A DNA stretch of 64,000 nucleotides from Paenibacillus sp. FSL H7-0331 (lineage in GTDB: Bacteria > Bacillota > Bacilli > Paenibacillales > NBRC-103111), in NCBI RefSeq assembly GCF_001956045.1, contig NZ_MRTH01000018.1, positions 62,001 to 126,000 on the forward strand, in the 5' to 3' direction. Of the stretch, positions 1-64,000 are shown in pieces (position 1 is the stretch's first letter; the number at the start of each line of letters is the position of its first letter). Below the pieces are notes generated by a model. It searched no databases, was not told where the DNA came from, and saw only the letters and a list, made by a program, of their open reading frames with translations. The position numbers and the translations under genes are program-made.

Positions 1-2
1 TC

Positions 3-323
3 CGCTTCTATCAACAGGAATGCCAGACATTGTACAACCAACACGATTTGGAACGATATGTGGACGCGGATATGAAGCTGCATCAGACCATTGTTGAATC
101 AACCGGTAATCGTATGCTGATTGACCTGTATGAGCATATTACGGAAGCAATTCAGGATTCAATTACCGTTATTTTAAAGAAGCAAGTCTCGGATAACCTA
201 CCGCTGGATAAACACGATCAGCTGGTAGAAGCCATATTCGCGCAAGATCCCGATGCGGCGGCCAAGCAGGTGCAGCAGTTTATTAAAGAAGTTAGACACT
301 TCATCGAGCAGGAGGACCTATAA
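3..323 (+). CDS. GntR/FadR-family transcriptional regulator, C-terminal part (5' truncated by window)
   Basis: The reading frame is open from the window edge, so the N-terminal winged helix lies outside. About 106 residues are visible. They fit the all-helical FCD ligand-binding domain of FadR-type GntR regulators: a D-x-x-x-H pattern (DADMKLHQTI), then NRMLIDLY, and near the end a conserved helix in which D and H residues (KHDQLVEAI) usually bind a metal or ligand. The stop codon abuts the ATG of the MFS gene with no spacer, and the GGAGG ribosome site for the transporter lies in this gene's last codons, so the two are translationally coupled. The likely job is local control of the transporter in response to a small carboxylate. 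The ligand is unknown. Confidence 0.85.
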   Translation, partial: RFYQQECQTLYNQHDLERYVDADMKLHQTIVESTGNRMLIDLYEHITEAIQDSITVILKKQVSDNLPLDKHDQLVEAIFAQDPDAAAKQVQQFIKEVRHFIEQEDL

Positions 324-1538
324 ATGAAAGCTCAACCACATACACTCCATGCTCAAGCGGCTTCAGCCTCTACTGGATGGCTGCTTTTACTTGGAATTAT
401 ATTAATCGCGGCCAATTTACGCGCCCCGATCACTTCGGTAGGACCGTTGATTGGGACAATTCGACATGATTTGGGCTTATCGAATACATTAGCAGGCATG
501 ATCACGACACTACCGTTAATTGCTTTTGCCTTGTTGTCACCGCTGGCGCCGAGGTTGGCTCGCCGGTTTGGCATGTCCCCTGTATTGTTGGGATCATTAA
601 TTTTGTTGGTTATTGGTATTGTTGTCCGTTCATCATCGAATATCGGTTTACTACTGCTCGGAACGGTTCTATTGGGCCTTGCCATATCCATTTGCAATGT
701 ACTGATGCCAAGTCTGATTAAAGAAAAGTACCCTTTACAAATTGGAGTCATGATCGGCGTTTATGCCGTTGCGATGAATCTTAGCGGTGCAATTGCTTCG
801 GGAATCAGTGTTCCGATAGCTACTCATACAGGATTAGGCTGGAAGGGGGCATTGGGTCTGTGGGGTGTGTTAGCTGTTATAGCCATTCTTATCTGGATAC
901 CCCAGCTAGGGCGTCAGCAGCATAAAGCACTTATTACGAAGTCGAGCGAAAAACGCACGAATGTATGGAAGTCATCACTCGCTTGGCACGTGACGATCTA
1001 TATGGGACTACAGTCGATGCTTTTTTATGTCGTCATTTCCTGGCTGCCAGATATTTTGAAAAGCCAAGGGTTGAGCTCGGATTCCGCAGGCTGGGTGCTT
1101 TCCTTGATGCAGCTCGCAATACTTCCGCTTACCTTTATCGTGCCCATCCTGGCTGGACGCATGAAAAATCAAATCGCGCTTACCGTTGCGACAGCATTGT
1201 GTTTCTTCATCGGTATTGGAGGACTGCTTTCAGGGAATCATCTGGTTCTGCTGTGGTCGATCTTGATCGGGATCGGAGCGGGTTGTTCTTTCAGCTTGGC
1301 GATGACCTTTTTCGGACTACGAACAGCCAATGCGCATGACGCAGCCGAGTTATCTGGTATGGCTCAATCAGTCGGTTATTTGTTAGCTGCGCTCGGCCCT
1401 ACTCTATTCGGTTATCTGCATGATGTGACCAACGGATGGTATGTACCTCTTATCTTGCTGCTGGTCATCACCTTCTTGCTGCTTATTTTCGGAATTGCCG
1501 CCAGTCGTAATCGAGTCATCGGAGCTCCCAAAGCATGA
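324..1538 (+). CDS. MFS transporter, CynX/NimT family
   Basis: A 404-residue polytopic membrane protein with about twelve hydrophobic segments. The first segment ends in AANLRAPITSVGPL, which is the signature of the CynX/NimT (cyanate and 2-nitroimidazole) branch of the major facilitator superfamily. The loop between helices 2 and 3 carries the MFS-type basic motif (LAPRLARRFG). The start is the ATG immediately after the GntR stop codon, preceded by AGGAGG. It probably exports or exchanges a small organic anion or xenobiotic across the cytoplasmic membrane under control of the preceding GntR regulator. The substrate cannot be read from sequence. It converges with the recombinase gene, whose stop is 6 nt away. 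Confidence 0.9.
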   Translation: MKAQPHTLHAQAASASTGWLLLLGIILIAANLRAPITSVGPLIGTIRHDLGLSNTLAGMITTLPLIAFALLSPLAPRLARRFGMSPVLLGSLILLVIGIVVRSSSNIGLLLLGTVLLGLAISICNVLMPSLIKEKYPLQIGVMIGVYAVAMNLSGAIASGISVPIATHTGLGWKGALGLWGVLAVIAILIWIPQLGRQQHKALITKSSEKRTNVWKSSLAWHVTIYMGLQSMLFYVVISWLPDILKSQGLSSDSAGWVLSLMQLAILPLTFIVPILAGRMKNQIALTVATALCFFIGIGGLLSGNHLVLLWSILIGIGAGCSFSLAMTFFGLRTANAHDAAELSGMAQSVGYLLAALGPTLFGYLHDVTNGWYVPLILLLVITFLLLIFGIAASRNRVIGAPKA

Positions 1539-1544
1539 TCATGC

Positions 1545-2477
1545 TCAACCGCCAGTCCCTCTCAGCACAGATTTCGGCAGCTTAGGCACAACCCGATTCA
1601 TCGCTTCCTGCTTTTGTTTGTCTCCCACATGCGTATAAATTTGTGTGGTTTGTATACTGGCATGCCCGAGCAGCTCTTGCAGAGTTCGTATATCTGTTCC
1701 TGCGATCACCTGCATAGTAGCAAAGGTATGCCTGAGCTTGTGGCTGGAGAATGACTTTCCTTGCAGCTCACTAAATTCGGTCTTCAATTGGGCAAAATTC
1801 GCTTCCGCGATTTTTTGGATCATACGGGTGGAAATGCGGCGGCCAAATTGGGATACGAAAAACGCCTGCTCGACCGTTTTTCTCGGATCAATTCGTTCGG
1901 TCAAGGCCATGATCAAAATTTGAACCAAGGATTCCGGCAGCGGAACGGATCTCCATTTGCGCCCTTTTCCATATACCTGCAGCATGTGCGAGGAACGGTT
2001 AAAATCTGCTATATTCAATCGATGCAGTTCACTTACTCGTAAACCCGCATAACTCATCAGCAAAAACATCGCGACATTCCGAATCTGGTATTTTCCTTCG
2101 ATCGATTCCAAAAATGCGGACAGCACGTGCTCATCCAAATATGAAGGCAGCGAGTTTCTCTCGACCTTTGATTTTTTTAAATGCAGCGCCGGATTGTTGT
2201 CCGCATATTTATGCTCAATTAATGCATTGAAAAAAGTTCGAATCGAGGATAGATAACGATTACGTGTCGAATCCCCTGCTCCTCCCTGACGCATCTGCGT
2301 GAGAAACCGCATCACATCCAAAGCTTCCAGCTTACCCAGTGATTTAGGAGCTACAGCAGCCAAAAATAATCGCACGTCACCCAAATAGGCTTTTTGCGTT
2401 TGAGCGGTAAATCCTTGGTCCTTCATCCAAATATCAAACAGCTCCAGGAGCTCTTCATCGGGGTATATACGGTCCAT
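1545..2477 (-). CDS. Tyrosine recombinase (XerC/XerD-like site-specific integrase)
   Basis: A 310-residue protein with the full tyrosine-recombinase layout. An N-terminal SAM-like core-binding domain (about residues 8-95) is followed by a catalytic domain with all six expected residues: R147 (AGLRVSEL), K171 (YGKGRKW), H246 and R249 (SHKLRH), H272 (GHASIQTT) and nucleophile Y281 (IYTHV). Length matches XerC/D-size enzymes rather than large phage integrases. The ATG at 2477 has a GGAG site nine nt upstream. The gene stands alone with no phage or transposon genes beside it. A 28-bp palindrome with the 11-6-11 layout of a dif site lies 30 bp upstream of its start. The recombinase is probably active. 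Whether it is a chromosome-dimer Xer protein or a mobile-element relic is undecided. Confidence 0.92.
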   Translation of the reverse strand: MDRIYPDEELLELFDIWMKDQGFTAQTQKAYLGDVRLFLAAVAPKSLGKLEALDVMRFLTQMRQGGAGDSTRNRYLSSIRTFFNALIEHKYADNNPALHLKKSKVERNSLPSYLDEHVLSAFLESIEGKYQIRNVAMFLLMSYAGLRVSELHRLNIADFNRSSHMLQVYGKGRKWRSVPLPESLVQILIMALTERIDPRKTVEQAFFVSQFGRRISTRMIQKIAEANFAQLKTEFSELQGKSFSSHKLRHTFATMQVIAGTDIRTLQELLGHASIQTTQIYTHVGDKQKQEAMNRVVPKLPKSVLRGTGG

Positions 2478-2506
2478 ACTAATTATCTCCGTTCGTTTAA
2501 AGAGTA

Positions 2507-2534
2507 ATTACGCTAAATATCAATTTAGCGTAAT
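2507..2534. other. Candidate recombinase site or operator: dif-like 11-6-11 palindrome
   Basis: Two perfectly complementary 11-bp arms, ATTACGCTAAA and TTTAGCGTAAT, flank a 6-bp centre (TATCAA). Pairing also extends one base on each side. The geometry is that of XerCD dif sites, and the site sits just upstream of the tyrosine recombinase. The arms are more symmetrical than typical dif sites, so an autoregulatory operator is also possible. There is no U-tract on the minus strand, which argues against a terminator for the upstream gene. Confidence 0.45.
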
Positions 2535-2543
2535 TTTATTGGT

Positions 2544-2575
2544 GAAAAAAACACTGCAAAATCTACGTTTTGCAG
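2544..2575 (-). terminator. Rho-independent terminator of the MBL-fold gene
   Basis: An 8-bp stem (CTGCAAAA/TTTTGCAG) with a 6-nt loop. Read on the minus strand it is followed by TGTTTTTTT. It lies 46 bp after the MBL-fold stop codon and separates that gene from the recombinase. Confidence 0.8.
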
Positions 2576-2620
2576 CAGGTAAAGCTCAAATTTTGTATAC
2601 GAATGTCGAGTATATGGATG

Positions 2621-3679
2621 TTATATGTATGATTTCCACCAAATAGCAGCTGGATATTGAGAAGTATTTACGTCAACGACTTCACCGATTCTTGGTGTGG
2701 CTATGGCTACTCCTCGTTCTTTGGCCGCCTGGATCACACGTTCAATCGGATCCGTCCAATCATGGAAGGCCAGCTTGAAAGCTCCCCAATGGATCGGAAT
2801 CATCACTTTACCTTGCACATCGAGCTGCGCCTGAACGGTTTGCTCTGGCAGCATATGTATGGCTGGCCATCTCTCATCATACTGACCACATTCCATCATT
2901 GTCAAGTGAAAAGGTCCATAGGTGTCCCCTATCTTTTTGAAATGGGGTCCGTAACCACTGTCTCCACTGAAAAACAGCTTATGCTCAGAACTGGCAATAA
3001 CCCACGAACACCATAAGGTCGAGTTATTGTCCAATAAGTATCTTCCAGAAAAATGAATCGCAGGGGTACATACGAACTTTAAGCCCGCGACCTCCGTTTC
3101 TTCCCACCAGTTGAATTCATGGATTTTACTCCGATCCACACCCCATCTTGCCAAATGTCTTCCTACTCCACGCGGCGTATAAAAGCTGCCAACCTTATGC
3201 TTCAGTTTTTGGATGGAGCCGTAATCCAGATGGTCATAATGATCATGTGACAGTAGGACAGCATCAATCGGTGGAAGCTGGTCAATATCGATCGGAAGCT
3301 GCTTGCTGTACCTCTGATTACCAAACCAGGGAAATGGCGTAGGTGCTTTACCGAACATAGGGTCCAGCAGCAATGTCTTGCCATCGATTTCAATGAGAAA
3401 AGCCGAATGTCCAAACCAGACAACTCGTGTCCCCGATTCCTGACTTCGTCCAAGATCAGCAGGAAATATCGAGATAGGCTGGCTTGGCTTACTATTCGGA
3501 TTTCCTCTGATAAAATCCTTCAGGATGGACAGGGTTGTTCCCGGTATCGTGTTAGATCCAATATCCACCTCATTGACAACCTTATCCCCAGACCACTTTG
3601 CTCCGAAAGCAGGATAATAACGTAAAAACAATAACAATGATAAGATACTTACTCCAAGTATAATAGCTGCAATCTGCAT
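2621..3679 (-). CDS. MBL-fold metallo-hydrolase, UlaG/NAPE-PLD-like, membrane-anchored
   Basis: A 352-residue protein with a hydrophobic N-terminal segment (about residues 3-20) that probably anchors it in the membrane. The metallo-beta-lactamase fold begins near residue 85 (VVWFGHSAFLIEIDGK). The zinc motif HxHxDH is intact at H145, H147 and H150 (LLSHDHYDHLD). Further metal ligands are plausible in FFSGDSGYG and PIHWGAF. This arrangement fits the beta-lactamase-superfamily group that includes UlaG (lactonase) and NAPE-phospholipase D. The reaction is hydrolysis of an ester, lactone or phosphodiester, and the substrate is not identifiable here. The start has a clear AGGAG about 8 nt upstream. 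It is transcribed alone and ends at a terminator. Confidence 0.88.
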   Translation of the reverse strand: MQIAAIILGVSILSLLLFLRYYPAFGAKWSGDKVVNEVDIGSNTIPGTTLSILKDFIRGNPNSKPSQPISIFPADLGRSQESGTRVVWFGHSAFLIEIDGKTLLLDPMFGKAPTPFPWFGNQRYSKQLPIDIDQLPPIDAVLLSHDHYDHLDYGSIQKLKHKVGSFYTPRGVGRHLARWGVDRSKIHEFNWWEETEVAGLKFVCTPAIHFSGRYLLDNNSTLWCSWVIASSEHKLFFSGDSGYGPHFKKIGDTYGPFHLTMMECGQYDERWPAIHMLPEQTVQAQLDVQGKVMIPIHWGAFKLAFHDWTDPIERVIQAAKERGVAIATPRIGEVVDVNTSQYPAAIWWKSYI

Positions 3680-3989
3680 CCTCTATCTCCTATTCGTCAA
3701 ATTCGTCGCAATCAAGAATATGGTAGCACAGTCCGTTTTAAAGTACAATTTTGCTCGCTGTGTACGACTGTCGACAAAAATACGAATCCGTCTGGAAACC
3801 AACCAAACCTACGGTGCAAAATGGACAGTCAAGTAGGTTGATACCCTTCCCTGATAGTAGCGTAATACATAGCATAATAAATACGAAACCGAGCTTGTAG
3901 GCTCCGAATGCCTGCTTCAGGAATTGCAAAATAATCAATTAATCAGATAAATCATTAATACTATTAATTATATGGAGGGAGGATTCGTT

Positions 3990-4970
3990 GTGACTAAATA
4001 TCTCATTATCAATGCAGATGACTTTGGACTTTCCCAAAGTATCAATCAAGGTATTATCGAAGCCTATCATGCGGGTACTGTATCCAGTACAACCTTAATG
4101 TGCAACATGCCTGGGTTCCAAGATGCCGTTACCCTTGCGAAGAAAACAACCTCATTGGGAGTTGGTTTACATTTTAATCTGACCTATGGTAAACCGCTTG
4201 CTAATCAACAAAAGGTTTCTTCTCTAGTTAATCCTAAAGGTGTTTTTTCGAAGGATAGAAGTAAATGGACTGAAGCGCATATCATTACCGAATTGGAAGC
4301 TCAATTTAAACGATTCATTGCCAGTGGTTTATATCCTACCCATCTGGACTCCCATCATCATATCCATATCGATTCGGAGCTCGTGTATCGCGCTCTGAAA
4401 GACCTTTCAATTCGTCTGCAAATTCCGATGCGTCTCCATCCATTGATCATAGAAGACAGACAAATCTTTCGCAGCTCGGATTACTTGATTCTCGATACTT
4501 ACGATACAAATGACGGTGTTGACCGTTTAATCCGCTATCTGGATCATCTTCCTGATGGTATCACTGAGCTGATGTGTCACCCTGGCTATGTGGACGATGA
4601 TGTCAGAGCTTATTCAGTATGGACGGATGGGAGAGCTAAGGAGCTGCATGTTTTTACGAATCAACGAATTGTCGAGAAGCTGTCAGAGCTGGATATTCAA
4701 TTGGTAAACTTCGGTTTCATCCCAGAACCAGAAAAGCCCGAGTGTTCAGAACCGTTTGAGCAAACTTTAGCTGAAGTTATACCTCAATCTATACCTCAAC
4801 CTATACCTCAACCCATACGTAAACGTAAAACAAAAAAGAAGATGGTAAACCGAAGAAAGAAACGTGGCATTCGCGTGCTGAATAAAGTTAAAGTAATGAA
4901 GCTCAAGAAGAAAATCATCCTAAAAAAGAAGAAACGATACACGAAGCTAAACAGCAAAAAAGTCAGCTGA
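3990..4970 (+). CDS. YdjC/ChbG-family carbohydrate deacetylase with polycationic C-terminal tail
   Basis: The first 250 residues match the YdjC/ChbG family of metal-dependent deacetylases that act on N-acetylated sugars such as diacetylchitobiose. NADDFGLS near the N-terminus gives the metal-binding Asp pair, THLDSHHHIH supplies His ligands, and MCHPGYVDDD is the conserved C-terminal motif. The start is taken as GTG 3990, because GGAGGGAGG lies 7 nt upstream and overlaps an alternative ATG at 3972. After about residue 260 the protein leaves the family: a short IPQP-type repeat (three copies, mirrored in the DNA) leads into a tail with 27 Lys/Arg in the last 50 residues and no acidic residue. 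The tail could bind anionic wall polymers, DNA or membranes, or it may be a frameshift product. No signal peptide is visible. Confidence 0.85.
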   Translation: MTKYLIINADDFGLSQSINQGIIEAYHAGTVSSTTLMCNMPGFQDAVTLAKKTTSLGVGLHFNLTYGKPLANQQKVSSLVNPKGVFSKDRSKWTEAHIITELEAQFKRFIASGLYPTHLDSHHHIHIDSELVYRALKDLSIRLQIPMRLHPLIIEDRQIFRSSDYLILDTYDTNDGVDRLIRYLDHLPDGITELMCHPGYVDDDVRAYSVWTDGRAKELHVFTNQRIVEKLSELDIQLVNFGFIPEPEKPECSEPFEQTLAEVIPQSIPQPIPQPIRKRKTKKKMVNRRKKRGIRVLNKVKVMKLKKKIILKKKKRYTKLNSKKVS

Positions 4971-5038
4971 TGATATAGATTCCTTCTAATGTGCACCAGT
5001 TGTAAAAACAAGTCTTGGAGCTAATCGCAGACTGTAGT

Positions 5039-5076
5039 TACCCCCAAAAGGAAGAAGATTAGATAATTTGGGGGTA
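5039..5076. terminator. Possible shared terminator or stem-loop between convergent genes
   Basis: A 10-bp perfect inverted repeat (TACCCCCAAA/TTTGGGGGTA) with an 18-nt loop lies between the ends of the convergent deacetylase and NmrA-like genes. There is no clear U-tract on either side, so terminator function is uncertain. Confidence 0.4.
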
Positions 5077-5114
5077 TTGTAAATTCATGATTTGATGGCT
5101 GTGAGGCGGAACCC

Positions 5115-5981
5115 CTACCGGAAATTTTCTACATACTCATACAGAAAAGCGTCTAGTCTGCGGGCATCTCTACCGAGCAAGCGCTTTACAGTGTCCGTAG
5201 GCTTTTCCGGTATCACCGTAGACATGGTTTGAATTTCCACAACGTGGTTCGCTAGCCAAGGAGGCATATGTCCGTGTTCGATCAGATTGCTGAGTAGTAC
5301 TTGTGGGTCCAAGTTGATGTAGCTTATCGGCCGATTAAGCAGGGTAGATAGTTGACCGGCGATCTGGGAATAGCTAAAAATCTCTGAACCCGTAAGCGTA
5401 TATATTTGGCCTGATACTTCGCGATTGGTTAGAACTTCTGCAGCTACATCTGCGATATCGCGACAGTCAATGAAGTTACAGAGAGAATCTCCCATGGATC
5501 CGAAGAAAACATTTTGGGTTGTGATCGTTGGTGCAAAGCGCAGTAAGTTTTGCATGAACGCATAGGGGCGCAGCACAGTGTGGGTTAGGCCCGATTCACA
5601 CAAGGTTTTCTCGATTTCGTAATGCCAGCCCGCCACTGCCACTGGAGAGGTCTTCTCAAAGGCAGGACTGGATATTTTGACGATGTGTTCGATTCCTGAT
5701 TCGGAAGCAATCTGGATGATCGAAGTCTCCAATTCGATTTGTCTTGGACTGTTTGACATGGCAAGGAAGAGCTGGCTAGCTCCTGCAAACGCCTGGCGCA
5801 GCGATTCGGGGTCGGAAGCATCGGCCGATGCGACCTCGATTGTCGATCGGCCTTTATCCCCGATCAGATCACGCAACTTCTCAGGCTCTCTGCTCAGCGC
5901 TCTGGCGGGCACACCAAGATCTATCAAACGTTTCAAAAGTGCACTACCTATCGTACCTGTTGCTCCAATAATAACTATCAT
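5115..5981 (-). CDS. NmrA-like NAD(P)-binding oxidoreductase (atypical SDR)
   Basis: A 288-residue protein. It opens with the dinucleotide-binding motif GATGTIGSAL (G-x-x-G-x-x-G) at residues 6-15, followed by RALSREPEKL, the region that normally discriminates NADPH. A classical YxxxK catalytic pair is not obvious. This fits atypical SDR proteins of the NmrA/SDR_a5 type, which act as quinone reductases (QorB-like) or redox sensors. The start at 5981 overlaps the upstream membrane-protein stop by 4 nt (ATGA), with AAGGAGA in front, so the two are one transcription unit. A MarR regulator lies upstream on the same strand, which suggests a response to a quinone or phenolic compound. That link is an inference. 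Confidence 0.85.
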   Translation of the reverse strand: MIVIIGATGTIGSALLKRLIDLGVPARALSREPEKLRDLIGDKGRSTIEVASADASDPESLRQAFAGASQLFLAMSNSPRQIELETSIIQIASESGIEHIVKISSPAFEKTSPVAVAGWHYEIEKTLCESGLTHTVLRPYAFMQNLLRFAPTITTQNVFFGSMGDSLCNFIDCRDIADVAAEVLTNREVSGQIYTLTGSEIFSYSQIAGQLSTLLNRPISYINLDPQVLLSNLIEHGHMPPWLANHVVEIQTMSTVIPEKPTDTVKRLLGRDARRLDAFLYEYVENFR

Positions 5982-6487
5982 TTTTTATCTTCTCCTTTGG
6001 ATGAACAATTTGTTGTTACGGCAAGACGCCATCGCCATGTTACTATCGTGCTGGCAATCACTCCGGATAACGGGAAATCAATCCAGACACGATCGACCCA
6101 GGTCAAGTTATCCATCGGAATAATAATCCCCAGTAAATTAGTTGTCGTCCAAGCGGCGAATAGGCCAAATGCTGCCCCCATCAACGCAAACATCCCAACC
6201 ACAACCAAGTGAGGTGTGCAGATGATCCACCGTACATGGCCTCCCCGGCTGCGTAACCAAAGGCCAAGCATCAAGGCTATGAAGGCTGACATTCCGCCGA
6301 TTGTGGTCAAGGCCCCTATTTGGAGCCCCTTGTCGGCAGTGACCAATCCCCCGATGCCCGCCATAATGGCAGGAGATGCATAAGCCATTACAATCTCACG
6401 CCATAGTACAAAAGTCTTTGCGCCAGAATCAGCTGTCTTGATGTCGTAAAGACCTTCTGTCTTACTCGGGTATTCTGTCTTGTTCAT
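5978..6487 (-). CDS. Hypothetical membrane protein, four predicted segments
   Basis: A 169-residue protein that I do not recognise as a named family. After a polar N-terminus of about 30 residues there are about four hydrophobic segments (around residues 31-48, 55-75, 85-112 and 125-150), then a short charged tail. The last codons overlap the start of the NmrA-like gene by 4 nt, a common sign of translational coupling. Context (MarR-type regulator upstream, reductase downstream) suggests a small membrane partner of a stress or detoxification unit. No catalytic motif is visible. The start ATG at 6487 has AAGGATGG about 9 nt upstream. Confidence 0.7.
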   Translation of the reverse strand: MNKTEYPSKTEGLYDIKTADSGAKTFVLWREIVMAYASPAIMAGIGGLVTADKGLQIGALTTIGGMSAFIALMLGLWLRSRGGHVRWIICTPHLVVVGMFALMGAAFGLFAAWTTTNLLGIIIPMDNLTWVDRVWIDFPLSGVIASTIVTWRWRLAVTTNCSSKGEDKK

Positions 6488-6573
6488 TCAGTTACATCCA
6501 TCCTTTCTTCTTTTAAATTGATCAGCAATTGCTGTTAGCTCCATGTAATTAGGAAGCTAACTATATAAGAGTG

Positions 6574-6597
6574 AAAATGGGCTAGCTTAACTAGCCC
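6574..6597 (-). terminator. Rho-independent terminator after the MarR gene
   Basis: A 7-bp GC-rich stem (GGGCTAG/CTAGCCC) with a 5-nt loop, directly after the MarR stop codon. On the minus strand it is followed by ATTTTC. It would separate the regulator from the downstream pair, perhaps with read-through. Confidence 0.6.
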
Positions 6598-6600
6598 GTT

Positions 6601-7170
6601 CTACTCCTTACTGATGTTTTCTTTTGGCACGCTTGGTTCGTCTGTAAGCGCTGAAATGCCTTGTGTAACTCGGCCAAGCAGGTCCAGAAATACACTGCGT
6701 TCCGCTATACTGAGCAAGCTCACCATAGCTTCCAGCCGTGCAAAATGCTCGCTAGCCATTTCGCGGAGCTTCTTCGCTCCTTGCTCTGTCAATTTGACCG
6801 CTTTCTGACGGCCATCGACTGAACTTGATCGCCGGGAAACGAGGCCATCTCGCTCCAGTGTGTCGATAAGACCGGTCACTGTAGCACGTGTAACACCTAG
6901 ATGCTCTGCCAATTGCGAGGGTAACACTTCTCCTTCGTTATCTTCAAGATCAGCTAGTAAACGATACCGCCCTGTTGATAAACCGAATCTGGCGAAATGA
7001 ATCTCCGAAGCATGTCCAAGCTTGGCACCCGCTGCCATCAACCTAGACGCGACGAGCACAGCCTGTGCGTCTATGTCTAGATTATAGCGATCAATCTGAC
7101 GCTTGGATTGTACAAGCGAGGGAATAGCGTTAATGTCATTTGTTACTTTAATATCGTTGTTCATACACAT
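6601..7170 (-). CDS. MarR-family transcriptional regulator
   Basis: A 189-residue winged-helix regulator. The MarR core is clear: LRYRLLADLEDN-type helix (LSTGRYRLLADLED), then the recognition region LAEHLGVTRATVTGLIDTLERDGLV, and the wing RRSSSVDGRQKAVKLTEQG with the conserved D-x-R. An N-terminal extension of about 40 residues is longer than usual. I chose the ATG at 7170 because AGGTG lies 7 nt upstream. A longer frame reaches 7245 but runs through the promoter-like DNA. The gene sits upstream of the membrane protein and NmrA-like genes on the same strand, so it probably controls them and itself. MarR proteins usually lose DNA binding when they bind phenolic or oxidising ligands. Confidence 0.88.
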   Translation of the reverse strand: MCMNNDIKVTNDINAIPSLVQSKRQIDRYNLDIDAQAVLVASRLMAAGAKLGHASEIHFARFGLSTGRYRLLADLEDNEGEVLPSQLAEHLGVTRATVTGLIDTLERDGLVSRRSSSVDGRQKAVKLTEQGAKKLREMASEHFARLEAMVSLLSIAERSVFLDLLGRVTQGISALTDEPSVPKENISKE

Positions 7171-7203
7171 AGTATGGCACCTAATTACTTTTGTGTCAAC
7201 ACA
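7171..7203 (-). promoter_or_regulatory. Candidate marR promoter with overlapping dyad
   Basis: On the minus strand TTGACA (7194-7199) and CATACT (7171-7176) are separated by 17 bp, a good sigma-A promoter. The -35 lies inside a TGTGT-N2-ACACA dyad at 7192-7203, a plausible autoregulatory MarR operator. The predicted transcript would begin almost at the start codon, so either the mRNA is nearly leaderless or another promoter is used. Confidence 0.45.
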
Positions 7204-7239
7204 TGTTTGTAGCACAGCTTTAAACTTGTATACCTTTTG

Positions 7240-7275
7240 ATTCATTTAATAGTAATTCATTTAATAGTAATTCAT
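7240..7275. repeat. 15-bp tandem repeat, 2.4 copies
   Basis: ATTCATTTAATAGTA occurs twice head to tail (7240-7254, 7255-7269), followed by ATTCAT. It sits in the AT-rich divergent region between the MarR and aldo/keto reductase genes. It could be a regulator-binding array or simple slippage. Confidence 0.8.
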
Positions 7276-7364
7276 ATATCGAATTAATAACGCGACATTT
7301 ATATATTTTTAATATTGAAAGGCACTTGTTATAATGTGATTTATGTTGAAGGGAGGAATTAAGA

Positions 7365-8354
7365 ATGAATTATCGGAAGCTTGGCAAAAGCGGCTTATGG
7401 GTAAGCGAGATCGCATTGGGAAACTGGATAACTCATGGCGCACAAGTAGATGATACCACGGCGCAAGCATGTGTACACGCTGCTTTGGAATGCGGGATTA
7501 CGACTTTTGATACGGCTGATGTATATTCGGAAACGAGAGCAGAATCGGTATTAGGAGTGTCATTAAAGGGGATACGTCGTGAAGGGATCGAGCTGTGCAC
7601 GAAGGTGTTTCATCCAACAGGCAGCGGACATAACAATAAAGGATTATCTCGTAAACATATTATCGAGGCTTGCCATGCTTCGCTTCAACGATTGCAAACG
7701 GATTACATCGATGTTTATTATGCACACCGGTTTGATGCGACCACACCACTTGAAGAAACTTTTTTGGCCTTATCCGATTTGGTGCGGCAGGGAAAGGTTC
7801 TGTATGTCGGGGTCAGTGAATGGTCTGCAGAACAGATCAAGCTTGGAGCGGCTTTGGCCAAGGAACTCAAGGTTCCCTTCATTGCAAGTCAACCTCAATA
7901 TTCCATGCTATGGCGTGTTATTGAAGCCGAAGTGATTCCCGCATGTGAGCGTGAAGGCATCGGTCAGGTGGTCTGGTCCCCTCTGGCACAAGGTATTCTT
8001 TCCGGTAAATATGCACCAGACAAGCCACTACCGGAGGGCTCCCGCGCTTCTACCACAGCGGGTTCACCATTCTTCGAACGTTTGGCCGGACAATGGCTGC
8101 GTAAAGAAGTTCTGCAGACTGTTGAGCGAATCCGACCGATTGCCGAAGAATGTGGGTTAACGCTGCCACAGCTTGCGATTGCTTGGGTGCTACAAAACCC
8201 GCAAGTATCCTCCGCTATTATTGGCGCCTCCAAGCCCGAGCAGGTCAAGGAAAATGTAAAAGCTGCTGGTGTCTCTCTTGATCCTGAGGTCATGAGGCAA
8301 ATAAATCACATTTTAAATAACGTTGTTGAGCTTGATCCCAGCAAAACCGGATAA
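7365..8354 (+). CDS. Aldo/keto reductase, Kv-beta/YqkF-like
   Basis: A 329-residue TIM-barrel NADPH-dependent reductase. The family signatures are present: an N-terminal RKLGKSGLWVSEIALG strand, the Asp-Tyr pair in FDTADVYS, the catalytic Lys region ELCTKVF and the His region DVYYAHRFD. The C-terminal cofactor motif IIGASKPEQVKENVKA is complete. It is closest in pattern to the voltage-gated potassium channel beta-subunit-like branch. It reduces aldehydes or ketones in the cytoplasm, and the substrate is unknown. The start has GGGAGGAA 7 nt upstream. The convergent LysR gene ends 3 bp after the stop codon, leaving no room for a separate terminator. Confidence 0.9.
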   Translation: MNYRKLGKSGLWVSEIALGNWITHGAQVDDTTAQACVHAALECGITTFDTADVYSETRAESVLGVSLKGIRREGIELCTKVFHPTGSGHNNKGLSRKHIIEACHASLQRLQTDYIDVYYAHRFDATTPLEETFLALSDLVRQGKVLYVGVSEWSAEQIKLGAALAKELKVPFIASQPQYSMLWRVIEAEVIPACEREGIGQVVWSPLAQGILSGKYAPDKPLPEGSRASTTAGSPFFERLAGQWLRKEVLQTVERIRPIAEECGLTLPQLAIAWVLQNPQVSSAIIGASKPEQVKENVKAAGVSLDPEVMRQINHILNNVVELDPSKTG

Positions 8355-8356
8355 GA

Positions 8357-9268
8357 TCATACGGTGCTTACCAGTTTACTTGTGTGACTATCAGCCATTT
8401 CTTCCACCACTTGCAAAAAATGAACCAGAACGGTTTCAAGGTTAGCTGTTTTCCAGGCTGCATAGAGAGGGACCGGCGGTGTATCTTCGTTAAATGATCG
8501 GAATACGACACCACTACGTTGGAAGACACAAACCGATGAGGGTACAATTGAAATGCCGATACCGGCAGCGACCAGATTTACAATGGTATACATTTGAACA
8601 GCTTCCTGTACGATATTAGGCTGAAATCCATGCTGCTCGCATACCTCCAGGATGAGATCATGAAAAGAAGCCCCCATATGATGCGGAGACAGAATAAAAG
8701 GTTCATTCGCTAAAGAAGATAAGGAAAGAGTTGGATGTATCGCTAATGGATGCATTTCAGGTAATACGGCAACGAGTGATTCGTTAGTGCAGAGTCGAGA
8801 GGTAATACTTGGAGACGGATCTGCCCAACGAAGGAAACCTACATGAATTTTCCCATTATGTAATGCTTTCAGTTGTTGGGCAGATGTCATTTCAGTTAGA
8901 GTAAGCTGCACATCAGGATAATGTTCCCGGAATTTCTTGACAACGTTGACCATCATACCGCCAGCTGCCGAATCTACAAATGCTATAGACAACTGTCCCA
9001 CTTTTCCCTGACTCGCAAGCTGTGTCATTTTAATAGATCGCTCCAATTGAGCAACAATATTTCTGGATTCCTCCAAAAATATCGCCCCTGCTGACGTAAG
9101 TTGAACCTGTCTCTTGGTTCGCTCAAAGAGCTTCACTCCGAGATCTTCTTCAAGACCTTGAATTTGTTGACTCAAGGGTGGTTGGGTTATGTTCAGCTTT
9201 TGCGCAGCACGGTTGAAATGCAGTTCTTCCGCCACTGCTATAAAATAACGCAGTTTTTTCAAATCCAT
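8357..9268 (-). CDS. LysR-family transcriptional regulator
   Basis: A 303-residue LysR-type protein. The N-terminal winged helix is textbook: DLKKLRYFIAVAEELHFNRAAQKL followed by NITQPPLSQQIQGLEEDLGVKLFERT. The C-terminal effector domain (about residues 90-290) has the periplasmic-binding-protein-like pattern, with VGFLRW and AGIGISIVPSS. The group resembles BenM/CatR-like regulators of aromatic compound metabolism. Its target is not certain, because it points away from the aldo/keto reductase at 9483 and converges with the one at 7365. A GAAGGGAAAT site precedes the ATG. Confidence 0.88.
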   Translation of the reverse strand: MDLKKLRYFIAVAEELHFNRAAQKLNITQPPLSQQIQGLEEDLGVKLFERTKRQVQLTSAGAIFLEESRNIVAQLERSIKMTQLASQGKVGQLSIAFVDSAAGGMMVNVVKKFREHYPDVQLTLTEMTSAQQLKALHNGKIHVGFLRWADPSPSITSRLCTNESLVAVLPEMHPLAIHPTLSLSSLANEPFILSPHHMGASFHDLILEVCEQHGFQPNIVQEAVQMYTIVNLVAAGIGISIVPSSVCVFQRSGVVFRSFNEDTPPVPLYAAWKTANLETVLVHFLQVVEEMADSHTSKLVSTV

Positions 9269-9384
9269 AGATACGATTTCCCTTCTTGCTTGATAAGGAG
9301 ATGATGTCCCCTACTGCCATCGTACCTTATGAGGTTACTCTCAGCAAATTTTTATTAAATAATCGATTAGGTGTCCCTTGATAA

Positions 9385-9422
9385 TCAAAAACAGAGTCTA
9401 CACAGTATGTCGTGTAAGACTC
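9385..9422 (-). terminator. Rho-independent terminator of the second aldo/keto reductase
   Basis: Stem GAGTCT(T)ACAC/GTGTAGACTC with one bulged base and an 8-nt loop, followed on the minus strand by TGTTTTTG. It lies 60 bp after the reductase stop codon. Confidence 0.72.
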
Positions 9423-9482
9423 CTTGGATGAATACCATATTGCTGGATAACGAACCATTAACGGTAATTGGTTAACATGAAT

Positions 9483-10460
9483 TCACCATGCGTAAGCTTC
9501 AGGCGCAGGCTTGCCGGGGCCGGGAAAAATTTGATTGAGCTCGACCATCGTGTCCTCAGTCAATACGATGTCCACAGCTCTAAGGGCATTTTCAAGCTGC
9601 TCCTGAGTTCTTGGACCAATGATCGGCGCAGTTAATGCTGGATTCGCCAGAATCCATGCCAAGCCCACATTCGATTCGCTTTCTCCCAGCTCCGCACAAA
9701 GTGCTGCATAACGCTCCAATTGCGTCCGTTTAGCCTCTATCGCATTGCTTTCGTGGGATGATCTGGAGCCCTTCTGCGGATTAAGCGCATTTCCGCCAAG
9801 CAGGCCTCCTGCAAGCGGGCTCCATGCCACAACCCCGATACCGTGATGCTGTGCCGAAGGTAATACCTCAAGCTCCGGTTCTCTACATAATAAGCTGTAT
9901 TTATGCTGCTCAGAAACCAGACCGAGAATGTGCTGTGCCTTAGCTTCGGCTTGCGCCAATGCAAGATGCCAACCTGCAAAGTTACTAGAGCCGATATAAT
10001 CGACGGTTCCTTGTTGAACCAACGATTGAAACACTTCCCACAGCTCATCCCATGTAGCATTGCGTTCTATATGATGCATTTGATACAGCTCAATATGATC
10101 GGTCTGCAGCCTTTTTAAAGAGCCTGCCAGATGCCGACGAATTTTATAGGCAGACAATCCGCTCTCTGTATTGGGTCCATCGTTCGGGTCTTCCATATTG
10201 CCGTACACTTTGGTGGCCAGAACAACGCGTTCACGCCTACTGCCACCCTGGGCGAACCATCGGCCAATGATTTCTTCTGTGAATCCGCGTTTCTCGCCGC
10301 CGTATCCATTCGCCGTATCAAAAAAGTTGACTCCCGCGTCCAGTGCAGCATCCATAATACGAAACGCTTCTTTCTCTTCCGTGTTTTGACCGAAATTCAT
10401 TGTACCCAAGCAAAGTCTACTTACTTTTAAACCCGTCCGTCCCAAATTTACATATTTCAC
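9483..10460 (-). CDS. Aldo/keto reductase
   Basis: A 325-residue NADPH-dependent aldo/keto reductase. Visible motifs are GRTGLKVSRLCLGTMNFG at the N-terminus, FFDTANGYG (Asp and Tyr of the catalytic tetrad), VLATKVYG (Lys), and ELYQMHHIE (His). The cofactor segment APIIGPRTQEQLENALRA is near the C-terminus. The start is GTG 10460 with GAGGCGG about 8 nt upstream. It is transcribed singly with its own terminator. It is only distantly similar to the reductase at 7365, so the two are not a recent duplication. Substrate unknown, probably a small carbonyl compound or sugar aldehyde. Confidence 0.9.
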   Translation of the reverse strand: MKYVNLGRTGLKVSRLCLGTMNFGQNTEEKEAFRIMDAALDAGVNFFDTANGYGGEKRGFTEEIIGRWFAQGGSRRERVVLATKVYGNMEDPNDGPNTESGLSAYKIRRHLAGSLKRLQTDHIELYQMHHIERNATWDELWEVFQSLVQQGTVDYIGSSNFAGWHLALAQAEAKAQHILGLVSEQHKYSLLCREPELEVLPSAQHHGIGVVAWSPLAGGLLGGNALNPQKGSRSSHESNAIEAKRTQLERYAALCAELGESESNVGLAWILANPALTAPIIGPRTQEQLENALRAVDIVLTEDTMVELNQIFPGPGKPAPEAYAW

Positions 10461-10570
10461 TTTTTTGCCGCCTCAAATTCGTATTTTACAATAAATTAGA
10501 CAATATCCATTAATTAGATATGCATCTTGACTTATTACCCTTATCATCCAGATTCTAAACACCTTAATCG

Positions 10571-10612
10571 AAAAATAGGAGAAAGGCGAATGATAAGCAT
10601 TCTCCTTCTCCT
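10571..10612 (-). terminator. Terminator of cassette A (after GH130)
   Basis: A long stem pairs AGGAGAAAGGCGAATG (10577-10592) with CATTCTCCTTCTCCT (10598-10612), with one bulge and a 5-nt loop. It is followed by ATTTTTCG on the minus strand, 26 bp after the GH130 stop. Confidence 0.75.
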
Positions 10613-10637
10613 CTTCTATAGCTTTTCCCTTGTAACT

Positions 10638-11642
10638 CTAGCGTGGCGACAGACATAATTGAAGTAGATCATCGACATGCGCGGTAGCCAGACAGACCAC
10701 AGTATCGGCCGCACCATAATAAATCTTTACCTCACCGGTATCTTCAAGAATCATACCACCGGGGAAAATGACATTATTGCGGAAGCCACCTTCGACCTCA
10801 TAGCTGGCTTCCGGTGCAAGCAGCGGCTCCTTGTACATACCGAGGATTTTCCGGGGATTGTTGAGATCCAGCAGCATGATACCAGCACAATATCTTTTTT
10901 TCCAGGTCGGCTCCCAGCCATTTTTCCCTCTTGTCGTGTCAAGATCGACCGAATGGAACGTAGTCAGCCATCCTTTATCAGTTTTGATCGGAGGTGCAGC
11001 AGGACCTGTCTTATCATTAGCGAAAGCTACATCCTCTACAGCCAGCAGCAAATCGGAATTTCCCCAATATTTTAAATCCGGAGACTCCGAAATCCAGGTG
11101 TCAAAGCGGTCGACCCCACCCCTGCTGTATACGGTAAATGGCCTTTCCAAACGAACATATTTATTATTGATTTTCTCGGGAAACAGCACCATATTACGCA
11201 GATCGGGAGTTGATAAGCTTAAGATTTCAAAGTTTACAAAATCATCGGTTACAGCGATACCGCCTCGAATTCCATGCTCGGTATCCACTGCAAAGCACAT
11301 GTAGCAGCGGCCATCAATAACTGTAAGGCGCGGATCATAGGCACGAATGATTTCTTGATCACGCAGTTTAAAGCAAGGCTTCGGTCCGACCTCCCAATGA
11401 ATCCCGTCATCACTATAAGCTATCCCAAGATCTGTAGTAGAAGCAGGTTCAATCGTTTGCTCACTTATAGAGCCATAATCATTGCGGAAAATCATCACGT
11501 ATTTGCCATTGAACTTCGTCACTCCGGCATTAAACACAAGTGCGGTTGGATACGGAACACGTGCAGCATCGAGAATCGGATTAGCCGGGTGACGTTGAAT
11601 GAGCTTGCTGGACGTTAAAATGCTGGATTGAGTATTGGACAT
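10638..11642 (-). CDS. GH130-family glycoside phosphorylase/hydrolase (mannoside-type)
   Basis: A 334-residue five-bladed beta-propeller enzyme of glycoside hydrolase family 130. Members reversibly phosphorolyse beta-mannosides, giving mannose 1-phosphate. Supporting segments are HPANPIL near the N-terminus, VFNAGVTKFNGKYVMIFRND, AYDPRLTVIDGRCYM with the conserved DPR motif, and MILLDLNNPRKILG toward the end. The start is placed at ATG 11642, because GGAGG lies 8 nt upstream and contains the alternative ATG at 11657. No signal peptide, so it acts in the cytoplasm on imported oligosaccharide. It is the last gene of cassette A, 37 bp behind the permease. This supports a mannose-containing ligand for the transporter. 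Phosphorylase versus hydrolase cannot be decided by reading. Confidence 0.85.
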   Translation of the reverse strand: MSNTQSSILTSSKLIQRHPANPILDAARVPYPTALVFNAGVTKFNGKYVMIFRNDYGSISEQTIEPASTTDLGIAYSDDGIHWEVGPKPCFKLRDQEIIRAYDPRLTVIDGRCYMCFAVDTEHGIRGGIAVTDDFVNFEILSLSTPDLRNMVLFPEKINNKYVRLERPFTVYSRGGVDRFDTWISESPDLKYWGNSDLLLAVEDVAFANDKTGPAAPPIKTDKGWLTTFHSVDLDTTRGKNGWEPTWKKRYCAGIMLLDLNNPRKILGMYKEPLLAPEASYEVEGGFRNNVIFPGGMILEDTGEVKIYYGAADTVVCLATAHVDDLLQLCLSPR

Positions 11643-11679
11643 AAGTTGTGCCTCCATATGGGAATTATTGTGATGAACA

Positions 11680-12561
11680 TTAACCTTTAAGCGAGCCCGA
11701 TGTCATTTGCATAAAGGACTTGTTAGCAAAGATATAGACAACCAGGATAGGAAGAATCGACAGACAAGCGCCAGCCATCATAAAGTGGGTTTGTGAGGCT
11801 GCGGCTACTCCGTATTTTAAATTCGCCAAACCTACGGTTAATGTTTGCAGGTTGGGTTTGCTCATCGTAAAGACCAAGGGCAATAAATATTCATTCCAAG
11901 CGGCTCGGAAAGTAAATAGAGCACATACAGCAAGACCCGGTCTTAACAAAGGCAAAATTACCCTCCAATAGGTTCCACCCAGGGAACAACCGTCGATTGT
12001 GGCAGCTTCATCCAATTCTCGCGGTATACCATTCATAAAGCTGAGCAGAATAAAAAAGATGTACGCATGCGCACTAATCAAAATAAGTACAACTGCCCAA
12101 AGCGATGTGTGTAAATTCAAGCTAATCATCAATTCAAATTGCGGTCTCAATACAACTGCACCCACGGAAACAAATAAGGTGCATCCTTGTATGGCAATGT
12201 ACAGCTTTTTACCCGGAAACCCCAAACGATCAATGACATACGCAGCCATCGAAGCGACAATGAGAGTTCCGACGGTTGTGCTAATACTGACAAACATGCT
12301 GTTCCAGGTGAAGGTAGAGAAATTGGCCTGCTTCCAGGCTTGCACATAATTTTCGAACATCCAATTCGAAGGGAATATAGTGGCCCCTGTAGTCAATTCC
12401 AGATTGGTTTTGAAGGAACCGAGGATCGCGATTAATACAGGAAATATCGTTAGGAATGCAATAGCCAGCAAAAAAATCCATAAAACGATTTGCCCAAGCA
12501 TGCGGGACAATGTGGATGGGTTAACGGTCGTATTCGGCCTGACAGCTGCCTGCATGTTCAT
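11680..12561 (-). CDS. Carbohydrate ABC transporter permease (MalG/YesQ type), cassette A
   Basis: A 293-residue inner-membrane permease with six predicted segments. The cytoplasmic EAA loop is present (ELDEAATIDGCSLGGTYWRVILPLLRPG), which contacts the ATPase. The C-terminus ends KSFMQMTSGSLKG, almost the same as its cassette B paralogue of identical length. It pairs with the permease at 12664 to form the channel for the solute-binding protein at 13642. GGAGG stands 7 nt before the ATG. A 38-bp tandem repeat fills the gap to the upstream permease gene. No ATPase gene is in the cassette, as is usual for this family when a shared MsmX-type ATPase is used. Confidence 0.92.
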   Translation of the reverse strand: MNMQAAVRPNTTVNPSTLSRMLGQIVLWIFLLAIAFLTIFPVLIAILGSFKTNLELTTGATIFPSNWMFENYVQAWKQANFSTFTWNSMFVSISTTVGTLIVASMAAYVIDRLGFPGKKLYIAIQGCTLFVSVGAVVLRPQFELMISLNLHTSLWAVVLILISAHAYIFFILLSFMNGIPRELDEAATIDGCSLGGTYWRVILPLLRPGLAVCALFTFRAAWNEYLLPLVFTMSKPNLQTLTVGLANLKYGVAAASQTHFMMAGACLSILPILVVYIFANKSFMQMTSGSLKG

Positions 12562-12578
12562 GATTGGACCTCCTAAAA

Positions 12579-12661
12579 GTTTTCGTTAGAAAACTGACTT
12601 CGTAAGCATTATCTTTGTTTTCGCAAGAAAACTAACTTCGTAAGCATATGCTTTGTTTTCG
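12579..12661. repeat. 38-bp tandem repeat with hairpins, between the two permease genes
   Basis: Two full 38-bp units (12579-12616 and 12617-12654) plus 7 bp of a third. Each unit begins with a perfect 6-bp stem GTTTTC/GAAAAC. The loop differs between the units (GTTA versus GCAA) while the stem is kept. It is transcribed in the operon and could affect mRNA stability or expression balance between the permeases. Confidence 0.88.
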
Positions 12662-12663
12662 TA

Positions 12664-13560
12664 TCAGAAATTTTTATTAACACGTTTGGACGTATAAAAG
12701 TAAGCGAGCGTAATCACGCCGACGATCAGAGCTGTCACGAAACCGACGGCACTGCCATAGCCGATGTCCTGTATGGCCTGAGCCTCACCCACAACAGGGA
12801 AGAACAGCTTATACACATACAAATACATAACTTCCGTTTTCCCTATCGGTCCCCCGCCGGTTAAGACCATGATACTTTCATAACCTTTAAGGGCATTAAT
12901 TATCGCCAACATAATAATAATTTGCAGAACAGGTCCAAGCATCGGGATGGTGATATACCAGAACTGTTGAATTTTATTGGCGCCGTCCAGTGCCGAGCTT
13001 TCGTAAATATCATGGGGAATATTTTGCAGACCGGCCAGAAATAGCAGCATATAATTGCCGATAGCTCCCCACACAGCAACAAGAATAATCGTCAGCAGTG
13101 CATAGTCGGGACCGAGCCATTCGATATTTTTCGCAATGATCTGGTACTTCATGAGAAATTGATTCAGAATACCATTATAGGAATTAAAGATCGCAAAAAA
13201 TACGACTGCCATAACAGCAGAGCTAATAATCGTAGGCATAAAATAAATCGCTCGCAGGAAATGCCTGCCCCGTAATCCCCTGTTAAGTACAACTGCCAGA
13301 ATCAGAGCCAGAGGAAGCGACAGCAGCACCTTCCCACCTGCAAAAATAAATGTGGTGACAACTGAATCCCAAAACTGCGTATCTCCCATAATTTGTGAAA
13401 AGTTATCGAAACCGATAAATCTTTCATTGCCATAGCCTTTATAATCGTAGAACATATATCTCATTGCCCAGCCAATCGGATACAATCCCAATACCACAGT
13501 CAGAATAAAGCTTGGCATCAAAAAACTATAGGCAAACCCGTACTTCCCTGCTTTATTCAT
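12664..13560 (-). CDS. Carbohydrate ABC transporter permease (MalF/LplB type), cassette A
   Basis: A 298-residue permease with six predicted membrane segments and the EAA-type loop (YESSALDGANKIQQFWYITIPMLGPV). The start is set at ATG 13560 with ATAGGAG about 9 nt upstream. A longer frame to 13623 runs through the intergenic stem-loop and is unlikely. It pairs with the MalG-type permease downstream and takes substrate from the lipoprotein encoded upstream. The paralogue at 39733 has the same architecture, and shared segments include FDNFSQIMGD/LANFERLIHD and GPIGKTEVMYLYVYKLFFP/GPFGKTNVMYLYVYQFFFP. Substrate is probably an oligosaccharide. Confidence 0.92.
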   Translation of the reverse strand: MNKAGKYGFAYSFLMPSFILTVVLGLYPIGWAMRYMFYDYKGYGNERFIGFDNFSQIMGDTQFWDSVVTTFIFAGGKVLLSLPLALILAVVLNRGLRGRHFLRAIYFMPTIISSAVMAVVFFAIFNSYNGILNQFLMKYQIIAKNIEWLGPDYALLTIILVAVWGAIGNYMLLFLAGLQNIPHDIYESSALDGANKIQQFWYITIPMLGPVLQIIIMLAIINALKGYESIMVLTGGGPIGKTEVMYLYVYKLFFPVVGEAQAIQDIGYGSAVGFVTALIVGVITLAYFYTSKRVNKNF

Positions 13561-13599
13561 GAAAATATCAACTCCTATAGCATAAATTCGGATAGAGAA

Positions 13600-13621
13600 G
13601 GATGGGGTGAGAACCCCATCC
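13600..13621. other. Intergenic stem-loop between binding-protein and permease genes
   Basis: Perfect 8-bp GC-rich stem (GGATGGGG/CCCCATCC) with a 6-nt loop, 21 nt after the solute-binding-protein stop and without a U-tract. Such stem-loops often protect the binding-protein mRNA so that it is made in excess over permeases. That role is inferred. Confidence 0.7.
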
Positions 13622-13641
13622 AAATTGGTCCCTGCATGAAA

Positions 13642-15045
13642 TTATTTGGCGAATTGTCCCCCAAGCTTCGCTGGATCAAAGTCAGCCATAGGGCTTACTT
13701 TAAATTCACCCGCTTGAACACCGGCAGCCAGTGCTTCATTATAGCGCTTGTTCAAATCTGTGATCACTTCATTTAAATCGCCACCGCTGAGCATGTATTT
13801 GAAAAAGGCGTCGCTGTATTTGATTCCTTTGACATTGACGATTGGCTGGATTGGCCATACGCCATCCACTTTGTTAGGCAGGAAGCCTTCAATTCCTCCA
13901 ATATCAGGTTTTTTGGCTTTTGCAATAACGGATGGAACCATTGAGATGCCAAAACCCTTTTCATGATACGTTTGTAATACTTCCTCTTGATACATGAAGT
14001 TGATGAATTTCCACGCTTGGTCCTTCTTGGTCGATTTGGAGCTGATCGATAGCCATTGTCCACCCAGAAAACCTGAAGCGCCTTTGATACTGCCATCTAT
14101 GCTTGGTACTGGGGCTGCTGCCCATTTGATCTTCGCAGGGAACTGGCTTTTGTAAACACCCGGCTCCGAAGAGAAGGACATGTACATGCCAATCTTGCCT
14201 TCAGCAAACTGTGCACGAAGCGGGTCGATGTCGAGAGATTCCATTCCCGGTAGCGTACTGCCATCATCCTTCATTTGCTTGAAGGCTTCGATGATGGGCT
14301 TAAAGCCACTGAAATCAAATTTGGCCGTTTTGAAATCATAGCCAAAGCCTCCATATCCGCTGACCTCAGCGATAACGCGAGCGGAACGGCCCAACGCACT
14401 CTCCGGGCTTTTGAAGTTTTGTGCAAATCCGTATGAGCCCGTTGCTTTACCGGCTTCTGTAAGCTTTTTAGCGGTATCAACCATTTCCTTCAGCGTTGTC
14501 GGCGGATTTTTGATCCCGGCCTTTTCAAACAAATCGACATTGTATATTAAGCGCATCGTCGTTCCATAGTTCGGCAAGCTGTACATTTTACCATCAAAGC
14601 TGTTCAAATCAATCATTGCCGGGAAATTTTTCTTCTGCTCAGCTGTTAAATAGCTATCGATTGGCGCCAGGTATTGCTTCTTGTAAAAGGTTTGAATCGT
14701 ATTTTCTTTGACACGAATAATATCCGGTGTCTCCGCTGATGAAAACGACAAGTCGATCGCCTGGTTGAAGTCTTCCGTTTTAACAACGAGTTCGACCTCA
14801 ATGTTATCTTTATTCGTTGTATTGAACTTTTCAATCACTTCTTTAATATAGTCCGCATCATGGCGATCTCCGGTCCAGTAGGTCAGCTTGGTTTTGGCTG
14901 CCGGCTTGGTCGCGGTATCCTTGTTGTCTGCAGGTGCAGCTCCCGGTTTATCGGCTGCCGGAGTGGTGCTGCATGCCGTCAATCCTGTTACCAGAAACAA
15001 ACAAAATGCAGACAGTGCCAGTTTTTGATTCAGCTTTGTATTCAT
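13642..15045 (-). CDS. Extracellular solute-binding lipoprotein (sugar ABC importer), cassette A
   Basis: A 467-residue family 1 solute-binding protein. It has a lipoprotein signal peptide with lipobox LTAC (Cys at about 25), then a Pro/Ala/Lys-rich linker to about residue 52 and the binding fold from KLTYWTGDRHDADYIKEV. The segment LSFSSAETPDIIRV and the later WKFINFMYQEEV are typical. It captures sugar at the outer face of the membrane for the permeases downstream. AAGGGGAG precedes the ATG. Upstream there is a TATAAT at 15090-15095 without a good -35 box, as expected if the AraC-type regulator activates the promoter. The terminator after the regulator gene means this gene starts its own transcript. 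Confidence 0.93.
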   Translation of the reverse strand: MNTKLNQKLALSAFCLFLVTGLTACSTTPAADKPGAAPADNKDTATKPAAKTKLTYWTGDRHDADYIKEVIEKFNTTNKDNIEVELVVKTEDFNQAIDLSFSSAETPDIIRVKENTIQTFYKKQYLAPIDSYLTAEQKKNFPAMIDLNSFDGKMYSLPNYGTTMRLIYNVDLFEKAGIKNPPTTLKEMVDTAKKLTEAGKATGSYGFAQNFKSPESALGRSARVIAEVSGYGGFGYDFKTAKFDFSGFKPIIEAFKQMKDDGSTLPGMESLDIDPLRAQFAEGKIGMYMSFSSEPGVYKSQFPAKIKWAAAPVPSIDGSIKGASGFLGGQWLSISSKSTKKDQAWKFINFMYQEEVLQTYHEKGFGISMVPSVIAKAKKPDIGGIEGFLPNKVDGVWPIQPIVNVKGIKYSDAFFKYMLSGGDLNEVITDLNKRYNEALAAGVQAGEFKVSPMADFDPAKLGGQFAK

Positions 15046-15154
15046 ATTGATCTCCCCTTATCTATTTCGTTGTTTTAGCTTACAAATTGATTATAAGTGT
15101 TTCATGCCTGTTACATAAGGCGGTTAACCCAACATTAAGGGCAGGTTTTCATAC

Positions 15155-15188
15155 AAAAAGGGAAGAAATTCATGATTGAATTCTTCCC
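15155..15188 (-). terminator. Terminator whose stem contains the end of the YesN-type gene
   Basis: Stem GGGAAGAAATTCA/TGAATTCTTCCC with one bulged A and loop TGAT, followed on the minus strand by TTTTTG. The upstream half of the stem encodes the last residues of the regulator, and its stop codon falls in the loop and stem. It uncouples the regulator pair from the transport genes. Confidence 0.85.
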
Positions 15189-16807
15189 TGGGATGATATT
15201 TTAAATTCAGAGGGTGTCATGCCCGTATGTTTTTTGAAAATATCACTAAAATAACGCCGATGCTCATAACCAAGCTCTTGCGCGATTTCCTGAACCTGAA
15301 AATCATCAATCAGCATGTTTTTGGCTTTTTCCATCTTTTCCTGAATCACAAATTGCTGGAACGAAACACCGAGTACCTTTTTGAACAGGTTAGAAAAATA
15401 GCCTTGGCTGAGATTAATTTGCCTGGAACAATGCTCCAACGACAAATCCATGTGCAGATTGGCCCGGATGTAATCCTTGACCTGATGAATGATCTTGATC
15501 GATTCATGCGAACGTTCTTTCTCGATCCATGCGCAGCCTTCCAGACAGAGCTCTTTCAATAAGGCTCGAAACTCCTGAAGCGACGGCTGGCTTTTACTTT
15601 TAAACTCATTCATTTTCGTTTCCATCTGATGGACCGTCTCATAGGGGAACTTTTCCAGCATCAGCCTGAAAATTTTGGAGGACAGCTCATAGCATACATT
15701 TTCCACGTATTGTGGCTCAGGAAGCGGAACAATATCAACCAGATCGTTGAATATTTCTTCAAGCAAATGTTGGCTTTTGTCGCTGTTACCCGAGCGTAGG
15801 GCGAATAGGAAGTCCTGCTCCTTCGAAATTGAATAGCTCGGTATGCCTCTCTGCCCGATAGCCATATTCACACAGCTGAATACACCGTTGCCTTCGGTAT
15901 AAAAATGATAAGATAATGCATTCAAAGCCTGTCGGTATGAATGAGGCAGTTCATGAATGCCGTGTACACCGAGCCCTACTCCGATAGAAACCGTAAATCG
16001 CGTATAACGGGCAATGTTCAAACAGCAGGCTTCGGCAATTTCAGATGCTATCTGATCATCCTTACAGTTCATGACAACCACATAACGGTTGATAGCTTCA
16101 CGAAAAATAATACCAGTCGTCATCGAGGTTATCGTTTCTTCCATAATATTTTGCAGACTGAACCGGATCAATTCAATTTCCTGAACAGGCAGCGCCTGAT
16201 ACTTGTCCATAAATTGATCGATTTCAACAATGAAAATGACGAAGTCCTTCGGCTCCAAATCGACCCCGAGAAACTCCCAGCGCTGTCTGGCACTAGCCTC
16301 ACTCGTCTGGTGATGCAGCAGCAGCGTCAAATATTCTTGCCTCAGGATCGGCAAGCTTTCCTTGATTTTCTGCTCCATTTCCTTAAGTCTGATCTGCTCT
16401 TTGTGCTCCATTTCACAAGCCAGCTTGGCTTTCAATACAACACTGACAATTTCATCGATAGCAAACGGCTTTTTCACAAAATCAAAGGCTCCTAGTCGAA
16501 TGGCCTGTTGAGCATAAGAAAAATCGGAGTACGCACTCAAAATAATAATTTTGGTTCGTGGTGATGCTTCCAATATTGCCTGAGTCATCTCAAGTCCATC
16601 CATACGAGGCATGCGAATATCGGTTAAAATAATGTCGGGCTTCATCTGCTGTGCCAGACGCAGTCCAGCTTCTCCGTCCAATGCTGTACCGACGATCTCT
16701 ATCTGGTGATCGAGCCAAGCTATTTTTTGTGAAATCATATCGACAACCATCTTCATATCGTCAATGACACATAATTTAATAAGGGTATGCGATTCCATCT
16801 TATTCAT
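15170..16807 (-). CDS. AraC-type response regulator (YesN family), cassette A
   Basis: A 545-residue two-component regulator. The receiver domain covers about residues 8-130, with acidic residues in CVIDDMK and the phospho-acceptor Asp in IILTDIRMPRMDGLEM. A middle region of about 300 residues lacks a catalytic motif. The C-terminal 100 residues carry two AraC helix-turn-helix units (SLEHCSRQINLSQGYFSNLFKK and IAQELGYEHRRYFSDIFKKHTGMTPSEF). It overlaps the kinase gene by 8 nt. An in-frame ATG at 16798 is an alternative start, and AAGGAG lies between kinase stop and both. It probably activates the solute-binding-protein promoter when phosphorylated. Confidence 0.92.
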   Translation of the reverse strand: MNKMESHTLIKLCVIDDMKMVVDMISQKIAWLDHQIEIVGTALDGEAGLRLAQQMKPDIILTDIRMPRMDGLEMTQAILEASPRTKIIILSAYSDFSYAQQAIRLGAFDFVKKPFAIDEIVSVVLKAKLACEMEHKEQIRLKEMEQKIKESLPILRQEYLTLLLHHQTSEASARQRWEFLGVDLEPKDFVIFIVEIDQFMDKYQALPVQEIELIRFSLQNIMEETITSMTTGIIFREAINRYVVVMNCKDDQIASEIAEACCLNIARYTRFTVSIGVGLGVHGIHELPHSYRQALNALSYHFYTEGNGVFSCVNMAIGQRGIPSYSISKEQDFLFALRSGNSDKSQHLLEEIFNDLVDIVPLPEPQYVENVCYELSSKIFRLMLEKFPYETVHQMETKMNEFKSKSQPSLQEFRALLKELCLEGCAWIEKERSHESIKIIHQVKDYIRANLHMDLSLEHCSRQINLSQGYFSNLFKKVLGVSFQQFVIQEKMEKAKNMLIDDFQVQEIAQELGYEHRRYFSDIFKKHTGMTPSEFKISSQGRIQS

Positions 16808-18608
16808 GGTCTCCTTTATTCATCGGAATCCACAAAGCTACTGTAGTTCCGTTCTTGTCATTATTCGTCAGCTTCATGCGACTCTCATTCCCATAGTACA
16901 GCTGCAGCCGATTCCTAATATTTCGTAACGCATAGCCTTTTTTGGTATTGCCACCAGCTGCCATTCCTTGCTTGACCTTATCCATATCAATACCTGTGCC
17001 GTTGTCTTCAACCAGGAGATGCAGCATCTGATCGTCCTCTGAGATCTGTATGCGGATCCTGCCTTCGGAAGCTTTGTCCTTAAACCCATGTAAAATACTG
17101 TTCTCAACCAGTGGTTGAAGCACAATTTTGGGTACATAATAGGCGAGCAACTGATCATCCTCAACAATCAACTCGTACTCAAACAAACCTTCATAGCATT
17201 TCTGCTGAATGGCACAATATTGCTTGACATGCGATAATTCATCCTCCAGAGTCATCATATCCTTGCCGCCGCTCAAGCCCAACTGAAACATTTGAGATAA
17301 GGCCAGAATCAGCTCATTCACGTCGTTGTTTTCTCCCAAAACCGACTTGCAATAAATCGCATTTAACGTATTGTACAAAAAATGAGGCTCCATCTGAGCT
17401 GTTAAAGCTTTGATCTCTGCCTTTCGTTTCTCCTGCTCGCTGAATTTGACGTTACCAATCAATTGATTGATCTCATCCAGCATCCGGTTGAATTGAAATC
17501 CGACCTGAGCCACTTCATCTGTATAGCGGCTTTCAAAACGAACCGAGAGCTGGTTGTCCTCGACCTTTCTCATCAACCCCTGCAGCTTAAACAAAGGTCT
17601 CAAGAGCAAAGCCGTCAAGTAATTAGACAACAGCCAGGATGTCAGCACGAAGCCCACAATGATATATAAGGTCGTCCGCTTAATACCGTTCACCTGCTGC
17701 AGCAGCAGATCCTTGGACTGTGTACCTATGAGAACCCAATCATCGGCAATTTCCAGCTTCGTATAGTTAACCAAATAATCGGCATTATGGAATTCATGAA
17801 AAAAAGAACCCTGCAGCCCAGACCTCATTTGCTGTAAAAACAAGGCATCCTGGTTGAATTGGTAAGTGTTCGGGATATCGTCTTGAATCACGTCCTCGCC
17901 TTTGGCATCAACTAATACATAATTACGGTCCTTACTTGGCGATTTTTGGTTAATTAAGCGAACAAACTCTCTTTCCTTAATATTCACGACAACGAATACA
18001 TTCAGCGGGTCACTGGACACACGTTCATGCATCCCTTTAGTAACAAAAGAGAGCACACGCTGGTTTCCTGAAAAAAAGAGATCGGCATGTCCTTTATACC
18101 AAACGCCTTTAGGGCTATTTTTGATCTTATCATACAAGTCGGAATCGTAAAATGATTGTGCTGGGTTCCGATTCTCGGATGTTGAATAAAAATCACCGAT
18201 TGGCGTCGCTATCAATACATTTTGAATCAAAGGCTCGTTATAGCTGATTTGGGAAAATACAAACTGCAATGCGGATAAATGCTTATAATAATTGAGAAAA
18301 TCGTTATTCTGAACATCTCGCAGCATTTGTTCGAAAGCATCGCTGAACATCAGCGATTGAATCGATGTAGAAATATTTTTCAATCGGGTATCCATGATTT
18401 GCGCGGTCTTATTGACGGTTTCCTGGCTCGATTCAAACGCATTGTTCTGAATTTCCTTGGATGCGATCAAATATGAAATCGTTCCTGCCGCGCTAATAGC
18501 CAATGTGATCAAGATGACGAAGGAAATCAGGATTCTTTGTTTAAATGGTAGACTATGGAAAAAATCATTGAACTGGGTTGTAATGCGGTTGAACCGTCTC
18601 CCCCTCAT
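16800..18608 (-). CDS. Sensor histidine kinase (YesM family), cassette A
   Basis: A 602-residue membrane kinase. A transmembrane segment near residues 25-47 (ILISFVILITLAISAAGTISY) is followed by an extracellular sensor of about 250 residues, a second segment (TLYIIVGFVLTSWLL) and a HAMP linker (about 320-375). The His_kinase core has the QMEPHFLYNTLNAIYC motif with the phospho-accepting His, and the ATPase domain has PLVENSILHGFKDK and VEDNGTGIDM. The ATG at 18608 is preferred, with GAGGAAG 6 nt upstream. It overlaps its partner regulator. It probably senses the sugar, directly or through the binding protein. Confidence 0.92.
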   Translation of the reverse strand: MRGRRFNRITTQFNDFFHSLPFKQRILISFVILITLAISAAGTISYLIASKEIQNNAFESSQETVNKTAQIMDTRLKNISTSIQSLMFSDAFEQMLRDVQNNDFLNYYKHLSALQFVFSQISYNEPLIQNVLIATPIGDFYSTSENRNPAQSFYDSDLYDKIKNSPKGVWYKGHADLFFSGNQRVLSFVTKGMHERVSSDPLNVFVVVNIKEREFVRLINQKSPSKDRNYVLVDAKGEDVIQDDIPNTYQFNQDALFLQQMRSGLQGSFFHEFHNADYLVNYTKLEIADDWVLIGTQSKDLLLQQVNGIKRTTLYIIVGFVLTSWLLSNYLTALLLRPLFKLQGLMRKVEDNQLSVRFESRYTDEVAQVGFQFNRMLDEINQLIGNVKFSEQEKRKAEIKALTAQMEPHFLYNTLNAIYCKSVLGENNDVNELILALSQMFQLGLSGGKDMMTLEDELSHVKQYCAIQQKCYEGLFEYELIVEDDQLLAYYVPKIVLQPLVENSILHGFKDKASEGRIRIQISEDDQMLHLLVEDNGTGIDMDKVKQGMAAGGNTKKGYALRNIRNRLQLYYGNESRMKLTNNDKNGTTVALWIPMNKGDHE

Positions 18609-18686
18609 AAGCACCTTCCTCGAATTTTAAGTAGCTAAAGTATAAACGGTACGGAGACATTATGTCTATAATGAGGACAATGGATG

Positions 18687-18719
18687 AAAAAAGATTACAT
18701 AATAAATATTATGTAATCT
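18687..18719 (-). terminator. Rho-independent terminator downstream of the FAD gene
   Basis: Perfect 12-bp stem AGATTACATAAT/ATTATGTAATCT with an AAAT loop, followed on the minus strand by TTTTTTTC. It lies 180 bp after the FAD oxidoreductase stop. The stretch in between (18720-18900) holds no gene I can support. Confidence 0.8.
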
Positions 18720-18900
18720 TTGTGCGAGACTTCTACTCAAGTTCCAGCTGTGCCTGCCTCGCTAGTTTTTAGGTTAAATACAACTAATAAATCTGTCATT
18801 CACAACCTTGCACTTGGTATTGGAATAGGTGTTGCCATTGGGTCGGAGTCGGGGGAATTATAGCAAGTAATAAGAAGTAGCCTTATTCATTTACTGTCAG

Positions 18901-20250
18901 TTACTCCTGATATTGAATAAGCTTTCTGCCGACATAGATTCCGCTTGCAGCTGCTTGAGATAATGAATGTGTTATTCCGGAGCAATCACCTATCACGTAT
19001 AAATCACGAACCTCCGTCTCAAAATGGGTATCCGTCTCTATTCTCGGCGAATAGAACTTCCCATCTATCGCATACAGAAGCGTATCCTCATCAATTGGTT
19101 TTTCTAATAGCCTTTCCAAAGACTCAAGGAATAAAACCACAGCTTGAATATAAAGCTCCGGAACCTCCTGCTTCAAGCTGCCATAGTCTACAGATAACGT
19201 CGGCTTGACTGTATTGCGAGACATCGTAGAAGCAAAGGTTGCCCTATCATTCTTCAAATCTCCCAAGCGCTGCACCAATATGCGGTCCCTATTGTGATTA
19301 ATAGCCCCAATAATCGAATGAGCATATTGGTTGGCTTCCTGCAGGGTTGAAAAGTACCGTGGAACAAACAAAGTAAAATTCAGATTAGAGGAGCCCTCAT
19401 CTTGTTCCCGGTAATTCTGCCCGTCTGCCATGACAAGTCCGTCCTGAAATTTACGAATGATTCTTCCCTTCGGATTCATACAATACGTGGTGGCATGAAA
19501 GCCAACCCCCCGATATTGCAGCTTGGTTTCAAATGATCCCTGGAGTATAGGATCGAGCTGGTTGGCCGGCATCTCTACACGAATGCCAAGATCCACTCTC
19601 GTATGGTTCTGAGGGATACCTAAGGAAACACATTGATCAGACAACCAGTCGTTACCACTGCGACCCGTGGCGATAATGACTTTTTTTGAATAAATGGGGG
19701 GTTCCCCTGATATATCCAACTCAAAGCCGTCTGTTCCTTTACGAATCAACGCTACTTCGGTATCAAATTTAAAATCCATTCGGCTGTTCAGCGCAACGAA
19801 CATTTGTTGCAGCACGGATTCCGACAGACGCGTTCCCAAATGACGGACTTTCGTGGATAGAACCTCAAAACCAGCTTTTTTGGCCTTTTGAACAAGGGAG
19901 GGATTTTCTGTGCTATACATCCCCACCTGGTGTCCACCAAATCGGCACAGCACATGATCTACCTCCTCCATGAGCTTCAATGCATAGTCATATCCTACCT
20001 TGGACTCCAGCTCGCCACCAAAATCGTTCGTATAGTTATATTTCCCTTCGGATTTACCTAATCCGCCAAAGCCGATGTATTTTGCACAGGAAACACAATG
20101 ACAGCTTTCTTCTCCGCGTTCCAAAGGACAATCTCGTTCCTCCAGCCGCTTCCCTTTGTCAATCATCAAAACACGCAAGTTCCCCTGCAATAAGGTATGG
20201 GCAGCAAAAATTCCGCTTACCCCTGCCCCAATAATTGTAATATCATGCAT
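18901..20250 (-). CDS. NAD(P)/FAD-dependent oxidoreductase with Cys cluster (COG2509-like)
   Basis: A 449-residue flavoprotein. The Rossmann FAD motif GAGVSGIFAAHTL follows the N-terminus, and a second nucleotide motif ends the protein (DLYVIGDCSGITHSLSQAAASG). Residues about 40-60 carry four cysteines in C-x(8)-C-x-C-x2-C spacing (CPLERGEESCHCVSC), then GFGGLGKSEGKYNY. This resembles uncharacterised FAD-dependent dehydrogenases of the COG2509 type. The start is ATG 20250 with AAGGAG 7 nt upstream. A longer frame reaches 20283. The gene lies 53 bp behind queF on the same strand and may be co-transcribed with it, so a link to queuosine or another tRNA or pteridine redox step is conceivable. 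No such role is established. Confidence 0.82.
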   Translation of the reverse strand: MHDITIIGAGVSGIFAAHTLLQGNLRVLMIDKGKRLEERDCPLERGEESCHCVSCAKYIGFGGLGKSEGKYNYTNDFGGELESKVGYDYALKLMEEVDHVLCRFGGHQVGMYSTENPSLVQKAKKAGFEVLSTKVRHLGTRLSESVLQQMFVALNSRMDFKFDTEVALIRKGTDGFELDISGEPPIYSKKVIIATGRSGNDWLSDQCVSLGIPQNHTRVDLGIRVEMPANQLDPILQGSFETKLQYRGVGFHATTYCMNPKGRIIRKFQDGLVMADGQNYREQDEGSSNLNFTLFVPRYFSTLQEANQYAHSIIGAINHNRDRILVQRLGDLKNDRATFASTMSRNTVKPTLSVDYGSLKQEVPELYIQAVVLFLESLERLLEKPIDEDTLLYAIDGKFYSPRIETDTHFETEVRDLYVIGDCSGITHSLSQAAASGIYVGRKLIQYQE

Positions 20251-20303
20251 CGTCTTTCTCCTTTTGATATCAAGGTCAATCACGAGTTAAGCTTGCACTC
20301 GAA

Positions 20304-20834
20304 TTAGCCGCGATTGTTGATATTTTCAGGGTACATGTCATGAGCGAACAAGCGATCTTTGGCCATTTTGGCATATTCGGTTCCTGGACGGCCATAGTTG
20401 GCGAAAGGATCGATGCTAATGCCACCTCGTGGTGTAAATTTTGCCCACACCTGAATATATTTGGGGTTCATTAATCGGATCAGATCTTTCATGATGATAT
20501 TAACGCAGTCTTCATGAAAGTCGCCGTGGTTTCTGAAGCTGAACAAATACAGCTTGAGCGATTTGCTTTCGACCATATCAACATCAGGCATATATTGGAT
20601 GTAGATGGTGGCAAAGTCAGGCTGGCCTGTCATCGGACAAAGGCTTGTAAATTCGGGACAGTTGAATTTCACGAAGTAATCATTTTCCTGGTGTTTGTTC
20701 ACAAAGGTTTCGAGGATGCCGGGGTTGTAGCTATTCGGGTATTCAACATTTTGATTACCTAACAAGCTTACACCTTTCAGCTCGCTTTCTTTTCTTCCAA
20801 ATTCCGGTTGTATGCCATCTTGTTGTGTACTCAT
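20304..20834 (-). CDS. queF: QueF, NADPH-dependent 7-cyano-7-deazaguanine reductase
   Basis: A 176-residue protein of the short, unimodular QueF type. It reduces the nitrile preQ0 to the amine preQ1, the last step before insertion into tRNA. The active-site Cys (C66) and Asp (D73) sit in [14 protein letters not shown]. The NADPH motif region [22 protein letters not shown] is complete. It belongs to the GTP cyclohydrolase I-like tunnel-fold superfamily. GGAGG lies 10 nt before the ATG. It is divergent from queC-queD-queE. No preQ1 riboswitch is visible on its own leader, so it may be made independently of the product-sensing control of the other genes. Confidence 0.96.
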
Positions 20835-20996
20835 AGTTAGAATTCCTCCATTAATTGTAGGTTACCAAATAAACAATCTGCTTATGCTAGATTAACTCTC
20901 GACTCGATACAAATCAATACCTGTGGTATAGTAATGAATGAAAACGGATGTCCATTCGTTATTCTGCACGTGCGTTTGCTTGTCTGACAGAGGCAA

Positions 20997-21030
20997 GAGA
21001 GGTTCGAAAACTCCCTCTATAAAAAACTAA
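20997..21030 (+). ncRNA. preQ1-I riboswitch aptamer
   Basis: The class I preQ1 aptamer is recognisable by eye. P1 is AGAGG (20998-21002) with CCTCT (21014-21018), and the loop TTCGAAAACTC includes the expected C before P1's 3' strand. It is followed by the A-rich tail TATAAAAAACTAA that forms the H-type pseudoknot. It lies about 105 nt upstream of queC. This is the standard position for feedback control by the pathway's product. Confidence 0.93.
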
Positions 21031-21032
21031 AG

Positions 21033-21072
21033 AACTGATATCCAATGCTGATATTAGTTATGATCTTTGTTT
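21033..21072 (+). promoter_or_regulatory. Riboswitch expression platform (terminator-like hairpin)
   Basis: AACTGATATC (21033-21042) pairs with GATATTAGTT (21050-21059) with one G-T pair, followed by a T-rich tract. The same TTAGTT can instead pair with AACTAA (21025-21030), which is the 3' end of the aptamer. The two pairings exclude each other. This suggests transcription attenuation when preQ1 is bound. Confidence 0.6.
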
Positions 21073-21135
21073 GTATAGTTATTTTTGAATCTCTCTTTTT
21101 ATCTCAATTTTGTAGAAAAGAGAGGAATACGACTA

Positions 21136-21798
21136 ATGAAAAAAGAAAAAGCCATAGTAGTCTTTAGCGGCGGACAAGATAGTACCACCTGCTTATTTTG
21201 GGCTAAAGCCCGATACAGCGAGGTAGAAGCGGTTACGTTTAATTACGGACAGCGCCACAAGCTGGAGTTGGAATGTGCGGCTAATATCGCTCAGGATCTG
21301 GGTATCAAGCATCATATTCTGGATATGTCATTATTGAATCAGCTGGCTCCGAGTGCTTTGACACGGGACGATATCGATATCCAAGAAGAAGACGGGAAGC
21401 TCCCCAATACGTTTGTAGACGGCAGGAACCATTTATTCCTCTCCTTTGCGGCGGTTTTAGCCAAGCAGGTGGGCGCGCGGCATATTATTACCGGTGTCTG
21501 TGAGACGGATTTCAGCGGTTACCCCGATTGCCGAGATATATTTATTAAATCGCTCAATGTCACCTTGAATTTGTCTATGGATTACCCTTTTGTTATTGAA
21601 ACACCATTAATGTGGTTAAATAAAGCAGAAACGTGGGCGTTATCAGACGAACTGGGTGCTTTTGATTATGTCCGCAGCCAAACACTTACTTGTTACAATG
21701 GAATTATCGCGGAGGGCTGTGGGGAATGTCCAGCATGCCGCCTTCGCCAACGTGGACTTGATGATTACCTGTCATTAAGAAATGATCGGGTATTGTGA
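21136..21798 (+). CDS. queC: QueC, 7-cyano-7-deazaguanine synthase
   Basis: A 220-residue ATP-dependent enzyme that converts 7-carboxy-7-deazaguanine with ammonia to preQ0. The PP-loop ATP-binding motif SGGQDSTT lies at residues 11-18. Four cysteines near the C-terminus ([16 protein letters not shown]) form the expected zinc site. The length matches the family. The start ATG at 21136 has AGAGGAAT about 9 nt upstream. The frame extends to 21085, but the added segment lacks family similarity and has no ribosome site. It is the first gene of the riboswitch-controlled queCDE operon and its stop overlaps the start of queD. Confidence 0.96.
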
Positions 21799-22241
21799 TG
21801 ATACAACAAATATATCCCTCAGTCACCCATCCCTTCCAATTTGAACTTAATAAAGACTTCCACTTTGCAGCGGCCCATTATATACCCGCGGAAGCTGCTG
21901 GACAATGCTCACAAATGCATGGGCACACTTATTTTGCCAATATTACGATAGCTGGTAATGAACTGGACGAAACAGGTTTCCTTGTCAATTTTTCATTAAT
22001 TAAGAAGCTCATACACGACCGTTTCGATCATACGCTGCTCAACAACGACAGTCAATTTGATCAGCATGATGCCTCGAGATTTCCAACAAGTGAAATCATA
22101 GCGAGAACCATATGTAATCTTGTACAAGAATATTTGGATACAACCGCGAACCGCCCTGCCTGTATTCAAGTGTTTTTGCGGGAGACACCTACAAGCTATG
22201 TCATATTCCGTCCGAAGGCAGGCGTATCCTATGAATGCTAA
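21798..22241 (+). CDS. queD: QueD, 6-carboxytetrahydropterin synthase
   Basis: A 147-residue tunnel-fold enzyme of the 6-pyruvoyl-tetrahydropterin synthase family, converting dihydroneopterin triphosphate to 6-carboxytetrahydropterin. The zinc ligands H27, H41 and H43 lie in FHFAAAHYIP and CSQMHGHTY, with the catalytic Cys at 37. HTLLNND near the middle is also typical. The start is taken as ATG 21798, which overlaps the queC stop (TGATG). A GTG at 21795 is an alternative. The gene overlaps queE by 11 nt at its end. Confidence 0.95.
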   Translation: MIQQIYPSVTHPFQFELNKDFHFAAAHYIPAEAAGQCSQMHGHTYFANITIAGNELDETGFLVNFSLIKKLIHDRFDHTLLNNDSQFDQHDASRFPTSEIIARTICNLVQEYLDTTANRPACIQVFLRETPTSYVIFRPKAGVSYEC

Positions 22242-22959
22242 AGGCATACCCGTTCTTGAAATATTTGGTCCTACCATACAAGGTGAGGGAATGGTCATTG
22301 GGCAAAAGACGATGTTTGTTCGTACAGCGGGCTGCGACTATTCTTGTTCATGGTGTGATTCTTCCTTTACTTGGGATGGCTCTGCTAAACAGGACATTCG
22401 ATGGATGTCAGCACGAGAGATTGAACAAGAGCTCGATGAATTAGGTACAGCTACCTGTAGTCACGTCACCATATCTGGCGGTAATCCGGCCCTGATCAAA
22501 CAGCTGGGCGAATTAATCGAGGTTCTTCATGCGCGGGGAATCGAGATTGCCCTGGAGACACAAGGAAGTCGTTGGCAGGATTGGTTTATGGATGTTGACG
22601 AATTAACGCTGTCACCTAAGCCTCCAAGCTCCACAATGATCACGGACTGGACTCAATTGGATCCTATTGTGGAGAAATTAACCATAGGACAAAAAAAATT
22701 CAGTTTGAAGGTCGTTATCTTCGACGATGTTGATTTGGACTACGCACGGACTGTCCATCGCCGTTATCCGCATGTTGATTTATATTTACAAGTAGGAAAT
22801 CACGATGTTAGCGAGATCAACCAGGATGTGCTGCAGCAGCAACTAATGGAACGATATGTTTGGCTGATACAAACTGTGATGGCTTCAACTGATTTTAAAA
22901 AAGTGAGGGTTTTACCACAGCTGCATGCCTGGATTTGGGGAAATAAGCGCGGGGTTTAA
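22231..22959 (+). CDS. queE: QueE, 7-carboxy-7-deazaguanine synthase (radical SAM)
   Basis: A 242-residue radical S-adenosylmethionine enzyme. It rearranges 6-carboxytetrahydropterin to 7-carboxy-7-deazaguanine. Three cysteines for the iron-sulphur cluster are at 35, 39 and 42 in C-x3-C-x2-C spacing (GCDYSCSWC). The N-terminal VLEIFGPTIQGEG is a QueE hallmark, and HVTISGGNPAL carries the SAM-binding GG motif. The start is ATG 22231, inside the end of queD. A frame open back to 22120 only shadows queD. Together with queC, queD and queF, the cell can make preQ1 from GTP once FolE supplies the pterin. Confidence 0.95.
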   Translation: MNAKGIPVLEIFGPTIQGEGMVIGQKTMFVRTAGCDYSCSWCDSSFTWDGSAKQDIRWMSAREIEQELDELGTATCSHVTISGGNPALIKQLGELIEVLHARGIEIALETQGSRWQDWFMDVDELTLSPKPPSSTMITDWTQLDPIVEKLTIGQKKFSLKVVIFDDVDLDYARTVHRRYPHVDLYLQVGNHDVSEINQDVLQQQLMERYVWLIQTVMASTDFKKVRVLPQLHAWIWGNKRGV

Positions 22960-22983
22960 GGGTTTTAGTCACATAAATGAAGC

Positions 22984-23016
22984 AAAGGAGCTGCTCAGGC
23001 AGCTCCTTTATTATTT
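22984..23016 (+). terminator. Terminator of queCDE
   Basis: Perfect 11-bp stem AAAGGAGCTGC/GCAGCTCCTTT with loop TCAG, then TATTATTT. It starts 25 bp after the queE stop. The A-rich left flank may also let it act for the convergent anti-sigma gene. Confidence 0.88.
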
Positions 23017-23044
23017 GGCGAACAAGTATCGAACGAAGTGGAAA

Positions 23045-23803
23045 TCATTTTCCCAATGAATTAATGATTTTACCGATGGTATCCACATCAAAATTGTTGT
23101 CTGCCATTTGATACAATTCGCAGGTGAAGCCTTCATGCTCCCATAGCACGATGCCATTGGCAAAATAGACTGTTTTTCCGCCAATGGTTTCGGTTTTAAC
23201 CTCATCTTGGGTGCTGATACCGTTCTTGGTATTACTTGATATCAACAAGGAAATAAACTCTCCCGTTTTTTCATATTGCAGCTCAACCATCTGGGTGCCA
23301 TGGACTACACTGTTTTTGAATTCATAATGATCTGACAACCATTTGGGAGCTGGAAAGTTGATTCCCGTAGCTGCACGAACTTCTTCCAACGTCATGTGCT
23401 TGGGCATTTCTCTCTGGATTGGTCTTGATTCGTTCGCTTGTGCTTTGTCGGCTGTACGGTTTAATTCCGGTTTGGGCAGCTCTTTGTCATATTGTGTGAT
23501 TTCCATATTTCCAACTTGAAAACGTGCCAATATCGATTGAAGCATTTCCTGCGCATAGGATGTCGTCGAAAATACACCACATAAACAAATCATAGCACCT
23601 GCAATGACAACGATAGATTTCCACTTGCTCTGCTTCATATAAATACCATCCTTTGTTATATCATTGTGTTGAATTGTTCCTGTTTCCAGCTTATATTTTA
23701 AACGATTGAAAATACGGTCTTTATAGGGGTTAACCTCTATTTGTGTATCAGCAAGCAGGTTGGTCAAATTGCTAAATTCCTCTATATCCTGTTTTTTAGT
23801 CAT
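23045..23803 (-). CDS. Anti-sigma factor-like membrane protein with DUF4367-type domain
   Basis: A 252-residue protein. A polar N-terminus of about 60 residues leads to one membrane segment (about residues 62-84, SIVVIAGAMICLCGVFSTTSYA), then an extracellular domain in which the C-terminal 110 residues (PKWLSDHYEFKNSVVHGTQMVELQY) resemble DUF4367 domains common in such proteins. It overlaps the ECF sigma gene by 8 nt, with GGAGG 8 nt before its ATG, so sigma and this protein are translationally coupled. The usual role is to hold the sigma factor at the membrane until a wall or envelope signal arrives. This is inferred from arrangement, since no zinc-binding ZAS motif is visible. Confidence 0.8.
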   Translation of the reverse strand: MTKKQDIEEFSNLTNLLADTQIEVNPYKDRIFNRLKYKLETGTIQHNDITKDGIYMKQSKWKSIVVIAGAMICLCGVFSTTSYAQEMLQSILARFQVGNMEITQYDKELPKPELNRTADKAQANESRPIQREMPKHMTLEEVRAATGINFPAPKWLSDHYEFKNSVVHGTQMVELQYEKTGEFISLLISSNTKNGISTQDEVKTETIGGKTVYFANGIVLWEHEGFTCELYQMADNNFDVDTIGKIINSLGK

Positions 23804-24383
23804 AGGTGAAACCTCCTATATGTAATACTTTATGAAGTTTTTTTAAGCTTCTATAGAGCACAACGCCAATATTGGAATCACTTACACCTAATAAGTCTGC
23901 AATTTCCGAGTTTTTTAGACCCGCCGCGTACTTCATGGCAATAATATGACGTTCCTTGTCACTCAGCTTAGCAAGTGCCGTAAATAATGCTCGATTATTG
24001 TCATCCCGAATGACGATCTCTTCTGGAGACGACTTGGATACAACCCTATCCAAAATCGAATCGAGTGAAAAAAAAGCTCTTTTTTTCTGTGAGCGGAAGT
24101 AATCCGTCACGGCGTTTCTCGCAATTGCAAACAACCATACCTCAAATTTGGATTTTTCCGATGAGAAGCTGTCGTATTTTGAAATGACAACCTCAAACAC
24201 ATGACTGCATATGTCCTCTGCCGCATAGTGGTTATTAATTCGATAGCAAATATATTTATAAACTCGTCTATAATACAGATCATAGATTTGAGTGAATTGT
24301 TCGGTAGGCATGAGGCCTACCTGGATATGACTTTTTTGGTTTTGGTAGACTGCTGTGTTCGCTGGGGCCATCTCCAACTGCAC
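23796..24383 (-). CDS. ECF-type RNA polymerase sigma factor
   Basis: A 195-residue sigma-70 family member. Region 2 is near residues 30-95 (IYDLYYRRVYKYICYRI and VWLFAIARNAVTDYFRSQKK). Region 4 is near 125-185, with the helix-turn-helix LKNSEIADLLGVSDSNIGVVLYRSLKKL. No region 1.1 or 3 is present, so it is an extracytoplasmic-function factor. The start is unclear: GTG 24383, TTG 24377 and ATG 24371 all follow GGGAGG, with TTG having the best spacing. A 22-bp perfect palindrome lies about 40 bp upstream. It is followed by its probable anti-sigma factor. The signal and regulon are unknown. Confidence 0.9.
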   Translation of the reverse strand: MQLEMAPANTAVYQNQKSHIQVGLMPTEQFTQIYDLYYRRVYKYICYRINNHYAAEDICSHVFEVVISKYDSFSSEKSKFEVWLFAIARNAVTDYFRSQKKRAFFSLDSILDRVVSKSSPEEIVIRDDNNRALFTALAKLSDKERHIIAMKYAAGLKNSEIADLLGVSDSNIGVVLYRSLKKLHKVLHIGGFTYD

Positions 24384-24419
24384 TTCCTCCCTTCGTTTTT
24401 TTTATAAAAATAAAGTGTT

Positions 24420-24441
24420 AAACAAATTGCGCAATTTGTTT
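24420..24441. promoter_or_regulatory. 22-bp perfect palindrome upstream of the sigma gene
   Basis: Perfect dyad with half-site AAACAAATTGC and no spacer, located 37 bp before the GTG start. It lacks a U-tract. An operator for a dimeric regulator is the simplest reading, and an mRNA cruciform or hairpin is possible. Confidence 0.6.
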
Positions 24442-24591
24442 GTTAAATGTTACACAGGTTAATACGTAAAACGGAGTAAATCATTAACAAGTTTATGTAC
24501 TTTATTTTCGAAGCTATATCCCAAGTAACATATATTAAAAAGTAATCCATATCTACTGTATATTATTGGATATATCGTGGAGTAAAGTTGA

Positions 24592-24660
24592 AAATGCACC
24601 CCTCGAAACTCATTGGCTTCCCAAATGGGTAGGTTCAATGTTAATCGTAAGGGTGCATTT
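24592..24660. repeat. Inverted repeat, 10-bp arms, in the 24384-24758 gap
   Basis: AAATGCACCC (24592-24601) and GGGTGCATTT (24651-24660) are perfectly complementary with 49 nt between them. The inner sequence also has partial pairing (CATTGG with CCAAATG). On the minus strand it lies about 100 bp after the phosphatase stop and is followed by TTTTC, so a large-loop terminator is possible. A short mobile-element end is the alternative. The rest of this 375-bp gap shows no gene. Confidence 0.6.
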
Positions 24661-24758
24661 CCGGTTGTGATGGTTATGCATATATGCAGCGCATTATAAA
24701 GCGCCTTTTATTCATAAGATCAGACAATCGTATTGGATTTAAGGGAAGGCACTTCCGT

Positions 24759-25394
24759 TCATTGGCTCAGCAAGGCAACTTCAATGATTTGGGGCTGCTT
24801 CACGGATATGTACCACTGAATGCCATTGGTCAGGTCAACCAAGCTAACAAAATAACCATGTCCAGCTCCGGTGTCGATACCGATCTTGCCGTTCCCCAAC
24901 CAGACCCGCTCAGGACTGAGGCCAAACCGGAAGGTCGAGGTATGACCAAATACGACAATCCTGCCAGCCTCAGGCGAGCTTGCATGGAACAGCTCCCTGA
25001 TTTCCGTTAAATCCTCAGCGGTCTGATCAATCATCGGAACTCCAGGACGTAGTCCCGCATGTACAAAAAGAAATGGTTCATATTCCGCCCAAAGCGGCAA
25101 ATTGCTCAAAAACTCAGCATATCCCCCAATCCCGTCCGAACCATCGTGAGCAGACAAAGAAGCAGAACGAAGCCATTTGCGTTCATTGTTGCCTTGAATC
25201 GCAAGTGCTCCGGCTTGGGTCAGCTTACGGACGAGACTTAACGTACCTAGCGAGTCGGGGCCTTTATTTACATAATCTCCCAACAAAAATAAACGGTCTT
25301 TACAAGCATCATAGCCAGCATGCTCCAGCAATCTTTCCAGCAAATGTCCGTAACCATGAATATCCGAGACTGCCAGCACCCTAATCATCAGCAT
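24759..25394 (-). CDS. Calcineurin-like metallophosphoesterase (PrpE/ApaH-like)
   Basis: A 211-residue phosphatase with the dimetal motifs in order: VSDIHGYGH (D-x-H), LLGDYVNKGPDS (G-D-x-x-x-x-G), IQGNNERKWL (G-N-x-E replacing the more usual G-N-H-E), and later VHAGL and VFGHTSTFRFG. This is the bacterial PPP-type group that includes PrpE and diadenosine tetraphosphatase. The gene begins inside the last codons of the ABC ATPase gene (overlap 14 nt), so it belongs to the transporter operon. That suggests it removes phosphate from the imported compound. No secretion signal. The Asn-Asn-Glu in place of Asn-His-Glu is an oddity that may affect activity. ATG 25388 is an alternative start. Confidence 0.85.
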   Translation of the reverse strand: MLMIRVLAVSDIHGYGHLLERLLEHAGYDACKDRLFLLGDYVNKGPDSLGTLSLVRKLTQAGALAIQGNNERKWLRSASLSAHDGSDGIGGYAEFLSNLPLWAEYEPFLFVHAGLRPGVPMIDQTAEDLTEIRELFHASSPEAGRIVVFGHTSTFRFGLSPERVWLGNGKIGIDTGAGHGYFVSLVDLTNGIQWYISVKQPQIIEVALLSQ

Positions 25395-26469
25395 CGCTGG
25401 GGCTATCGGCGTAAATCATCGTTCGTTCAGGAGGGAGAAACACGTTCAATACGCTCCCCGGCTCGATCCTCCCTTCATTAAATACATGCAAAGCCTGGTT
25501 ATCAGCCGTTTCCGTGATCAGCCTCCAACGGGCACCCTCATAAATCGACTGACGAACCGTAACCTCAATATGGTTAGTTTCTTCATAATCCGTACGATTG
25601 CGAATGACCAGAGATTCGGCCTGCAGCATAATGACGGCTGCTTTCCCGTCTGATCCAGGTGTCATCAATTGACCGTTGATCGGCTTATCCTGCAGCATGA
25701 CCGACCCTGCTTGCTCCTTCGTAAAACGGACCTGCAGCCTGTTATGGTAACCCATCAGGCGGGCTACCCACGGGGTTGCGGGACGTTCAAACAGTTCCTG
25801 AGGCGCAGCCAATTGATCGATTCGACCTTCACGAAGCACAAGAATGCGATCCGCCAAGGTGAAGGCTTCCATCATATCATGTGTCACATACAGAGTCGCA
25901 ATTGATAGATTACCCAGTAAATTAGCCAATTCATTGCGCATATCGGTTCGAAGCTTAACATCAAGATTAGACAAAGGCTCGTCCATCAGCAATACCTTTG
26001 GCTCTGTTGCCAGCGCTCTGGCGATGCCAACACGCTGCTGCTGTCCCCCAGACAACTGAGCAGGCAGCCGTTCCAGAAGCCCTTCGAGCTGAAGAAGTGC
26101 TTGCAATTGGGTAAGCCGTTCCTTGCGGGCCCCGAGATCTACCTTCCTGCGTTTCATGCCGTATTCAATATTTTCCCGCACCGACATGTGCGGCCATAAT
26201 GCATAGTCCTGAAAAACCATATTAAGAGGTCGTTTCTCTGGCGGTACGTACTGGGCTCCATTTTCTACCATTCTTCCATCCATTTCTACCTCACCGCTGT
26301 CGGCACGCAGCAAACCAGCCACAATTTGAAGAAGCGTGGACTTGCCGCAGCCCGATGGCCCGAGAATACATACCCGCTCTCCTTGCTTCAGCTGAAAGGA
26401 AATAGGATGAAGTACTTGCTGTGCTCCAAAAGCTTTGGCAACGCCCCTCAACTGCAAGACAAAACTCAA
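25381..26469 (-). CDS. ABC transporter ATP-binding protein (FbpC/PotA type)
   Basis: A 362-residue ATPase. Walker A is LGPSGCGKSTLL at about residues 36-47, the Q-loop is VFQDYALWPH, the signature is LSGGQQQRVGIARALA, Walker B is KVLLMDEPLSNLD and the switch His is in YVTHDMMEA. After about residue 235 comes a TOBE-type domain of about 110 residues, typical of ferric-ion, polyamine and phosphonate importers. The start is a TTG at 26469 with GGGAGG 9 nt upstream. It powers the fused permease encoded just upstream. The substrate is discussed under the binding protein. Confidence 0.93.
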   Translation of the reverse strand: MSFVLQLRGVAKAFGAQQVLHPISFQLKQGERVCILGPSGCGKSTLLQIVAGLLRADSGEVEMDGRMVENGAQYVPPEKRPLNMVFQDYALWPHMSVRENIEYGMKRRKVDLGARKERLTQLQALLQLEGLLERLPAQLSGGQQQRVGIARALATEPKVLLMDEPLSNLDVKLRTDMRNELANLLGNLSIATLYVTHDMMEAFTLADRILVLREGRIDQLAAPQELFERPATPWVARLMGYHNRLQVRFTKEQAGSVMLQDKPINGQLMTPGSDGKAAVIMLQAESLVIRNRTDYEETNHIEVTVRQSIYEGARWRLITETADNQALHVFNEGRIEPGSVLNVFLPPERTMIYADSPSDADD

Positions 26470-26514
26470 AATGACAACCTCCCTGTATAATTTCGATTTT
26501 AATTCAACTACCCA

Positions 26515-28224
26515 TTACCGACGGTCGCCGTCCATTCGGCGAAATATCCAGTTGCCAGCTGCCTGCAGTACCACAATCAGCAGCACAACCATCCCTCCAC
26601 TAACGACTGTTGCAGCCGTTGCATAGCCATAGCGGCCGAATTCAAAGGCCCGATCAATGACTAGGGGCATTAGAACATAATTGGGCGGCTGCAGCATAGA
26701 CGCGAGCGCCAGATCGAAAATACTTGTTCCAAAAGCTGTCAGAGTCGCGATCAGCAGCGATTGGCGAACGAGCGGCATTACGATCTGTGTCATGCGGTCG
26801 AACACCCCCGCTCCCTGAATAGACGCAGCTTTGAGCATGGAACCGGACACGGATGCGAACGCTCCCAGCTGCATCCTTACTGCATAAGGAATCGAGCCGG
26901 CAACAGCTGATAGTACCAATAATGAAGGTGAGCCGTACAAATGCAAGCCTATGGGCTCCAGCCACTTTTGATTCCAGATGAAAATATACCCAATACCAAG
27001 GACGACACCCGGTACAGCCAGCGATACAATGGAAAACAGCTGTATGGCCGACTTAAAGCGAGATTCTGTGAATGCGAGCACATAAGCAACAACAAAACCG
27101 ATGATCATGCTGAGCACCGCCGCAATCGCCGCTATGAGGAGAGAATGCAGCAATCCCTCTTTGTAGCCCAATAATCGATGGTCTCCTCCATTTTGCCCGA
27201 ATAGTGAAAAGTAGTGCTCCAATGTCAAATTCCCAATGGACAATCCTTCACCAGCATGCCTCATGAAAGAGAATAAGGTACTGGTCCCGATCGGAATCCC
27301 CAGACAAATGAGCAGAAAAACGCCTACTATCGTATTGAGCACCCAGGCATGACGGGGCTTGCGCTTTATGGTCTTGATTGCCCGGGCATTCAAGAAGTCA
27401 AACCGCGAGCGCCGCATCGCCAGCATCAGCAGGGCCATGGCCACGGTCAGGATCAACACCAGGTAAAAGGCTAGTACTCCAGCCATATCAAAACGCACAG
27501 GTGATTGATAGATTGCCGAATATATCGAATACGTCAGCGTCGGAAATTTGTATACCGTAGATAAAGCAGCAGGCAGACCGAAATCGCCGACGGTGTCCAT
27601 AAATACAAGCGTCCAGCCTGCTATGAAGGATGGCGCCAGCAGCGGCAGCTGTACCGTCCTCCAGACGGTGAACGGTCCTGCCCCACACAGCTGCGCTGCC
27701 TGTCCGAATTGTTTGACGTTCCATTCCATCGCTGCCACAATCGCCAAATAGGCCAATGGAAATTTGCTAAGCGCCATTACCACAACCAGACCTGATGGCT
27801 GGAAAACGGCGGTTGTCAGCCACTCCCACCCCAGCCATTGATTCATCAGGCCGTCCCGGCTGGCAAACAGTACCCAGCCTTGAGCCAGCATGAAGGAAGG
27901 AACAATCAACAACGCCCAGGCCGTTACATCCAGCAATCGACCGACTGTAAAGTCCCACTGCGCCCGTATCATCGCAAGAGCGCCACCAAGAACAGTACCA
28001 AGCGTTGCCACTCCAAAAGCCAGCGATACAGAGTTCCATAGCGATTGGCGCCATAACGGACGTACGAAGATATCACCCAGCAGATTCAAGCCCTGGAACT
28101 CCACTCGTCCGAAGAAAATCCCAGGGATAACGACATTCGCCAAGACGGCAACCAGCGGTAAAAAGATCAGAATGAACAGAAGAAGGGTAACCCCTCCTCC
28201 CCAGCGAGCCTCCGATGAATTCAT
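26515..28224 (-). CDS. ABC transporter permease, fused double-domain (FbpB/ThiP type)
   Basis: A 569-residue membrane protein with two permease halves in one chain and about twelve predicted segments. Each half has an EAA-like loop (AAQLCGAGPFTVWRTVQLPLLAPS near 200 and AASIQGAGVFDRMTQIVMPLVRQS near 480). This layout is known from ferric iron, thiamine and some phosphonate importers. ATG 28224 has GGGG at 8 nt, better than ATG 28230 where the site is too close. It lies 12 bp after the binding-protein stop. Together with the ATPase it forms a complete importer. Confidence 0.93.
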   Translation of the reverse strand: MNSSEARWGGGVTLLLFILIFLPLVAVLANVVIPGIFFGRVEFQGLNLLGDIFVRPLWRQSLWNSVSLAFGVATLGTVLGGALAMIRAQWDFTVGRLLDVTAWALLIVPSFMLAQGWVLFASRDGLMNQWLGWEWLTTAVFQPSGLVVVMALSKFPLAYLAIVAAMEWNVKQFGQAAQLCGAGPFTVWRTVQLPLLAPSFIAGWTLVFMDTVGDFGLPAALSTVYKFPTLTYSIYSAIYQSPVRFDMAGVLAFYLVLILTVAMALLMLAMRRSRFDFLNARAIKTIKRKPRHAWVLNTIVGVFLLICLGIPIGTSTLFSFMRHAGEGLSIGNLTLEHYFSLFGQNGGDHRLLGYKEGLLHSLLIAAIAAVLSMIIGFVVAYVLAFTESRFKSAIQLFSIVSLAVPGVVLGIGYIFIWNQKWLEPIGLHLYGSPSLLVLSAVAGSIPYAVRMQLGAFASVSGSMLKAASIQGAGVFDRMTQIVMPLVRQSLLIATLTAFGTSIFDLALASMLQPPNYVLMPLVIDRAFEFGRYGYATAATVVSGGMVVLLIVVLQAAGNWIFRRMDGDRR

Positions 28225-28236
28225 TTCCATTTCCCC

Positions 28237-29313
28237 TTATTTAACATTCTGATCAGCAAACCAAGTTTTTATCGGTGCTTCCTGTTGAGCTGCCCATTCC
28301 GCTGGTGGCAGCAGAAAGCTGCCGTCCTGTCTACGTTCCTTACGCATCTGCACACCTTGAGCCAATGGAGTGAACAAGCTTTCTGTAGAAGGCAGGGACG
28401 TTAACATCGCTTGCATTTCCGGCTTCATCATATATTCGACGAAGGCTTGGGCCGCAGCCGAATTTTTTGTTTTTTTACTTATGGCGATAACGCGGAGACT
28501 TCCGGGTGCACCTTCATCCGGCCAGATCACTTCTACAGGCTCGCCCGCCAGCTTTAATTCATAAGCATTGTGCTCCTGCAGCGCAGCCACATGAATCTCA
28601 CCACTCACCAAAGCTTTCCCGACCGGTCCATTTTTGGGATAAACCCGCATACCAGCTTCAAACCGCTGCTTGTATTTCTTTTTCGTTTCCTCCACTCCCC
28701 ACTTCTGGAAGAAGGCAGAAACTAAGGGGTAGGCAGGTGCTGCCACCGCAGGATCAGCATGTCCAACAGGACCTGAATAAGCAAAAAATTGCTCCCAGGT
28801 TTTGGGGGCTTTATCGGCTGGTACCAGCTTCGTATTGTAAGCAATGACCGCAGCAGCATGAATACCTACCGGATAATAGGCGTAGTCCTTCGGCACGAGT
28901 GAAGTGCCATACTCGCTTAGCTTAGAGAGATTGGCAGGCTTCCAGCCCTTCATCAGAAAGTCACGGTCAGCCAGACTGCGCACCGATCCATGCCCATCCA
29001 TCATCAGTACGTCCCACTGCGGATTACCTTGCTCTGCCTCAATTTTTGCCAAAGCTTCTCCACCGCCATAATGAACGGCTTCCATTTTGAATCCTGTTTC
29101 ACTCGTAAATTTAGGCGCTACCAGGTCGACAAAATCATTGCCGTACAAGTAAATCGTTTTGCCAGTGTCTTCAGCCGGCTTGGGCTCGCTCTGAGACGAA
29201 ACTTCCGCTCCTTTGCCTGCCAAAGACGACGAAACTTCCGTTCCACAGCCTGTCAGCAGCATTCCCACAGCTACACTCATTCCCAGAGCCATTCGCATCC
29301 AATTCCTGTTCAT
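28237..29313 (-). CDS. Extracellular solute-binding lipoprotein (FbpA/PotD-like)
   Basis: A 358-residue lipoprotein with the lipobox LLTGC (Cys at about 23) and a linker to about residue 50. The binding fold starts at KTIYLYGNDFVDLVAPKF. The pattern (VLMMDGHGSVRSLADRDF, PKTWEQFFAY, SAAAQAFVEYMMKPEMQAML) fits COG1840-type binding proteins for ferric iron, phosphonates or phosphosugars. No Tyr-Tyr iron site is obvious in the expected region. The phosphatase at the end of the operon and the divergent LysR regulator make an organophosphate ligand an attractive guess. GGGAGG precedes the ATG by 6 nt. Confidence 0.9.
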   Translation of the reverse strand: MNRNWMRMALGMSVAVGMLLTGCGTEVSSSLAGKGAEVSSQSEPKPAEDTGKTIYLYGNDFVDLVAPKFTSETGFKMEAVHYGGGEALAKIEAEQGNPQWDVLMMDGHGSVRSLADRDFLMKGWKPANLSKLSEYGTSLVPKDYAYYPVGIHAAAVIAYNTKLVPADKAPKTWEQFFAYSGPVGHADPAVAAPAYPLVSAFFQKWGVEETKKKYKQRFEAGMRVYPKNGPVGKALVSGEIHVAALQEHNAYELKLAGEPVEVIWPDEGAPGSLRVIAISKKTKNSAAAQAFVEYMMKPEMQAMLTSLPSTESLFTPLAQGVQMRKERRQDGSFLLPPAEWAAQQEAPIKTWFADQNVK

Positions 29314-29484
29314 ATGTACCTCCCTTGTTTCAGGTATCCGTCCTGGACCCTGTTACTTAAGTGTAAGCGACCATATTCATCAGAGGGTTAGCTGCGTGTT
29401 AACACAAAATTAAATAATATTAATGATATTTTTGATAAAATAGATAATATGAATGATAGCTTATATAAGAAAAGAGGTTAATTA

Positions 29485-30393
29485 ATGAATTTGCAGCAAT
29501 TAAAAGTATTCGTGCTCGCTGTTGATTTGCAAAAACTGTACCTGGTGGCCGAGAAGTTGCAAATTACACAGCCTACTGTTACTTTTCATTTAAATAAACT
29601 ACAGGACGATCTGGGGGTATCTTTGTTCAAAACCAAATCTTACCATGTCATCAAGCTGACGGAAGCAGGTAAAGATCTATATCATTATGCTTTACAGGTA
29701 AACGCCCTCTCTGTGGAAATACATAGTCTGATGGATGAACATAAAGGAATGAAGGCCGGGCGGTTATCCATCGGCAGCACACATACGCCTGCTACTTATA
29801 TGATTCCCCCGCTGCTGCGTGAATGGCGACAGACTTATCCCGATCTCAGCTTGTATCTTGATGTCAGGCCGGCACCTTACATTCTGGAGCAGCTGAAAAA
29901 CTTTGAAATCGATATTGGTATCATTTCACACATACATATGGAGGATCCCGATCTGATCAGCGAGCCTTTAGTCAAGGACGATCTGGTCATTATCCTCGCT
30001 GCTGATCACCCTCTTGCACTTGTAGAGGAAATTACACCGGATCAACTTACTGGTTATCCCTTCGTATCTCACGAGGAAGGATCGATTAGCAGGAAGCTCG
30101 TGAATGATTGGGTGCAGCAGCAAGACATCGTATTGGATATTGTCATGGAGGTGTCCAGCTCAGAGGCATTAAAAGCGGCAGTACGTCATGGAATCGGTTA
30201 TGGAATGGTTTCAGAAACATCTGTTAAAGCAGAAGAACAGGAAGGTAGTCTAGTCGTAAAACCGATCCCATACTGGTTGCCCAAACGATATATTTACGCT
30301 GTGAAGCATAAGAAAAAGCTGATTGGTCCTGCTCAACATCTATTCTGGAGAAAACTGGAGCATGCATTCCGCTCACAGGTGCCCACTTATTAA
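29485..30393 (+). CDS. LysR-family transcriptional regulator
   Basis: A 302-residue LysR-type regulator. Its helix-turn-helix is residues 3-60 (LQQLKVFVLAVDLQKLYLVAEKLQITQPTVTFHLNKLQDDLG, read in two parts), and the effector domain spans about 90-295. It is divergent from the ABC importer operon, with 171 bp between the starts. That gap is AT-rich and holds repeated TGATA/AATAT motifs that could be LysR boxes. It most likely controls the importer in response to the imported ligand. AGAGG lies 8 nt before the ATG. The paralogue at 8357 is only distantly similar. Confidence 0.9.
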   Translation: MNLQQLKVFVLAVDLQKLYLVAEKLQITQPTVTFHLNKLQDDLGVSLFKTKSYHVIKLTEAGKDLYHYALQVNALSVEIHSLMDEHKGMKAGRLSIGSTHTPATYMIPPLLREWRQTYPDLSLYLDVRPAPYILEQLKNFEIDIGIISHIHMEDPDLISEPLVKDDLVIILAADHPLALVEEITPDQLTGYPFVSHEEGSISRKLVNDWVQQQDIVLDIVMEVSSSEALKAAVRHGIGYGMVSETSVKAEEQEGSLVVKPIPYWLPKRYIYAVKHKKKLIGPAQHLFWRKLEHAFRSQVPTY

Positions 30394-30414
30394 ACCTCAT
30401 ATCCTAAACAAAAA

Positions 30415-30447
30415 AGAACCCTCCATGATGATAGAGGGTTCTAGCTT
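30415..30447. terminator. Bidirectional terminator between LysR and arsC
   Basis: Perfect 9-bp stem AGAACCCTC/GAGGGTTCT with a 10-nt loop. An A-run lies to its left and AGCTTTTT to its right, so it can stop transcription of both convergent genes. Confidence 0.82.
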
Positions 30448-30476
30448 TTTCCGTCTAAACCTACTTTCTAATATTC

Positions 30477-30899
30477 TTACTTTCCTTCGGCTACGAACGT
30501 CTCGATCCGCGACTTGATCGCATCCCGAACTTCACGGAATTTATCCATGATTTCTTCTTCTGTACCTGTCGCTTTGGCAGGATCATCAAAGCCCCAATGC
30601 CATTTCACTACGTTTTTATTGGGAATCACCGGACAATGCTCATCTGCATGTCCACACAAGGTTATCACATAATCAGCACGGTTTAATAAGTCAGATTCAA
30701 TGACCTTGGATATGTTTTTACTAATGTCCACACCAGCTTCATTCATGACCTGAACAGCACGCGGATTAAGACCATGAGCCTCTAAGCCCGCACTTTTGAC
30801 TTCATATTGCTCACTACCTAATTCATTTAAAAATCCATCGGCAATCTGGCTTCGACAAGAATTTCCTGTGCACAAAAAATAAACAAGTTTCTTTTCCAT
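30477..30899 (-). CDS. arsC: Arsenate reductase, thioredoxin-coupled
   Basis: A 140-residue low-molecular-weight phosphatase-fold arsenate reductase. The catalytic loop CTGNSCRSQ starts at C10 (C10 and C15). The redox pair C82 and C89 sits in [12 protein letters not shown], the positions known from thioredoxin-coupled ArsC. It reduces arsenate to arsenite for export by ArsB. The start is taken as ATG 30899, with AGGA just upstream, rather than the ATG at 30920, because family members begin at this point. It is the last gene of arsR-arsB-arsC, about 25 nt behind arsB. Confidence 0.95.
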
Positions 30900-30923
30900 G
30901 TGTCCTATCCCCATCCTCATTTT

Positions 30924-32216
30924 TTATGATATCAACTTCAGCCACAAGTAGAGGCCAGTCAATGTAATCAATAGTGTAGGTATCGTAAGCACTATACCGA
31001 TTTTGAAATAAGCTCCCCATGTAATAACTACACCTTTTCGAGATAAGACATGGAGCCATAATAGGGTAGCCAGTGATCCGATCGGCGTGATTTTCGGACC
31101 CAGATCAGACCCGATCACATTGGCATATATTAAAGCTTCGCGAATAACCCACTCTGTATGCGTTCCTTGAATAGCCAGAGCATCTATCATGACCGTGGGC
31201 ATGTTGTTCATAATCGAAGATAATATCGCCGCGATGAACCCCATACCTATCGTTGCCGTGAACAAACCCTGATCCGCGACAGTCTGAATGATTGCACCCA
31301 ATTGATCTGTCAGTCCGACATTGCGAAGACCATAAACTACCACATACATACCGATGGAAAATACAACTACCGCCCAAGGAGCTTCCTTGATGATCCGTTT
31401 CGTTTCAATAGCGTGGCTTCTGCGTGCAGCCAGAATAAAGAATAGGGCCGCGATACCCGCGATAATTGAAACAGGGACCTTTATAAACTCGCTTAACAGG
31501 TAAGCCACAAGAAGAACCGCCAGGATCACCCAGGATAACCGAAATAATCGGAGGTCTTTAATAGCTTCACTGGGTGGTTTGAGCTGCTGAATATCATAAT
31601 TCTTTGGAATGCTTTTTCGGAAGAATAGATAGAGAACAAGAATACTTGCCCCAAGAGAAAAGAAATTGGGAACGATCATACGGCTTGCATACTCCACGAA
31701 TCCAATACCGAAATAGTCTGCAGAAACGATATTGACCAGATTACTTACAACAAAAGGCAAGGAGGTGGTATCCGCAATAAATCCACTCGCCATAATAAAG
31801 GGAAGGATCATCCGGTCATCGAACTTCAGCGCGCGTACCATGGCAAGCACGATCGGAGTTAAAATGAGCGCCGCACCATCATTAGCGAAAAGTGCAGCTA
31901 CCGCGGCCCCGAGCAGGATCACATAGATAAACATCATCGTACCGTTGCCCTTCGCTATTAGTGCCATGTGAAGTGCTGCCCACTCGAAAAATCCGATCTC
32001 ATCCAGAATCAGCGAAATCAGAATAATCGCTACAAAAGCAAGCGTTGCATTCCAGACGATTAGTGTGACATCCCGAACATCTCCCAAGCTCACTACCTGG
32101 CAGATTAAGGCCAGTACCGCGCCACCCATGGCAGACCAACCAATGTTTAATCCCTTGGGCTGCCAGATCACAAAAACTAATGTTACTACAAAAATAAGAA
32201 AAGCAGCGTAAGCCAT
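30924..32216 (-). CDS. arsB: Arsenite efflux pump ArsB
   Basis: A 430-residue membrane protein with about eleven to twelve hydrophobic segments of the ArsB/NhaD-like ion transporter superfamily. Typical ArsB segments are [20 protein letters not shown] ([15 protein letters not shown]), [18 protein letters not shown] and [16 protein letters not shown]. It expels arsenite or antimonite across the cytoplasmic membrane using the proton gradient. The start at 32216 has AGGAGG 7 nt upstream, and the longer frame to 32258 overlaps arsR. It lies 14 bp behind arsR and in front of arsC. Confidence 0.95.
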
Positions 32217-32230
32217 AAAACCCTCCTGAG

Positions 32231-32554
32231 TTAAGTACAGCAGTCGTTTTCTACACAAACAAGCGAATCCATTTTCTCCTTTTGTGAAGGAAGCTGTTTA
32301 AGAATTTCAGCAATATAAGGTTTGTCTTGCACCGTTAGGGAATAATAAACCCATTGACCCCTTTTGGTTTCTTTCACAAGACCACCATCTTTCAATTTGC
32401 GCATGTGCTGACTGATATTCGGCTGACTGGTCTGTAAAATATCCACGATCTCGCACACACATAACTCTTTTTCATTAAGTAGGGCGACAATCGTCAATCT
32501 GTTCTTATCTCCAAGCAGTTTGAGCACATCCGCTATTTCTGCGATTTGATTCAT
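32231..32554 (-). CDS. arsR: ArsR-family arsenite-responsive repressor
   Basis: A 107-residue winged-helix repressor. The metalloid-binding pair C32 and C34 is in ELCVCEIVD, the alpha-3 site typical of ArsR. The recognition helix is [21 protein letters not shown]. The C-terminus ends in two more cysteines (ENDCCT), which could add to metalloid binding. It is first in the ars operon and probably binds the direct repeats at 32743-32771. AAAGGAGG precedes its ATG, and that site overlaps the end of a truncated arsC relic. Confidence 0.95.
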
Positions 32555-32569
32555 GCCTTTATCCTCCTT

Positions 32570-32718
32570 TTAAGCGATGAGGATATTCATCCCCTTTAGT
32601 AGGTCAATCACTTTTTGCCGAATTTCGTCGCCAGCCTTTCTAAAAAGCCTTCAGCCATTTGGCTGCGACAACGGTTTTGATAGCAAAGAAAGTAAATACG
32701 GGTTACTTTTCTATTCAT
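32570..32718 (-). pseudogene. Relic of a second arsC (internal deletion)
   Basis: The minus-strand frame from ATG 32718 encodes 36 residues, with IYFLCYQNRCRSQMAEGFL matching the ArsC active-site loop and its following helix. It then stops at 32608. In another frame, up to the TAA at 32570, DEIRQKVIDLL matches the C-terminal helix of ArsC. The middle of about 90 residues is gone, and the two ends are fused out of frame. CTGNSC has become CYQNRC. A GGGAG ribosome site remains. It lies between the operator and arsR, so it is still transcribed as the operon leader. Confidence 0.82.
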
Positions 32719-32742
32719 TCTCTCACACTCCCTTTCAATTGT

Positions 32743-32771
32743 ATATGATTATATAATGATATGATTATATA
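32743..32771 (-). promoter_or_regulatory. Candidate ArsR operator, two direct repeats
   Basis: ATATGATTATATA occurs twice (32743-32755 and 32759-32771), with a 16-bp period. Each copy is itself a partial dyad (TATAT-N4-ATATA). The position, just upstream of the first ars reading frame, fits an operator or promoter. Confidence 0.6.
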
Positions 32772-32849
32772 TTTAAGTTAAGAAATTGTTAAGATTATGG
32801 GTTAAGATTTTGTATGGCATGTAACGTTCTGATTATCGTATTAAATCAC

Positions 32850-32886
32850 AAAAAAATCCGCCTGAGCATGCGCTCAAGCAGATTTT
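32850..32886 (-). terminator. Terminator of the GH2 gene
   Basis: A 15-bp stem (AAAATCCGCCTGAGC with GCTCAAGCAGATTTT, two G-T pairs in the RNA) with loop ATGC, followed on the minus strand by a T-run. It starts 22 bp after the GH2 stop codon. Confidence 0.88.
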
Positions 32887-32907
32887 ATCAAGCCGTACGA
32901 TAAATGC

Positions 32908-35900
32908 TTATTGAACTGTCACATCATCAAATTTGGCATTGGCGCGATGGGCATTCAATCCTACCTTCCCTGACGAAAAGCTGCTATCAGTGGTTGTAAG
33001 CTCCTTTGTCCCGTTAACCCAGAACTCCAGCGTGCTTCCATTTAGGACTGCCTTCATCGTATACCAGGTACCTGTGTTAAAGGTATAGCTCTTGGAGACC
33101 AGCGTTGTCCATGTGCCTCCGACCTTCTTCTGAATTTTGATTTCTCCGCTTTGCTTGTAGTACTGGAAGTTGTACAGATTGTTGCTGTCCTGATATCTTG
33201 CGTCCAAGCCGATACCGGCAAAGGTCCCGCTATCAAAGACGTCTGCCTTGACTTTGGCGCTTATGGCATAGTTGGTCCATGTGGCGCTGCCATTTAATGA
33301 ATGAGTGTCCGCGGCTGTGGAATCGCTTTGCTGATACACCTTCGTTCCATCCGTTACGACAGCCCACGTTCCCGTTGTCGCTGTCCAACCTGTCGCTGTC
33401 CCCGATTCAAAGCTTTCGCTCAGCAGAACCAGGCTTTGCACGCTGACATCATCGAATTTAACATTTGCACGATGGGCATTTAAGCCGATTTTCCCGCTTG
33501 TCAGACTGCTATCAACCGCTGTGAGCTCTAGTACGCCATTGACCCAGAATTCCAGATTGCTGCCATTCATAACGGCCTTCATCGTATACCAGGTACCCGT
33601 ATTGAAGGTGTAGCTTTTGGCTGCAAGGGAAGTAATGGTTCCCGCCACCTTCTTTTGAATTTTAATTTGTCCCGTCTGTTTATAATATTGAAAACTGTAC
33701 GAGTTGTTACTATCCTGATACCTCGCATCCAGGCCCACACCTGCATAGCCTCCACTGTCAAAAGCATCCGCTTTCACTTTGGCGCTTACTTCATAGTTGG
33801 ACCAGACCGTGCTGCCGTTCAGTGCATGCGTATCGACTGCTGTGGAGTCGCTTTGCTGGTATACCTTGGTTCCATCCGTTACGATGCTCCAGTTACCTGC
33901 TGTCGGTGTCCATCCAGAAGCAGTTCCGGACTCGAAATTATCGCTTAGAGTGGGAAGTGTACTCAATAAGCTGCCGGTCTTGAAGGACACGATCACGCTG
34001 GCCGATGTGCCTCCAGCCTCGGTGAAGGTCAAGGTTTTGCTGTAATTCGTATTGCTGTTCAGTCCTGTTGTATCGATGGTATAAAAGATTTCCTGCTCAC
34101 CGCGCAGATTGCCGGAGGCTGTTACCAGATTGAGCCAGCCACCTTGACCGCTGACCGTCCAGTTCGTGCTCAAGCCACCGCCTTTGTTGATCAGCTTGAT
34201 TTTACGCAGCTGACCCTGATTGCCTTCACTCACCGTACCTGCATTGATAACAGGAGCCGTATACAGTTTCGGTGCCGGGATGCTGTTGATGGCGGCAATC
34301 GTGTTCGTTTCCTGAAACTTCGTCACGCTGCCCTTCGAGGTCGTCAGCTTCAACTGCAGCCACCTTGAGCCAGTCAGACCGGTGGGCACTGTAAAAGTAA
34401 TCGCCTGCTCGGCCTTACTGCCATAAGGCACGCTGCTGACGAAAGAGCCGGTTTGAAAGCTCGTGTACGAATTGTCTGCAGGATTCAAATACCCGGCCTC
34501 CCAGGCAACGTTCACATCCGTCCCATTCTGCTGCTCGTCATTGTAGACAACAATTGTCCGCGACTGGGCACTGCCTGCGCTGACCAGCGGCAAATTAACT
34601 CCGATGCGGTTATCCTTGTCACCGTTCTTATCAAAGGCGGCGACAGGCGCAAATGTATTTTTCCAATAGTCATAAGAATCCGATTTGATAAAGGATGGAC
34701 GGCTCGTATCGAATACATTGAACATCGGACGGTCGATAATCGTCGGCTTCAGACCCGGAGCTGTCGGGTCAGCCCATATCGGATACAGCGTATCCTCAAG
34801 TACCTCATAGGAGTAGCGCCAGTTGGCATAGGAACGAATATCCGCCAGACCGGCATACCTCATGGCTCTTGTCATCCGCCCTACCGCGCGATGGCGAACA
34901 GCTTGTGAGACTATGTTCGCATCCGCGTAATTATTGCCTCCGGTCGTATTGGACAATGTACCGTCCGCATTCATCAAGGGCCAGCCCTGAGACGGTGTAT
35001 AGGACTCTCCTTCGCCCTTCGGCTTGGTCGTACCGTTCGTGTAAAGTCCGTACATCGTGCCGTTGTTGAGCCAGGAACCCGGATATCCGCCTGTGTAATG
35101 AACGTTATCCTCGTCAGCGGCATTATTGCCATCGTGCATGATTGGTCTGCTGCTGTCCACAGAGCTGATCGCGTTGTTAATGGTCGGCATGTAGACACTG
35201 GCACAATTCGTATCCCAGCATTCATTGCTGCCGCTCCACATAATGACCGACGGATGATTTTTATAGCTGTTGATCCAGCGCTGCACCCATTCCGTCAAAT
35301 ACGTATTCGCCGGGGTGGTGATACTGTTATGCGGCTGCCATAACGGAGTCTCATCAATCACCAGCAGGCCGATTTCATCGGCATAATCATACAGCTCCTT
35401 GATGGCACCGCCGACATGAGTACGGAAAGCGTTCATATTCGTGTTCTTCCACTCATCCATCAACAGCTTTACCTGCTTAATATTAGCGTCCTTATTCGTC
35501 TGCGAAGCACTGGTAGTCGGCCCGTGCGTATGGAATGCATGCCAGCCGAACTGGAGCGCATCGCCTCTCAGATTCGTTTTGACTCCGTTAAGCTGAAAAT
35601 AATTCGTATTTACGTTGAACTGTCTGAATCCAAAACGTGTAACGTACGAATCGATGGTCAAGGCACCCTGCACAAGCGAAGAATTCAAATTGTACAGCTT
35701 CGGATCATCGGTCCACCAATATTTGGCGTTTGTCCAGGCCACATCGGTAAGGCTGACCGTCTGGCTCGAATTGGCACCAATGGTTACCGTCTGATCGGCA
35801 AAAGATTTTTCCAGACTTCCGCCAACTAAGGTTGCGTTATTTTTCAAAGTAACCGTCTGGCTGCTGCTCGTGCTGTTGGTTACTGTAACTTTTAATGTAA

Positions 35901-36564
35901 TCGTATCGTCTGAAGGGTCTGTATTTTTTTTTAAATCCGGGGTAACAAACGTATCGGAAATAAACACCTTAGGTGCGGCTGTAAGGAATACATCACCGGA
36001 GATGCCCCGCCCCTGTCCCCATGACTGGTCGTCAACGCCATACACAAACAACGATCTGCCTCCGCTGTCTACCGCATCAGCTGGGAGCGCATATTTCCCC
36101 CAAGTCCGAATTTCGAGTGTGTTGCTGCTGCCAGCAGTCACAAGTGCGGTAATATCCAGCTTATATGGCAGGGACATCATCACATAGCCACCCGTCGTTT
36201 CACCACCCACCTGAACGCCATTTACGAATACCTTTCCGATCACCGATATCCGGTCCAGATTCAGAAAAATCTCTTTACCGCTCATGCTGCTTGGAACGGT
36301 AAAGCTTCTTTTGTAAACGCCAAAGTTGAGAGTCTGCCAAGCAGCTGGATACCCGAAATCCGTCTCGTCCCAATAGGAAGGAACCGTAATATTCGACGCA
36401 GTTGTACCATTGTTGGGATAAAAATCCCATACACCGTTCAAGGAAACCTGCTCCCTGCTGTAATCAACGGCCAGTACGGCTGTCGGCACAGGCAATAAGG
36501 AGAGCAGCAGACTAAGCAGCAGCAACGCCGCCATTCCCTGCTTTTTGAAATTGAAGCTGAGCAT
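32908..36564 (-). CDS. Secreted glycoside hydrolase family 2 enzyme with two C-terminal lectin-like domains
   Basis: A 1218-residue secreted protein. A signal peptide spans about residues 1-33 (LLLLSLLLSLLPVPTAVLA). Then come a GH2 sugar-binding jelly roll (about 35-200), an Ig-like domain (200-310) and the TIM barrel (about 315-600), with the acid/base Glu at about 448 in WSGSNECW. The nucleophile may be in KGEGES near 518. A beta-sandwich region (about 690-860) follows. The last 340 residues are two similar LamG/concanavalin-like domains, each starting with FESGTASGW or FESGTATGW and ending FDDVSVQ or FDDVTVQ. GGAGG 8 nt before ATG 36564 sets the start. A perfect cre site lies 124 bp upstream. 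It probably cleaves side groups of a polysaccharide outside the cell, feeding cassette B. Confidence 0.9.
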   Translation of the reverse strand: MLSFNFKKQGMAALLLLSLLLSLLPVPTAVLAVDYSREQVSLNGVWDFYPNNGTTASNITVPSYWDETDFGYPAAWQTLNFGVYKRSFTVPSSMSGKEIFLNLDRISVIGKVFVNGVQVGGETTGGYVMMSLPYKLDITALVTAGSSNTLEIRTWGKYALPADAVDSGGRSLFVYGVDDQSWGQGRGISGDVFLTAAPKVFISDTFVTPDLKKNTDPSDDTITLKVTVTNSTSSSQTVTLKNNATLVGGSLEKSFADQTVTIGANSSQTVSLTDVAWTNAKYWWTDDPKLYNLNSSLVQGALTIDSYVTRFGFRQFNVNTNYFQLNGVKTNLRGDALQFGWHAFHTHGPTTSASQTNKDANIKQVKLLMDEWKNTNMNAFRTHVGGAIKELYDYADEIGLLVIDETPLWQPHNSITTPANTYLTEWVQRWINSYKNHPSVIMWSGSNECWDTNCASVYMPTINNAISSVDSSRPIMHDGNNAADEDNVHYTGGYPGSWLNNGTMYGLYTNGTTKPKGEGESYTPSQGWPLMNADGTLSNTTGGNNYADANIVSQAVRHRAVGRMTRAMRYAGLADIRSYANWRYSYEVLEDTLYPIWADPTAPGLKPTIIDRPMFNVFDTSRPSFIKSDSYDYWKNTFAPVAAFDKNGDKDNRIGVNLPLVSAGSAQSRTIVVYNDEQQNGTDVNVAWEAGYLNPADNSYTSFQTGSFVSSVPYGSKAEQAITFTVPTGLTGSRWLQLKLTTSKGSVTKFQETNTIAAINSIPAPKLYTAPVINAGTVSEGNQGQLRKIKLINKGGGLSTNWTVSGQGGWLNLVTASGNLRGEQEIFYTIDTTGLNSNTNYSKTLTFTEAGGTSASVIVSFKTGSLLSTLPTLSDNFESGTASGWTPTAGNWSIVTDGTKVYQQSDSTAVDTHALNGSTVWSNYEVSAKVKADAFDSGGYAGVGLDARYQDSNNSYSFQYYKQTGQIKIQKKVAGTITSLAAKSYTFNTGTWYTMKAVMNGSNLEFWVNGVLELTAVDSSLTSGKIGLNAHRANVKFDDVSVQSLVLLSESFESGTATGWTATTGTWAVVTDGTKVYQQSDSTAADTHSLNGSATWTNYAISAKVKADVFDSGTFAGIGLDARYQDSNNLYNFQYYKQSGEIKIQKKVGGTWTTLVSKSYTFNTGTWYTMKAVLNGSTLEFWVNGTKELTTTDSSFSSGKVGLNAHRANAKFDDVTVQ
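32911..33955 (-). repeat. Internal tandem duplication encoding two lectin-like domains
   Basis: Two units of about 520 bp in tandem at the 3' end of the GH2 gene. Most residues match between copies (for example VVTDGTKVYQQSDST, LDARYQDSNN and SYTFNTGTWYTMKAV in both). Differences are scattered through both units, so it is a duplication that has had time to diverge. Confidence 0.85.
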
Positions 36565-36687
36565 AACAATGACCTCCATTTCATTAATATGAAGCTTTAG
36601 CGGACCCTGCATATGCAACAGAAGGGTCCAACGGATCTCCGATTCAGGTGTGCATCACCTCCTTTTCATTTCCATCTCACAGACGGT

Positions 36688-36701
36688 TGATAGCGCTTAC
36701 A
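36688..36701 (-). promoter_or_regulatory. cre site (CcpA operator) upstream of the GH2 gene
   Basis: Read on the minus strand, TGTAAGCGCTATCA matches the consensus TGWAANCGNTNWCA at every position. It lies 124 bp upstream of the GH2 start, between it and the lyase gene. It implies carbon catabolite repression of the GH2 gene. Confidence 0.75.
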
Positions 36702-36772
36702 AATGGTGAAAAATGACACTATTTGTTAGAGGGACCGACGACGGATATAGCTCCGTCGTACGGTACTGTCGT

Positions 36773-38773
36773 TTAAATATCGATGCTGACACTATGGGTA
36801 TCGATCCGAATCGGCTGCATGGGCAGTCCCCCGCAGCTCCATTCCACCTCCATCGATCGTTGGTCCAGATCCAGACGCATTCGTTGCATAACCACTGCTG
36901 ACACTGCTGCCTCCTTCTGCCTAAGCTGCTTTTCCCGCGCACATGACTCCGGTATGCAGATGACGGCGATTGCCCCCATTTCTGTAAAGGACCCGCTGCA
37001 GCCGAGCACAGGAATCGGTTCCTTGAAGCCATATCTGGGCGAAATCCAGCCTGATTTCATAGAAAGCTCTGCGTGGGAAATTCCTTCCATTGACCATAAC
37101 ATCTGGAGTGTTACCTGATCTCCATAGCCGATGGTAGCCTGCTGATTCGACTTGTCCAGAATAGGTTTGGCTGATGGAGAAAGCTGAAAATTCTGCTCCA
37201 GCCGGTGTGATCCCTCCCCTTCAAGCCAATCCACGATGAGCAGCATCGGCTGTTTTTTGCAGAGCAGCAGCCATCGACGGTGGGTGACGGGCTGGTCCAA
37301 CCGCATGTATCCGTTATGCGAAGCATCGATAAAATCGTACTCGCTATTCGTCAACCAGCGGTGTACGGTCGGCTCAGCTGCCCGTTCTCCCCATTGCTGG
37401 GTCGACACGTAAGTGGATTGATCGCATTGATCAATCGTTACCGTGTTATGCGCCGAAGTGCCCTTAAAGTACCTCCGCCATTGGCCTTCTTCGTAGGTGT
37501 ATCTGCCAGGATCGGAGAATAGCAGGCACTGCTTGAACATCCATTCAAAATGCAGCACATCAGCATGACCATGCGCACCTCCCATCGGTGCAGCGTCGAA
37601 GAACAAATGGTTGTTTCTGTCACGCATCAGGTAGTAGCCGCTGTGTGGAAACACAACCGTTTGAGGATCCGTCCCAACCTGCTGCTGAGCCAGGTAGGTT
37701 TCGGTGGCAGCTATCGTCAAGCCATTCGGCTGCTGCGATATCCGCCTCCGTTCAACCTCGCTCTGTCGCAATTGCTTGAATCTCTCTGCGCCTATCTGCC
37801 AGAGAGTCTTGTCATCAATACGACCCAATGCGACAATCGACTCGTCCTCCAGAATAGCTCCCAGGAAGCCGATCCAACCGGGGATGTCATAGCTTACATC
37901 AGAATCGGATAGTGGACTCGTGCCCCCATCCGGTCGGACAGTCGCACAGCTGAACGCAGCCATCGATCTCAGCTTCTCCGTATAGGTACGGGAAAAGGGT
38001 CGTCCCATCTGCTTCGCCAATCCGTATGGCGTACCGAACATATGAATGCTGGCGTTGTGATAAGATGGGGTTAATTCCTCCTGAACCCCATCTTCACGAA
38101 TCTGCTTGTGCAGGCACAGCTCTAGCCGCTCAGTAGCCAGCTGCAGCCAGTAAGGCGCCTCCGGGTTCTCTTCCATTATCGTGCCGATCATATGCAGACC
38201 CTGCATATGCATCGTTGCGTGATTGATCGAGCAATCACCCAAGTATGAGGACAAATATCGGGCATGCTCGACCAGCCCTTCCTTGAGCTCCGCGACGAAC
38301 ACAGCATCCAGAACTGGACTATCGTACAGCAGCAGCCAGCCCCATATCCATGCCTGTACTCGCAATCCAACTTCAAGCAGTCGCCACGGACCCGGTTTTT
38401 GGAAGTAGACGGATTGCTCATAAGACAAGTTAATCGGAACGGGATTTTGCATTCGCCAAGACCTGATATGCCTTACGAACGTTTCCGGGTACTTCTTGTC
38501 ACCGGTTCCTGTATATGCTTTGCCCAATTCGTAAAAGTGACCATGACGGTTCAAAAGCCAGGTGTATTCCAAGTCCTCAGTCGGATTGTGGAGCCAGTCC
38601 GGTGTGACCCCATGCTCAACCCAGCGGTCGGCAGCCATTGTTGAGGCCAGCCTGAATCTTCCTTCGCTGCTCTCATTCGCCACTTTCCGCGTAAAGGCCT
38701 CCTGCTCCGGGAACTCCTCCCGGTACACGTCAGCCGTTTTCTGCCACTCATCACGTGTCAATAACAAACGCAT
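36773..38773 (-). CDS. Heparinase II/III-family protein (polysaccharide lyase-like)
   Basis: A 666-residue protein with an N-terminal alpha/alpha toroid (about residues 1-330) and a C-terminal beta-sandwich (about 370-640), the layout of heparinase II/III-type lyases (PL12/15/17/21-like). Catalytic-type residues are in SINHATMHMQG (Asn/His), EELTPSYHNASIHMFG (Tyr/His) and GGAHGHADVLHFEW (metal- or base-type His). Such enzymes cleave uronate-containing glycans by beta-elimination. No signal peptide is visible, so it may act in the cytoplasm on oligosaccharides imported by cassette B. The start ATG at 38773 lies 62 bp behind the permease. It is followed by the secreted GH2 enzyme, which supports an acidic polysaccharide target. 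Confidence 0.88.
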   Translation of the reverse strand: MRLLLTRDEWQKTADVYREEFPEQEAFTRKVANESSEGRFRLASTMAADRWVEHGVTPDWLHNPTEDLEYTWLLNRHGHFYELGKAYTGTGDKKYPETFVRHIRSWRMQNPVPINLSYEQSVYFQKPGPWRLLEVGLRVQAWIWGWLLLYDSPVLDAVFVAELKEGLVEHARYLSSYLGDCSINHATMHMQGLHMIGTIMEENPEAPYWLQLATERLELCLHKQIREDGVQEELTPSYHNASIHMFGTPYGLAKQMGRPFSRTYTEKLRSMAAFSCATVRPDGGTSPLSDSDVSYDIPGWIGFLGAILEDESIVALGRIDDKTLWQIGAERFKQLRQSEVERRRISQQPNGLTIAATETYLAQQQVGTDPQTVVFPHSGYYLMRDRNNHLFFDAAPMGGAHGHADVLHFEWMFKQCLLFSDPGRYTYEEGQWRRYFKGTSAHNTVTIDQCDQSTYVSTQQWGERAAEPTVHRWLTNSEYDFIDASHNGYMRLDQPVTHRRWLLLCKKQPMLLIVDWLEGEGSHRLEQNFQLSPSAKPILDKSNQQATIGYGDQVTLQMLWSMEGISHAELSMKSGWISPRYGFKEPIPVLGCSGSFTEMGAIAVICIPESCAREKQLRQKEAAVSAVVMQRMRLDLDQRSMEVEWSCGGLPMQPIRIDTHSVSIDI

Positions 38774-38835
38774 AACTTGATCCCTCTCCGTTTCGTGCCT
38801 GCAATCCTACAATCGCTAAAATCCTCTCAAACATA

Positions 38836-39717
38836 TTATCCCTTAACCGACCCCGCTGTGACCTGCATGAACGACTTGTTCGCAAATATATACACGATCA
38901 GAATCGGCAATATCGATAGGCAGGCGCCCGCCATAATCAAATGATTTTGTGCTGCTCCTCCTGAACCGTAACGCAGGTTTGCCAGTCCCACTGTCAACGG
39001 CTGAAGCTTGGGACTCGATAGGGTGAATACAAATGGTAAAATATATTCGTTCCAGGCCCCTTTAAAGGTGAACAGTGCCGCTACACCAAGTCCGGGCCGC
39101 AGCAGGGGCAGTATAATCCGCCAATAAATAGAGTAAAAATTGCAGCCGTCTATTAACGCCGCTTCGTCGAGCTCCCGCGGAATTCCCTTGAAAAAACCGA
39201 TTAGAATAAAAAATATCGAGGCGTGAGCACTAATCAGTATAATGATGACGCCCCAAAGCGATTTTTGCAGATGAAACTGCACCATCAGATCGAACTGAGG
39301 ACGCAGCACAACGGCACCGATTGAAATAAACAGCGTTGACGCTTGAATGGCTATATACACTTTTTTCAAAAGAAACTCTCTGCGATCTACCGCATAAGCC
39401 GCTGTCGAAGCGATGATCAAGGTACCGATGGTTACCGTTAATCCAAGAAATAAACTGTTCACGGAGAAGGTCGAAAAATTCCCTTTCTGCCAAGCTTCAA
39501 CATAGTTCGCAAAATGCCATGTAGTCGGAAGCAGGGTGCCTCCTCCGGTAATTTCAGCATTCGTCTTAAATGAATCGAGTAACGTAATAGCCACAGGAAA
39601 CAGCAGCAGTGCTGCCGTAATCAATAAGAACAACCACTGGCACACGTCTGCCAGCTTCCTGCGAATCCCCAAGGATTGCTGCGTCACGGCAGGATTCAAG
39701 CTTTTATCTATTTGCAT
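38836..39717 (-). CDS. Carbohydrate ABC transporter permease (MalG/YesQ type), cassette B
   Basis: A 293-residue permease with six predicted segments, the same length as its cassette A paralogue at 11680 and clearly related along its whole length. The EAA loop is ELDEAALIDGCNFYSIYWRIILPLLRPG, and the C-terminus is FANKSFMQVTAGSVKG. AGAGGG precedes the ATG. It sits 15 bp behind the MalF-type permease and is followed by the lyase gene. It probably moves acidic or neutral oligosaccharides delivered by the cassette B lipoprotein. Confidence 0.93.
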   Translation of the reverse strand: MQIDKSLNPAVTQQSLGIRRKLADVCQWLFLLITAALLLFPVAITLLDSFKTNAEITGGGTLLPTTWHFANYVEAWQKGNFSTFSVNSLFLGLTVTIGTLIIASTAAYAVDRREFLLKKVYIAIQASTLFISIGAVVLRPQFDLMVQFHLQKSLWGVIIILISAHASIFFILIGFFKGIPRELDEAALIDGCNFYSIYWRIILPLLRPGLGVAALFTFKGAWNEYILPFVFTLSSPKLQPLTVGLANLRYGSGGAAQNHLIMAGACLSILPILIVYIFANKSFMQVTAGSVKG

Positions 39718-39732
39718 TCCGTTTCGCCCTCT

Positions 39733-40635
39733 TTAATAAATTTTACTCATCCGTCTCGAAGCATAAAAGTAGACACCCGTGATGAGCCCAACAATCAACG
39801 CAGCAGCAAACCCAGTTGCACTGCCGTATCCAAAATCCTGCATAATCTGACCACCGCCCGACGTCGAAATCGGGAAAAAGAATTGATACACATACAAATA
39901 CATAACGTTGGTTTTCCCGAAAGGACCGCCTTCGGTGATAAGCAGGATGCTTTCATAGCCCTTGAGCGAAACGGTAATCGCCAGCATAATGATCATCTGC
40001 ATAACCGGACCGAGCAGCGGCAGCGTAATTCTTGTGAATTGCTGGTATCGGTTCGCCCCGTCAATCATCGCACTCTCATATATATCCCGCGGTATATTTT
40101 GCAATCCGGCCAGAAACAGCAGCATGTAGTTGCCGATCGCTCCCCAGGCCGCAACCATAATCATCGTCAACATCGCATATCGTGGTCCAAGCCATTCCAC
40201 GCTTTCCGACACCACGCCATACTTTATGAGCAGCTGGTTTAAAATTCCGTTGTATGAGTTGAAAACGACATAAAACACAACCGACATCACAGCCGTACTA
40301 ATAATGGTGGGCAGGAAGAAAATCGCCCTGAATATGTGGCGGCCCCTAAGGGCCCCATTCAACATAACCGCCAGAACAAGCGAAAGCGGGATCGTCAGCA
40401 GCAGCTTACCAGCGGCATATACGAATGTATTTCCTACCGAGGACCAGAACATTTCGTCATGGATGAGCCTCTCAAAGTTAGCCAGCCCGACGAATTGCTC
40501 CTGACCAAACCCATGGTATTCGTAAAACATATAACGAATGGCCCACAGGATCGGATAAACGCCCAGCACGAGCGTCAGCAGCAGGCTCGGAAGCGTCATG
40601 GTGTAAGGCTCGAGTCGAAGCTTGATTTTGTCCAT
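39733..40635 (-). CDS. Carbohydrate ABC transporter permease (MalF/LplB type), cassette B
   Basis: A 300-residue permease with six predicted segments and EAA-type loop YESAMIDGANRYQQFTRITLPLLGPV. The start is ATG 40635 with GAGGTG 6 nt upstream, rather than the GTG at 40644, which overlaps that site. It follows the solute-binding gene after only 18 bp, unlike cassette A, where an 81-bp spacer with a stem-loop is found. It is the paralogue of the protein at 12664. Confidence 0.93.
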   Translation of the reverse strand: MDKIKLRLEPYTMTLPSLLLTLVLGVYPILWAIRYMFYEYHGFGQEQFVGLANFERLIHDEMFWSSVGNTFVYAAGKLLLTIPLSLVLAVMLNGALRGRHIFRAIFFLPTIISTAVMSVVFYVVFNSYNGILNQLLIKYGVVSESVEWLGPRYAMLTMIMVAAWGAIGNYMLLFLAGLQNIPRDIYESAMIDGANRYQQFTRITLPLLGPVMQMIIMLAITVSLKGYESILLITEGGPFGKTNVMYLYVYQFFFPISTSGGGQIMQDFGYGSATGFAAALIVGLITGVYFYASRRMSKIY

Positions 40636-40653
40636 CTGTGTCACCTCAGCTTT

Positions 40654-42051
40654 TTATTTCGTAAGCTGCCCCTGGTAGCTTTTGAAATCGAACTTCGGAT
40701 CACCGGCAATTTTGGTAAGTCCCGACTGTTTGGCTTTATCGAGTGCTGTGTTGTAGCGTGTGTTCAGATCTTTGATGATGGCGTCCGCATCTCCGCCTTC
40801 AAGCAAATATTTGGTGAATATGCTGTCTACACTCATGCCTTCCGGAGCTACAGCGGGCGCAGCAGGCAGTAAAGCATCATATTTCGTAGGCAGGAACAGC
40901 TCAAAATTGGTTACGTTGGTTTTCGGCGATTGCTTTAATACGGATGGAACTGCGGACACACCTACTGCATCCTCCTGATACGATTTAAGAATTTCATCGC
41001 TGTACATGTATTCAAGGAATTTCCAGGCTTTGTCCTTATGCGCCGATTTGCTGCCCAAACCAAGGAAGGTATAGGCATTACCGAAAGCAACAGCTCCATT
41101 GATCGTTCCGTCGATAGTGGGCACCTGAGCGGCCGCCCATTTAATTTTGGCGGGGAATTGCGATTTGAATACGATCGGCTCACCTGCGTGGTTGATATAC
41201 ATCCCGATTTTCCCTTCAGCGAATTGAGCCCGCAGTGGATCGATATCCAGCATTTCTGATCCAGGAATAATACTTCCATCCTGTTTCATTTGTCTGAGTG
41301 CTTCCATAATCGGTTTCAGTCCAGTAAAGTCAAATTTCCCTGTTTTGTAATCAAACTGATTCGTTCCGCTTAAATTACCGATCGGAAGCGCAACCCGTGA
41401 GAAGCCGTTGCCCTTGAAATTTTCGGCAAAACCGTAAGCACCGCTGGCCTTGCCTACCTCCGTAATTTTCTTGGCAGCTTCAACCATTTCTTTAAGCGTT
41501 GTCGGCGGCGATTTAATGCCCGCTTTCTCAAACAGCTCAACATTGTAAATCAATCTTTGCGTTAAGCCATAGTTGGGCAAGGAATAAATTTTGCCGTCAA
41601 TCATATTTCCATCTTCAAAGGTTAAGCCGTTGAACCGTTTCTTCAAATCTTCCGTTAAATAGGTGTTAAGCGGCTCCAGATATCCTTTTTTGGTGTAGCT
41701 GGTAAAGTTGTTGACCCGGATAATATCTGGGGCCTGGTTGCTGGCATAGGCAATTTCGAGCGACTGCTCATAATTTTCGGCCATAATATTCACTTCAACC
41801 TCGATATTATCTTTGTTCGTTTCGTTGAACTTCTTAACCTCCGCTTTAATATGGTCCGAAGCGCCACGGTCCGGTGTCCAGAATAACAGCTTCGTTTTTT
41901 CGCCGCTTTTTTCAGTGCTTTTATCACTGCTTTTCTCATTGCTTTTCGTGACGCTGTCTGATGCAGGCTTCGTTGCCGTTGTCTCCCCGCATGCGCTTAA
42001 AGATGCCGCCATTACAATGCTGATTCCTATTATTGGCCATTTTTTCAACAT
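40654..42051 (-). CDS. Extracellular solute-binding lipoprotein (sugar ABC importer), cassette B
   Basis: A 465-residue solute-binding protein. The signal peptide and lipobox are LSAC with Cys at about 21, followed by a Ser/Lys/Glu-rich linker to about residue 50 and the binding fold from TKLLFWTPDRGASDHIKAEV. It is a full-length paralogue of the cassette A protein (shared segments include NKDNIEVEV and GKIGMYMS/GKIGMYIN). The start is ATG 42051, with AGGGGG 9 nt upstream. The frame open to 42141 is unlikely to be translated. A cre-like element lies 43 bp upstream. Confidence 0.93.
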   Translation of the reverse strand: MLKKWPIIGISIVMAASLSACGETTATKPASDSVTKSNEKSSDKSTEKSGEKTKLLFWTPDRGASDHIKAEVKKFNETNKDNIEVEVNIMAENYEQSLEIAYASNQAPDIIRVNNFTSYTKKGYLEPLNTYLTEDLKKRFNGLTFEDGNMIDGKIYSLPNYGLTQRLIYNVELFEKAGIKSPPTTLKEMVEAAKKITEVGKASGAYGFAENFKGNGFSRVALPIGNLSGTNQFDYKTGKFDFTGLKPIMEALRQMKQDGSIIPGSEMLDIDPLRAQFAEGKIGMYINHAGEPIVFKSQFPAKIKWAAAQVPTIDGTINGAVAFGNAYTFLGLGSKSAHKDKAWKFLEYMYSDEILKSYQEDAVGVSAVPSVLKQSPKTNVTNFELFLPTKYDALLPAAPAVAPEGMSVDSIFTKYLLEGGDADAIIKDLNTRYNTALDKAKQSGLTKIAGDPKFDFKSYQGQLTK

Positions 42052-42093
42052 ACTTGTTGCCCCCTGAGGATTGTTTTGGATTTCTATCCTTAC

Positions 42094-42107
42094 TGTAACC
42101 GATTGCA
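42094..42107 (+). promoter_or_regulatory. cre-like site in the cassette B transport promoter
   Basis: TGTAACCGATTGCA matches TGWAANCGNTNWCA at 13 of 14 positions. It lies 43 bp upstream of the binding-protein start, inside the presumed promoter, and suggests CcpA repression of the transport genes. Confidence 0.5.
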
Positions 42108-42154
42108 TTCCAAATGGGAGCGAGAGAAAACGACTGAACAAGGGGAGAGAATCA

Positions 42155-43768
42155 CTATTTGATATAGGCGGACCGAAATTCGGTTGGCGTAACTCCTGTA
42201 TGCTTTTTAAACAATTCGCTGAAATACCGTCGATCCTCGTACCCTACAGCAGCAGATACCTCTTGAACCTGGGCACCGGCGACAATCATCGCTTTAGCCT
42301 TCTCCATCCGCTCCATAATAAGAAATTGGGTGAACGTCATACCCGTTGTTTTCTTGAATAATCCGGCAAAATAACTTGCGCTGATGTGAACCGTTTTGGC
42401 ACACTCCTGAACCGTGATATTGTCATGAAGGTGTGCTTTGATGTAATCAATCGCTTGATCGATGAACGATTGTGTGCTCGTTGCCTGGAGCTGAGTAACC
42501 AGCTTGCATCCCTCACGACACAGCTCCTTCAGCAAAAGGCGCATATCCTGCAAGGAAACCTTGCCATCGATCAATGAATCCTTAACCTTTCGGTCCAAAA
42601 CAGACAGCTTGTCGTAGGGCACCTTCTCCATGAAAGCACGCAAAATCATCAGCGCCAGCTCGTAATGTACACTTTTCATATACTGGGGTTCCAGCATCGT
42701 CTCGGAATCAGCAAATTCCTGCAAAATCAATTCCAGTGCTTCTACAGCCTTATCTCCGTTACCCGAATACATCGACAGGAACAGCTCCTTCTCCTTATCC
42801 AGTGAGTATTTGAGCGTCTGCCCATGAGTGGATTCAAAATCTCGAAAGCGCAGCAGCGTGTTTCCCTGCGAATAAAAGCGAAAGGAAAGCGCCGAAAGCG
42901 CCTGCTCATAAGCTGACGGCAGCTGCTCTATTCGTTCTGCCATCAGCCCCAAACCAACCGACACCGAATATTTGGAATACTGCGTAATGTTGTCCCTGCA
43001 CAAATCGGCAAGTACACTTGCTTCTTCCTCTCCATTGGCATTAATAACAGCGACGAACCGATCTATCCCGTCACGAAACACAAGTCCCTTAGTGAGAGGG
43101 GCTATCGACTCCTCTAAAATGTTTTGTATCGTAAAGCGGATTAATTCAACCTCATGAATCGGCAGCGAGCTGCATCGCTCGGTGAAATCGTCAATCTCGA
43201 TGACCATCACGGCAAAATGCGCAGCCTCCATCTCGACCTGCAGGAAATCCCACCGCTGCTTCGCACGTTCGGAGCTGGTTGGGTAACGCAGCAGCAGCTG
43301 AAAATATTCCTGTCGCAGAATAGGCAGGCTATGCCGTATTTTGCTTTCCATCTCCCGATAATGCTCCTGGATACGATGCTGCTCCAGCAGCTCTTTTTGG
43401 GCTTGTAACACAACTTGAAGCACGGTACTCGTTGAGAAAGGCTTCGTAATGAGATCAAAAGCTCCCAGCTTGAGTGCCTGCTGCGCATATTCAAAATCGG
43501 TGTAGCCGGTTATGAAAATAATTTGGCAAGCCTCGGCTTGCTCCAGAACAGCTCTGCTCATTTCCAGCCCGTCCATCATCGGCATGCGAATATCGGTAAT
43601 CACAATATCCGGACGTAAGCTGCGAATGAGCTCAAGGCCCGCCATGCCATCCGTCGCTGTTCCGCAGACGTCTATACCGTGATCACCCCAAGGAATCGCT
43701 GTAGCGATTCCGGTTACTACATCGTCCGTATCGTCAATGATACATAAGGTAAGCCTTGCTTCTGTCAT
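42155..43768 (-). CDS. AraC-type response regulator (YesN family), cassette B
   Basis: A 537-residue regulator with an N-terminal receiver domain (CIIDDTDD and the phospho-acceptor Asp in IVITDIRMPMMDGLEM) and a C-terminal pair of AraC helix-turn-helices (TVQECAKTVHISASYFAGLFKKTTG and VSAAVGYEDRRYFSELFKKHTG). It matches the cassette A regulator in layout and length. The start is taken as ATG 43768, 10 nt after AAGGAG. The ATG at 43777 is too close to that site. It just touches the end of the kinase gene. It probably activates the binding-protein promoter about 100 bp downstream of its stop. Confidence 0.92.
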   Translation of the reverse strand: MTEARLTLCIIDDTDDVVTGIATAIPWGDHGIDVCGTATDGMAGLELIRSLRPDIVITDIRMPMMDGLEMSRAVLEQAEACQIIFITGYTDFEYAQQALKLGAFDLITKPFSTSTVLQVVLQAQKELLEQHRIQEHYREMESKIRHSLPILRQEYFQLLLRYPTSSERAKQRWDFLQVEMEAAHFAVMVIEIDDFTERCSSLPIHEVELIRFTIQNILEESIAPLTKGLVFRDGIDRFVAVINANGEEEASVLADLCRDNITQYSKYSVSVGLGLMAERIEQLPSAYEQALSALSFRFYSQGNTLLRFRDFESTHGQTLKYSLDKEKELFLSMYSGNGDKAVEALELILQEFADSETMLEPQYMKSVHYELALMILRAFMEKVPYDKLSVLDRKVKDSLIDGKVSLQDMRLLLKELCREGCKLVTQLQATSTQSFIDQAIDYIKAHLHDNITVQECAKTVHISASYFAGLFKKTTGMTFTQFLIMERMEKAKAMIVAGAQVQEVSAAVGYEDRRYFSELFKKHTGVTPTEFRSAYIK

Positions 43769-45555
43769 CGTATCCATGCTCCTTTTAATCCCGTCGGGAT
43801 CGATTCGGTAATTTCAAGCGGGATCGTCAGCGTAATCCTCGTTGCCTGGTTCGGTACGCTCGTCAATTGCAGCTGAGCCTCATTGTGGTAATAAAGCAGC
43901 AGCCGGTGGTATACATTGCGCAGTGCGTAGCTCGTGCGGGTCTGTGTAGGATCAGTCACCCCGCGGTACACCAATTCTGCATCCATTCCAGCTCCATTAT
44001 CAGTCACGATGATCACCAGCTTATCATCCTGCTGAGTAACCCTGATTGCGATTGTGCCCCCACCCTGTCTGTTTTTAAAGCCATGGAGAATCGAATTTTC
44101 CACCAAAGGCTGGAGCAGCAGCTTTAGAACGGGAAGGCGCAGTAATCCATTATCCTCGCATTCAACTGAATAATCGAAGGTCCCTGGGTAGCACTTGGTT
44201 TGCAGCCGCAAATATTCGGTCACATGATTAAGTTCCTTCTCCAGCGTCGTAATCTCCATGCCATTGTTAAGACCCAGCTTGAACAAGCTTGATAACGACA
44301 AAATCATTTCCTTCACATCGTCATTCTTATTCAGCTCTGCCTTCCAAAACATCGTATTCAGTGTATTGTATAAAAAATGCGGATCAATTTGCGCTTGTAG
44401 CGCTTTCACTTCTGCTTTGCGGCGTTCATTGCCCACTTCCTCCACCTCATGAATAAGCCCGCCAATTTCATCGAGCATCCGATTGAACTGGTAACCTACA
44501 TGGGACACTTCATCCTGATATGGACTATGGAAACGGACAGATAAATTATTTTGTCCCACCTGCTTGATCACTGCTTGCAGCATACGTAAAGGCTTCAACA
44601 AAAATCCGGTAAGCGCATTCGATAAAACCAACGCAATCACGGCACATCCCGCAATAATCAACAGGACGACCCACTTGATCGCGTTGATGTTAGAAAGTAA
44701 ATCGTCCTTCGACTGGACTCCAACCACCATCCAATCCGTCATGACCGACAATTTGGCGTAGGTGACCAAATAATCCTTGTCGTTTGCCGTATAATCAAAG
44801 TAACCCGATTTGCTTGCATTCAATTGATTCAAAAATAAAGGATCAGTCTGCCACGGAAGCTCCAACTGACTGCCGACAATCGGTTTCCCCTCGTTCGTAA
44901 TCAATTCATAATGCGTAAAAGAGCGCTTTATATCTTTGGTCAGATAGTCCATAATGACGCTGTCTTTAATATTGATCACAATATACATATTGCTGGCGGT
45001 CACATCGATATACGGTAAAGCCCTGATGACCATCGAAATAACCCTTTCATTTTCCATAAATAACGGATCCTCGTGGCTTTCTACAAATAGCACACCTTCC
45101 TTCTCCTGCAGACGTTTGTACAGAGACGTATCCGTAAAAGGAGTTGTCGTACGATGCTGATTTGTAGGGTAGAAATCCCCTATCGGTGTTGAAAAAAGTA
45201 CAGAATCGATAATTGGCTCGTTCATTTTCATTTGGTCAAACACATTTTGCAAGGCATTCAGATCAAAGTAATAGTTCCCCTGCTGTGCCAGGTTGGCATC
45301 CTTGACCGTGTTCTTGAACGAATCATTGAACATAAGCGCCAGTACGACCACCAAAATATTTTTGAGCTTCTCGTCTACGGCCTGCGACGATTTACTGATC
45401 GTGGTCTGGCTGTTTTCAAAAGCGTTTTTTTGCATGGCCGAAGCTGCGATATAGTAGGTTGCAATCCCTGTAGCCATGATCGACAGCACAATCAGACACA
45501 CGAACGAAACCCAAATCCGCTTGCGAAACGATTGTTTATACATCAGTTGCTTCAC
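43765..45555 (-). CDS. Sensor histidine kinase (YesM family), cassette B
   Basis: A 596-residue membrane kinase. The first membrane segment (about residues 14-36, IWVSFVCLIVLSIMATGIATYY) is followed by an extracellular region of about 250 residues, a second segment (WVVLLIIAGCAVIALVLSNAL) and a HAMP linker. The His_kinase motif QIDPHFLYNTLNTMF and ATP-binding segments PLVENSILHGFKNR and VTDNGAGMDAE complete it. The start is a GTG at 45555 with GGAAGGGG 7 nt upstream. ATG 45543 is an alternative, and the frame runs on to 45621. Its sensor region differs from cassette A's, so the two may respond to different ligands. Confidence 0.9.
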   Translation of the reverse strand: MKQLMYKQSFRKRIWVSFVCLIVLSIMATGIATYYIAASAMQKNAFENSQTTISKSSQAVDEKLKNILVVVLALMFNDSFKNTVKDANLAQQGNYYFDLNALQNVFDQMKMNEPIIDSVLFSTPIGDFYPTNQHRTTTPFTDTSLYKRLQEKEGVLFVESHEDPLFMENERVISMVIRALPYIDVTASNMYIVINIKDSVIMDYLTKDIKRSFTHYELITNEGKPIVGSQLELPWQTDPLFLNQLNASKSGYFDYTANDKDYLVTYAKLSVMTDWMVVGVQSKDDLLSNINAIKWVVLLIIAGCAVIALVLSNALTGFLLKPLRMLQAVIKQVGQNNLSVRFHSPYQDEVSHVGYQFNRMLDEIGGLIHEVEEVGNERRKAEVKALQAQIDPHFLYNTLNTMFWKAELNKNDDVKEMILSLSSLFKLGLNNGMEITTLEKELNHVTEYLRLQTKCYPGTFDYSVECEDNGLLRLPVLKLLLQPLVENSILHGFKNRQGGGTIAIRVTQQDDKLVIIVTDNGAGMDAELVYRGVTDPTQTRTSYALRNVYHRLLLYYHNEAQLQLTSVPNQATRITLTIPLEITESIPTGLKGAWIR

Positions 45556-45673
45556 ACAAGTGCCCCTTCCAGATGGATATCCCAACAAGTCAATCAGCTG
45601 CTTTCCGAGCGTTCGGCCCATTACCTTTCCTTATCTTACCAAAATGGCAAGTACCTTGGTATATTCCCTACAT

Positions 45674-45697
45674 AAAAAAGAGCCTCGCATTGGAGGC
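45674..45697 (-). terminator. Terminator of the methyltransferase gene
   Basis: GCCTC/GAGGC stem with a 6-nt loop, followed on the minus strand by CTTTTTTATG. It lies 71 bp after the methyltransferase stop. Confidence 0.75.
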
Positions 45698-45768
45698 CCA
45701 GACTGTTGAGATCCTGTGAGATCACAAATCGATGCTGGCTTTAGCTGGAACAACAGATATTTTCATAT

Positions 45769-46551
45769 TTACAATGGACGAATCGCTTGAAAATAAACAG
45801 CTTCACCTGTAAAACTCGATAGCCCGCCTGATTCATCGGTTTGAATGGAAAAGAACTCCTGGAAATCCTGCGGAACTTGCAGCATCTTTGCCTCTAACGA
45901 AGCTATTTCCTCTTTTGGAAGCCCGGATCGTTCGCACCAGTCTTGAAACTGGAAAGGTTTGGGGAAACAAACGAGCATCTCTATGCGGAAACCTATGGTT
46001 TCCAGGAGATTGATCCATTCTGACTTTTTCCACACCCGAACATGGCTGGGGTCTCTTTGCTTTTCTATCTCATTGTAAAATTGATCGTATTGATCTAGTT
46101 GGGGAGCTACATTGTCAATTAGCAGCAGCTTGCCACCCGGCTTGACGACTCGGAACGCTTCTTCAGCGAAAGCAGGGATATTTGGAAAATGATGCGCCGC
46201 AATCCTGCACGTAACGAGCTCGAAGGAAGCATCAAGAAAAGGAAGCTGCTCGGCATCTCCCTTAACAAATTCGACATTTGAATGACCGTTCCCACGGATA
46301 AATTCGGCGGCATTCGTTAACATTTCTTCGGTCAAATCATAGGCTGTCACACGATGAACCAAAGGGGCAAGAGCGTTGGCTACGTGCCCACCACCCGTCG
46401 CAATGTCAAGCACATCCATATTCGTATCGGCTTTGGATAATGAGACGAGCAACGACAAATCTTCGCCTTTGGCATGACGATTACTTGTGACATATTTACT
46501 GGCGTTTTTAGCAAATTGCTTCTGCACTTGATCTTTAATCGAATCTTCCAT
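45769..46551 (-). CDS. Class I SAM-dependent methyltransferase (UbiE-like)
   Basis: A 260-residue methyltransferase. The SAM-binding Rossmann motifs are VLDIATGGGHVANAL (motif I, about residues 45-59), the acidic end of strand 2 (AYDLTEEML), VKGDAEQLPFLDASFELVTC (motifs II/III) and VKPGGKLLLID. This pattern is of the UbiE/COQ5 type (Methyltransf_11). The acceptor is unknown. AGGAGG lies 8 nt before the ATG. A strong 19-bp dyad (46598-46616) lies between it and the divergent AraC gene. It is transcribed alone. Confidence 0.9.
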   Translation of the reverse strand: MEDSIKDQVQKQFAKNASKYVTSNRHAKGEDLSLLVSLSKADTNMDVLDIATGGGHVANALAPLVHRVTAYDLTEEMLTNAAEFIRGNGHSNVEFVKGDAEQLPFLDASFELVTCRIAAHHFPNIPAFAEEAFRVVKPGGKLLLIDNVAPQLDQYDQFYNEIEKQRDPSHVRVWKKSEWINLLETIGFRIEMLVCFPKPFQFQDWCERSGLPKEEIASLEAKMLQVPQDFQEFFSIQTDESGGLSSFTGEAVYFQAIRPL

Positions 46552-46597
46552 CGTAGTTTCCTCCTAGTTTACAGTTCAGAGATTCCGAATTGCATGT

Positions 46598-46616
46598 GTT
46601 TCATTTAATGAAACAT
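46598..46616. promoter_or_regulatory. Dyad operator candidate upstream of the methyltransferase
   Basis: TGTTTCATT and AATGAAACA flank a single T, giving a 9-1-9 perfect dyad 47 bp before the methyltransferase start. It is a likely regulator-binding site. Confidence 0.55.
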
Positions 46617-46779
46617 GATATCGTATTGTGAAACTAAATTAAATTTACCATACATTCTTGGAGCTGTAAATAGGAGGAGACCGTGCATCCGTCGCCCTCC
46701 CTTCCTTCTCCACAATCGGATGCGGGGATGGTTATTAGGTTTGTGGAGAAGCTAAGCCAATCTCTTCTTATCCTGAAAT

Positions 46780-47703
46780 ATGATATCATTAGATCATACT
46801 GCTCAGATGGGGGGACGTTGGGTGCAAGTTCAATTGCATACTCTTTTTCGGCCAAAACAAGCAAGCGGCAGAGTGGCAACCAACCGATATATGGAAATCT
46901 CGCCTTCCCTGCTGCTAGCTCCTTATGTGTCCTGCTATTGGTTGTCCGAACCGCTAAGGCAAGATCAGGATTGGTACCATCCATTCAAATTACAGCATGA
47001 AGAAGCAATCGACAGGGTTTTGCCGGATGGCTGCAATGATATTATATTTGAGCACGATCTTAAGCGTAATCAATTTAGAACTCGGTATTCGGGATTCTTT
47101 GAGGGGTCCTTTACAATTACCTATGATCAGCAGCATCCCGTTCGAAAGTTCGGCGTACGATTTTTTCCAGGTGGGGCCCATGCATTGTTAGGCGTTCCAC
47201 TGCATGAATTTGCTAATTCTCTAGTGGATATAGACTTGGTTTGGCCCGGGATGCATAATGAAATCGGATACCGGATGTTCGAAGAACCATCTCTCTATAA
47301 AAGGGTTCAGATCATGGAACAATACCTGCTCTCTTGCATGCAGACCCATAAATCGATGAACGACAGCCTTATCCATAATTTGCTTCATCACATATTTGTA
47401 ACCAAAGGAAAAACGAGTGTACAGGAATTAGCCAACAAAGAAGTGATTAGTGCACGGCAAATGAACCGCATCTTTTATCAATGGATCGGAACCAGCCCAA
47501 AGAAATTTTGCGATGTAGTACGGTTTCAAGCAATTATTGATGCCATACAGAGCCCGCGAAAGATAGATGGAGCTTCGCTTGCCTTAAACCACGGGCATTT
47601 CGATCAAGCGCATATGATACGAGATTTCAAACGATTTTACGGTGAATCACCACTTGTTGCGGCCAGAGAGTTTGGAAGCATGTCCGATTTTTACAATCCT
47701 TAG
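46780..47703 (+). CDS. AraC-family transcriptional regulator
   Basis: A 307-residue regulator. The N-terminal 200 residues carry ISPSLLLAPYVSCYWLSEP and VLPDGCNDIIFEHD, the pattern of AraC proteins with a DUF6597-like sensor domain. The C-terminal 100 residues are the DNA-binding part (VQELANKEVISARQMNRIFYQWIGTSPKKF and FDQAHMIRDFKRFYGESP). The second half-site helix is well conserved. The start is uncertain, since no strong ribosome site precedes ATG 46780. It is followed 61 bp later by a VOC gene that it may regulate. Confidence 0.85.
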   Translation: MISLDHTAQMGGRWVQVQLHTLFRPKQASGRVATNRYMEISPSLLLAPYVSCYWLSEPLRQDQDWYHPFKLQHEEAIDRVLPDGCNDIIFEHDLKRNQFRTRYSGFFEGSFTITYDQQHPVRKFGVRFFPGGAHALLGVPLHEFANSLVDIDLVWPGMHNEIGYRMFEEPSLYKRVQIMEQYLLSCMQTHKSMNDSLIHNLLHHIFVTKGKTSVQELANKEVISARQMNRIFYQWIGTSPKKFCDVVRFQAIIDAIQSPRKIDGASLALNHGHFDQAHMIRDFKRFYGESPLVAAREFGSMSDFYNP

Positions 47704-47764
47704 TGCTTAAAGAACGTTAAAATAATAAAGTGAGCTGTGAATAAACGAAAAAGGAGGCATTATT

Positions 47765-48187
47765 TTGAAACCACGTATTACGGTGCTTACACTGGGTGTA
47801 GATGATCTGGAAAGATCGTTAAAATTTTATCGCGATGGTCTCGGGCTACCGACAAAAGGGATTATCGGCACAGAGTTTGAGCATGGGGCTGTTGCTTTTT
47901 TTGACTTGGAATCAGGGCTAAAGCTTGCAATTTGGAATCGCAAGGATCTCGCACATGACGCTAGTATTACTCAGACTGGATCAAGCGCTACTGAATTTAC
48001 TATCGGACACAATGTAAGCAGTAAAGAAGAAGTGGATACGGTGATGGAGGAGATCAAAAAGGCTGGTGCTACAATAACAGTCCCTGCACATGACACTTTT
48101 TGGGGAGGGTACTCCGGCTACTTTCAAGACCCGGATGGTCATTTGTGGGAAGTCGTCTGGAATCCAGAGTGGGAAGTTACCGGATAA
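47765..48187 (+). CDS. VOC-superfamily (glyoxalase/bleomycin-resistance-like) protein
   Basis: A 140-residue two-module VOC-fold protein. The first module has the typical LGVDDLERSLKFYRDGLGL, and the second ends in GYSGYFQDPDGHLWEVVWNPEW, with the metal-binding His/Glu. It may bind or modify a small molecule, for example in drug resistance or detoxification. The start is TTG 47765, with AAGGAGG 8 nt upstream. It is placed behind the AraC regulator, which suggests one transcription unit. A terminator follows. Confidence 0.88.
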   Translation: MKPRITVLTLGVDDLERSLKFYRDGLGLPTKGIIGTEFEHGAVAFFDLESGLKLAIWNRKDLAHDASITQTGSSATEFTIGHNVSSKEEVDTVMEEIKKAGATITVPAHDTFWGGYSGYFQDPDGHLWEVVWNPEWEVTG

Positions 48188-48207
48188 GAACTAATCATTT
48201 TAAAAGA

Positions 48208-48234
48208 AGAACTCTCCACATCGGAGGGTTCTTT
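48208..48234 (+). terminator. Terminator after the VOC gene
   Basis: 10-bp stem AGAACTCTCC/GGAGGGTTCT with one wobble and a 5-nt loop, then TTTG. Located 21 bp after the VOC stop. Confidence 0.75.
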
Positions 48235-48267
48235 GTCACTTTAACAAATTCGACACGGAACACGATG

Positions 48268-49056
48268 TTAAATGCTGCCGCTGTCTTCTTGAGAGGCTGC
48301 CATGCTCTTGTAAAATACATTAAATTCTTGCCAAGATGTTTTATGGTACGCTTCTAATACGCCATACAAGACAATGTCCTCTTTATCGACTTCTTTATAA
48401 GGAAGCAATATTTCAACGTCCGAATGAAAAGGAAAATAGGTTAATTCGATGGTATCCTTCGTTCTCCATCTGACTTGTGATTTATTATTAGGGTCGATTG
48501 TATAATTGAGGCCCTGTGAAAACCATTCGTATTGATCTGTTGGTGTTCCCGGTTGCTGCATACACAAAAATAAGGATAGTTCATCACAAATAAGCAGCGC
48601 TCTTAAGTGCTTTTGTAATGGCAACGATAGCTCGTCATCAATATTCAGAAGTTTCTTAAGTGTCTTTTGTCTTAAATATTCCATGTTTAAATATTCCTGA
48701 ACGTCCTTTTGTTTGATTCTTTCAAATAAAGTCGTATATAAGAGACTGCATAACAAAGCCGAATATTGGCTTACTTCTTGAATTTCATCAATTCCCTTTT
48801 TGTAAAATACAAACCTTGGTTTAAGCGGAAAATCACGAAACGAATACGGTTTATGTTCGGCATCATTCCAAAATGGTGCAGAATCTAAATCAATCCAGCC
48901 TCTATCGTGTTGATAAGCCGCATAAATAAACTCATCATGTTGTGCTTTATCAATAATAAAATCGTTTTTGAATTCGGATGCAAGCTTCCCGGAAACATGC
49001 GCATGATCATGTTGGGTAATCATGACAAAAGCATTTTGTTTTTCATAGACGATCAT
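48268..49056 (-). CDS. DUF3891-family protein
   Basis: A 262-residue protein of the DUF3891 family. The conserved ITQHDHAHVSGKLA and YAAYQHDRGWIDLD supply several His/Asp residues that look like a metal-binding site. LCDELSLFLC in the middle is also typical. These features resemble HD-type or haem-oxygenase-like helical folds, but the function is unknown. It is last in a three-gene operon (HTH regulator, PH-like protein, this gene). A site AAAGGATGG lies before the ATG. It is cytoplasmic, with no membrane segment. Confidence 0.8.
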   Translation of the reverse strand: MIVYEKQNAFVMITQHDHAHVSGKLASEFKNDFIIDKAQHDEFIYAAYQHDRGWIDLDSAPFWNDAEHKPYSFRDFPLKPRFVFYKKGIDEIQEVSQYSALLCSLLYTTLFERIKQKDVQEYLNMEYLRQKTLKKLLNIDDELSLPLQKHLRALLICDELSLFLCMQQPGTPTDQYEWFSQGLNYTIDPNNKSQVRWRTKDTIELTYFPFHSDVEILLPYKEVDKEDIVLYGVLEAYHKTSWQEFNVFYKSMAASQEDSGSI

Positions 49057-49078
49057 CGTAGGAAACCATCCTTTCTGT

Positions 49079-49435
49079 TTATAAATAACTACAATTTTTT
49101 GAAATAAGATCTACCAGTTCTTCGGGAGCTTGGCTCTGTATGACCACTTTGTCAAATTCACTATCTTTCAAATCGAGCATGACTACTTGAGTAGAATCGT
49201 GAAAGGATAAAAAATATTTTTGTCCCTTATGCAGGAAATTACCCGCTTTGTAACCGTATGGAACAGAAATACCGGCTCTTTTTACAGCTCCCCACGGAAA
49301 ATCAAAATTTCCGGTTTGTACGTTTTTAATTGAAGCGTAAGGAATCTTTATCTCTTTTCTTAAACTGGCAAGCGCCGTCCAGCCTGTAATTTTCAATACG
49401 ACCTCGTGGTTCTCTAAAATAACTTGAACACTCAT
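49079..49435 (-). CDS. Small PH-domain-like hypothetical protein
   Basis: A 118-residue protein. Its pattern of beta-strands followed by a C-terminal helix (about residues 95-115) and the segment IKIPYASIKNVQTGNFDFP fit bacterial PH-like domains. No family name is certain. GAGGAGAG 8 nt upstream selects ATG 49435, rather than the frame start at 49459. It lies between the regulator and the DUF3891 gene in one operon, with 22 bp to the next start. Function unknown. Confidence 0.72.
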   Translation of the reverse strand: MSVQVILENHEVVLKITGWTALASLRKEIKIPYASIKNVQTGNFDFPWGAVKRAGISVPYGYKAGNFLHKGQKYFLSFHDSTQVVMLDLKDSEFDKVVIQSQAPEELVDLISKNCSYL

Positions 49436-49483
49436 CTTATATTCTCTCCTCTTTATCATGTTGAGATTTGTGATTGTCTAAGA

Positions 49484-50011
49484 TTACTTTTGTGGAACAA
49501 ACATGCCGGCAAAAATTCTGGTGGTGCGTTCGGGCGTCTTTTCATGCTGATAGACTTTCTCCATACAACTATTAATAGTCAGAACCAACTCCTGAAATTC
49601 TTCATCTGTCAGATGCAACGGTGTTTGCCAATAAGCAAAGCCTTCTTGCTTATACTGACCCGGCGGCGTTTCCAGCAAATAAGAGGTCACTTGCTGAAGC
49701 AGATTCGTATGATATACCGAAAAGTGATGCATATGGTCTTCCTGTGACGTCATTTCAACTTCGTTTTCTGGAATATCTAAGGTTTCTTTCTTAACGGAAA
49801 ATATACGTTCCTCCGTGCCTGAAACTTTTTGGGTATCGACGACCTCAACATGATTCTCCTCAAGTAAAAGTCTCATATGTCGATATAAAGTGGCTTGAGG
49901 GATATCGCCCAGTGCTTCAGCAAGCTGTGCAATTGTCAAAGGTTTGCCGAGCAGTAATTTCTGTACAATCCGCATACGAATCGGGTGAAGAAGCAAATTC
50001 ATTTTATTCAT
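49484..50011 (-). CDS. Winged-helix transcriptional regulator (HTH_20/ArsR-like)
   Basis: A 175-residue regulator. The N-terminal winged helix is LLHPIRMRIVQKLLLGKPLTIAQLAEALGDIPQATLYRHMRLLLEENHVEVV, read in pieces around residues 5-57. The C-terminal part (about 90-165) is helical and ends in TTRIFAGMFVPQK, similar to YdfF/HTH_20-type regulators. GGAGG 8 nt upstream sets ATG 50011 (the frame runs to 50026). An ATTATCATT dyad 22 bp upstream is the probable self-operator. It heads the PH-like/DUF3891 operon and probably controls it. Confidence 0.85.
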   Translation of the reverse strand: MNKMNLLLHPIRMRIVQKLLLGKPLTIAQLAEALGDIPQATLYRHMRLLLEENHVEVVDTQKVSGTEERIFSVKKETLDIPENEVEMTSQEDHMHHFSVYHTNLLQQVTSYLLETPPGQYKQEGFAYWQTPLHLTDEEFQELVLTINSCMEKVYQHEKTPERTTRIFAGMFVPQK

Positions 50012-50032
50012 TTTGACTTCCTCCAATAAATC

Positions 50033-50056
50033 ATTATCATTTTATATAATGATAAT
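50033..50056 (-). promoter_or_regulatory. Operator candidate ahead of the HTH/PH/DUF3891 operon
   Basis: Perfect 9-bp arms ATTATCATT and AATGATAAT around a 6-bp AT-only centre that could include the -10 box. This is the size expected for a winged-helix dimer. Confidence 0.6.
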
Positions 50057-50141
50057 AATATACTTTTCACAATAACACAAGTTTTATGTGCCCATAGGAA
50101 CAACACCTCCTTTATCATGCAAAAACATCCAAAATTAACCT

Positions 50142-50178
50142 AAAACAGGCTGCCTGTTTTACAATTAGCGGCAGCCTG
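50142..50178 (-). terminator. Terminator of the MDR dehydrogenase pair
   Basis: 9-bp GC-rich stem CAGGCTGCC (50146-50154) with GGCAGCCTG (50170-50178), then TTTTAGG on the minus strand. It starts 42 bp after the stop of the last gene. A smaller overlapping hairpin AAAACAGG/CCTGTTTT is also possible. Confidence 0.75.
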
Positions 50179-50219
50179 CGTCTTAATTTTGTCCCTAAGG
50201 CACCTTATTTTACGAGCTT

Positions 50220-51212
50220 CTACCATTCTAGGATAACTCCCAGACTCGGCTCGCTCTTGTCAACAATCAACTGCCATGCTTCGTCAGCACGATTCACGGG
50301 AAAGCGATGTGTTACGAGGGAACCCGTCTGCAGCCATTGGTCACGAATCCCATCGCGAGTTGCGTCCATACGCTCCTTAGTCCATCCAGCAGGTGCGTGC
50401 AGTGTTATTTCTTTGTCGCGGAGCTTCTGGATATCAATCTTTCCTGAAGATCCGTAAAAACCTGCCGAAACAAAATGAGCGTTACGTCTAAAGTGCGGCA
50501 AACATCCCTCGACGGCATTCAAATCACCTACTGTATCCACCAGTACAGCGATTCGGTCAGTACCAGTAAAATCGCTTACAGCATCCATGGGTGAGTGGGA
50601 TCTCGTATTAACGCCAACTGTCTTTTCCGGCAAATACCGCAGACGATCATCGTGACGCCCCAAGACCAACACCCGAGCTCCGCGATTCAGCAGCGTTTGC
50701 GCTGTCCAATGGCCTACGAGGCCATCCCCGATAACGATGGCACAGTCGCCATCCCTTACAGGTGCCCGCATACCGCAGTTATACCCGACCTGGGTCAGAA
50801 CAAGACCGCTATAATCGATGGAGCTCGCCCCTTCAGGCAGCTTCCACACCTGATCCGCAGCAGTCACTGCTGGGCTAATATGGCCACCGTATGGGTTAAA
50901 CATGCCTGACACTCTACTAATGGTAGCAAATACACGGTCACCGACCTGAAATCCCGACACCTCGGAACCCACTTGCCGGATTACACCTACCTTCTGATAT
51001 CCGGCAACAATCGGGAAGGGCCAGGCTGCATTCGAATGGTAAGGTGTATCCCCGGCGATGCGTTCCCCGCGCAGATAGGACGATTCGGTCCCATTACTGA
51101 TCCAGGAAAGCTCCACATCGATGACAATCTCATCATGACGCGGTTCCGGAATTTCCACCTCCTGAACAGATACCTTCAATCGATCCGTAAAAACAACTGC
51201 TTTTCCTATCAT
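50220..51212 (-). CDS. MDR-family dehydrogenase lacking the usual catalytic zinc ligands
   Basis: A 330-residue medium-chain dehydrogenase/reductase. The NAD(P) fold starts at CAIVIGDGLVGHWTAQTL. The N-terminal catalytic domain has SWISNGTESSYLRGE where zinc enzymes have a Cys, and GYQKVGV where they have GHE, so Cys, His and Glu are all replaced. The SxxSxGTE pattern resembles the BchC-like branch of MDR proteins. It overlaps the upstream MDR gene by 4 nt, so the two are translated together. It may oxidise a polyol or sugar acid, but this is not supported directly. Confidence 0.85.
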   Translation of the reverse strand: MIGKAVVFTDRLKVSVQEVEIPEPRHDEIVIDVELSWISNGTESSYLRGERIAGDTPYHSNAAWPFPIVAGYQKVGVIRQVGSEVSGFQVGDRVFATISRVSGMFNPYGGHISPAVTAADQVWKLPEGASSIDYSGLVLTQVGYNCGMRAPVRDGDCAIVIGDGLVGHWTAQTLLNRGARVLVLGRHDDRLRYLPEKTVGVNTRSHSPMDAVSDFTGTDRIAVLVDTVGDLNAVEGCLPHFRRNAHFVSAGFYGSSGKIDIQKLRDKEITLHAPAGWTKERMDATRDGIRDQWLQTGSLVTHRFPVNRADEAWQLIVDKSEPSLGVILEW

Positions 51213-52213
51213 TGGTCTACCCCTCTCTGGTTGCCATCCCCAAGTCCATCGGAGACAAAGTCAGTACCCGGATAAAAATGCACTTTAATCGCGGTTTGTG
51301 ATTTCAACAATTCAACCGCTTCCTGATACTGTGTGAATGGAACATGATGCGTTTGAATACACTCCATGTTCAGGCCTTTACTGGCCACAGCATCGATCAA
51401 CAATTCCCGATCACGCTCATTGAAACGACGGTATTGATAAGATTCTAGCTTCATGCCTTTGAACCACAAATGATCCTCGTACTGCACCGTACCTTTCAAA
51501 ACGCCGAAAACAACGACATGTTGATCGACGATACGAAGCAGATTTTGCACGGACGGAGCCGCGCCCACGCAGTCGTATCCAAGATCAAAACGCCGACTGC
51601 CAAGCTCGTCGGGGTGCACAGCTTCACCGATTCCAAGTTCGTTCACATACCGGATGCGCTGTTCGTTCAGATCGACACCAATGATTTCAGAGGCACCCCA
51701 GATTCGCACCATTTGCAACGCAAGAATACCGGCTGGCCCGAGACCAGAGACAACTATCGATTTGCCGCGCAAATCGCCGAGTTGCAAGAGCCCGATCATA
51801 ACGCATTTCAGCAGTTCGAACGATACAGCCTGTTTGAACGAGATCGAATCCGGCAGCTTGATCAGCTCATGTTCACGGTAACATAAATATTCGGCATAAG
51901 CACCATTTCCTGCTATATGCTCAAGCGACGCGACGCGGTCACCCACTTGATAGCCTACCACACCGCTGCCTACCGCTTTTACAATACCTGCCGCTTCATG
52001 TCCCGGCCATCCAGGTGGAAGAGGATACTCGAGAGCTTTGGAGGCATCAAACATATGCTTTCCACCCAACATACTCAAGTCCCAACGTGGACACGTAGCT
52101 ACGATTTCAATTTCCACCAATATTTCATGATCCTTGACTTGAGGCACATCCGCATTAATGATTGTATACTCAACGGGGCCGACAATTTGCAGCATTTTCA
52201 TTTTCGTTCTCAT
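51209..52213 (-). CDS. Zinc-type alcohol dehydrogenase (MDR family)
   Basis: A 334-residue MDR dehydrogenase. Likely catalytic zinc ligands are the Cys in VATCPRWDLSML and the His-Glu of GWPGHEAAGIV. The structural-zinc four-Cys lobe of classical enzymes is missing. The cofactor motif is VVSGLGPAGILALQMVRIWGA. ATG 52213 has GAGGGAG 9 nt upstream and is preferred to the ATG at 52222. It precedes the zinc-less MDR gene with a 4-nt overlap, and a divergent AraC regulator lies 267 bp away. Substrate is probably a sugar alcohol or related compound. Confidence 0.88.
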   Translation of the reverse strand: MRTKMKMLQIVGPVEYTIINADVPQVKDHEILVEIEIVATCPRWDLSMLGGKHMFDASKALEYPLPPGWPGHEAAGIVKAVGSGVVGYQVGDRVASLEHIAGNGAYAEYLCYREHELIKLPDSISFKQAVSFELLKCVMIGLLQLGDLRGKSIVVSGLGPAGILALQMVRIWGASEIIGVDLNEQRIRYVNELGIGEAVHPDELGSRRFDLGYDCVGAAPSVQNLLRIVDQHVVVFGVLKGTVQYEDHLWFKGMKLESYQYRRFNERDRELLIDAVASKGLNMECIQTHHVPFTQYQEAVELLKSQTAIKVHFYPGTDFVSDGLGDGNQRGVDQ

Positions 52214-52433
52214 TGGTAGCATCTCCCTCTCTTATCGCTTGGATATGATACCAGCTTATAGGGAAACGCTGTCATTGTCTTTGCATAATGTATTTGACTT
52301 CCTGACTATTAGTATGAATTATTCCGTTATCTGATCGGTCTTCCCAGCTAGGGTTTGCACAAAATCGACTTTTCCACCTGTCAAGGTGATTCAAAGACGC
52401 TTTTTATATGGTAAAATTTAAGGAGATTACATC

Positions 52434-52502
52434 ATGAGCCATGGGGAATCAACTGGGCTCATGTTCAAGGAGAGCTGCCATGTATTTGCGCAAAATCGAT
52501 AA
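52434..52502 (+). CDS. Small upstream ORF (22 codons) overlapping the AraC start
   Basis: ATG 52434 has AAGGAG 8 nt upstream and encodes 22 residues (MSHGESTGLM... to ...VFAQNR), ending at TAA 52502. The AraC gene starts inside it at 52480 in another frame, with its own AAGGAG inside the small ORF. It may couple or limit translation of the regulator. No homologue is recognised. Confidence 0.45.
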   Translation: MSHGESTGLMFKESCHVFAQNR

Positions 52503-53316
52503 GGTAGATTTATCAGGGGTTCTGAGCAAGGAAAACGGAGGGGGCATTCATCCCTATCATGAAATTCTCTTCATCTCAGATGGCGTGGTCGCGTTTCAAT
52601 GGATGGGCCAAACCTACCTGACAGCCGCACCGGCTCTCTTCCTGCTGCCACCGAATACTCCACATATATTAGTCAAGCAATCAGAAGTCTGCCGTTTTGG
52701 ATACATCGAACTGGACATGCAGGGCTCCACAGAATTTCCGAGTCTTGTACATGCAAGTTCATGGAATGGGAAGCAGTCCAATAAAGACCCGCAGCTCTCT
52801 GCATTCGTCCCGATTTATCAGACCGCCTCCAGGATGTGGGATAGCTACGATCCTCAGAGCCCTTATCAATCTATTGCCGAAGACCTCATGCTATTGGACA
52901 TTCGTCGGCTGCTTCTACTTATTACATGTTTTCTAGAGGCTCACGGGCTTCGGGCGATATCCACGCCTTCAGAGGCCTTCCGGGATATCGAAGATGCTAA
53001 CCAACGTATTCAGAAGATCATGCGCTACATGGAATCCAACTATCAGAATACGATGACAGTCAGTCTATTAGCCTCCCATGCCTACCTAGACGTTTCCTAC
53101 TTTATTCGTTCATTTCACAAAATCGCCGGCAGAACACCGCTTCAATACCTTCATGACCTGCGCTTGAATGCAGCAGCCTGTTTTTTATCTACGACACAAA
53201 TGCCCGTACAGGCAATTAGTGATGCCGTTGGCTTTCAAAGCATCCATTACTTCAGTCGGCTATTTAAGCAAAGATACGAAGTAAGTCCCTCCTTGTGGAG
53301 AAAACAAAACACTTGA
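52480..53316 (+). CDS. AraC-family transcriptional regulator
   Basis: A 278-residue regulator. An N-terminal cupin-like ligand domain (about residues 1-140) includes HPYHEILFISDG, TAAPALFLLPPNTPHIL and CRFGYIELDM. The C-terminal AraC domain (about 180-275) has TVSLLASHAYLDVSYFIRSFHKIAGRTP and ISDAVGFQSIHYFSRLFKQRYEVSP. AAGGAG 7 nt before ATG 52480 sets the start. It is divergent from the MDR dehydrogenase pair and probably activates it in response to a sugar-like ligand. A terminator follows. Confidence 0.88.
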   Translation: MYLRKIDKVDLSGVLSKENGGGIHPYHEILFISDGVVAFQWMGQTYLTAAPALFLLPPNTPHILVKQSEVCRFGYIELDMQGSTEFPSLVHASSWNGKQSNKDPQLSAFVPIYQTASRMWDSYDPQSPYQSIAEDLMLLDIRRLLLLITCFLEAHGLRAISTPSEAFRDIEDANQRIQKIMRYMESNYQNTMTVSLLASHAYLDVSYFIRSFHKIAGRTPLQYLHDLRLNAAACFLSTTQMPVQAISDAVGFQSIHYFSRLFKQRYEVSPSLWRKQNT

Positions 53317-53333
53317 AACCATAAATGAGGAAA

Positions 53334-53359
53334 GAGGAAACCATTCGCATGGCTTCCTC
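53334..53359 (+). terminator. Terminator after the AraC gene
   Basis: 11-bp stem GAGGAAACCAT/ATGGCTTCCTC with one mismatch and loop TCGC, followed by CTATTTCTTCT. It separates the AraC gene from the convergent germination operon. Confidence 0.7.
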
Positions 53360-53368
53360 CTATTTCTT

Positions 53369-53596
53369 CTATTCAGGAAAAACCCATTTTCCGATCGGTT
53401 CAAAGACCGCTTTCAGCGGTGTGGCCGGACTTGGCAAATGAACGTCAGCAATAAGTAGTGACCCGATCACGGCAGCGGTCAGCATCAGACCCATATACGC
53501 GATCACGTTATCTCCTTTGGAAAGCATGTTTTGAATTTGCAAATAGGACAGACCTATGACAAACATCAGGAACAATGCCAATTTTATAACCATCAT
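53369..53596 (-). CDS. Small two-TM germination-operon protein (D-subunit-like)
   Basis: A 75-residue protein with two predicted membrane segments (about residues 2-20 and 33-52) and a short hydrophilic end. Its ATG overlaps the stop of the GerAB-type gene (ATGA), so it is co-translated. Small two-segment D subunits are known in some Bacillus germinant receptor operons and modulate receptor function. The position and topology fit, but the sequence alone does not prove the role. Confidence 0.68.
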   Translation of the reverse strand: MMVIKLALFLMFVIGLSYLQIQNMLSKGDNVIAYMGLMLTAAVIGSLLIADVHLPSPATPLKAVFEPIGKWVFPE

Positions 53597-54720
53597 TCCT
53601 CGGTCACCTTCGAACTATTTGATTCACTCAAAATCAGCTTACGCTTCCGTTTAGTAACAAGCACAATCAGAAGTATGACAAGCGGGATTATTATTTGAAA
53701 TGGAACCGAATACCATTGCCATACTTTTGTTGCAAATTGGATCAACTCCGTGTTGCTTTGGTAGACAAGGAAGGAAAATTCCAGCATTAATAGACTCAAA
53801 GGAAAAAGGTACGTACGATACTGTTTGCTGGAAAGTGCCCATGAAAGCGATTTGGCACATACATAAAGGCAAATACTTATTTTGATAAATCCCCCCATCA
53901 TCCAGCTGAGAATCTCAATCGGTTCTATCCGATCAAAGAAATCTGCAATCGAAATGTACTGATAAGCGGTAAAGCTCGGATAAATCAACTTCGATGATAA
54001 TTCTCCCAGTATTAACGTATTACGAACATTGACAAGAAGAAGCAATGAACCGGCGATTATGAGCGTCCACAGCATCGTTTTCTTCGCCTGTCCGATTATA
54101 TTAATATGCGGAATAACCATCGCAAACAAAATCGTTTCGCCAAATGGAAATCCGACAAGCTCTGTCATTCCTTGAAATATTGGCTTCCAACCAAGATCCA
54201 CCACAGGGAGCAGATTATCGAGTTGGAAATCTTTTCCCATAAGAATTAGCGATAATATGCCTTCTAATAACACAAAAACAACAAGGGGCACTGAGCAGCG
54301 GGAGATCACTTCGATTCCCGCATAGGTCACCCAAATCACAAGCCCCATCATCACAGCTGAGATGACAAAAGGAGGTGTCTTGTGCAGTGCGACCATCAAG
54401 ATAAACTCAACAAACGCGCGCAACACAAGAAATCCGAGGTGAAAGCTGTACCATGCATAGCATAGTCCTAGAAGACGGCCGACCCAAGCACCAAACAACT
54501 CCCCTCCGATTTCAATGAGAGACTTACCAGGATATAACTGGCAAAGATGCGTATATACCCACACAATTCCAGAAGATAGAATCATACTAAAAAGTATAGA
54601 GATCCAAGCATCGTGCCCGGCTACCGCGGCCAGCGGTACCGTTAAAGGGGTGCCAACCATAAACATTAACATTACCGCCGAAAGCCCGGTGCTTGAAATC
54701 TGCTCGACTTCACGTTCCAT
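53593..54720 (-). CDS. Germinant receptor B subunit (GerAB/GerKB-type permease)
   Basis: A 375-residue membrane protein of the endospore-germination permease family (APC-like fold) with about ten predicted segments. Typical segments are VMLMFMVGTPLTVPLA, SLIEIGGELFGAWVGRLLGL and GFPFGETILFAMVIPHI. ATG 54720 has AAGGAGG 8 nt upstream, whereas the longer frame from 54744 includes that site. It is the germinant-binding and membrane subunit of spore receptors in the inner spore membrane. The accompanying A subunit (55971-57300) is broken, so receptor function is doubtful. Confidence 0.92.
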   Translation of the reverse strand: MEREVEQISSTGLSAVMLMFMVGTPLTVPLAAVAGHDAWISILFSMILSSGIVWVYTHLCQLYPGKSLIEIGGELFGAWVGRLLGLCYAWYSFHLGFLVLRAFVEFILMVALHKTPPFVISAVMMGLVIWVTYAGIEVISRCSVPLVVFVLLEGILSLILMGKDFQLDNLLPVVDLGWKPIFQGMTELVGFPFGETILFAMVIPHINIIGQAKKTMLWTLIIAGSLLLLVNVRNTLILGELSSKLIYPSFTAYQYISIADFFDRIEPIEILSWMMGGFIKISICLYVCAKSLSWALSSKQYRTYLFPLSLLMLEFSFLVYQSNTELIQFATKVWQWYSVPFQIIIPLVILLIVLVTKRKRKLILSESNSSKVTEE

Positions 54721-54789
54721 TTCTTCCACCTCCTTCTCAGCCAATCATGACTCGGGTAATAAAACCTGTTTAGTGGAGCCTATGCACCG

Positions 54790-55971
54790 TCATTTGGTTA
54801 TTTCCTGCTCTCGAAGTTGCAGCGAAGGTCCCGTCATACCCGCACGTGTGACAACAAAATCTACATCTACACTGATTTCTGCTTCCGCAAAACTTTCTTT
54901 CCACTGTGGTTTGAGTTTTTTCCATGCTTTCTTGTTTTTCTTGTGAAGTGTGTCGCCAAAACCGAAAATATCGGATGCATACTTCTTCTGTACATTTTCT
55001 ATTAGCTTCACTGTTTCCGTGCGAACCAACTGCTCAAGCTCTTTTTCCACCATGTGTAAATTCTTGGGGTCTGAAAAATCCAGATGGGTATTGCTTTCAT
55101 CTATCGTTCCTTTTCCTTTCAAATGAATCGCAAATTTCACCTTACTTCCTTCCACTGTTGGAGCTATTACCCCTTTTGATTCGATCAGTGTGACACTTAC
55201 GTTGTTTTTTTTATTTGGCAATTGAACGATAATTATACCTTGCTTTAGCTTTCCGGTTATCCAATGTAAAAGTTGTGTATCGTGATTATCTAGATAGCCC
55301 AGCAGCTTCAAATCTTTGAAAATCGCTGTACCCGTCAAATTGAACGTTTTCTTGACTGGCTCACTCCCTTTGGGTTTCTGTGGACTTGGCGTCAGCTCAA
55401 TTGCACTTAAGACAGGCTCTATGCCTTCCCCGGAAGCAGCGTTGAACAGATCGCGGAAAGTAGCAGTCATACCCCCGCTCTGTTTCTCTATCTCGCGCAC
55501 TGCTTCGGAAGGCACAAATTCCATTGGGTAATCAGTCATGATCGCGTCTTTACCTTCCCCTCCTTTGACTATTAGTACATACGTACGGAGACGTGACAAT
55601 GAGTTACGGCTAAAATGATCAATAATATCGTTGATCCCTTTTCTAGCAAGCTTCTCTCCAATAAACAACACACGTCGTTGTGAAATGAATAATTTGCGGG
55701 ATAGCTTAGGTTGTTCATGCTGAACAATTTCCTGCACATTAGTCCCTATTCCTGATTCAACAAAATAACTTTTAGTTGCTTGCGGCGAATTGTCGATTTG
55801 ACGGCTAGGTACTGCAATTTGACTTAAGCCATAATAACGTCCGTCCTCCTCCAGATCCAAGGAAGAAGCCATCATCAACGCAATATCGTTGATTTCCGCA
55901 CGATCCCAGCATCCCGTACATACTACCGTGATGGCAATAAGAATAACACCAATCTTCCCTAAATAGATCAT
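54790..55971 (-). CDS. Germinant receptor C subunit (Ger(x)C lipoprotein)
   Basis: A 393-residue lipoprotein with a signal peptide and lipobox VCTGC (Cys at about 20), then WDRAEINDIALMMASSLDLEEDG, the family's N-terminal pattern. The segment RKLFISQRRVLFIGEKLARKGI in the first domain is also characteristic. The start is ATG 55971, which shares one base with the gerA stop (TGATG). The frame runs to 56082, but that part lies over gerA. It is attached to the outer leaflet of the inner spore membrane. The gene order is A (broken), C, B and D. Confidence 0.92.
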   Translation of the reverse strand: MIYLGKIGVILIAITVVCTGCWDRAEINDIALMMASSLDLEEDGRYYGLSQIAVPSRQIDNSPQATKSYFVESGIGTNVQEIVQHEQPKLSRKLFISQRRVLFIGEKLARKGINDIIDHFSRNSLSRLRTYVLIVKGGEGKDAIMTDYPMEFVPSEAVREIEKQSGGMTATFRDLFNAASGEGIEPVLSAIELTPSPQKPKGSEPVKKTFNLTGTAIFKDLKLLGYLDNHDTQLLHWITGKLKQGIIIVQLPNKKNNVSVTLIESKGVIAPTVEGSKVKFAIHLKGKGTIDESNTHLDFSDPKNLHMVEKELEQLVRTETVKLIENVQKKYASDIFGFGDTLHKKNKKAWKKLKPQWKESFAEAEISVDVDFVVTRAGMTGPSLQLREQEITK

Positions 55972-57300
55972 CACAGAGGACCACCCTTCTCCTTGTTTCG
56001 ATCCGGAGCGGGTTTTTGTCCTGGAGGAACACGCAACGGTTCCTGATAACCCGTTAATCGGGGGCGTAGCTTCAATGCCCAATGCGGAGTACGGATCAAT
56101 ACGTCTTTCAATCCGCTTAGTGATAGTGGAGCCACCGGCTCAAAGTACGGAATTCCAAACGAACGAAGTGAGCTCAGGTGAATCAGAATACCGAGCAATC
56201 CAATGCCAACGCCGTAAAGACCGAACGTTCCTCCCAGGAGGATCATCGGAAAACGAAGCAATCGAGTACCGATCGCCACACTAAACTTAGGTATCGCGAA
56301 ATTTGCAATTCCTGTAATCGAGACAACAATGACAATTGGCGCAGAAACGAGACCCGCCTGTACCGCGGCCTGCCCAATAACAAGCGCACCCACAATGCTG
56401 ACTATAGTAATCTTCTGCATTTTGCAGCGCACTCCAAAATGTCATCGGTACGATGAGTACGTTAGGTGAGCCGTCAACTAGAATCGCTATCTTGCCTTCG
56501 AGCAGATTGGCCATGACAACGTCTGGCCTCTCTGTGTTCTGTACCTGCGGAAACGGAGAAAACGGCATATCTTCAATGAACTCCTCGATATAGCCAGAAT
56601 CGATCACCCCGTCAATCTTGATAGTCGAAACGCGTTCCCGTACCTCCTTCACAACGGAATCGGTTGCAATCCCACTGATATAGGCGACCAATACCTTCGT
56701 TTGAGATAGTTCTCCTAAAGTAAATGATTCAATTTTCAGACGCGATGTCCGCAAGCGTTTGCGAAGCAAGATTGTATTTGTTTTAATCTCTTCGATAAAG
56801 CCTTCGCGCGGGCCACGAACAACTGGCTCCGCCTCCGGTTCTTCCACATTCCGAGATGGAAACTTTTCCATGCCGACAATCAGCACATTCTGTGCCCCAT
56901 CAAGAACAATCGCTAAACCACCATCAAGCACGCCTTTAACAAGCTCGTCCGCCATATTCGTCACATGCATTCGCCCAATCGTCAGCGTCTGCTCTAATTT
57001 TTCGGCTATACTTAAGAGCTCTTTTCCTTCAAATATTCTTTCGCTGTCCAGCACTCCCTGTAATAAACCATGCGGATCAATCATTCCGTCCACATAAACC
57101 AGAACAGCTTGGTTACTACCAAACAGACTCACTGTTCGAAACACAACATCCGAACAATGGGCAAACGTCCTTTCCAATAGTAACCGCTTTGTATCTATAT
57201 CCTCACCCATAGTCACTATCGGTCCAGAGAGACTTTGCAATTCCAGTATCCGTTTATTGCGACGGGATGATCCCATCAATAGTTTCATTAAACGATACAT
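55971..57300 (-). pseudogene. gerA-type germinant receptor A subunit, broken by internal deletion and frameshift
   Basis: The first frame (57300 to about 56405) encodes about 298 residues of a GerA N-terminal domain, ending in FWSALQNAEDYYS. It then reads unrelated sequence to a stop at 56287. The GerA C-terminal region resumes in another frame (VSIVGALVIGQAAVQAGLV through SLRSFGIPYFEP) and runs to 55971. Family members have about 95 residues with several membrane segments between these two points, and those are absent. The junction is near 56401-56410. The C-terminal frame alone is intact, but it cannot give a functional receptor. A sigma-G-like promoter precedes the gene, so the operon may still be transcribed. 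Confidence 0.85.
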
Positions 57301-57325
57301 AGATGAATCCCATCCCTATTTCTGC

Positions 57326-57355
57326 TAAAATGAATTTGCTTATTATTAGAATTTC
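57326..57355 (-). promoter_or_regulatory. Candidate sigma-G (forespore) promoter of the ger operon
   Basis: On the minus strand GAAAT (57351-57355) and CATTTTA (57326-57332) are separated by 18 bp. CATTTTA fits the sigma-G -10 pattern, while the -35 is only a partial match. It lies about 26 bp upstream of the gerA start, as expected for germination receptor operons. Confidence 0.45.
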
Positions 57356-57552
57356 AAGTAATAATTATGCAAATCGTTATAATTTACCTCACGTATCTTT
57401 GTTCAAATTTAAAATTGCTATCCATCATTGTTCACCCCAACTTGGATTCGAATTTTATTTATTTGGTATTCGTGCATGCACATGATTACCTTTCAATGGT
57501 ATAATCGGTTTAATCAAAAATTCAAGATGTTTAGTTGGAGGTTTGTTAAAAC

Positions 57553-58119
57553 TTGCATATCGGAATCGATTTGGACAACACCATTCTAGATGCAACTTCA
57601 GCTTTTTTACATTACTATAATATCGCGTCTGGGTTATCGTTAACGCATGTAGATGTGAATGATTTTTATTTATACCGTTTATATGGGTGGGATAAAGAAG
57701 AACGCGATGCCGTTTATAATAAATACGGTCATGATATTCATTGGAATTCATCGCCTCTACCCATGGCTATAGAAATATTACAGAAACTATATACTCAGCA
57801 TCAAATATCCATTATTACCGCACGACCCTTGCTTTTTCGCGAAGTTACCATTAACTGGCTTCAGCATCATAAGATTAATTATCACAATATTACACTGATC
57901 GAAAATAAACTCCAAGCATGTATTCAAGCTAAGGTTGATGTATTGATTGATGACGGTCCTCACTATGCTGAGGAGTTTGCCCTTGTTAATAAGCCCGTTA
58001 TTTTATATGAACAGCCCTATAATGTATCCGTTGCTAATCCCTTAGTATTTCGTGCTACGAATTGGAATGAGGTAGACAAGCATGTTGATTACTTGGCCTC
58101 TAATCTAAACTTGAGTTAA
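57553..58119 (+). CDS. HAD-superfamily 5' nucleotidase-like protein (NT5C/YorS group)
   Basis: A 188-residue HAD-fold phosphatase. The nucleophile motif is GIDLDNTILD at residues 4-13, motif II is SIITARPLLF and motif IV is VLIDDGPHY. Size and pattern match the deoxyribonucleotidase-like (NT5C) group, which removes phosphate from nucleotides or similar compounds. The start is TTG 57553, with GGAGG about 11 nt upstream. No signal peptide. It is followed 51 bp later by a MepB gene on the same strand, but co-transcription is not certain. Confidence 0.82.
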   Translation: MHIGIDLDNTILDATSAFLHYYNIASGLSLTHVDVNDFYLYRLYGWDKEERDAVYNKYGHDIHWNSSPLPMAIEILQKLYTQHQISIITARPLLFREVTINWLQHHKINYHNITLIENKLQACIQAKVDVLIDDGPHYAEEFALVNKPVILYEQPYNVSVANPLVFRATNWNEVDKHVDYLASNLNLS

Positions 58120-58170
58120 ACTTCTATTACGAAACGGTTTCGCATCAAATGGATGACTACATAGACTCAT

Positions 58171-58770
58171 ATGGGGGATTTTGAACAGATGGAAGAACAT
58201 CATCAAGACATTTCAAAAGCAGGCACGAGGGATCCCATTAATTGGAATTCGACCGACACGATTCATAGTGACCTGCTTGCCACCAGGGATCTTGTATATA
58301 ACCCTTGCAGGTTTGATTGCTCTCAACCACTCGAAGAAAAACAAAATTCTGACTATGGCGCGTATGTATTTAACTTGAATGCTCTTTCCATTAGATTTCG
58401 TGTCGCAAAAATCACACCTACAAAGATCGGACAATTTGTGACCCTATGGGAGAGAATCGGGAATGGACCGACCCAACCCTATGACATATCAGAACCAGTC
58501 GATTTCTTTGTTATTAGTACACGCCATGATAACAACTTGGGGCAGTTTATATTTCCGACATCTGTTCTATGTGATCAGGATATCGTATCCAGTCAAGGTA
58601 AAGGTGGTAAAAGAGGAATACGGGTTTACCCATCATGGGACCATCCTACAAGCCGTCAGGCTCTAAAAACTCAAGCTTGGCAGCTGGAATATTTCCTGGA
58701 AATACCTGTGAATAGACCCTTAGACCATGTTCGTGCACAAATGCTTTACGGGGTCCAGCCAACATATTAA
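58171..58770 (+). CDS. MepB-family protein
   Basis: A 199-residue protein matching the MepB family, named after a gene in the Staphylococcus aureus mepRAB operon. Typical segments are SDYGAYVFNLNALSIRFRVAKITPTKIGQFVTLWER, read in parts, and GKGGKRGIRVYPSWD near residue 150. The biochemical role is unknown, though it may bind nucleic acid or small molecules. The start is uncertain: ATG 58171 has no clear ribosome site, while ATG 58189 is 11 nt after GGGGG. There is no MepA transporter or MepR regulator beside it. Confidence 0.85.
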   Translation: MGDFEQMEEHHQDISKAGTRDPINWNSTDTIHSDLLATRDLVYNPCRFDCSQPLEEKQNSDYGAYVFNLNALSIRFRVAKITPTKIGQFVTLWERIGNGPTQPYDISEPVDFFVISTRHDNNLGQFIFPTSVLCDQDIVSSQGKGGKRGIRVYPSWDHPTSRQALKTQAWQLEYFLEIPVNRPLDHVRAQMLYGVQPTY

Positions 58771-58802
58771 CCAACATATACGGTTTGACATTATTTTCAG
58801 AT

Positions 58803-58840
58803 AAAAGCTGGATTTTCTTACTCTAAGGAATCCAGCTTTT
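58803..58840 (+). terminator. Terminator after mepB
   Basis: Perfect 12-bp stem AAAAGCTGGATT/AATCCAGCTTTT with a 14-nt loop. The U-tract is within the 3' arm and is followed by AGTTCC. The A-rich left arm could also stop transcription from the other side. Confidence 0.82.
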
Positions 58841-58850
58841 AGTTCCTTGA

Positions 58851-59000
58851 TTATATGATCTCAATATATCTTTTTGTCATTAGCTTTTCTGATAAGTGCG
58901 TTAATCCAAAGACCTGATCGGTGTAACCGGCTGTATCCGTGTAATGTTCTTCAATCTGTAAATCGGTTTCAACATAGGCATATATTTTTCCAGTACAGCT
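58851..59000 (-). pseudogene. Tn3-family transposase fragment
   Basis: In the minus-strand frame ending at TAA 58851, the segment [20 protein letters not shown] followed by QVFGLTHL (about 58893-58977) is unmistakable Tn3-family TnpA. Only about 30 matching residues remain out of about 970. The sequence before and after is unrelated. It continues in frame across the TAG that ends the integrase relic, so two broken genes are fused head to tail. Confidence 0.82.
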
Positions 59001-59431
59001 CTAACGGTAACATTCAAAGGAACCTCTCGCTGCTTCCTCCTTGTCTGTCATCTGTCTTAGACTTGTCTTTTCTTCAGGAACCAATTTGACTGGTTTTGAG
59101 GGATTGCGGCGAATGAGTCCTTCCGAGTTTGCCCATTCAAAAAAACGTTTCAGTGTGATGAGACGGCGATTGATTGTAGATGGCTTCAACCGCATTGTTT
59201 TTTGCATATCTTCTCGGTACCGCGTCAATGTCGGGGTAGCCACATCCTCGATCGAAATACAGGTTTTCTCTTCCTGGTACTCCGCGGTTTCAAACCAACT
59301 AATAAACTGTTTTAAATCACCGGCATATTCGCGTAACGTTTTTGGATTTAATCTTTTTGTGTCGTGAGGACATGAATGAATGCCTGAATATATTGTTCAC
59401 CTTGATCTGAAATTGCCATTGTATGGCTCAT
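59001..59431 (-). pseudogene. Truncated, frameshifted tyrosine recombinase
   Basis: The N-terminal core-binding domain of a Xer-like recombinase. The frame from ATG 59431 gives about 26 residues (EQYIQAFIHVL...), then a one-base shift in a run of five A (59354-59358 on the plus strand). After it the other frame continues RLNPKTLREYAGDLKQFISW through TINRRLITLKRFFEWANSEG. It ends at RQMTDKEEAARGSFECYR with a stop where an intact protein would enter the catalytic domain. No catalytic residue remains. Joined to a Tn3 fragment, it may come from a Tn3-type transposon with a TnpI-like recombinase. Confidence 0.82.
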
Positions 59432-59489
59432 CGTTCTAGGTCATCCAAACTGTTGACTTATCTTAGCGGTCATCAATTATTCGTAAAAC

Positions 59490-59541
59490 GTGTGCGTCAA
59501 ATAGCCCCCACCTCTGCTAGGTGGGGCTATTTGACGCACAC
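59490..59541. repeat. Long near-perfect inverted repeat (hairpin)
   Basis: Arms of 24 and 23 nt (59490-59513 and 59519-59541) pair fully apart from one extra C, around a 5-nt CTGCT loop. The outer part reads GTGTGCGTCAAATAG and the inner part CCCCACCT. There is no U-tract. It lies 59 bp upstream of the integrase relic. The following 59542-59738 stretch has only decayed-looking DNA and no supported gene. Confidence 0.85.
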
Positions 59542-59738
59542 AGAGCTACCTATAATGTACCAATTAAATGTCACAAACTAAGCTAATAAAGATTTGAAGC
59601 GTCTGGATAAGCCGATCATTAAGATTGTGCGTGGTTATTAGAAATAATAGTAAGGGTGATTCCGCTAGAAGACAATGAAATAATAGGATTTGTTAGTGGT
59701 ATGCCAAGTGTAGGTAAAAACACACTTAGATCGTGCGA

Positions 59739-60565
59739 CTATGAGGCGCACAAAAAAGCAGAGAGAATGTCATCTCCCTGCCGTGCAACGTCTCTTCCAT
59801 GTGCCGCTTGCGCCGTATCCTGCAACTTTTCCGCAAGAGGAAAATCGTACCGCTCATATTCCAGCACATCATACATTTGTTCCAATGATTCCAGCATGTA
59901 TCCTTCGTTCGTTTTCTGAATGCTCATATCGATCTCTTGCTCTTTCAGCTTTCTCTTTAGACGATACATCGTATTGTGTAAATTATGCAATGCGCGGTCC
60001 TTGCTCATATCCGGCCATAACAAATCCGCCAACCGCCACTTGTTGAGACCCTGATCCGGGTGACAGAGGAAGAAAGCTAATAACTCCTCCGTCATTCGTG
60101 TTGGAAAGTGGACCATCGAACCTCTCGAATTACGGACCTCGAATCCCCCCCAAAACACCGAATCAAGGCAGGCTGCCCTTTTGCACGGCATCGGCGACAG
60201 GGCAATGCCGCTTTAACAGCCGGCTCGCAACCTGCTCGATTACCGTGGGTGTCACGGGCTTCAAGATGTAATCGAAGGCATAAACTTTGATTGCGTCTAG
60301 CGCATAATGCTTATGTTCCGTCATGAAGACGATTTTCGTATGCTTTGACGCCTCGTTAATCTTTTCCGCGAGCTGCAGCCCGTTCATCCTTGGCATTTCC
60401 ACATCAAGGAAAGCGATATCCGGTTGAAGCTCAGGCAGGCGAGCTAACGCCTCAAGCGAGCTTGTAAACGCGCCTGTGATCGGTAAAGTGCGGAACTTGT
60501 CCAATAACGCGTTTCATTAAATTTAATGTCGGTATTTCGTCCTCTACAATGACCCTTTTAAACAA
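59739..60565 (-). pseudogene. Response regulator with SARP-like DNA-binding domain, multiply frameshifted
   Basis: Pieces of one gene in three frames. TTG 60565 (GGAGAGG upstream) starts FKRVIVEDEIPTLNLMKRVIG. After a shift near 60500 the receiver continues ITGAFTSSLEALARL, IAFLDVEMPRMNGLQL with the phospho-Asp, and DYILKPVTP, ending at 60163. A second shift in a seven-G run (60145-60151) restores GGFEVRNSRGSMVHFPTRMT and the winged helix LADLLWPDM. The C-terminal activator domain stops early at 59739 after a foreign-looking tail. At least two frameshifts plus truncation make function unlikely. An error-rich assembly is a less likely alternative. Confidence 0.8.
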
Positions 60566-60700
60566 TCTCGCCTCTCCTCCGTTTACCTGATCCGGCATGT
60601 TCGTTTTTCCTCACAGGCAAAACCATTGTTATATTATTTTCAAATCAATTTCACCTAAAAATTAACTTGCTCTCATCCAAGTTGTGACTACCTTGCTCTG

Positions 60701-63700
60701 TTACTTTCCGCCGACTGATACCGGCACATGAACATGATCCACGGACGCCTCTTGAATGTTCTTAAACGCCCAGTGTTGTGAAGGTACATCACTCCACTTT
60801 GCATCGGATACAGATAACGGATCCCGGCCCGACAACTTGTTAAGCATCATCACCGCTTCAGCCCGGGTAAGGGTCTGCTCAGGACGGAACGTGCCGTCCC
60901 CGTATCCGTTAACTACTCCCGCCGCCTTCGCTTTCCCAATCGCTGCCGCTGCCCAATGGCCTACGGTGTCGGAGAAGCTGCCGCCGCCTTCCGCGGCCGA
61001 GCTCAAACGAGCTGCAATGCTTGCCGCTTCAGCGCGCGTAATGGTTTGTTCCGGCTTGAAGCTGCCATCCAGATAGCCGTCCATCAGTCCGCTGTCCGCT
61101 GCCACATCGATAGCTGCATTGGCCCAATGACCAGGCGTGGTATCCGTATAGGTTATGGCAGCTGTCTTACTGCTCTTATCCTTAGCGAACAACCGGACTA
61201 ACACTGTTGCCATTTCTGCACGCGTAATTGGCTTGTCCGGTCCGAATGTGCCGTCCGGATAGCCCGTCATATACGCTTGATGCACATTACTTGCTTGCGA
61301 TCCTAGCTGAACGACCGTAAATGTACTAAACTTGTTCACGGTAAACCGGATGCCCGGCTTGCCCGTTGAATCGTAGGGGACAATTTCCCCTCGAATCAGC
61401 TCTTTTGTGCCGTCGCTATGCTCGATGAAGATGCCCAACTCTTTAAGCTGCTGCTCGTTCAGGCCCGTGTCGGGTAAAGGCAGTACCAGCGTAACCGGAC
61501 GGTTCTGCATGTTCGTCTCGATCATCATGGGACGACCCAAGACATTGACAATTGCACTACCGGCGGCTTCACGCACAATCTGCTCCGTTCTTGCACGTTG
61601 TTCGATTTCACTGCGTTCGCTTTCTGTTTTGACCGGCACGATATTGAAGTAGATGTCATCCTTCCATCCTTGCAGCGATCCGTCCGGAATAACAATGCGT
61701 ACATTATTCGTGCTGATCTCTAAATTCACTTTATTGTCCGCCAATTTGGCTGTTGATTCCTTCGGCAAAGTGACTTTAACCTCTGAAACCTCATCCTTGG
61801 GATCGGGAATGACGATCTTGGCAGAGTTGGAACCGGCAGCTTTCAGTTGATCAACCAGCTTGTCCGCCTGACCCGGCGTAAGGGAAAGCTCATCCTTCTT
61901 TCGTCCGTCCGCTCCAGTCGTACGATGTATGACCGCCGTGGACACAACGCCGCCGTTGCCGGTATTTTCTACATTAACAGTGATGGTCTCGCCCTGTGAA
62001 GAACCGGACGATGAACCGCCCCCGCCGCTGGACGTATTGCGTAAGGTAATCGCCGCGCTGATCGCCGGCGTTGTTACATTGCCCGCCGCATCCGTCAACT
62101 CCATGGATACTGTCTTTGCGCCGCTGCCCGGGTTCAACGCCCATGCTTTCGTTCCAGCAATCGCTTCCCATGAGCTCCAGTCCGCGTTGTCGTTAGAAAA
62201 GCGCATCCGGATACCATTCGAACCCGCACCGTCGCTCCCCGTAATCGTCAAGTTGACGGAGGTCGAGATCGTGCTCTCTGCTCCGCTGTTAATGCTCAAT
62301 GTTCCCACAGGCGCCGTTTTATCGAACAATACACTGCTGCCATCCGTTGTCGTATTTACGCGTACTCCCGGGTTTCCGGACAAATTGGCGAAATCGATGG
62401 TGAACGGAACAAGCCCTTCAGTTTCATTGCCTGTAAATGAATATTCCGCTTTATAGACATTGCCGCCCAAGCTTGTCACACTGGCCGTCTGGCCTGTAAG
62501 GGTGACTGCGGGCAATTCCTTTAAGCTCTCGCTGGCTGTAAAGGTTAGAGTCACCACGTCGCCTTTTTTGGCAACGGACGGGGTGGCATTACGGCTGGCG
62601 ATGCCCACTTTCGTCAGCGTCGGCGGCACTGCCAGGTTCGGCTTGATGCTTGCCTCATTGGAATCTGTTATCCATCCGCCGACATTGTATGCTTTGACTA
62701 AGAAATAGTAAGTTGTTCCGTTCGTCAAGCCGTTTACGCTGTAGGTTGTTTGCGTAACGGTAGCTTTGTAGGTTGCGTCGTAAACGCTGCTTGCTGTACC
62801 CATATAAAGATTGTAGTAGGTGGCTCCTGTTACGCTGTTCCAGTTCAAGAGGGCTGTACCGTCTCCCGCAGCCGCCTTCAAATGGAATGCAACTTCAACT
62901 TTACCGGGCTGCAGCGTTTTCGTCATTTCTTTCGCCGATGCGTCGGTCACGGTAAATTGTTCCGGATTGTTTCCCTTTAAGGTTAAGGCTTTAGTCCCTG
63001 TCTTCGCCCCATCCTTAATACGAAAGGAGATCGTAAACATTTTTTGGCCTGACGTTATAGCGGCATCGCCGCCCCTCTGATCCGCCCAAGCAGCTTTGAG
63101 TGAGCCTGTAGTATTGTCGTATACGGAATCGAAAGTGTCCCCGTATTGGCCTGTTATTTTGGTCACTTCCAGCGAGGCTGTATCATAGCCGATTTCCATT
63201 CCGTAAGAACCGACTCCTTTCGAAGCTTCGCTTACAGATATGGGCACATCGACCGTTTCGCCGGGCGCTCCGCTGGCACTGCCGATAACAAGGCTCACCG
63301 TGCCGGGCGCAAGCGGATTGATGCGTACCGTACCGGCGGTAAGACCGGGAATCGCAGTGAAAGCCGTATCGTCCACCGTATATTTCGCTGAGGTAAAGTT
63401 TACAATGGAATCGCCCGGTACCGCGTTTTCTTTAATTTTCAGTTGAACCGTGAATATCTTTTGTTTGGAACTAAGAAACCCAAGGTCGGTTAAACCCGTT
63501 GCCGCAACCTTAATCTTTCCAGCCACGGATGTATCTGCGCTAAAAAGAGAGGATGGCGCTTCATCTTTTACCGCTGAATTCCCTTGGACAAGCTCAAGCA
63601 CCTGGGCGTCATAAGACAATTCCATACTGTATCCTAGAATAAAATCGTTTACACCCGGTGTTGTCCCCGGCTCCATGTTGACTGCCACACTTACCGTACT

Positions 63701-63862
63701 TCCGGGCTCGCCTGACGACCCGACTGCTTCAGCTTTCACACTCACCGCCGCGGTAGCCTCGGCGCCGCCCATCGGTCCGAATGAAGCCGTCATGCACAAG
63801 ACCACGATAAAAACGAGCATTTGGTGCAACCATCGTCTGGTTCCATATCGACGTTTATCCAT
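60701..63862 (-). CDS. Cell-surface scaffold-like protein: two cohesin-type domains, FN3, Ig-like domains, three SLH repeats
   Basis: A 1053-residue exported protein. A signal peptide of about 38 residues is followed by two cohesin-like beta-sandwich domains (about 40-185 and 186-325, with GEPGSTVSVAVNM and GAPGETVDVPISVS). Then come a fibronectin type III domain (about 330-410), Ig-like regions (415-605), a Gly/Ser linker (about 606-625), and a region of about 230 residues with VTLVLPLPDTGL. At the C-terminus are three SLH repeats (about 860-1045, each with TRAE), which bind pyruvylated wall polymer. It lies 5 bp behind a gene ending in a dockerin, and AGGAAGG for this gene is inside that gene's last codons. 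Cohesins elsewhere bind dockerins, so this is probably a wall-bound anchor for dockerin-bearing partners. Confidence 0.9.
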   Translation of the reverse strand: MDKRRYGTRRWLHQMLVFIVVLCMTASFGPMGGAEATAAVSVKAEAVGSSGEPGSTVSVAVNMEPGTTPGVNDFILGYSMELSYDAQVLELVQGNSAVKDEAPSSLFSADTSVAGKIKVAATGLTDLGFLSSKQKIFTVQLKIKENAVPGDSIVNFTSAKYTVDDTAFTAIPGLTAGTVRINPLAPGTVSLVIGSASGAPGETVDVPISVSEASKGVGSYGMEIGYDTASLEVTKITGQYGDTFDSVYDNTTGSLKAAWADQRGGDAAITSGQKMFTISFRIKDGAKTGTKALTLKGNNPEQFTVTDASAKEMTKTLQPGKVEVAFHLKAAAGDGTALLNWNSVTGATYYNLYMGTASSVYDATYKATVTQTTYSVNGLTNGTTYYFLVKAYNVGGWITDSNEASIKPNLAVPPTLTKVGIASRNATPSVAKKGDVVTLTFTASESLKELPAVTLTGQTASVTSLGGNVYKAEYSFTGNETEGLVPFTIDFANLSGNPGVRVNTTTDGSSVLFDKTAPVGTLSINSGAESTISTSVNLTITGSDGAGSNGIRMRFSNDNADWSSWEAIAGTKAWALNPGSGAKTVSMELTDAAGNVTTPAISAAITLRNTSSGGGGSSSGSSQGETITVNVENTGNGGVVSTAVIHRTTGADGRKKDELSLTPGQADKLVDQLKAAGSNSAKIVIPDPKDEVSEVKVTLPKESTAKLADNKVNLEISTNNVRIVIPDGSLQGWKDDIYFNIVPVKTESERSEIEQRARTEQIVREAAGSAIVNVLGRPMMIETNMQNRPVTLVLPLPDTGLNEQQLKELGIFIEHSDGTKELIRGEIVPYDSTGKPGIRFTVNKFSTFTVVQLGSQASNVHQAYMTGYPDGTFGPDKPITRAEMATVLVRLFAKDKSSKTAAITYTDTTPGHWANAAIDVAADSGLMDGYLDGSFKPEQTITRAEAASIAARLSSAAEGGGSFSDTVGHWAAAAIGKAKAAGVVNGYGDGTFRPEQTLTRAEAVMMLNKLSGRDPLSVSDAKWSDVPSQHWAFKNIQEASVDHVHVPVSVGGK

Positions 63863-63867
63863 TTATT

Positions 63868-63999
63868 TCACTGCCTTCCTAGGTAAATGTTCATCATGAT
63901 CGCCGTGTCTGCCGTATCTACTACTCCATCGCCGTTCATATCGGCTATTTCGAGTTGCTCGGCAGTCAAAGAGATTTTCCCCAATATATATTGATTGAC
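63868..63999 (-). CDS. Dockerin-terminated protein, C-terminal end (continues beyond window)
   Basis: The last 43 codons of a gene running off the right edge. They encode a type I dockerin-like segment. ADMNGDGVVDTADTAIMMNIYLG carries a calcium-binding loop with D-x-N-x-D-G and a following D, and is preceded by VNQYILGKISLTAEQL, the end of the first repeat. The stop codon is followed by a 5-bp gap and the scaffold-like gene, so the two form one operon. The catalytic or binding part of this protein is outside the window. Confidence 0.85.
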   Translation of the reverse strand, partial: VNQYILGKISLTAEQLEIADMNGDGVVDTADTAIMMNIYLGRQ

Positions 64000-64000
64000 A

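Follow-up and report, generated by a model that had tools for sequence, protein, structure and literature searches.

A two-gene cohesin–dockerin operon of Paenibacillus that probably displays a non-catalytic head on the cell surface

Cohesin–dockerin pairs are best known for holding cellulose-degrading machines together. In clostridia, anchor proteins receive cellulosomal components that are encoded elsewhere, and one of these anchors, OlpA, is attached to the cell wall by SLH repeats. A set of scaffoldins has been reported for Paenibacillus guangzhouensis, with 35 cohesin-containing proteins, 28 single cohesin–dockerin adaptors and five SLH anchors (PMC11557425). According to the same paper, nearly all dockerins of this species reside within cohesin-containing proteins, many with GH domains, and one dockerin lies outside the scaffoldins (PMC11557425). 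Cohesin–SLH anchors from Paenibacillus are already in print (PMC11557425). Passages on ANME archaea describe the use of dockerins and cohesins outside cellulose degradation (PMC9012536).

The stretch of DNA analyzed here (the window) comprises 64,000 nucleotides from Paenibacillus sp. FSL H7-0331 and ends in a gene pair that encodes a two-cohesin SLH anchor and a dockerin protein. This locus resembles the P. guangzhouensis set in its genus, its cohesins, its SLH-anchoring scaffoldin and the lack of a conventional cellulosome (PMC11557425). In contrast, the dockerin protein of the window carries neither a cohesin nor a GH family, and its operon neighbor is the two-cohesin anchor; such a gene pairing does not appear in the section on P. 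guangzhouensis (PMC11557425). The tandem adaptors of that species combine a cohesin and a dockerin in one polypeptide, whereas the partner protein considered below has a dockerin only. A tandem cohesin–dockerin system that resembles the published one does occur in relatives of the window. The anchor shares type I cohesins with the clostridial Coh-OlpA structure (3ul4), which is matched by its second cohesin with an E value of 9e-5. Unlike for clostridial anchors, the partner is the adjacent gene and shows no catalytic family. The ANME dockerin and cohesin surface proteins differ in being archaeal and in carrying substrate-binding proteins as cargo, and the passages on them contain no conserved two-gene pair (PMC9012536). 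Among open-licence papers, no title or abstract was found that describes a two-gene pair of cohesin–SLH and dockerin proteins in Paenibacillus, and a pattern search of viral contigs gave no match.

The anchor is a protein of 1053 amino acids encoded on the minus strand at positions 60701–63862, and all features named here lie on that strand. Its N-terminal signal sequence was recognized by eye and corresponds to the first helix in the AF2 model. There follow cohesin 1 (residues 45–181, positions 63320–63730), which is the faster-evolving copy, and the more conserved cohesin 2 (residues 191–324, 62891–63292), then a fibronectin type III domain (residues 331–404, 62651–62872), a beta-rich, Ig-like region (residues about 410–610, 62033–62635), a pre-SLH module (residues 619–860, 61283–62008) and three SLH repeats (residues about 863–1053, 60704–61276). 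A Pfam scan matched Cohesin (PF00963) in two stretches (E 3.5e-30), SLH in three (E 6.2e-37) and fn3 (E 8.1e-6), in agreement with a first-pass annotation that had described a 1053-residue exported protein with two cohesin-like domains and three SLH repeats. That annotation had named a better alignment to unrelated beta-sandwich families as grounds for doubt. This doubt is removed because the anchor cohesins are type I cohesins by sequence and fold. For each copy, the best sequence match among solved structures is the type I cohesin CaCohA2 (6kgc; E 2.5e-9 for cohesin 2 and 1.2e-4 for cohesin 1), and the AF2 model of the anchor (mean pLDDT 74, 13 sequences) fits CaCohA2 with a TMt of 0.83 and an rmsd of 2.1 Å over the length of one of the two cohesins.

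The other domains of the anchor had been regarded as unusual. Whereas the fn3 domain is borne out by the scan, no Ig-like family exceeds the Pfam cut-off in the anchor (Big_3_2 reaches 19.0 versus a cut-off of 23.3), and residues 410–607 are beta-rich in the AF2 model. The region from 625 to 850, which had been called unassigned, indeed has no Pfam family over the cut-off. However, the module at residues 619–860 precedes the SLH repeats of four proteins without cohesins (L002–L005) and is found in 24 of 48 multi-cohesin anchors. Because it recurs in cohesin-less proteins, this region is best described, from sequence comparison, as a presumptive stalk or wall-proximal module and no peculiarity of the window anchor. 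Since all three features recur in Paenibacillus SLH proteins, they do not set this anchor apart. Large scaffoldins of cellulosomes have many cohesins and a CBM3, whereas the anchor has two cohesins and no CBM family over the Pfam cut-off.

The 3′ end of the partner gene is located at positions 63868–64000 and is cut by the window end; positions 63868–63999 encode a 43-residue dockerin half followed by the stop codon. Only 5 nt (63863–63867) separate this stop codon from the anchor ATG, just as the first-pass annotation had it when it placed the anchor 5 bp after a gene with a terminal dockerin. The C-terminus of P0125, a protein of 559 amino acids, is exactly the 43-residue tail of the window, and P0125 is taken to be the full-length partner. 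It consists of a signal sequence, a beta-propeller, a Big_5 domain and a C-terminal dockerin, with no cohesin. Nor does it show a GH or PL family in the Pfam scan, although a catalytic part had been anticipated for the partner. The dockerin scores 48.7 bits with the Dockerin_1 profile (PF00404; cut-off 22.9) and has both calcium-binding loops, each of 12 residues, at 502 and 536; with this profile match and these loops, it is assigned as a type I dockerin. The AF2 model of the dockerin has pLDDT values mostly below 50.

Conservation of the gene pair was assessed with the two cohesins as query. Matches were obtained in 22 of 104 family-level genomes (E ≤ 1e-8) and in 67 of 392 order-level genomes (E ≤ 1e-10), the second set overlapping the first. 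Loci were picked by their cohesin match and not by their neighbors, and the G276 locus is not included. We defined anchors as open reading frames (ORFs) with a cohesin and an SLH tail but no dockerin, which gave 100 proteins; because they include close relatives, counts based on them do not represent independent events. A dockerin ORF is present immediately upstream on the same strand for 83 of the 100 anchors. The window is the 84th case, and was scored as unpaired in this count because its partner is cut off by the window end. Directly upstream of eight further anchors (L159, L161, L165–L168, L170 and L172), which form a single-cohesin operon clade, lies an orthologue of the L162 partner, with a dockerin that falls below the threshold used. 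One of their genomes, G143 (L168; G143:C12), nevertheless gives a weak Pfam dockerin match (E 2.3e-4). The sub-threshold dockerins of the L159–L172 clade may be decaying, or the joint may have changed. For the remaining eight anchors, the upstream position holds no dockerin ORF and no partner orthologue; one of them (L123:1028-6084, with two cohesins) has a dockerin gene directly downstream. The set of 100 leaves out the cohesin ORFs without a detected SLH tail (L050, L068, L087, L093 in two pieces, L094 and L101). L093 has a dockerin gene directly upstream, and no dockerin ORF is listed near the others in the fetched stretches. The L087 protein (L087:1249-5028) has two cohesins, long coiled-coil-like and aBig_2 matches among the best 25 of 127 families, and no SLH tail match.

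The 83 upstream partners comprise 75 dockerin-only proteins and eight tandem cohesin–dockerin proteins. Pairs with a dockerin-only partner follow two layouts. In one, 48 anchors have two to four cohesins and the partner dockerin generally lies at the C-terminus (its start has a median of 0.90 and a minimum of 0.08 of the protein length); in the other, 27 anchors have a single cohesin and the dockerin is usually nearer the N-terminus (median 0.34). Intergenic gaps, measured to the first in-frame start codon, are at most 15 nt in 45 of the 48 multi-cohesin pairs, with overlaps counted in, and both calcium loops are kept in all 48 dockerins. From pair to pair the cargo and the stalk domains change, whereas the dockerin and the cohesin are the constant elements. 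One anchor (L117:2568-7196) begins with a propeller, continues with two cohesins and SLH repeats, and adjoins a propeller–dockerin partner.

To describe the cargo, 44 dockerin-only partners (including P0125, L001 and L093) were scanned against Pfam with E limits of 1, 0.01 or 0.001. No GH or PL family was matched in any of these 44 operon partners, and dockerin-bearing enzymes for plant polysaccharides, which mark a cellulosome, are not found among them. Instead, the matches are mostly to propellers and to Ig-like or adhesin-type repeats. The propeller families are Rax2, NHL, HVO_0234-like and DUF6242, the last of which we take to be propeller-like, and the other matches are Big_5, IG_AIR9, GLUG, List_Bact repeats and CBM_X2. 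Among partners of the single-cohesin layout, Big_5 and IG_AIR9 predominate. The nearest approaches to an enzyme are SGL, a propeller family that includes enzymes and that is matched beside NHL repeats (over the cut-off in L138, below it in L137), and the N-terminal region of peptidase M26, below the cut-off in L113.

Propellers related to that of the window's partner also occur with SLH repeats in a single chain. An SLH tail is present on four of nine dockerin-less propeller ORFs (11 loci), and P0131 and P0136 each combine propeller and SLH repeats; P0136 is 30% identical to P0125 over 385 columns. A P. periandrae paralogue (L002) has the same tail of fn3, module and SLH but no cohesin. Because such proteins occur in relatives, the cohesin–dockerin joint seems to be a non-covalent counterpart of the fusions seen in other proteins. 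Attachment to the wall is also consistent with the genomic context. Of 13 relatives, all 13 have a csaB homologue that scores over the cut-off, versus four of 14 control genomes, and on this basis, together with its three SLH repeats, the anchor is predicted to be an SLH wall anchor.

In a tree of cohesins (105 rows, of which only 14 are from single-cohesin anchors, and 135 columns, so few that the finer branching is unsure), 30 of 32 first cohesins fall in one clade (support 91/98, below the star level of the tool), the exceptions being L138 and L151. Cohesins of the tandem system are set apart from all operon cohesins (support 100/99, branch length 1.69), and this separation suggests that the two groups may differ in specificity. 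Mean identity is 33% for first cohesins versus 43% for last cohesins, and one residue prevails in at least 80% of sequences at 16 of 137 columns of cohesin 1 versus 34 of 134 columns of cohesin 2. Single-cohesin anchors resemble cohesin 2.

A mirror test compared distances among dockerins with those among cohesins in 49 two-cohesin operons, reduced to 31 by dropping near copies, with L001 representing the window. Dockerin distances correlate with those of cohesin 1 (r 0.61), and a partial correlation of 0.47 is left after SLH and cohesin 2 are accounted for; none of 3000 permutations was as high. The correlation with cohesin 2 is 0.45, and 0.39 after SLH alone (P 0.007), but 0.07 (P 0.29) given SLH and cohesin 1. 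In a smaller set of 15 two-cohesin operons, the dockerin likewise tracks cohesin 1, and the value for cohesin 2 given SLH is 0.23 (P 0.065). When single-cohesin operons were added (19 operons), the correlation with cohesin 2 was 0.73, a value that we attribute to the divide between the two layouts. All of these correlations may owe something to common descent. Two observations bear on which cohesin serves as the receptor: cohesin 1 is favored by the mirror test, and cohesin 2 by the likeness of single-cohesin anchors to it.

The best explanation for these observations, and one that we consider likely to be correct, is that the locus is a two-gene surface-display operon in which a cohesin–SLH socket and a dockerin head form a plug-and-socket pair rather than a cellulosome. 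The observations that bear on it are the domains, the gene order, its conservation, the complete calcium loops and the single-chain propeller–SLH proteins of relatives. The anchor would be exported and held at the wall by its SLH repeats, presumably through a pyruvylated wall polysaccharide, with its two type I cohesins at the outer, N-terminal end. The partner would be exported as a non-catalytic head, composed of the beta-propeller and one Ig-like (Big_5) domain, whose C-terminal dockerin is predicted to be of the calcium-binding type. This dockerin would plug into one of the anchor's cohesins and fix the head on the surface non-covalently, and the head would probably bind a glycan or another surface. 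The pairing of the genes could couple their expression in proportion. The first-pass proposal of a small surface complex encoded by two genes, with a dedicated partner, is thereby retained as the best reading. A role as a scaffold for enzymes is set aside in favor of a display pair, because the partner shows no catalytic family. A broader proposal, to which we give an even chance, is that Paenibacillaceae possess a separate, self-contained cohesin–dockerin lineage that mounts non-enzymatic heads (propellers, Ig-like domains and beta-helices) on wall-bound stalks, each operon supplying one dedicated pair. In such pairs, the first cohesin would co-evolve with its own plug, and many mutually exclusive pairs would result.

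The anchor might instead be the general scaffoldin of a reduced cellulosome, serving dockerin enzymes encoded elsewhere, with the operon partner as one client and possibly a propeller-type lyase or hydrolase. The two cohesins face a single operon dockerin, and the structural matches of the P0125 propeller include lyases and GH43 enzymes; this fold is common to lyases and hydrolases, so an enzymatic head is possible. In addition, the matches listed for G066, which is closely related to the window, include 12 for dockerins and 28 for cohesins, such that cross-talk is possible. G051 has 48 dockerin matches beside two paired operons (L092 and L109), whereas none of the other 15 genomes searched exceeds 12. 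The enzyme scan covered few of these proteins. GH20 is also present on a tandem cohesin–dockerin protein (L060 of G005), unlike on the dockerin-only partners. This reading was rejected as first choice because GH and PL families are absent from the 44 operon partners. Further arguments against it are the scarcity of dockerin matches in P. periandrae (G001; two, neither protein with a GH family) and in G089 (one), and the separate branch of the operon cohesins. It is an unlikely account on balance. Somewhat less probable still is a mixed socket, in which the operon partner occupies one cohesin and a tandem cohesin–dockerin adaptor chain the other, such that the anchor joins both systems. The distinct clade of first cohesins, the different pace at which first and last cohesins evolve and the tracking of only cohesin 1 by the dockerin once the other is removed would all fit, as would a cohesin–dockerin protein (L046) that is encoded in G001 about 15 kb away from the operon. 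Yet two genomes (G034 and G139) have two-cohesin anchors although every dockerin and cohesin match listed for them at E ≤ 1e-3 belongs to an anchor–partner gene pair, and the tandem genes have SLH anchors of their own, with a single cohesin, directly behind them in eight cases.

We regard it as very improbable that the two proteins do not bind each other at all, with the cohesins acting as a spacer, the dockerin as a calcium-stabilized tail and the genes being neighbors only because both encode surface proteins. Cohesins and dockerins do occur in bacteria and archaea that are not thought to degrade cellulose, where, in the passages on these organisms, their role is unclear from presence alone (PMC9012536), and the eight partner orthologues with sub-threshold dockerins are compatible with this reading. 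However, adjacency in 83 of 100 cases with a constant dockerin and cohesin despite differing cargo and stalk domains, as well as the intact calcium loops, argue for a joint, and specific binding is reported for archaeal versions in the same passages (PMC9012536).

If the plug-and-socket reading is true, then the joint also serves as a simple means of mounting proteins on the surface, one that is widespread, dedicated and non-enzymatic in bacteria of the Paenibacillus group. The operons would then provide dozens of naturally matched plug–socket pairs for tests of how specificity evolves and for protein engineering, and they would point to a family of interchangeable surface heads.

A search for terminator-like sites downstream of the anchor gene gave none. 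On the same side, a broken response regulator is located at 59739–60504 on the minus strand, with its receiver part (over the cut-off) and its DNA-binding part (just below) in separate short ORFs. At the L002 locus of P. periandrae, a response-regulator ORF of 378 amino acids adjoins, as judged by eye, a kinase-like ORF and a GLUG-type SLH protein. A fragment at 59001–59243 on the minus strand, near the operon end, resembles the N-terminal domain of phage-type integrases below the cut-off and is perhaps the trace of a past insertion.
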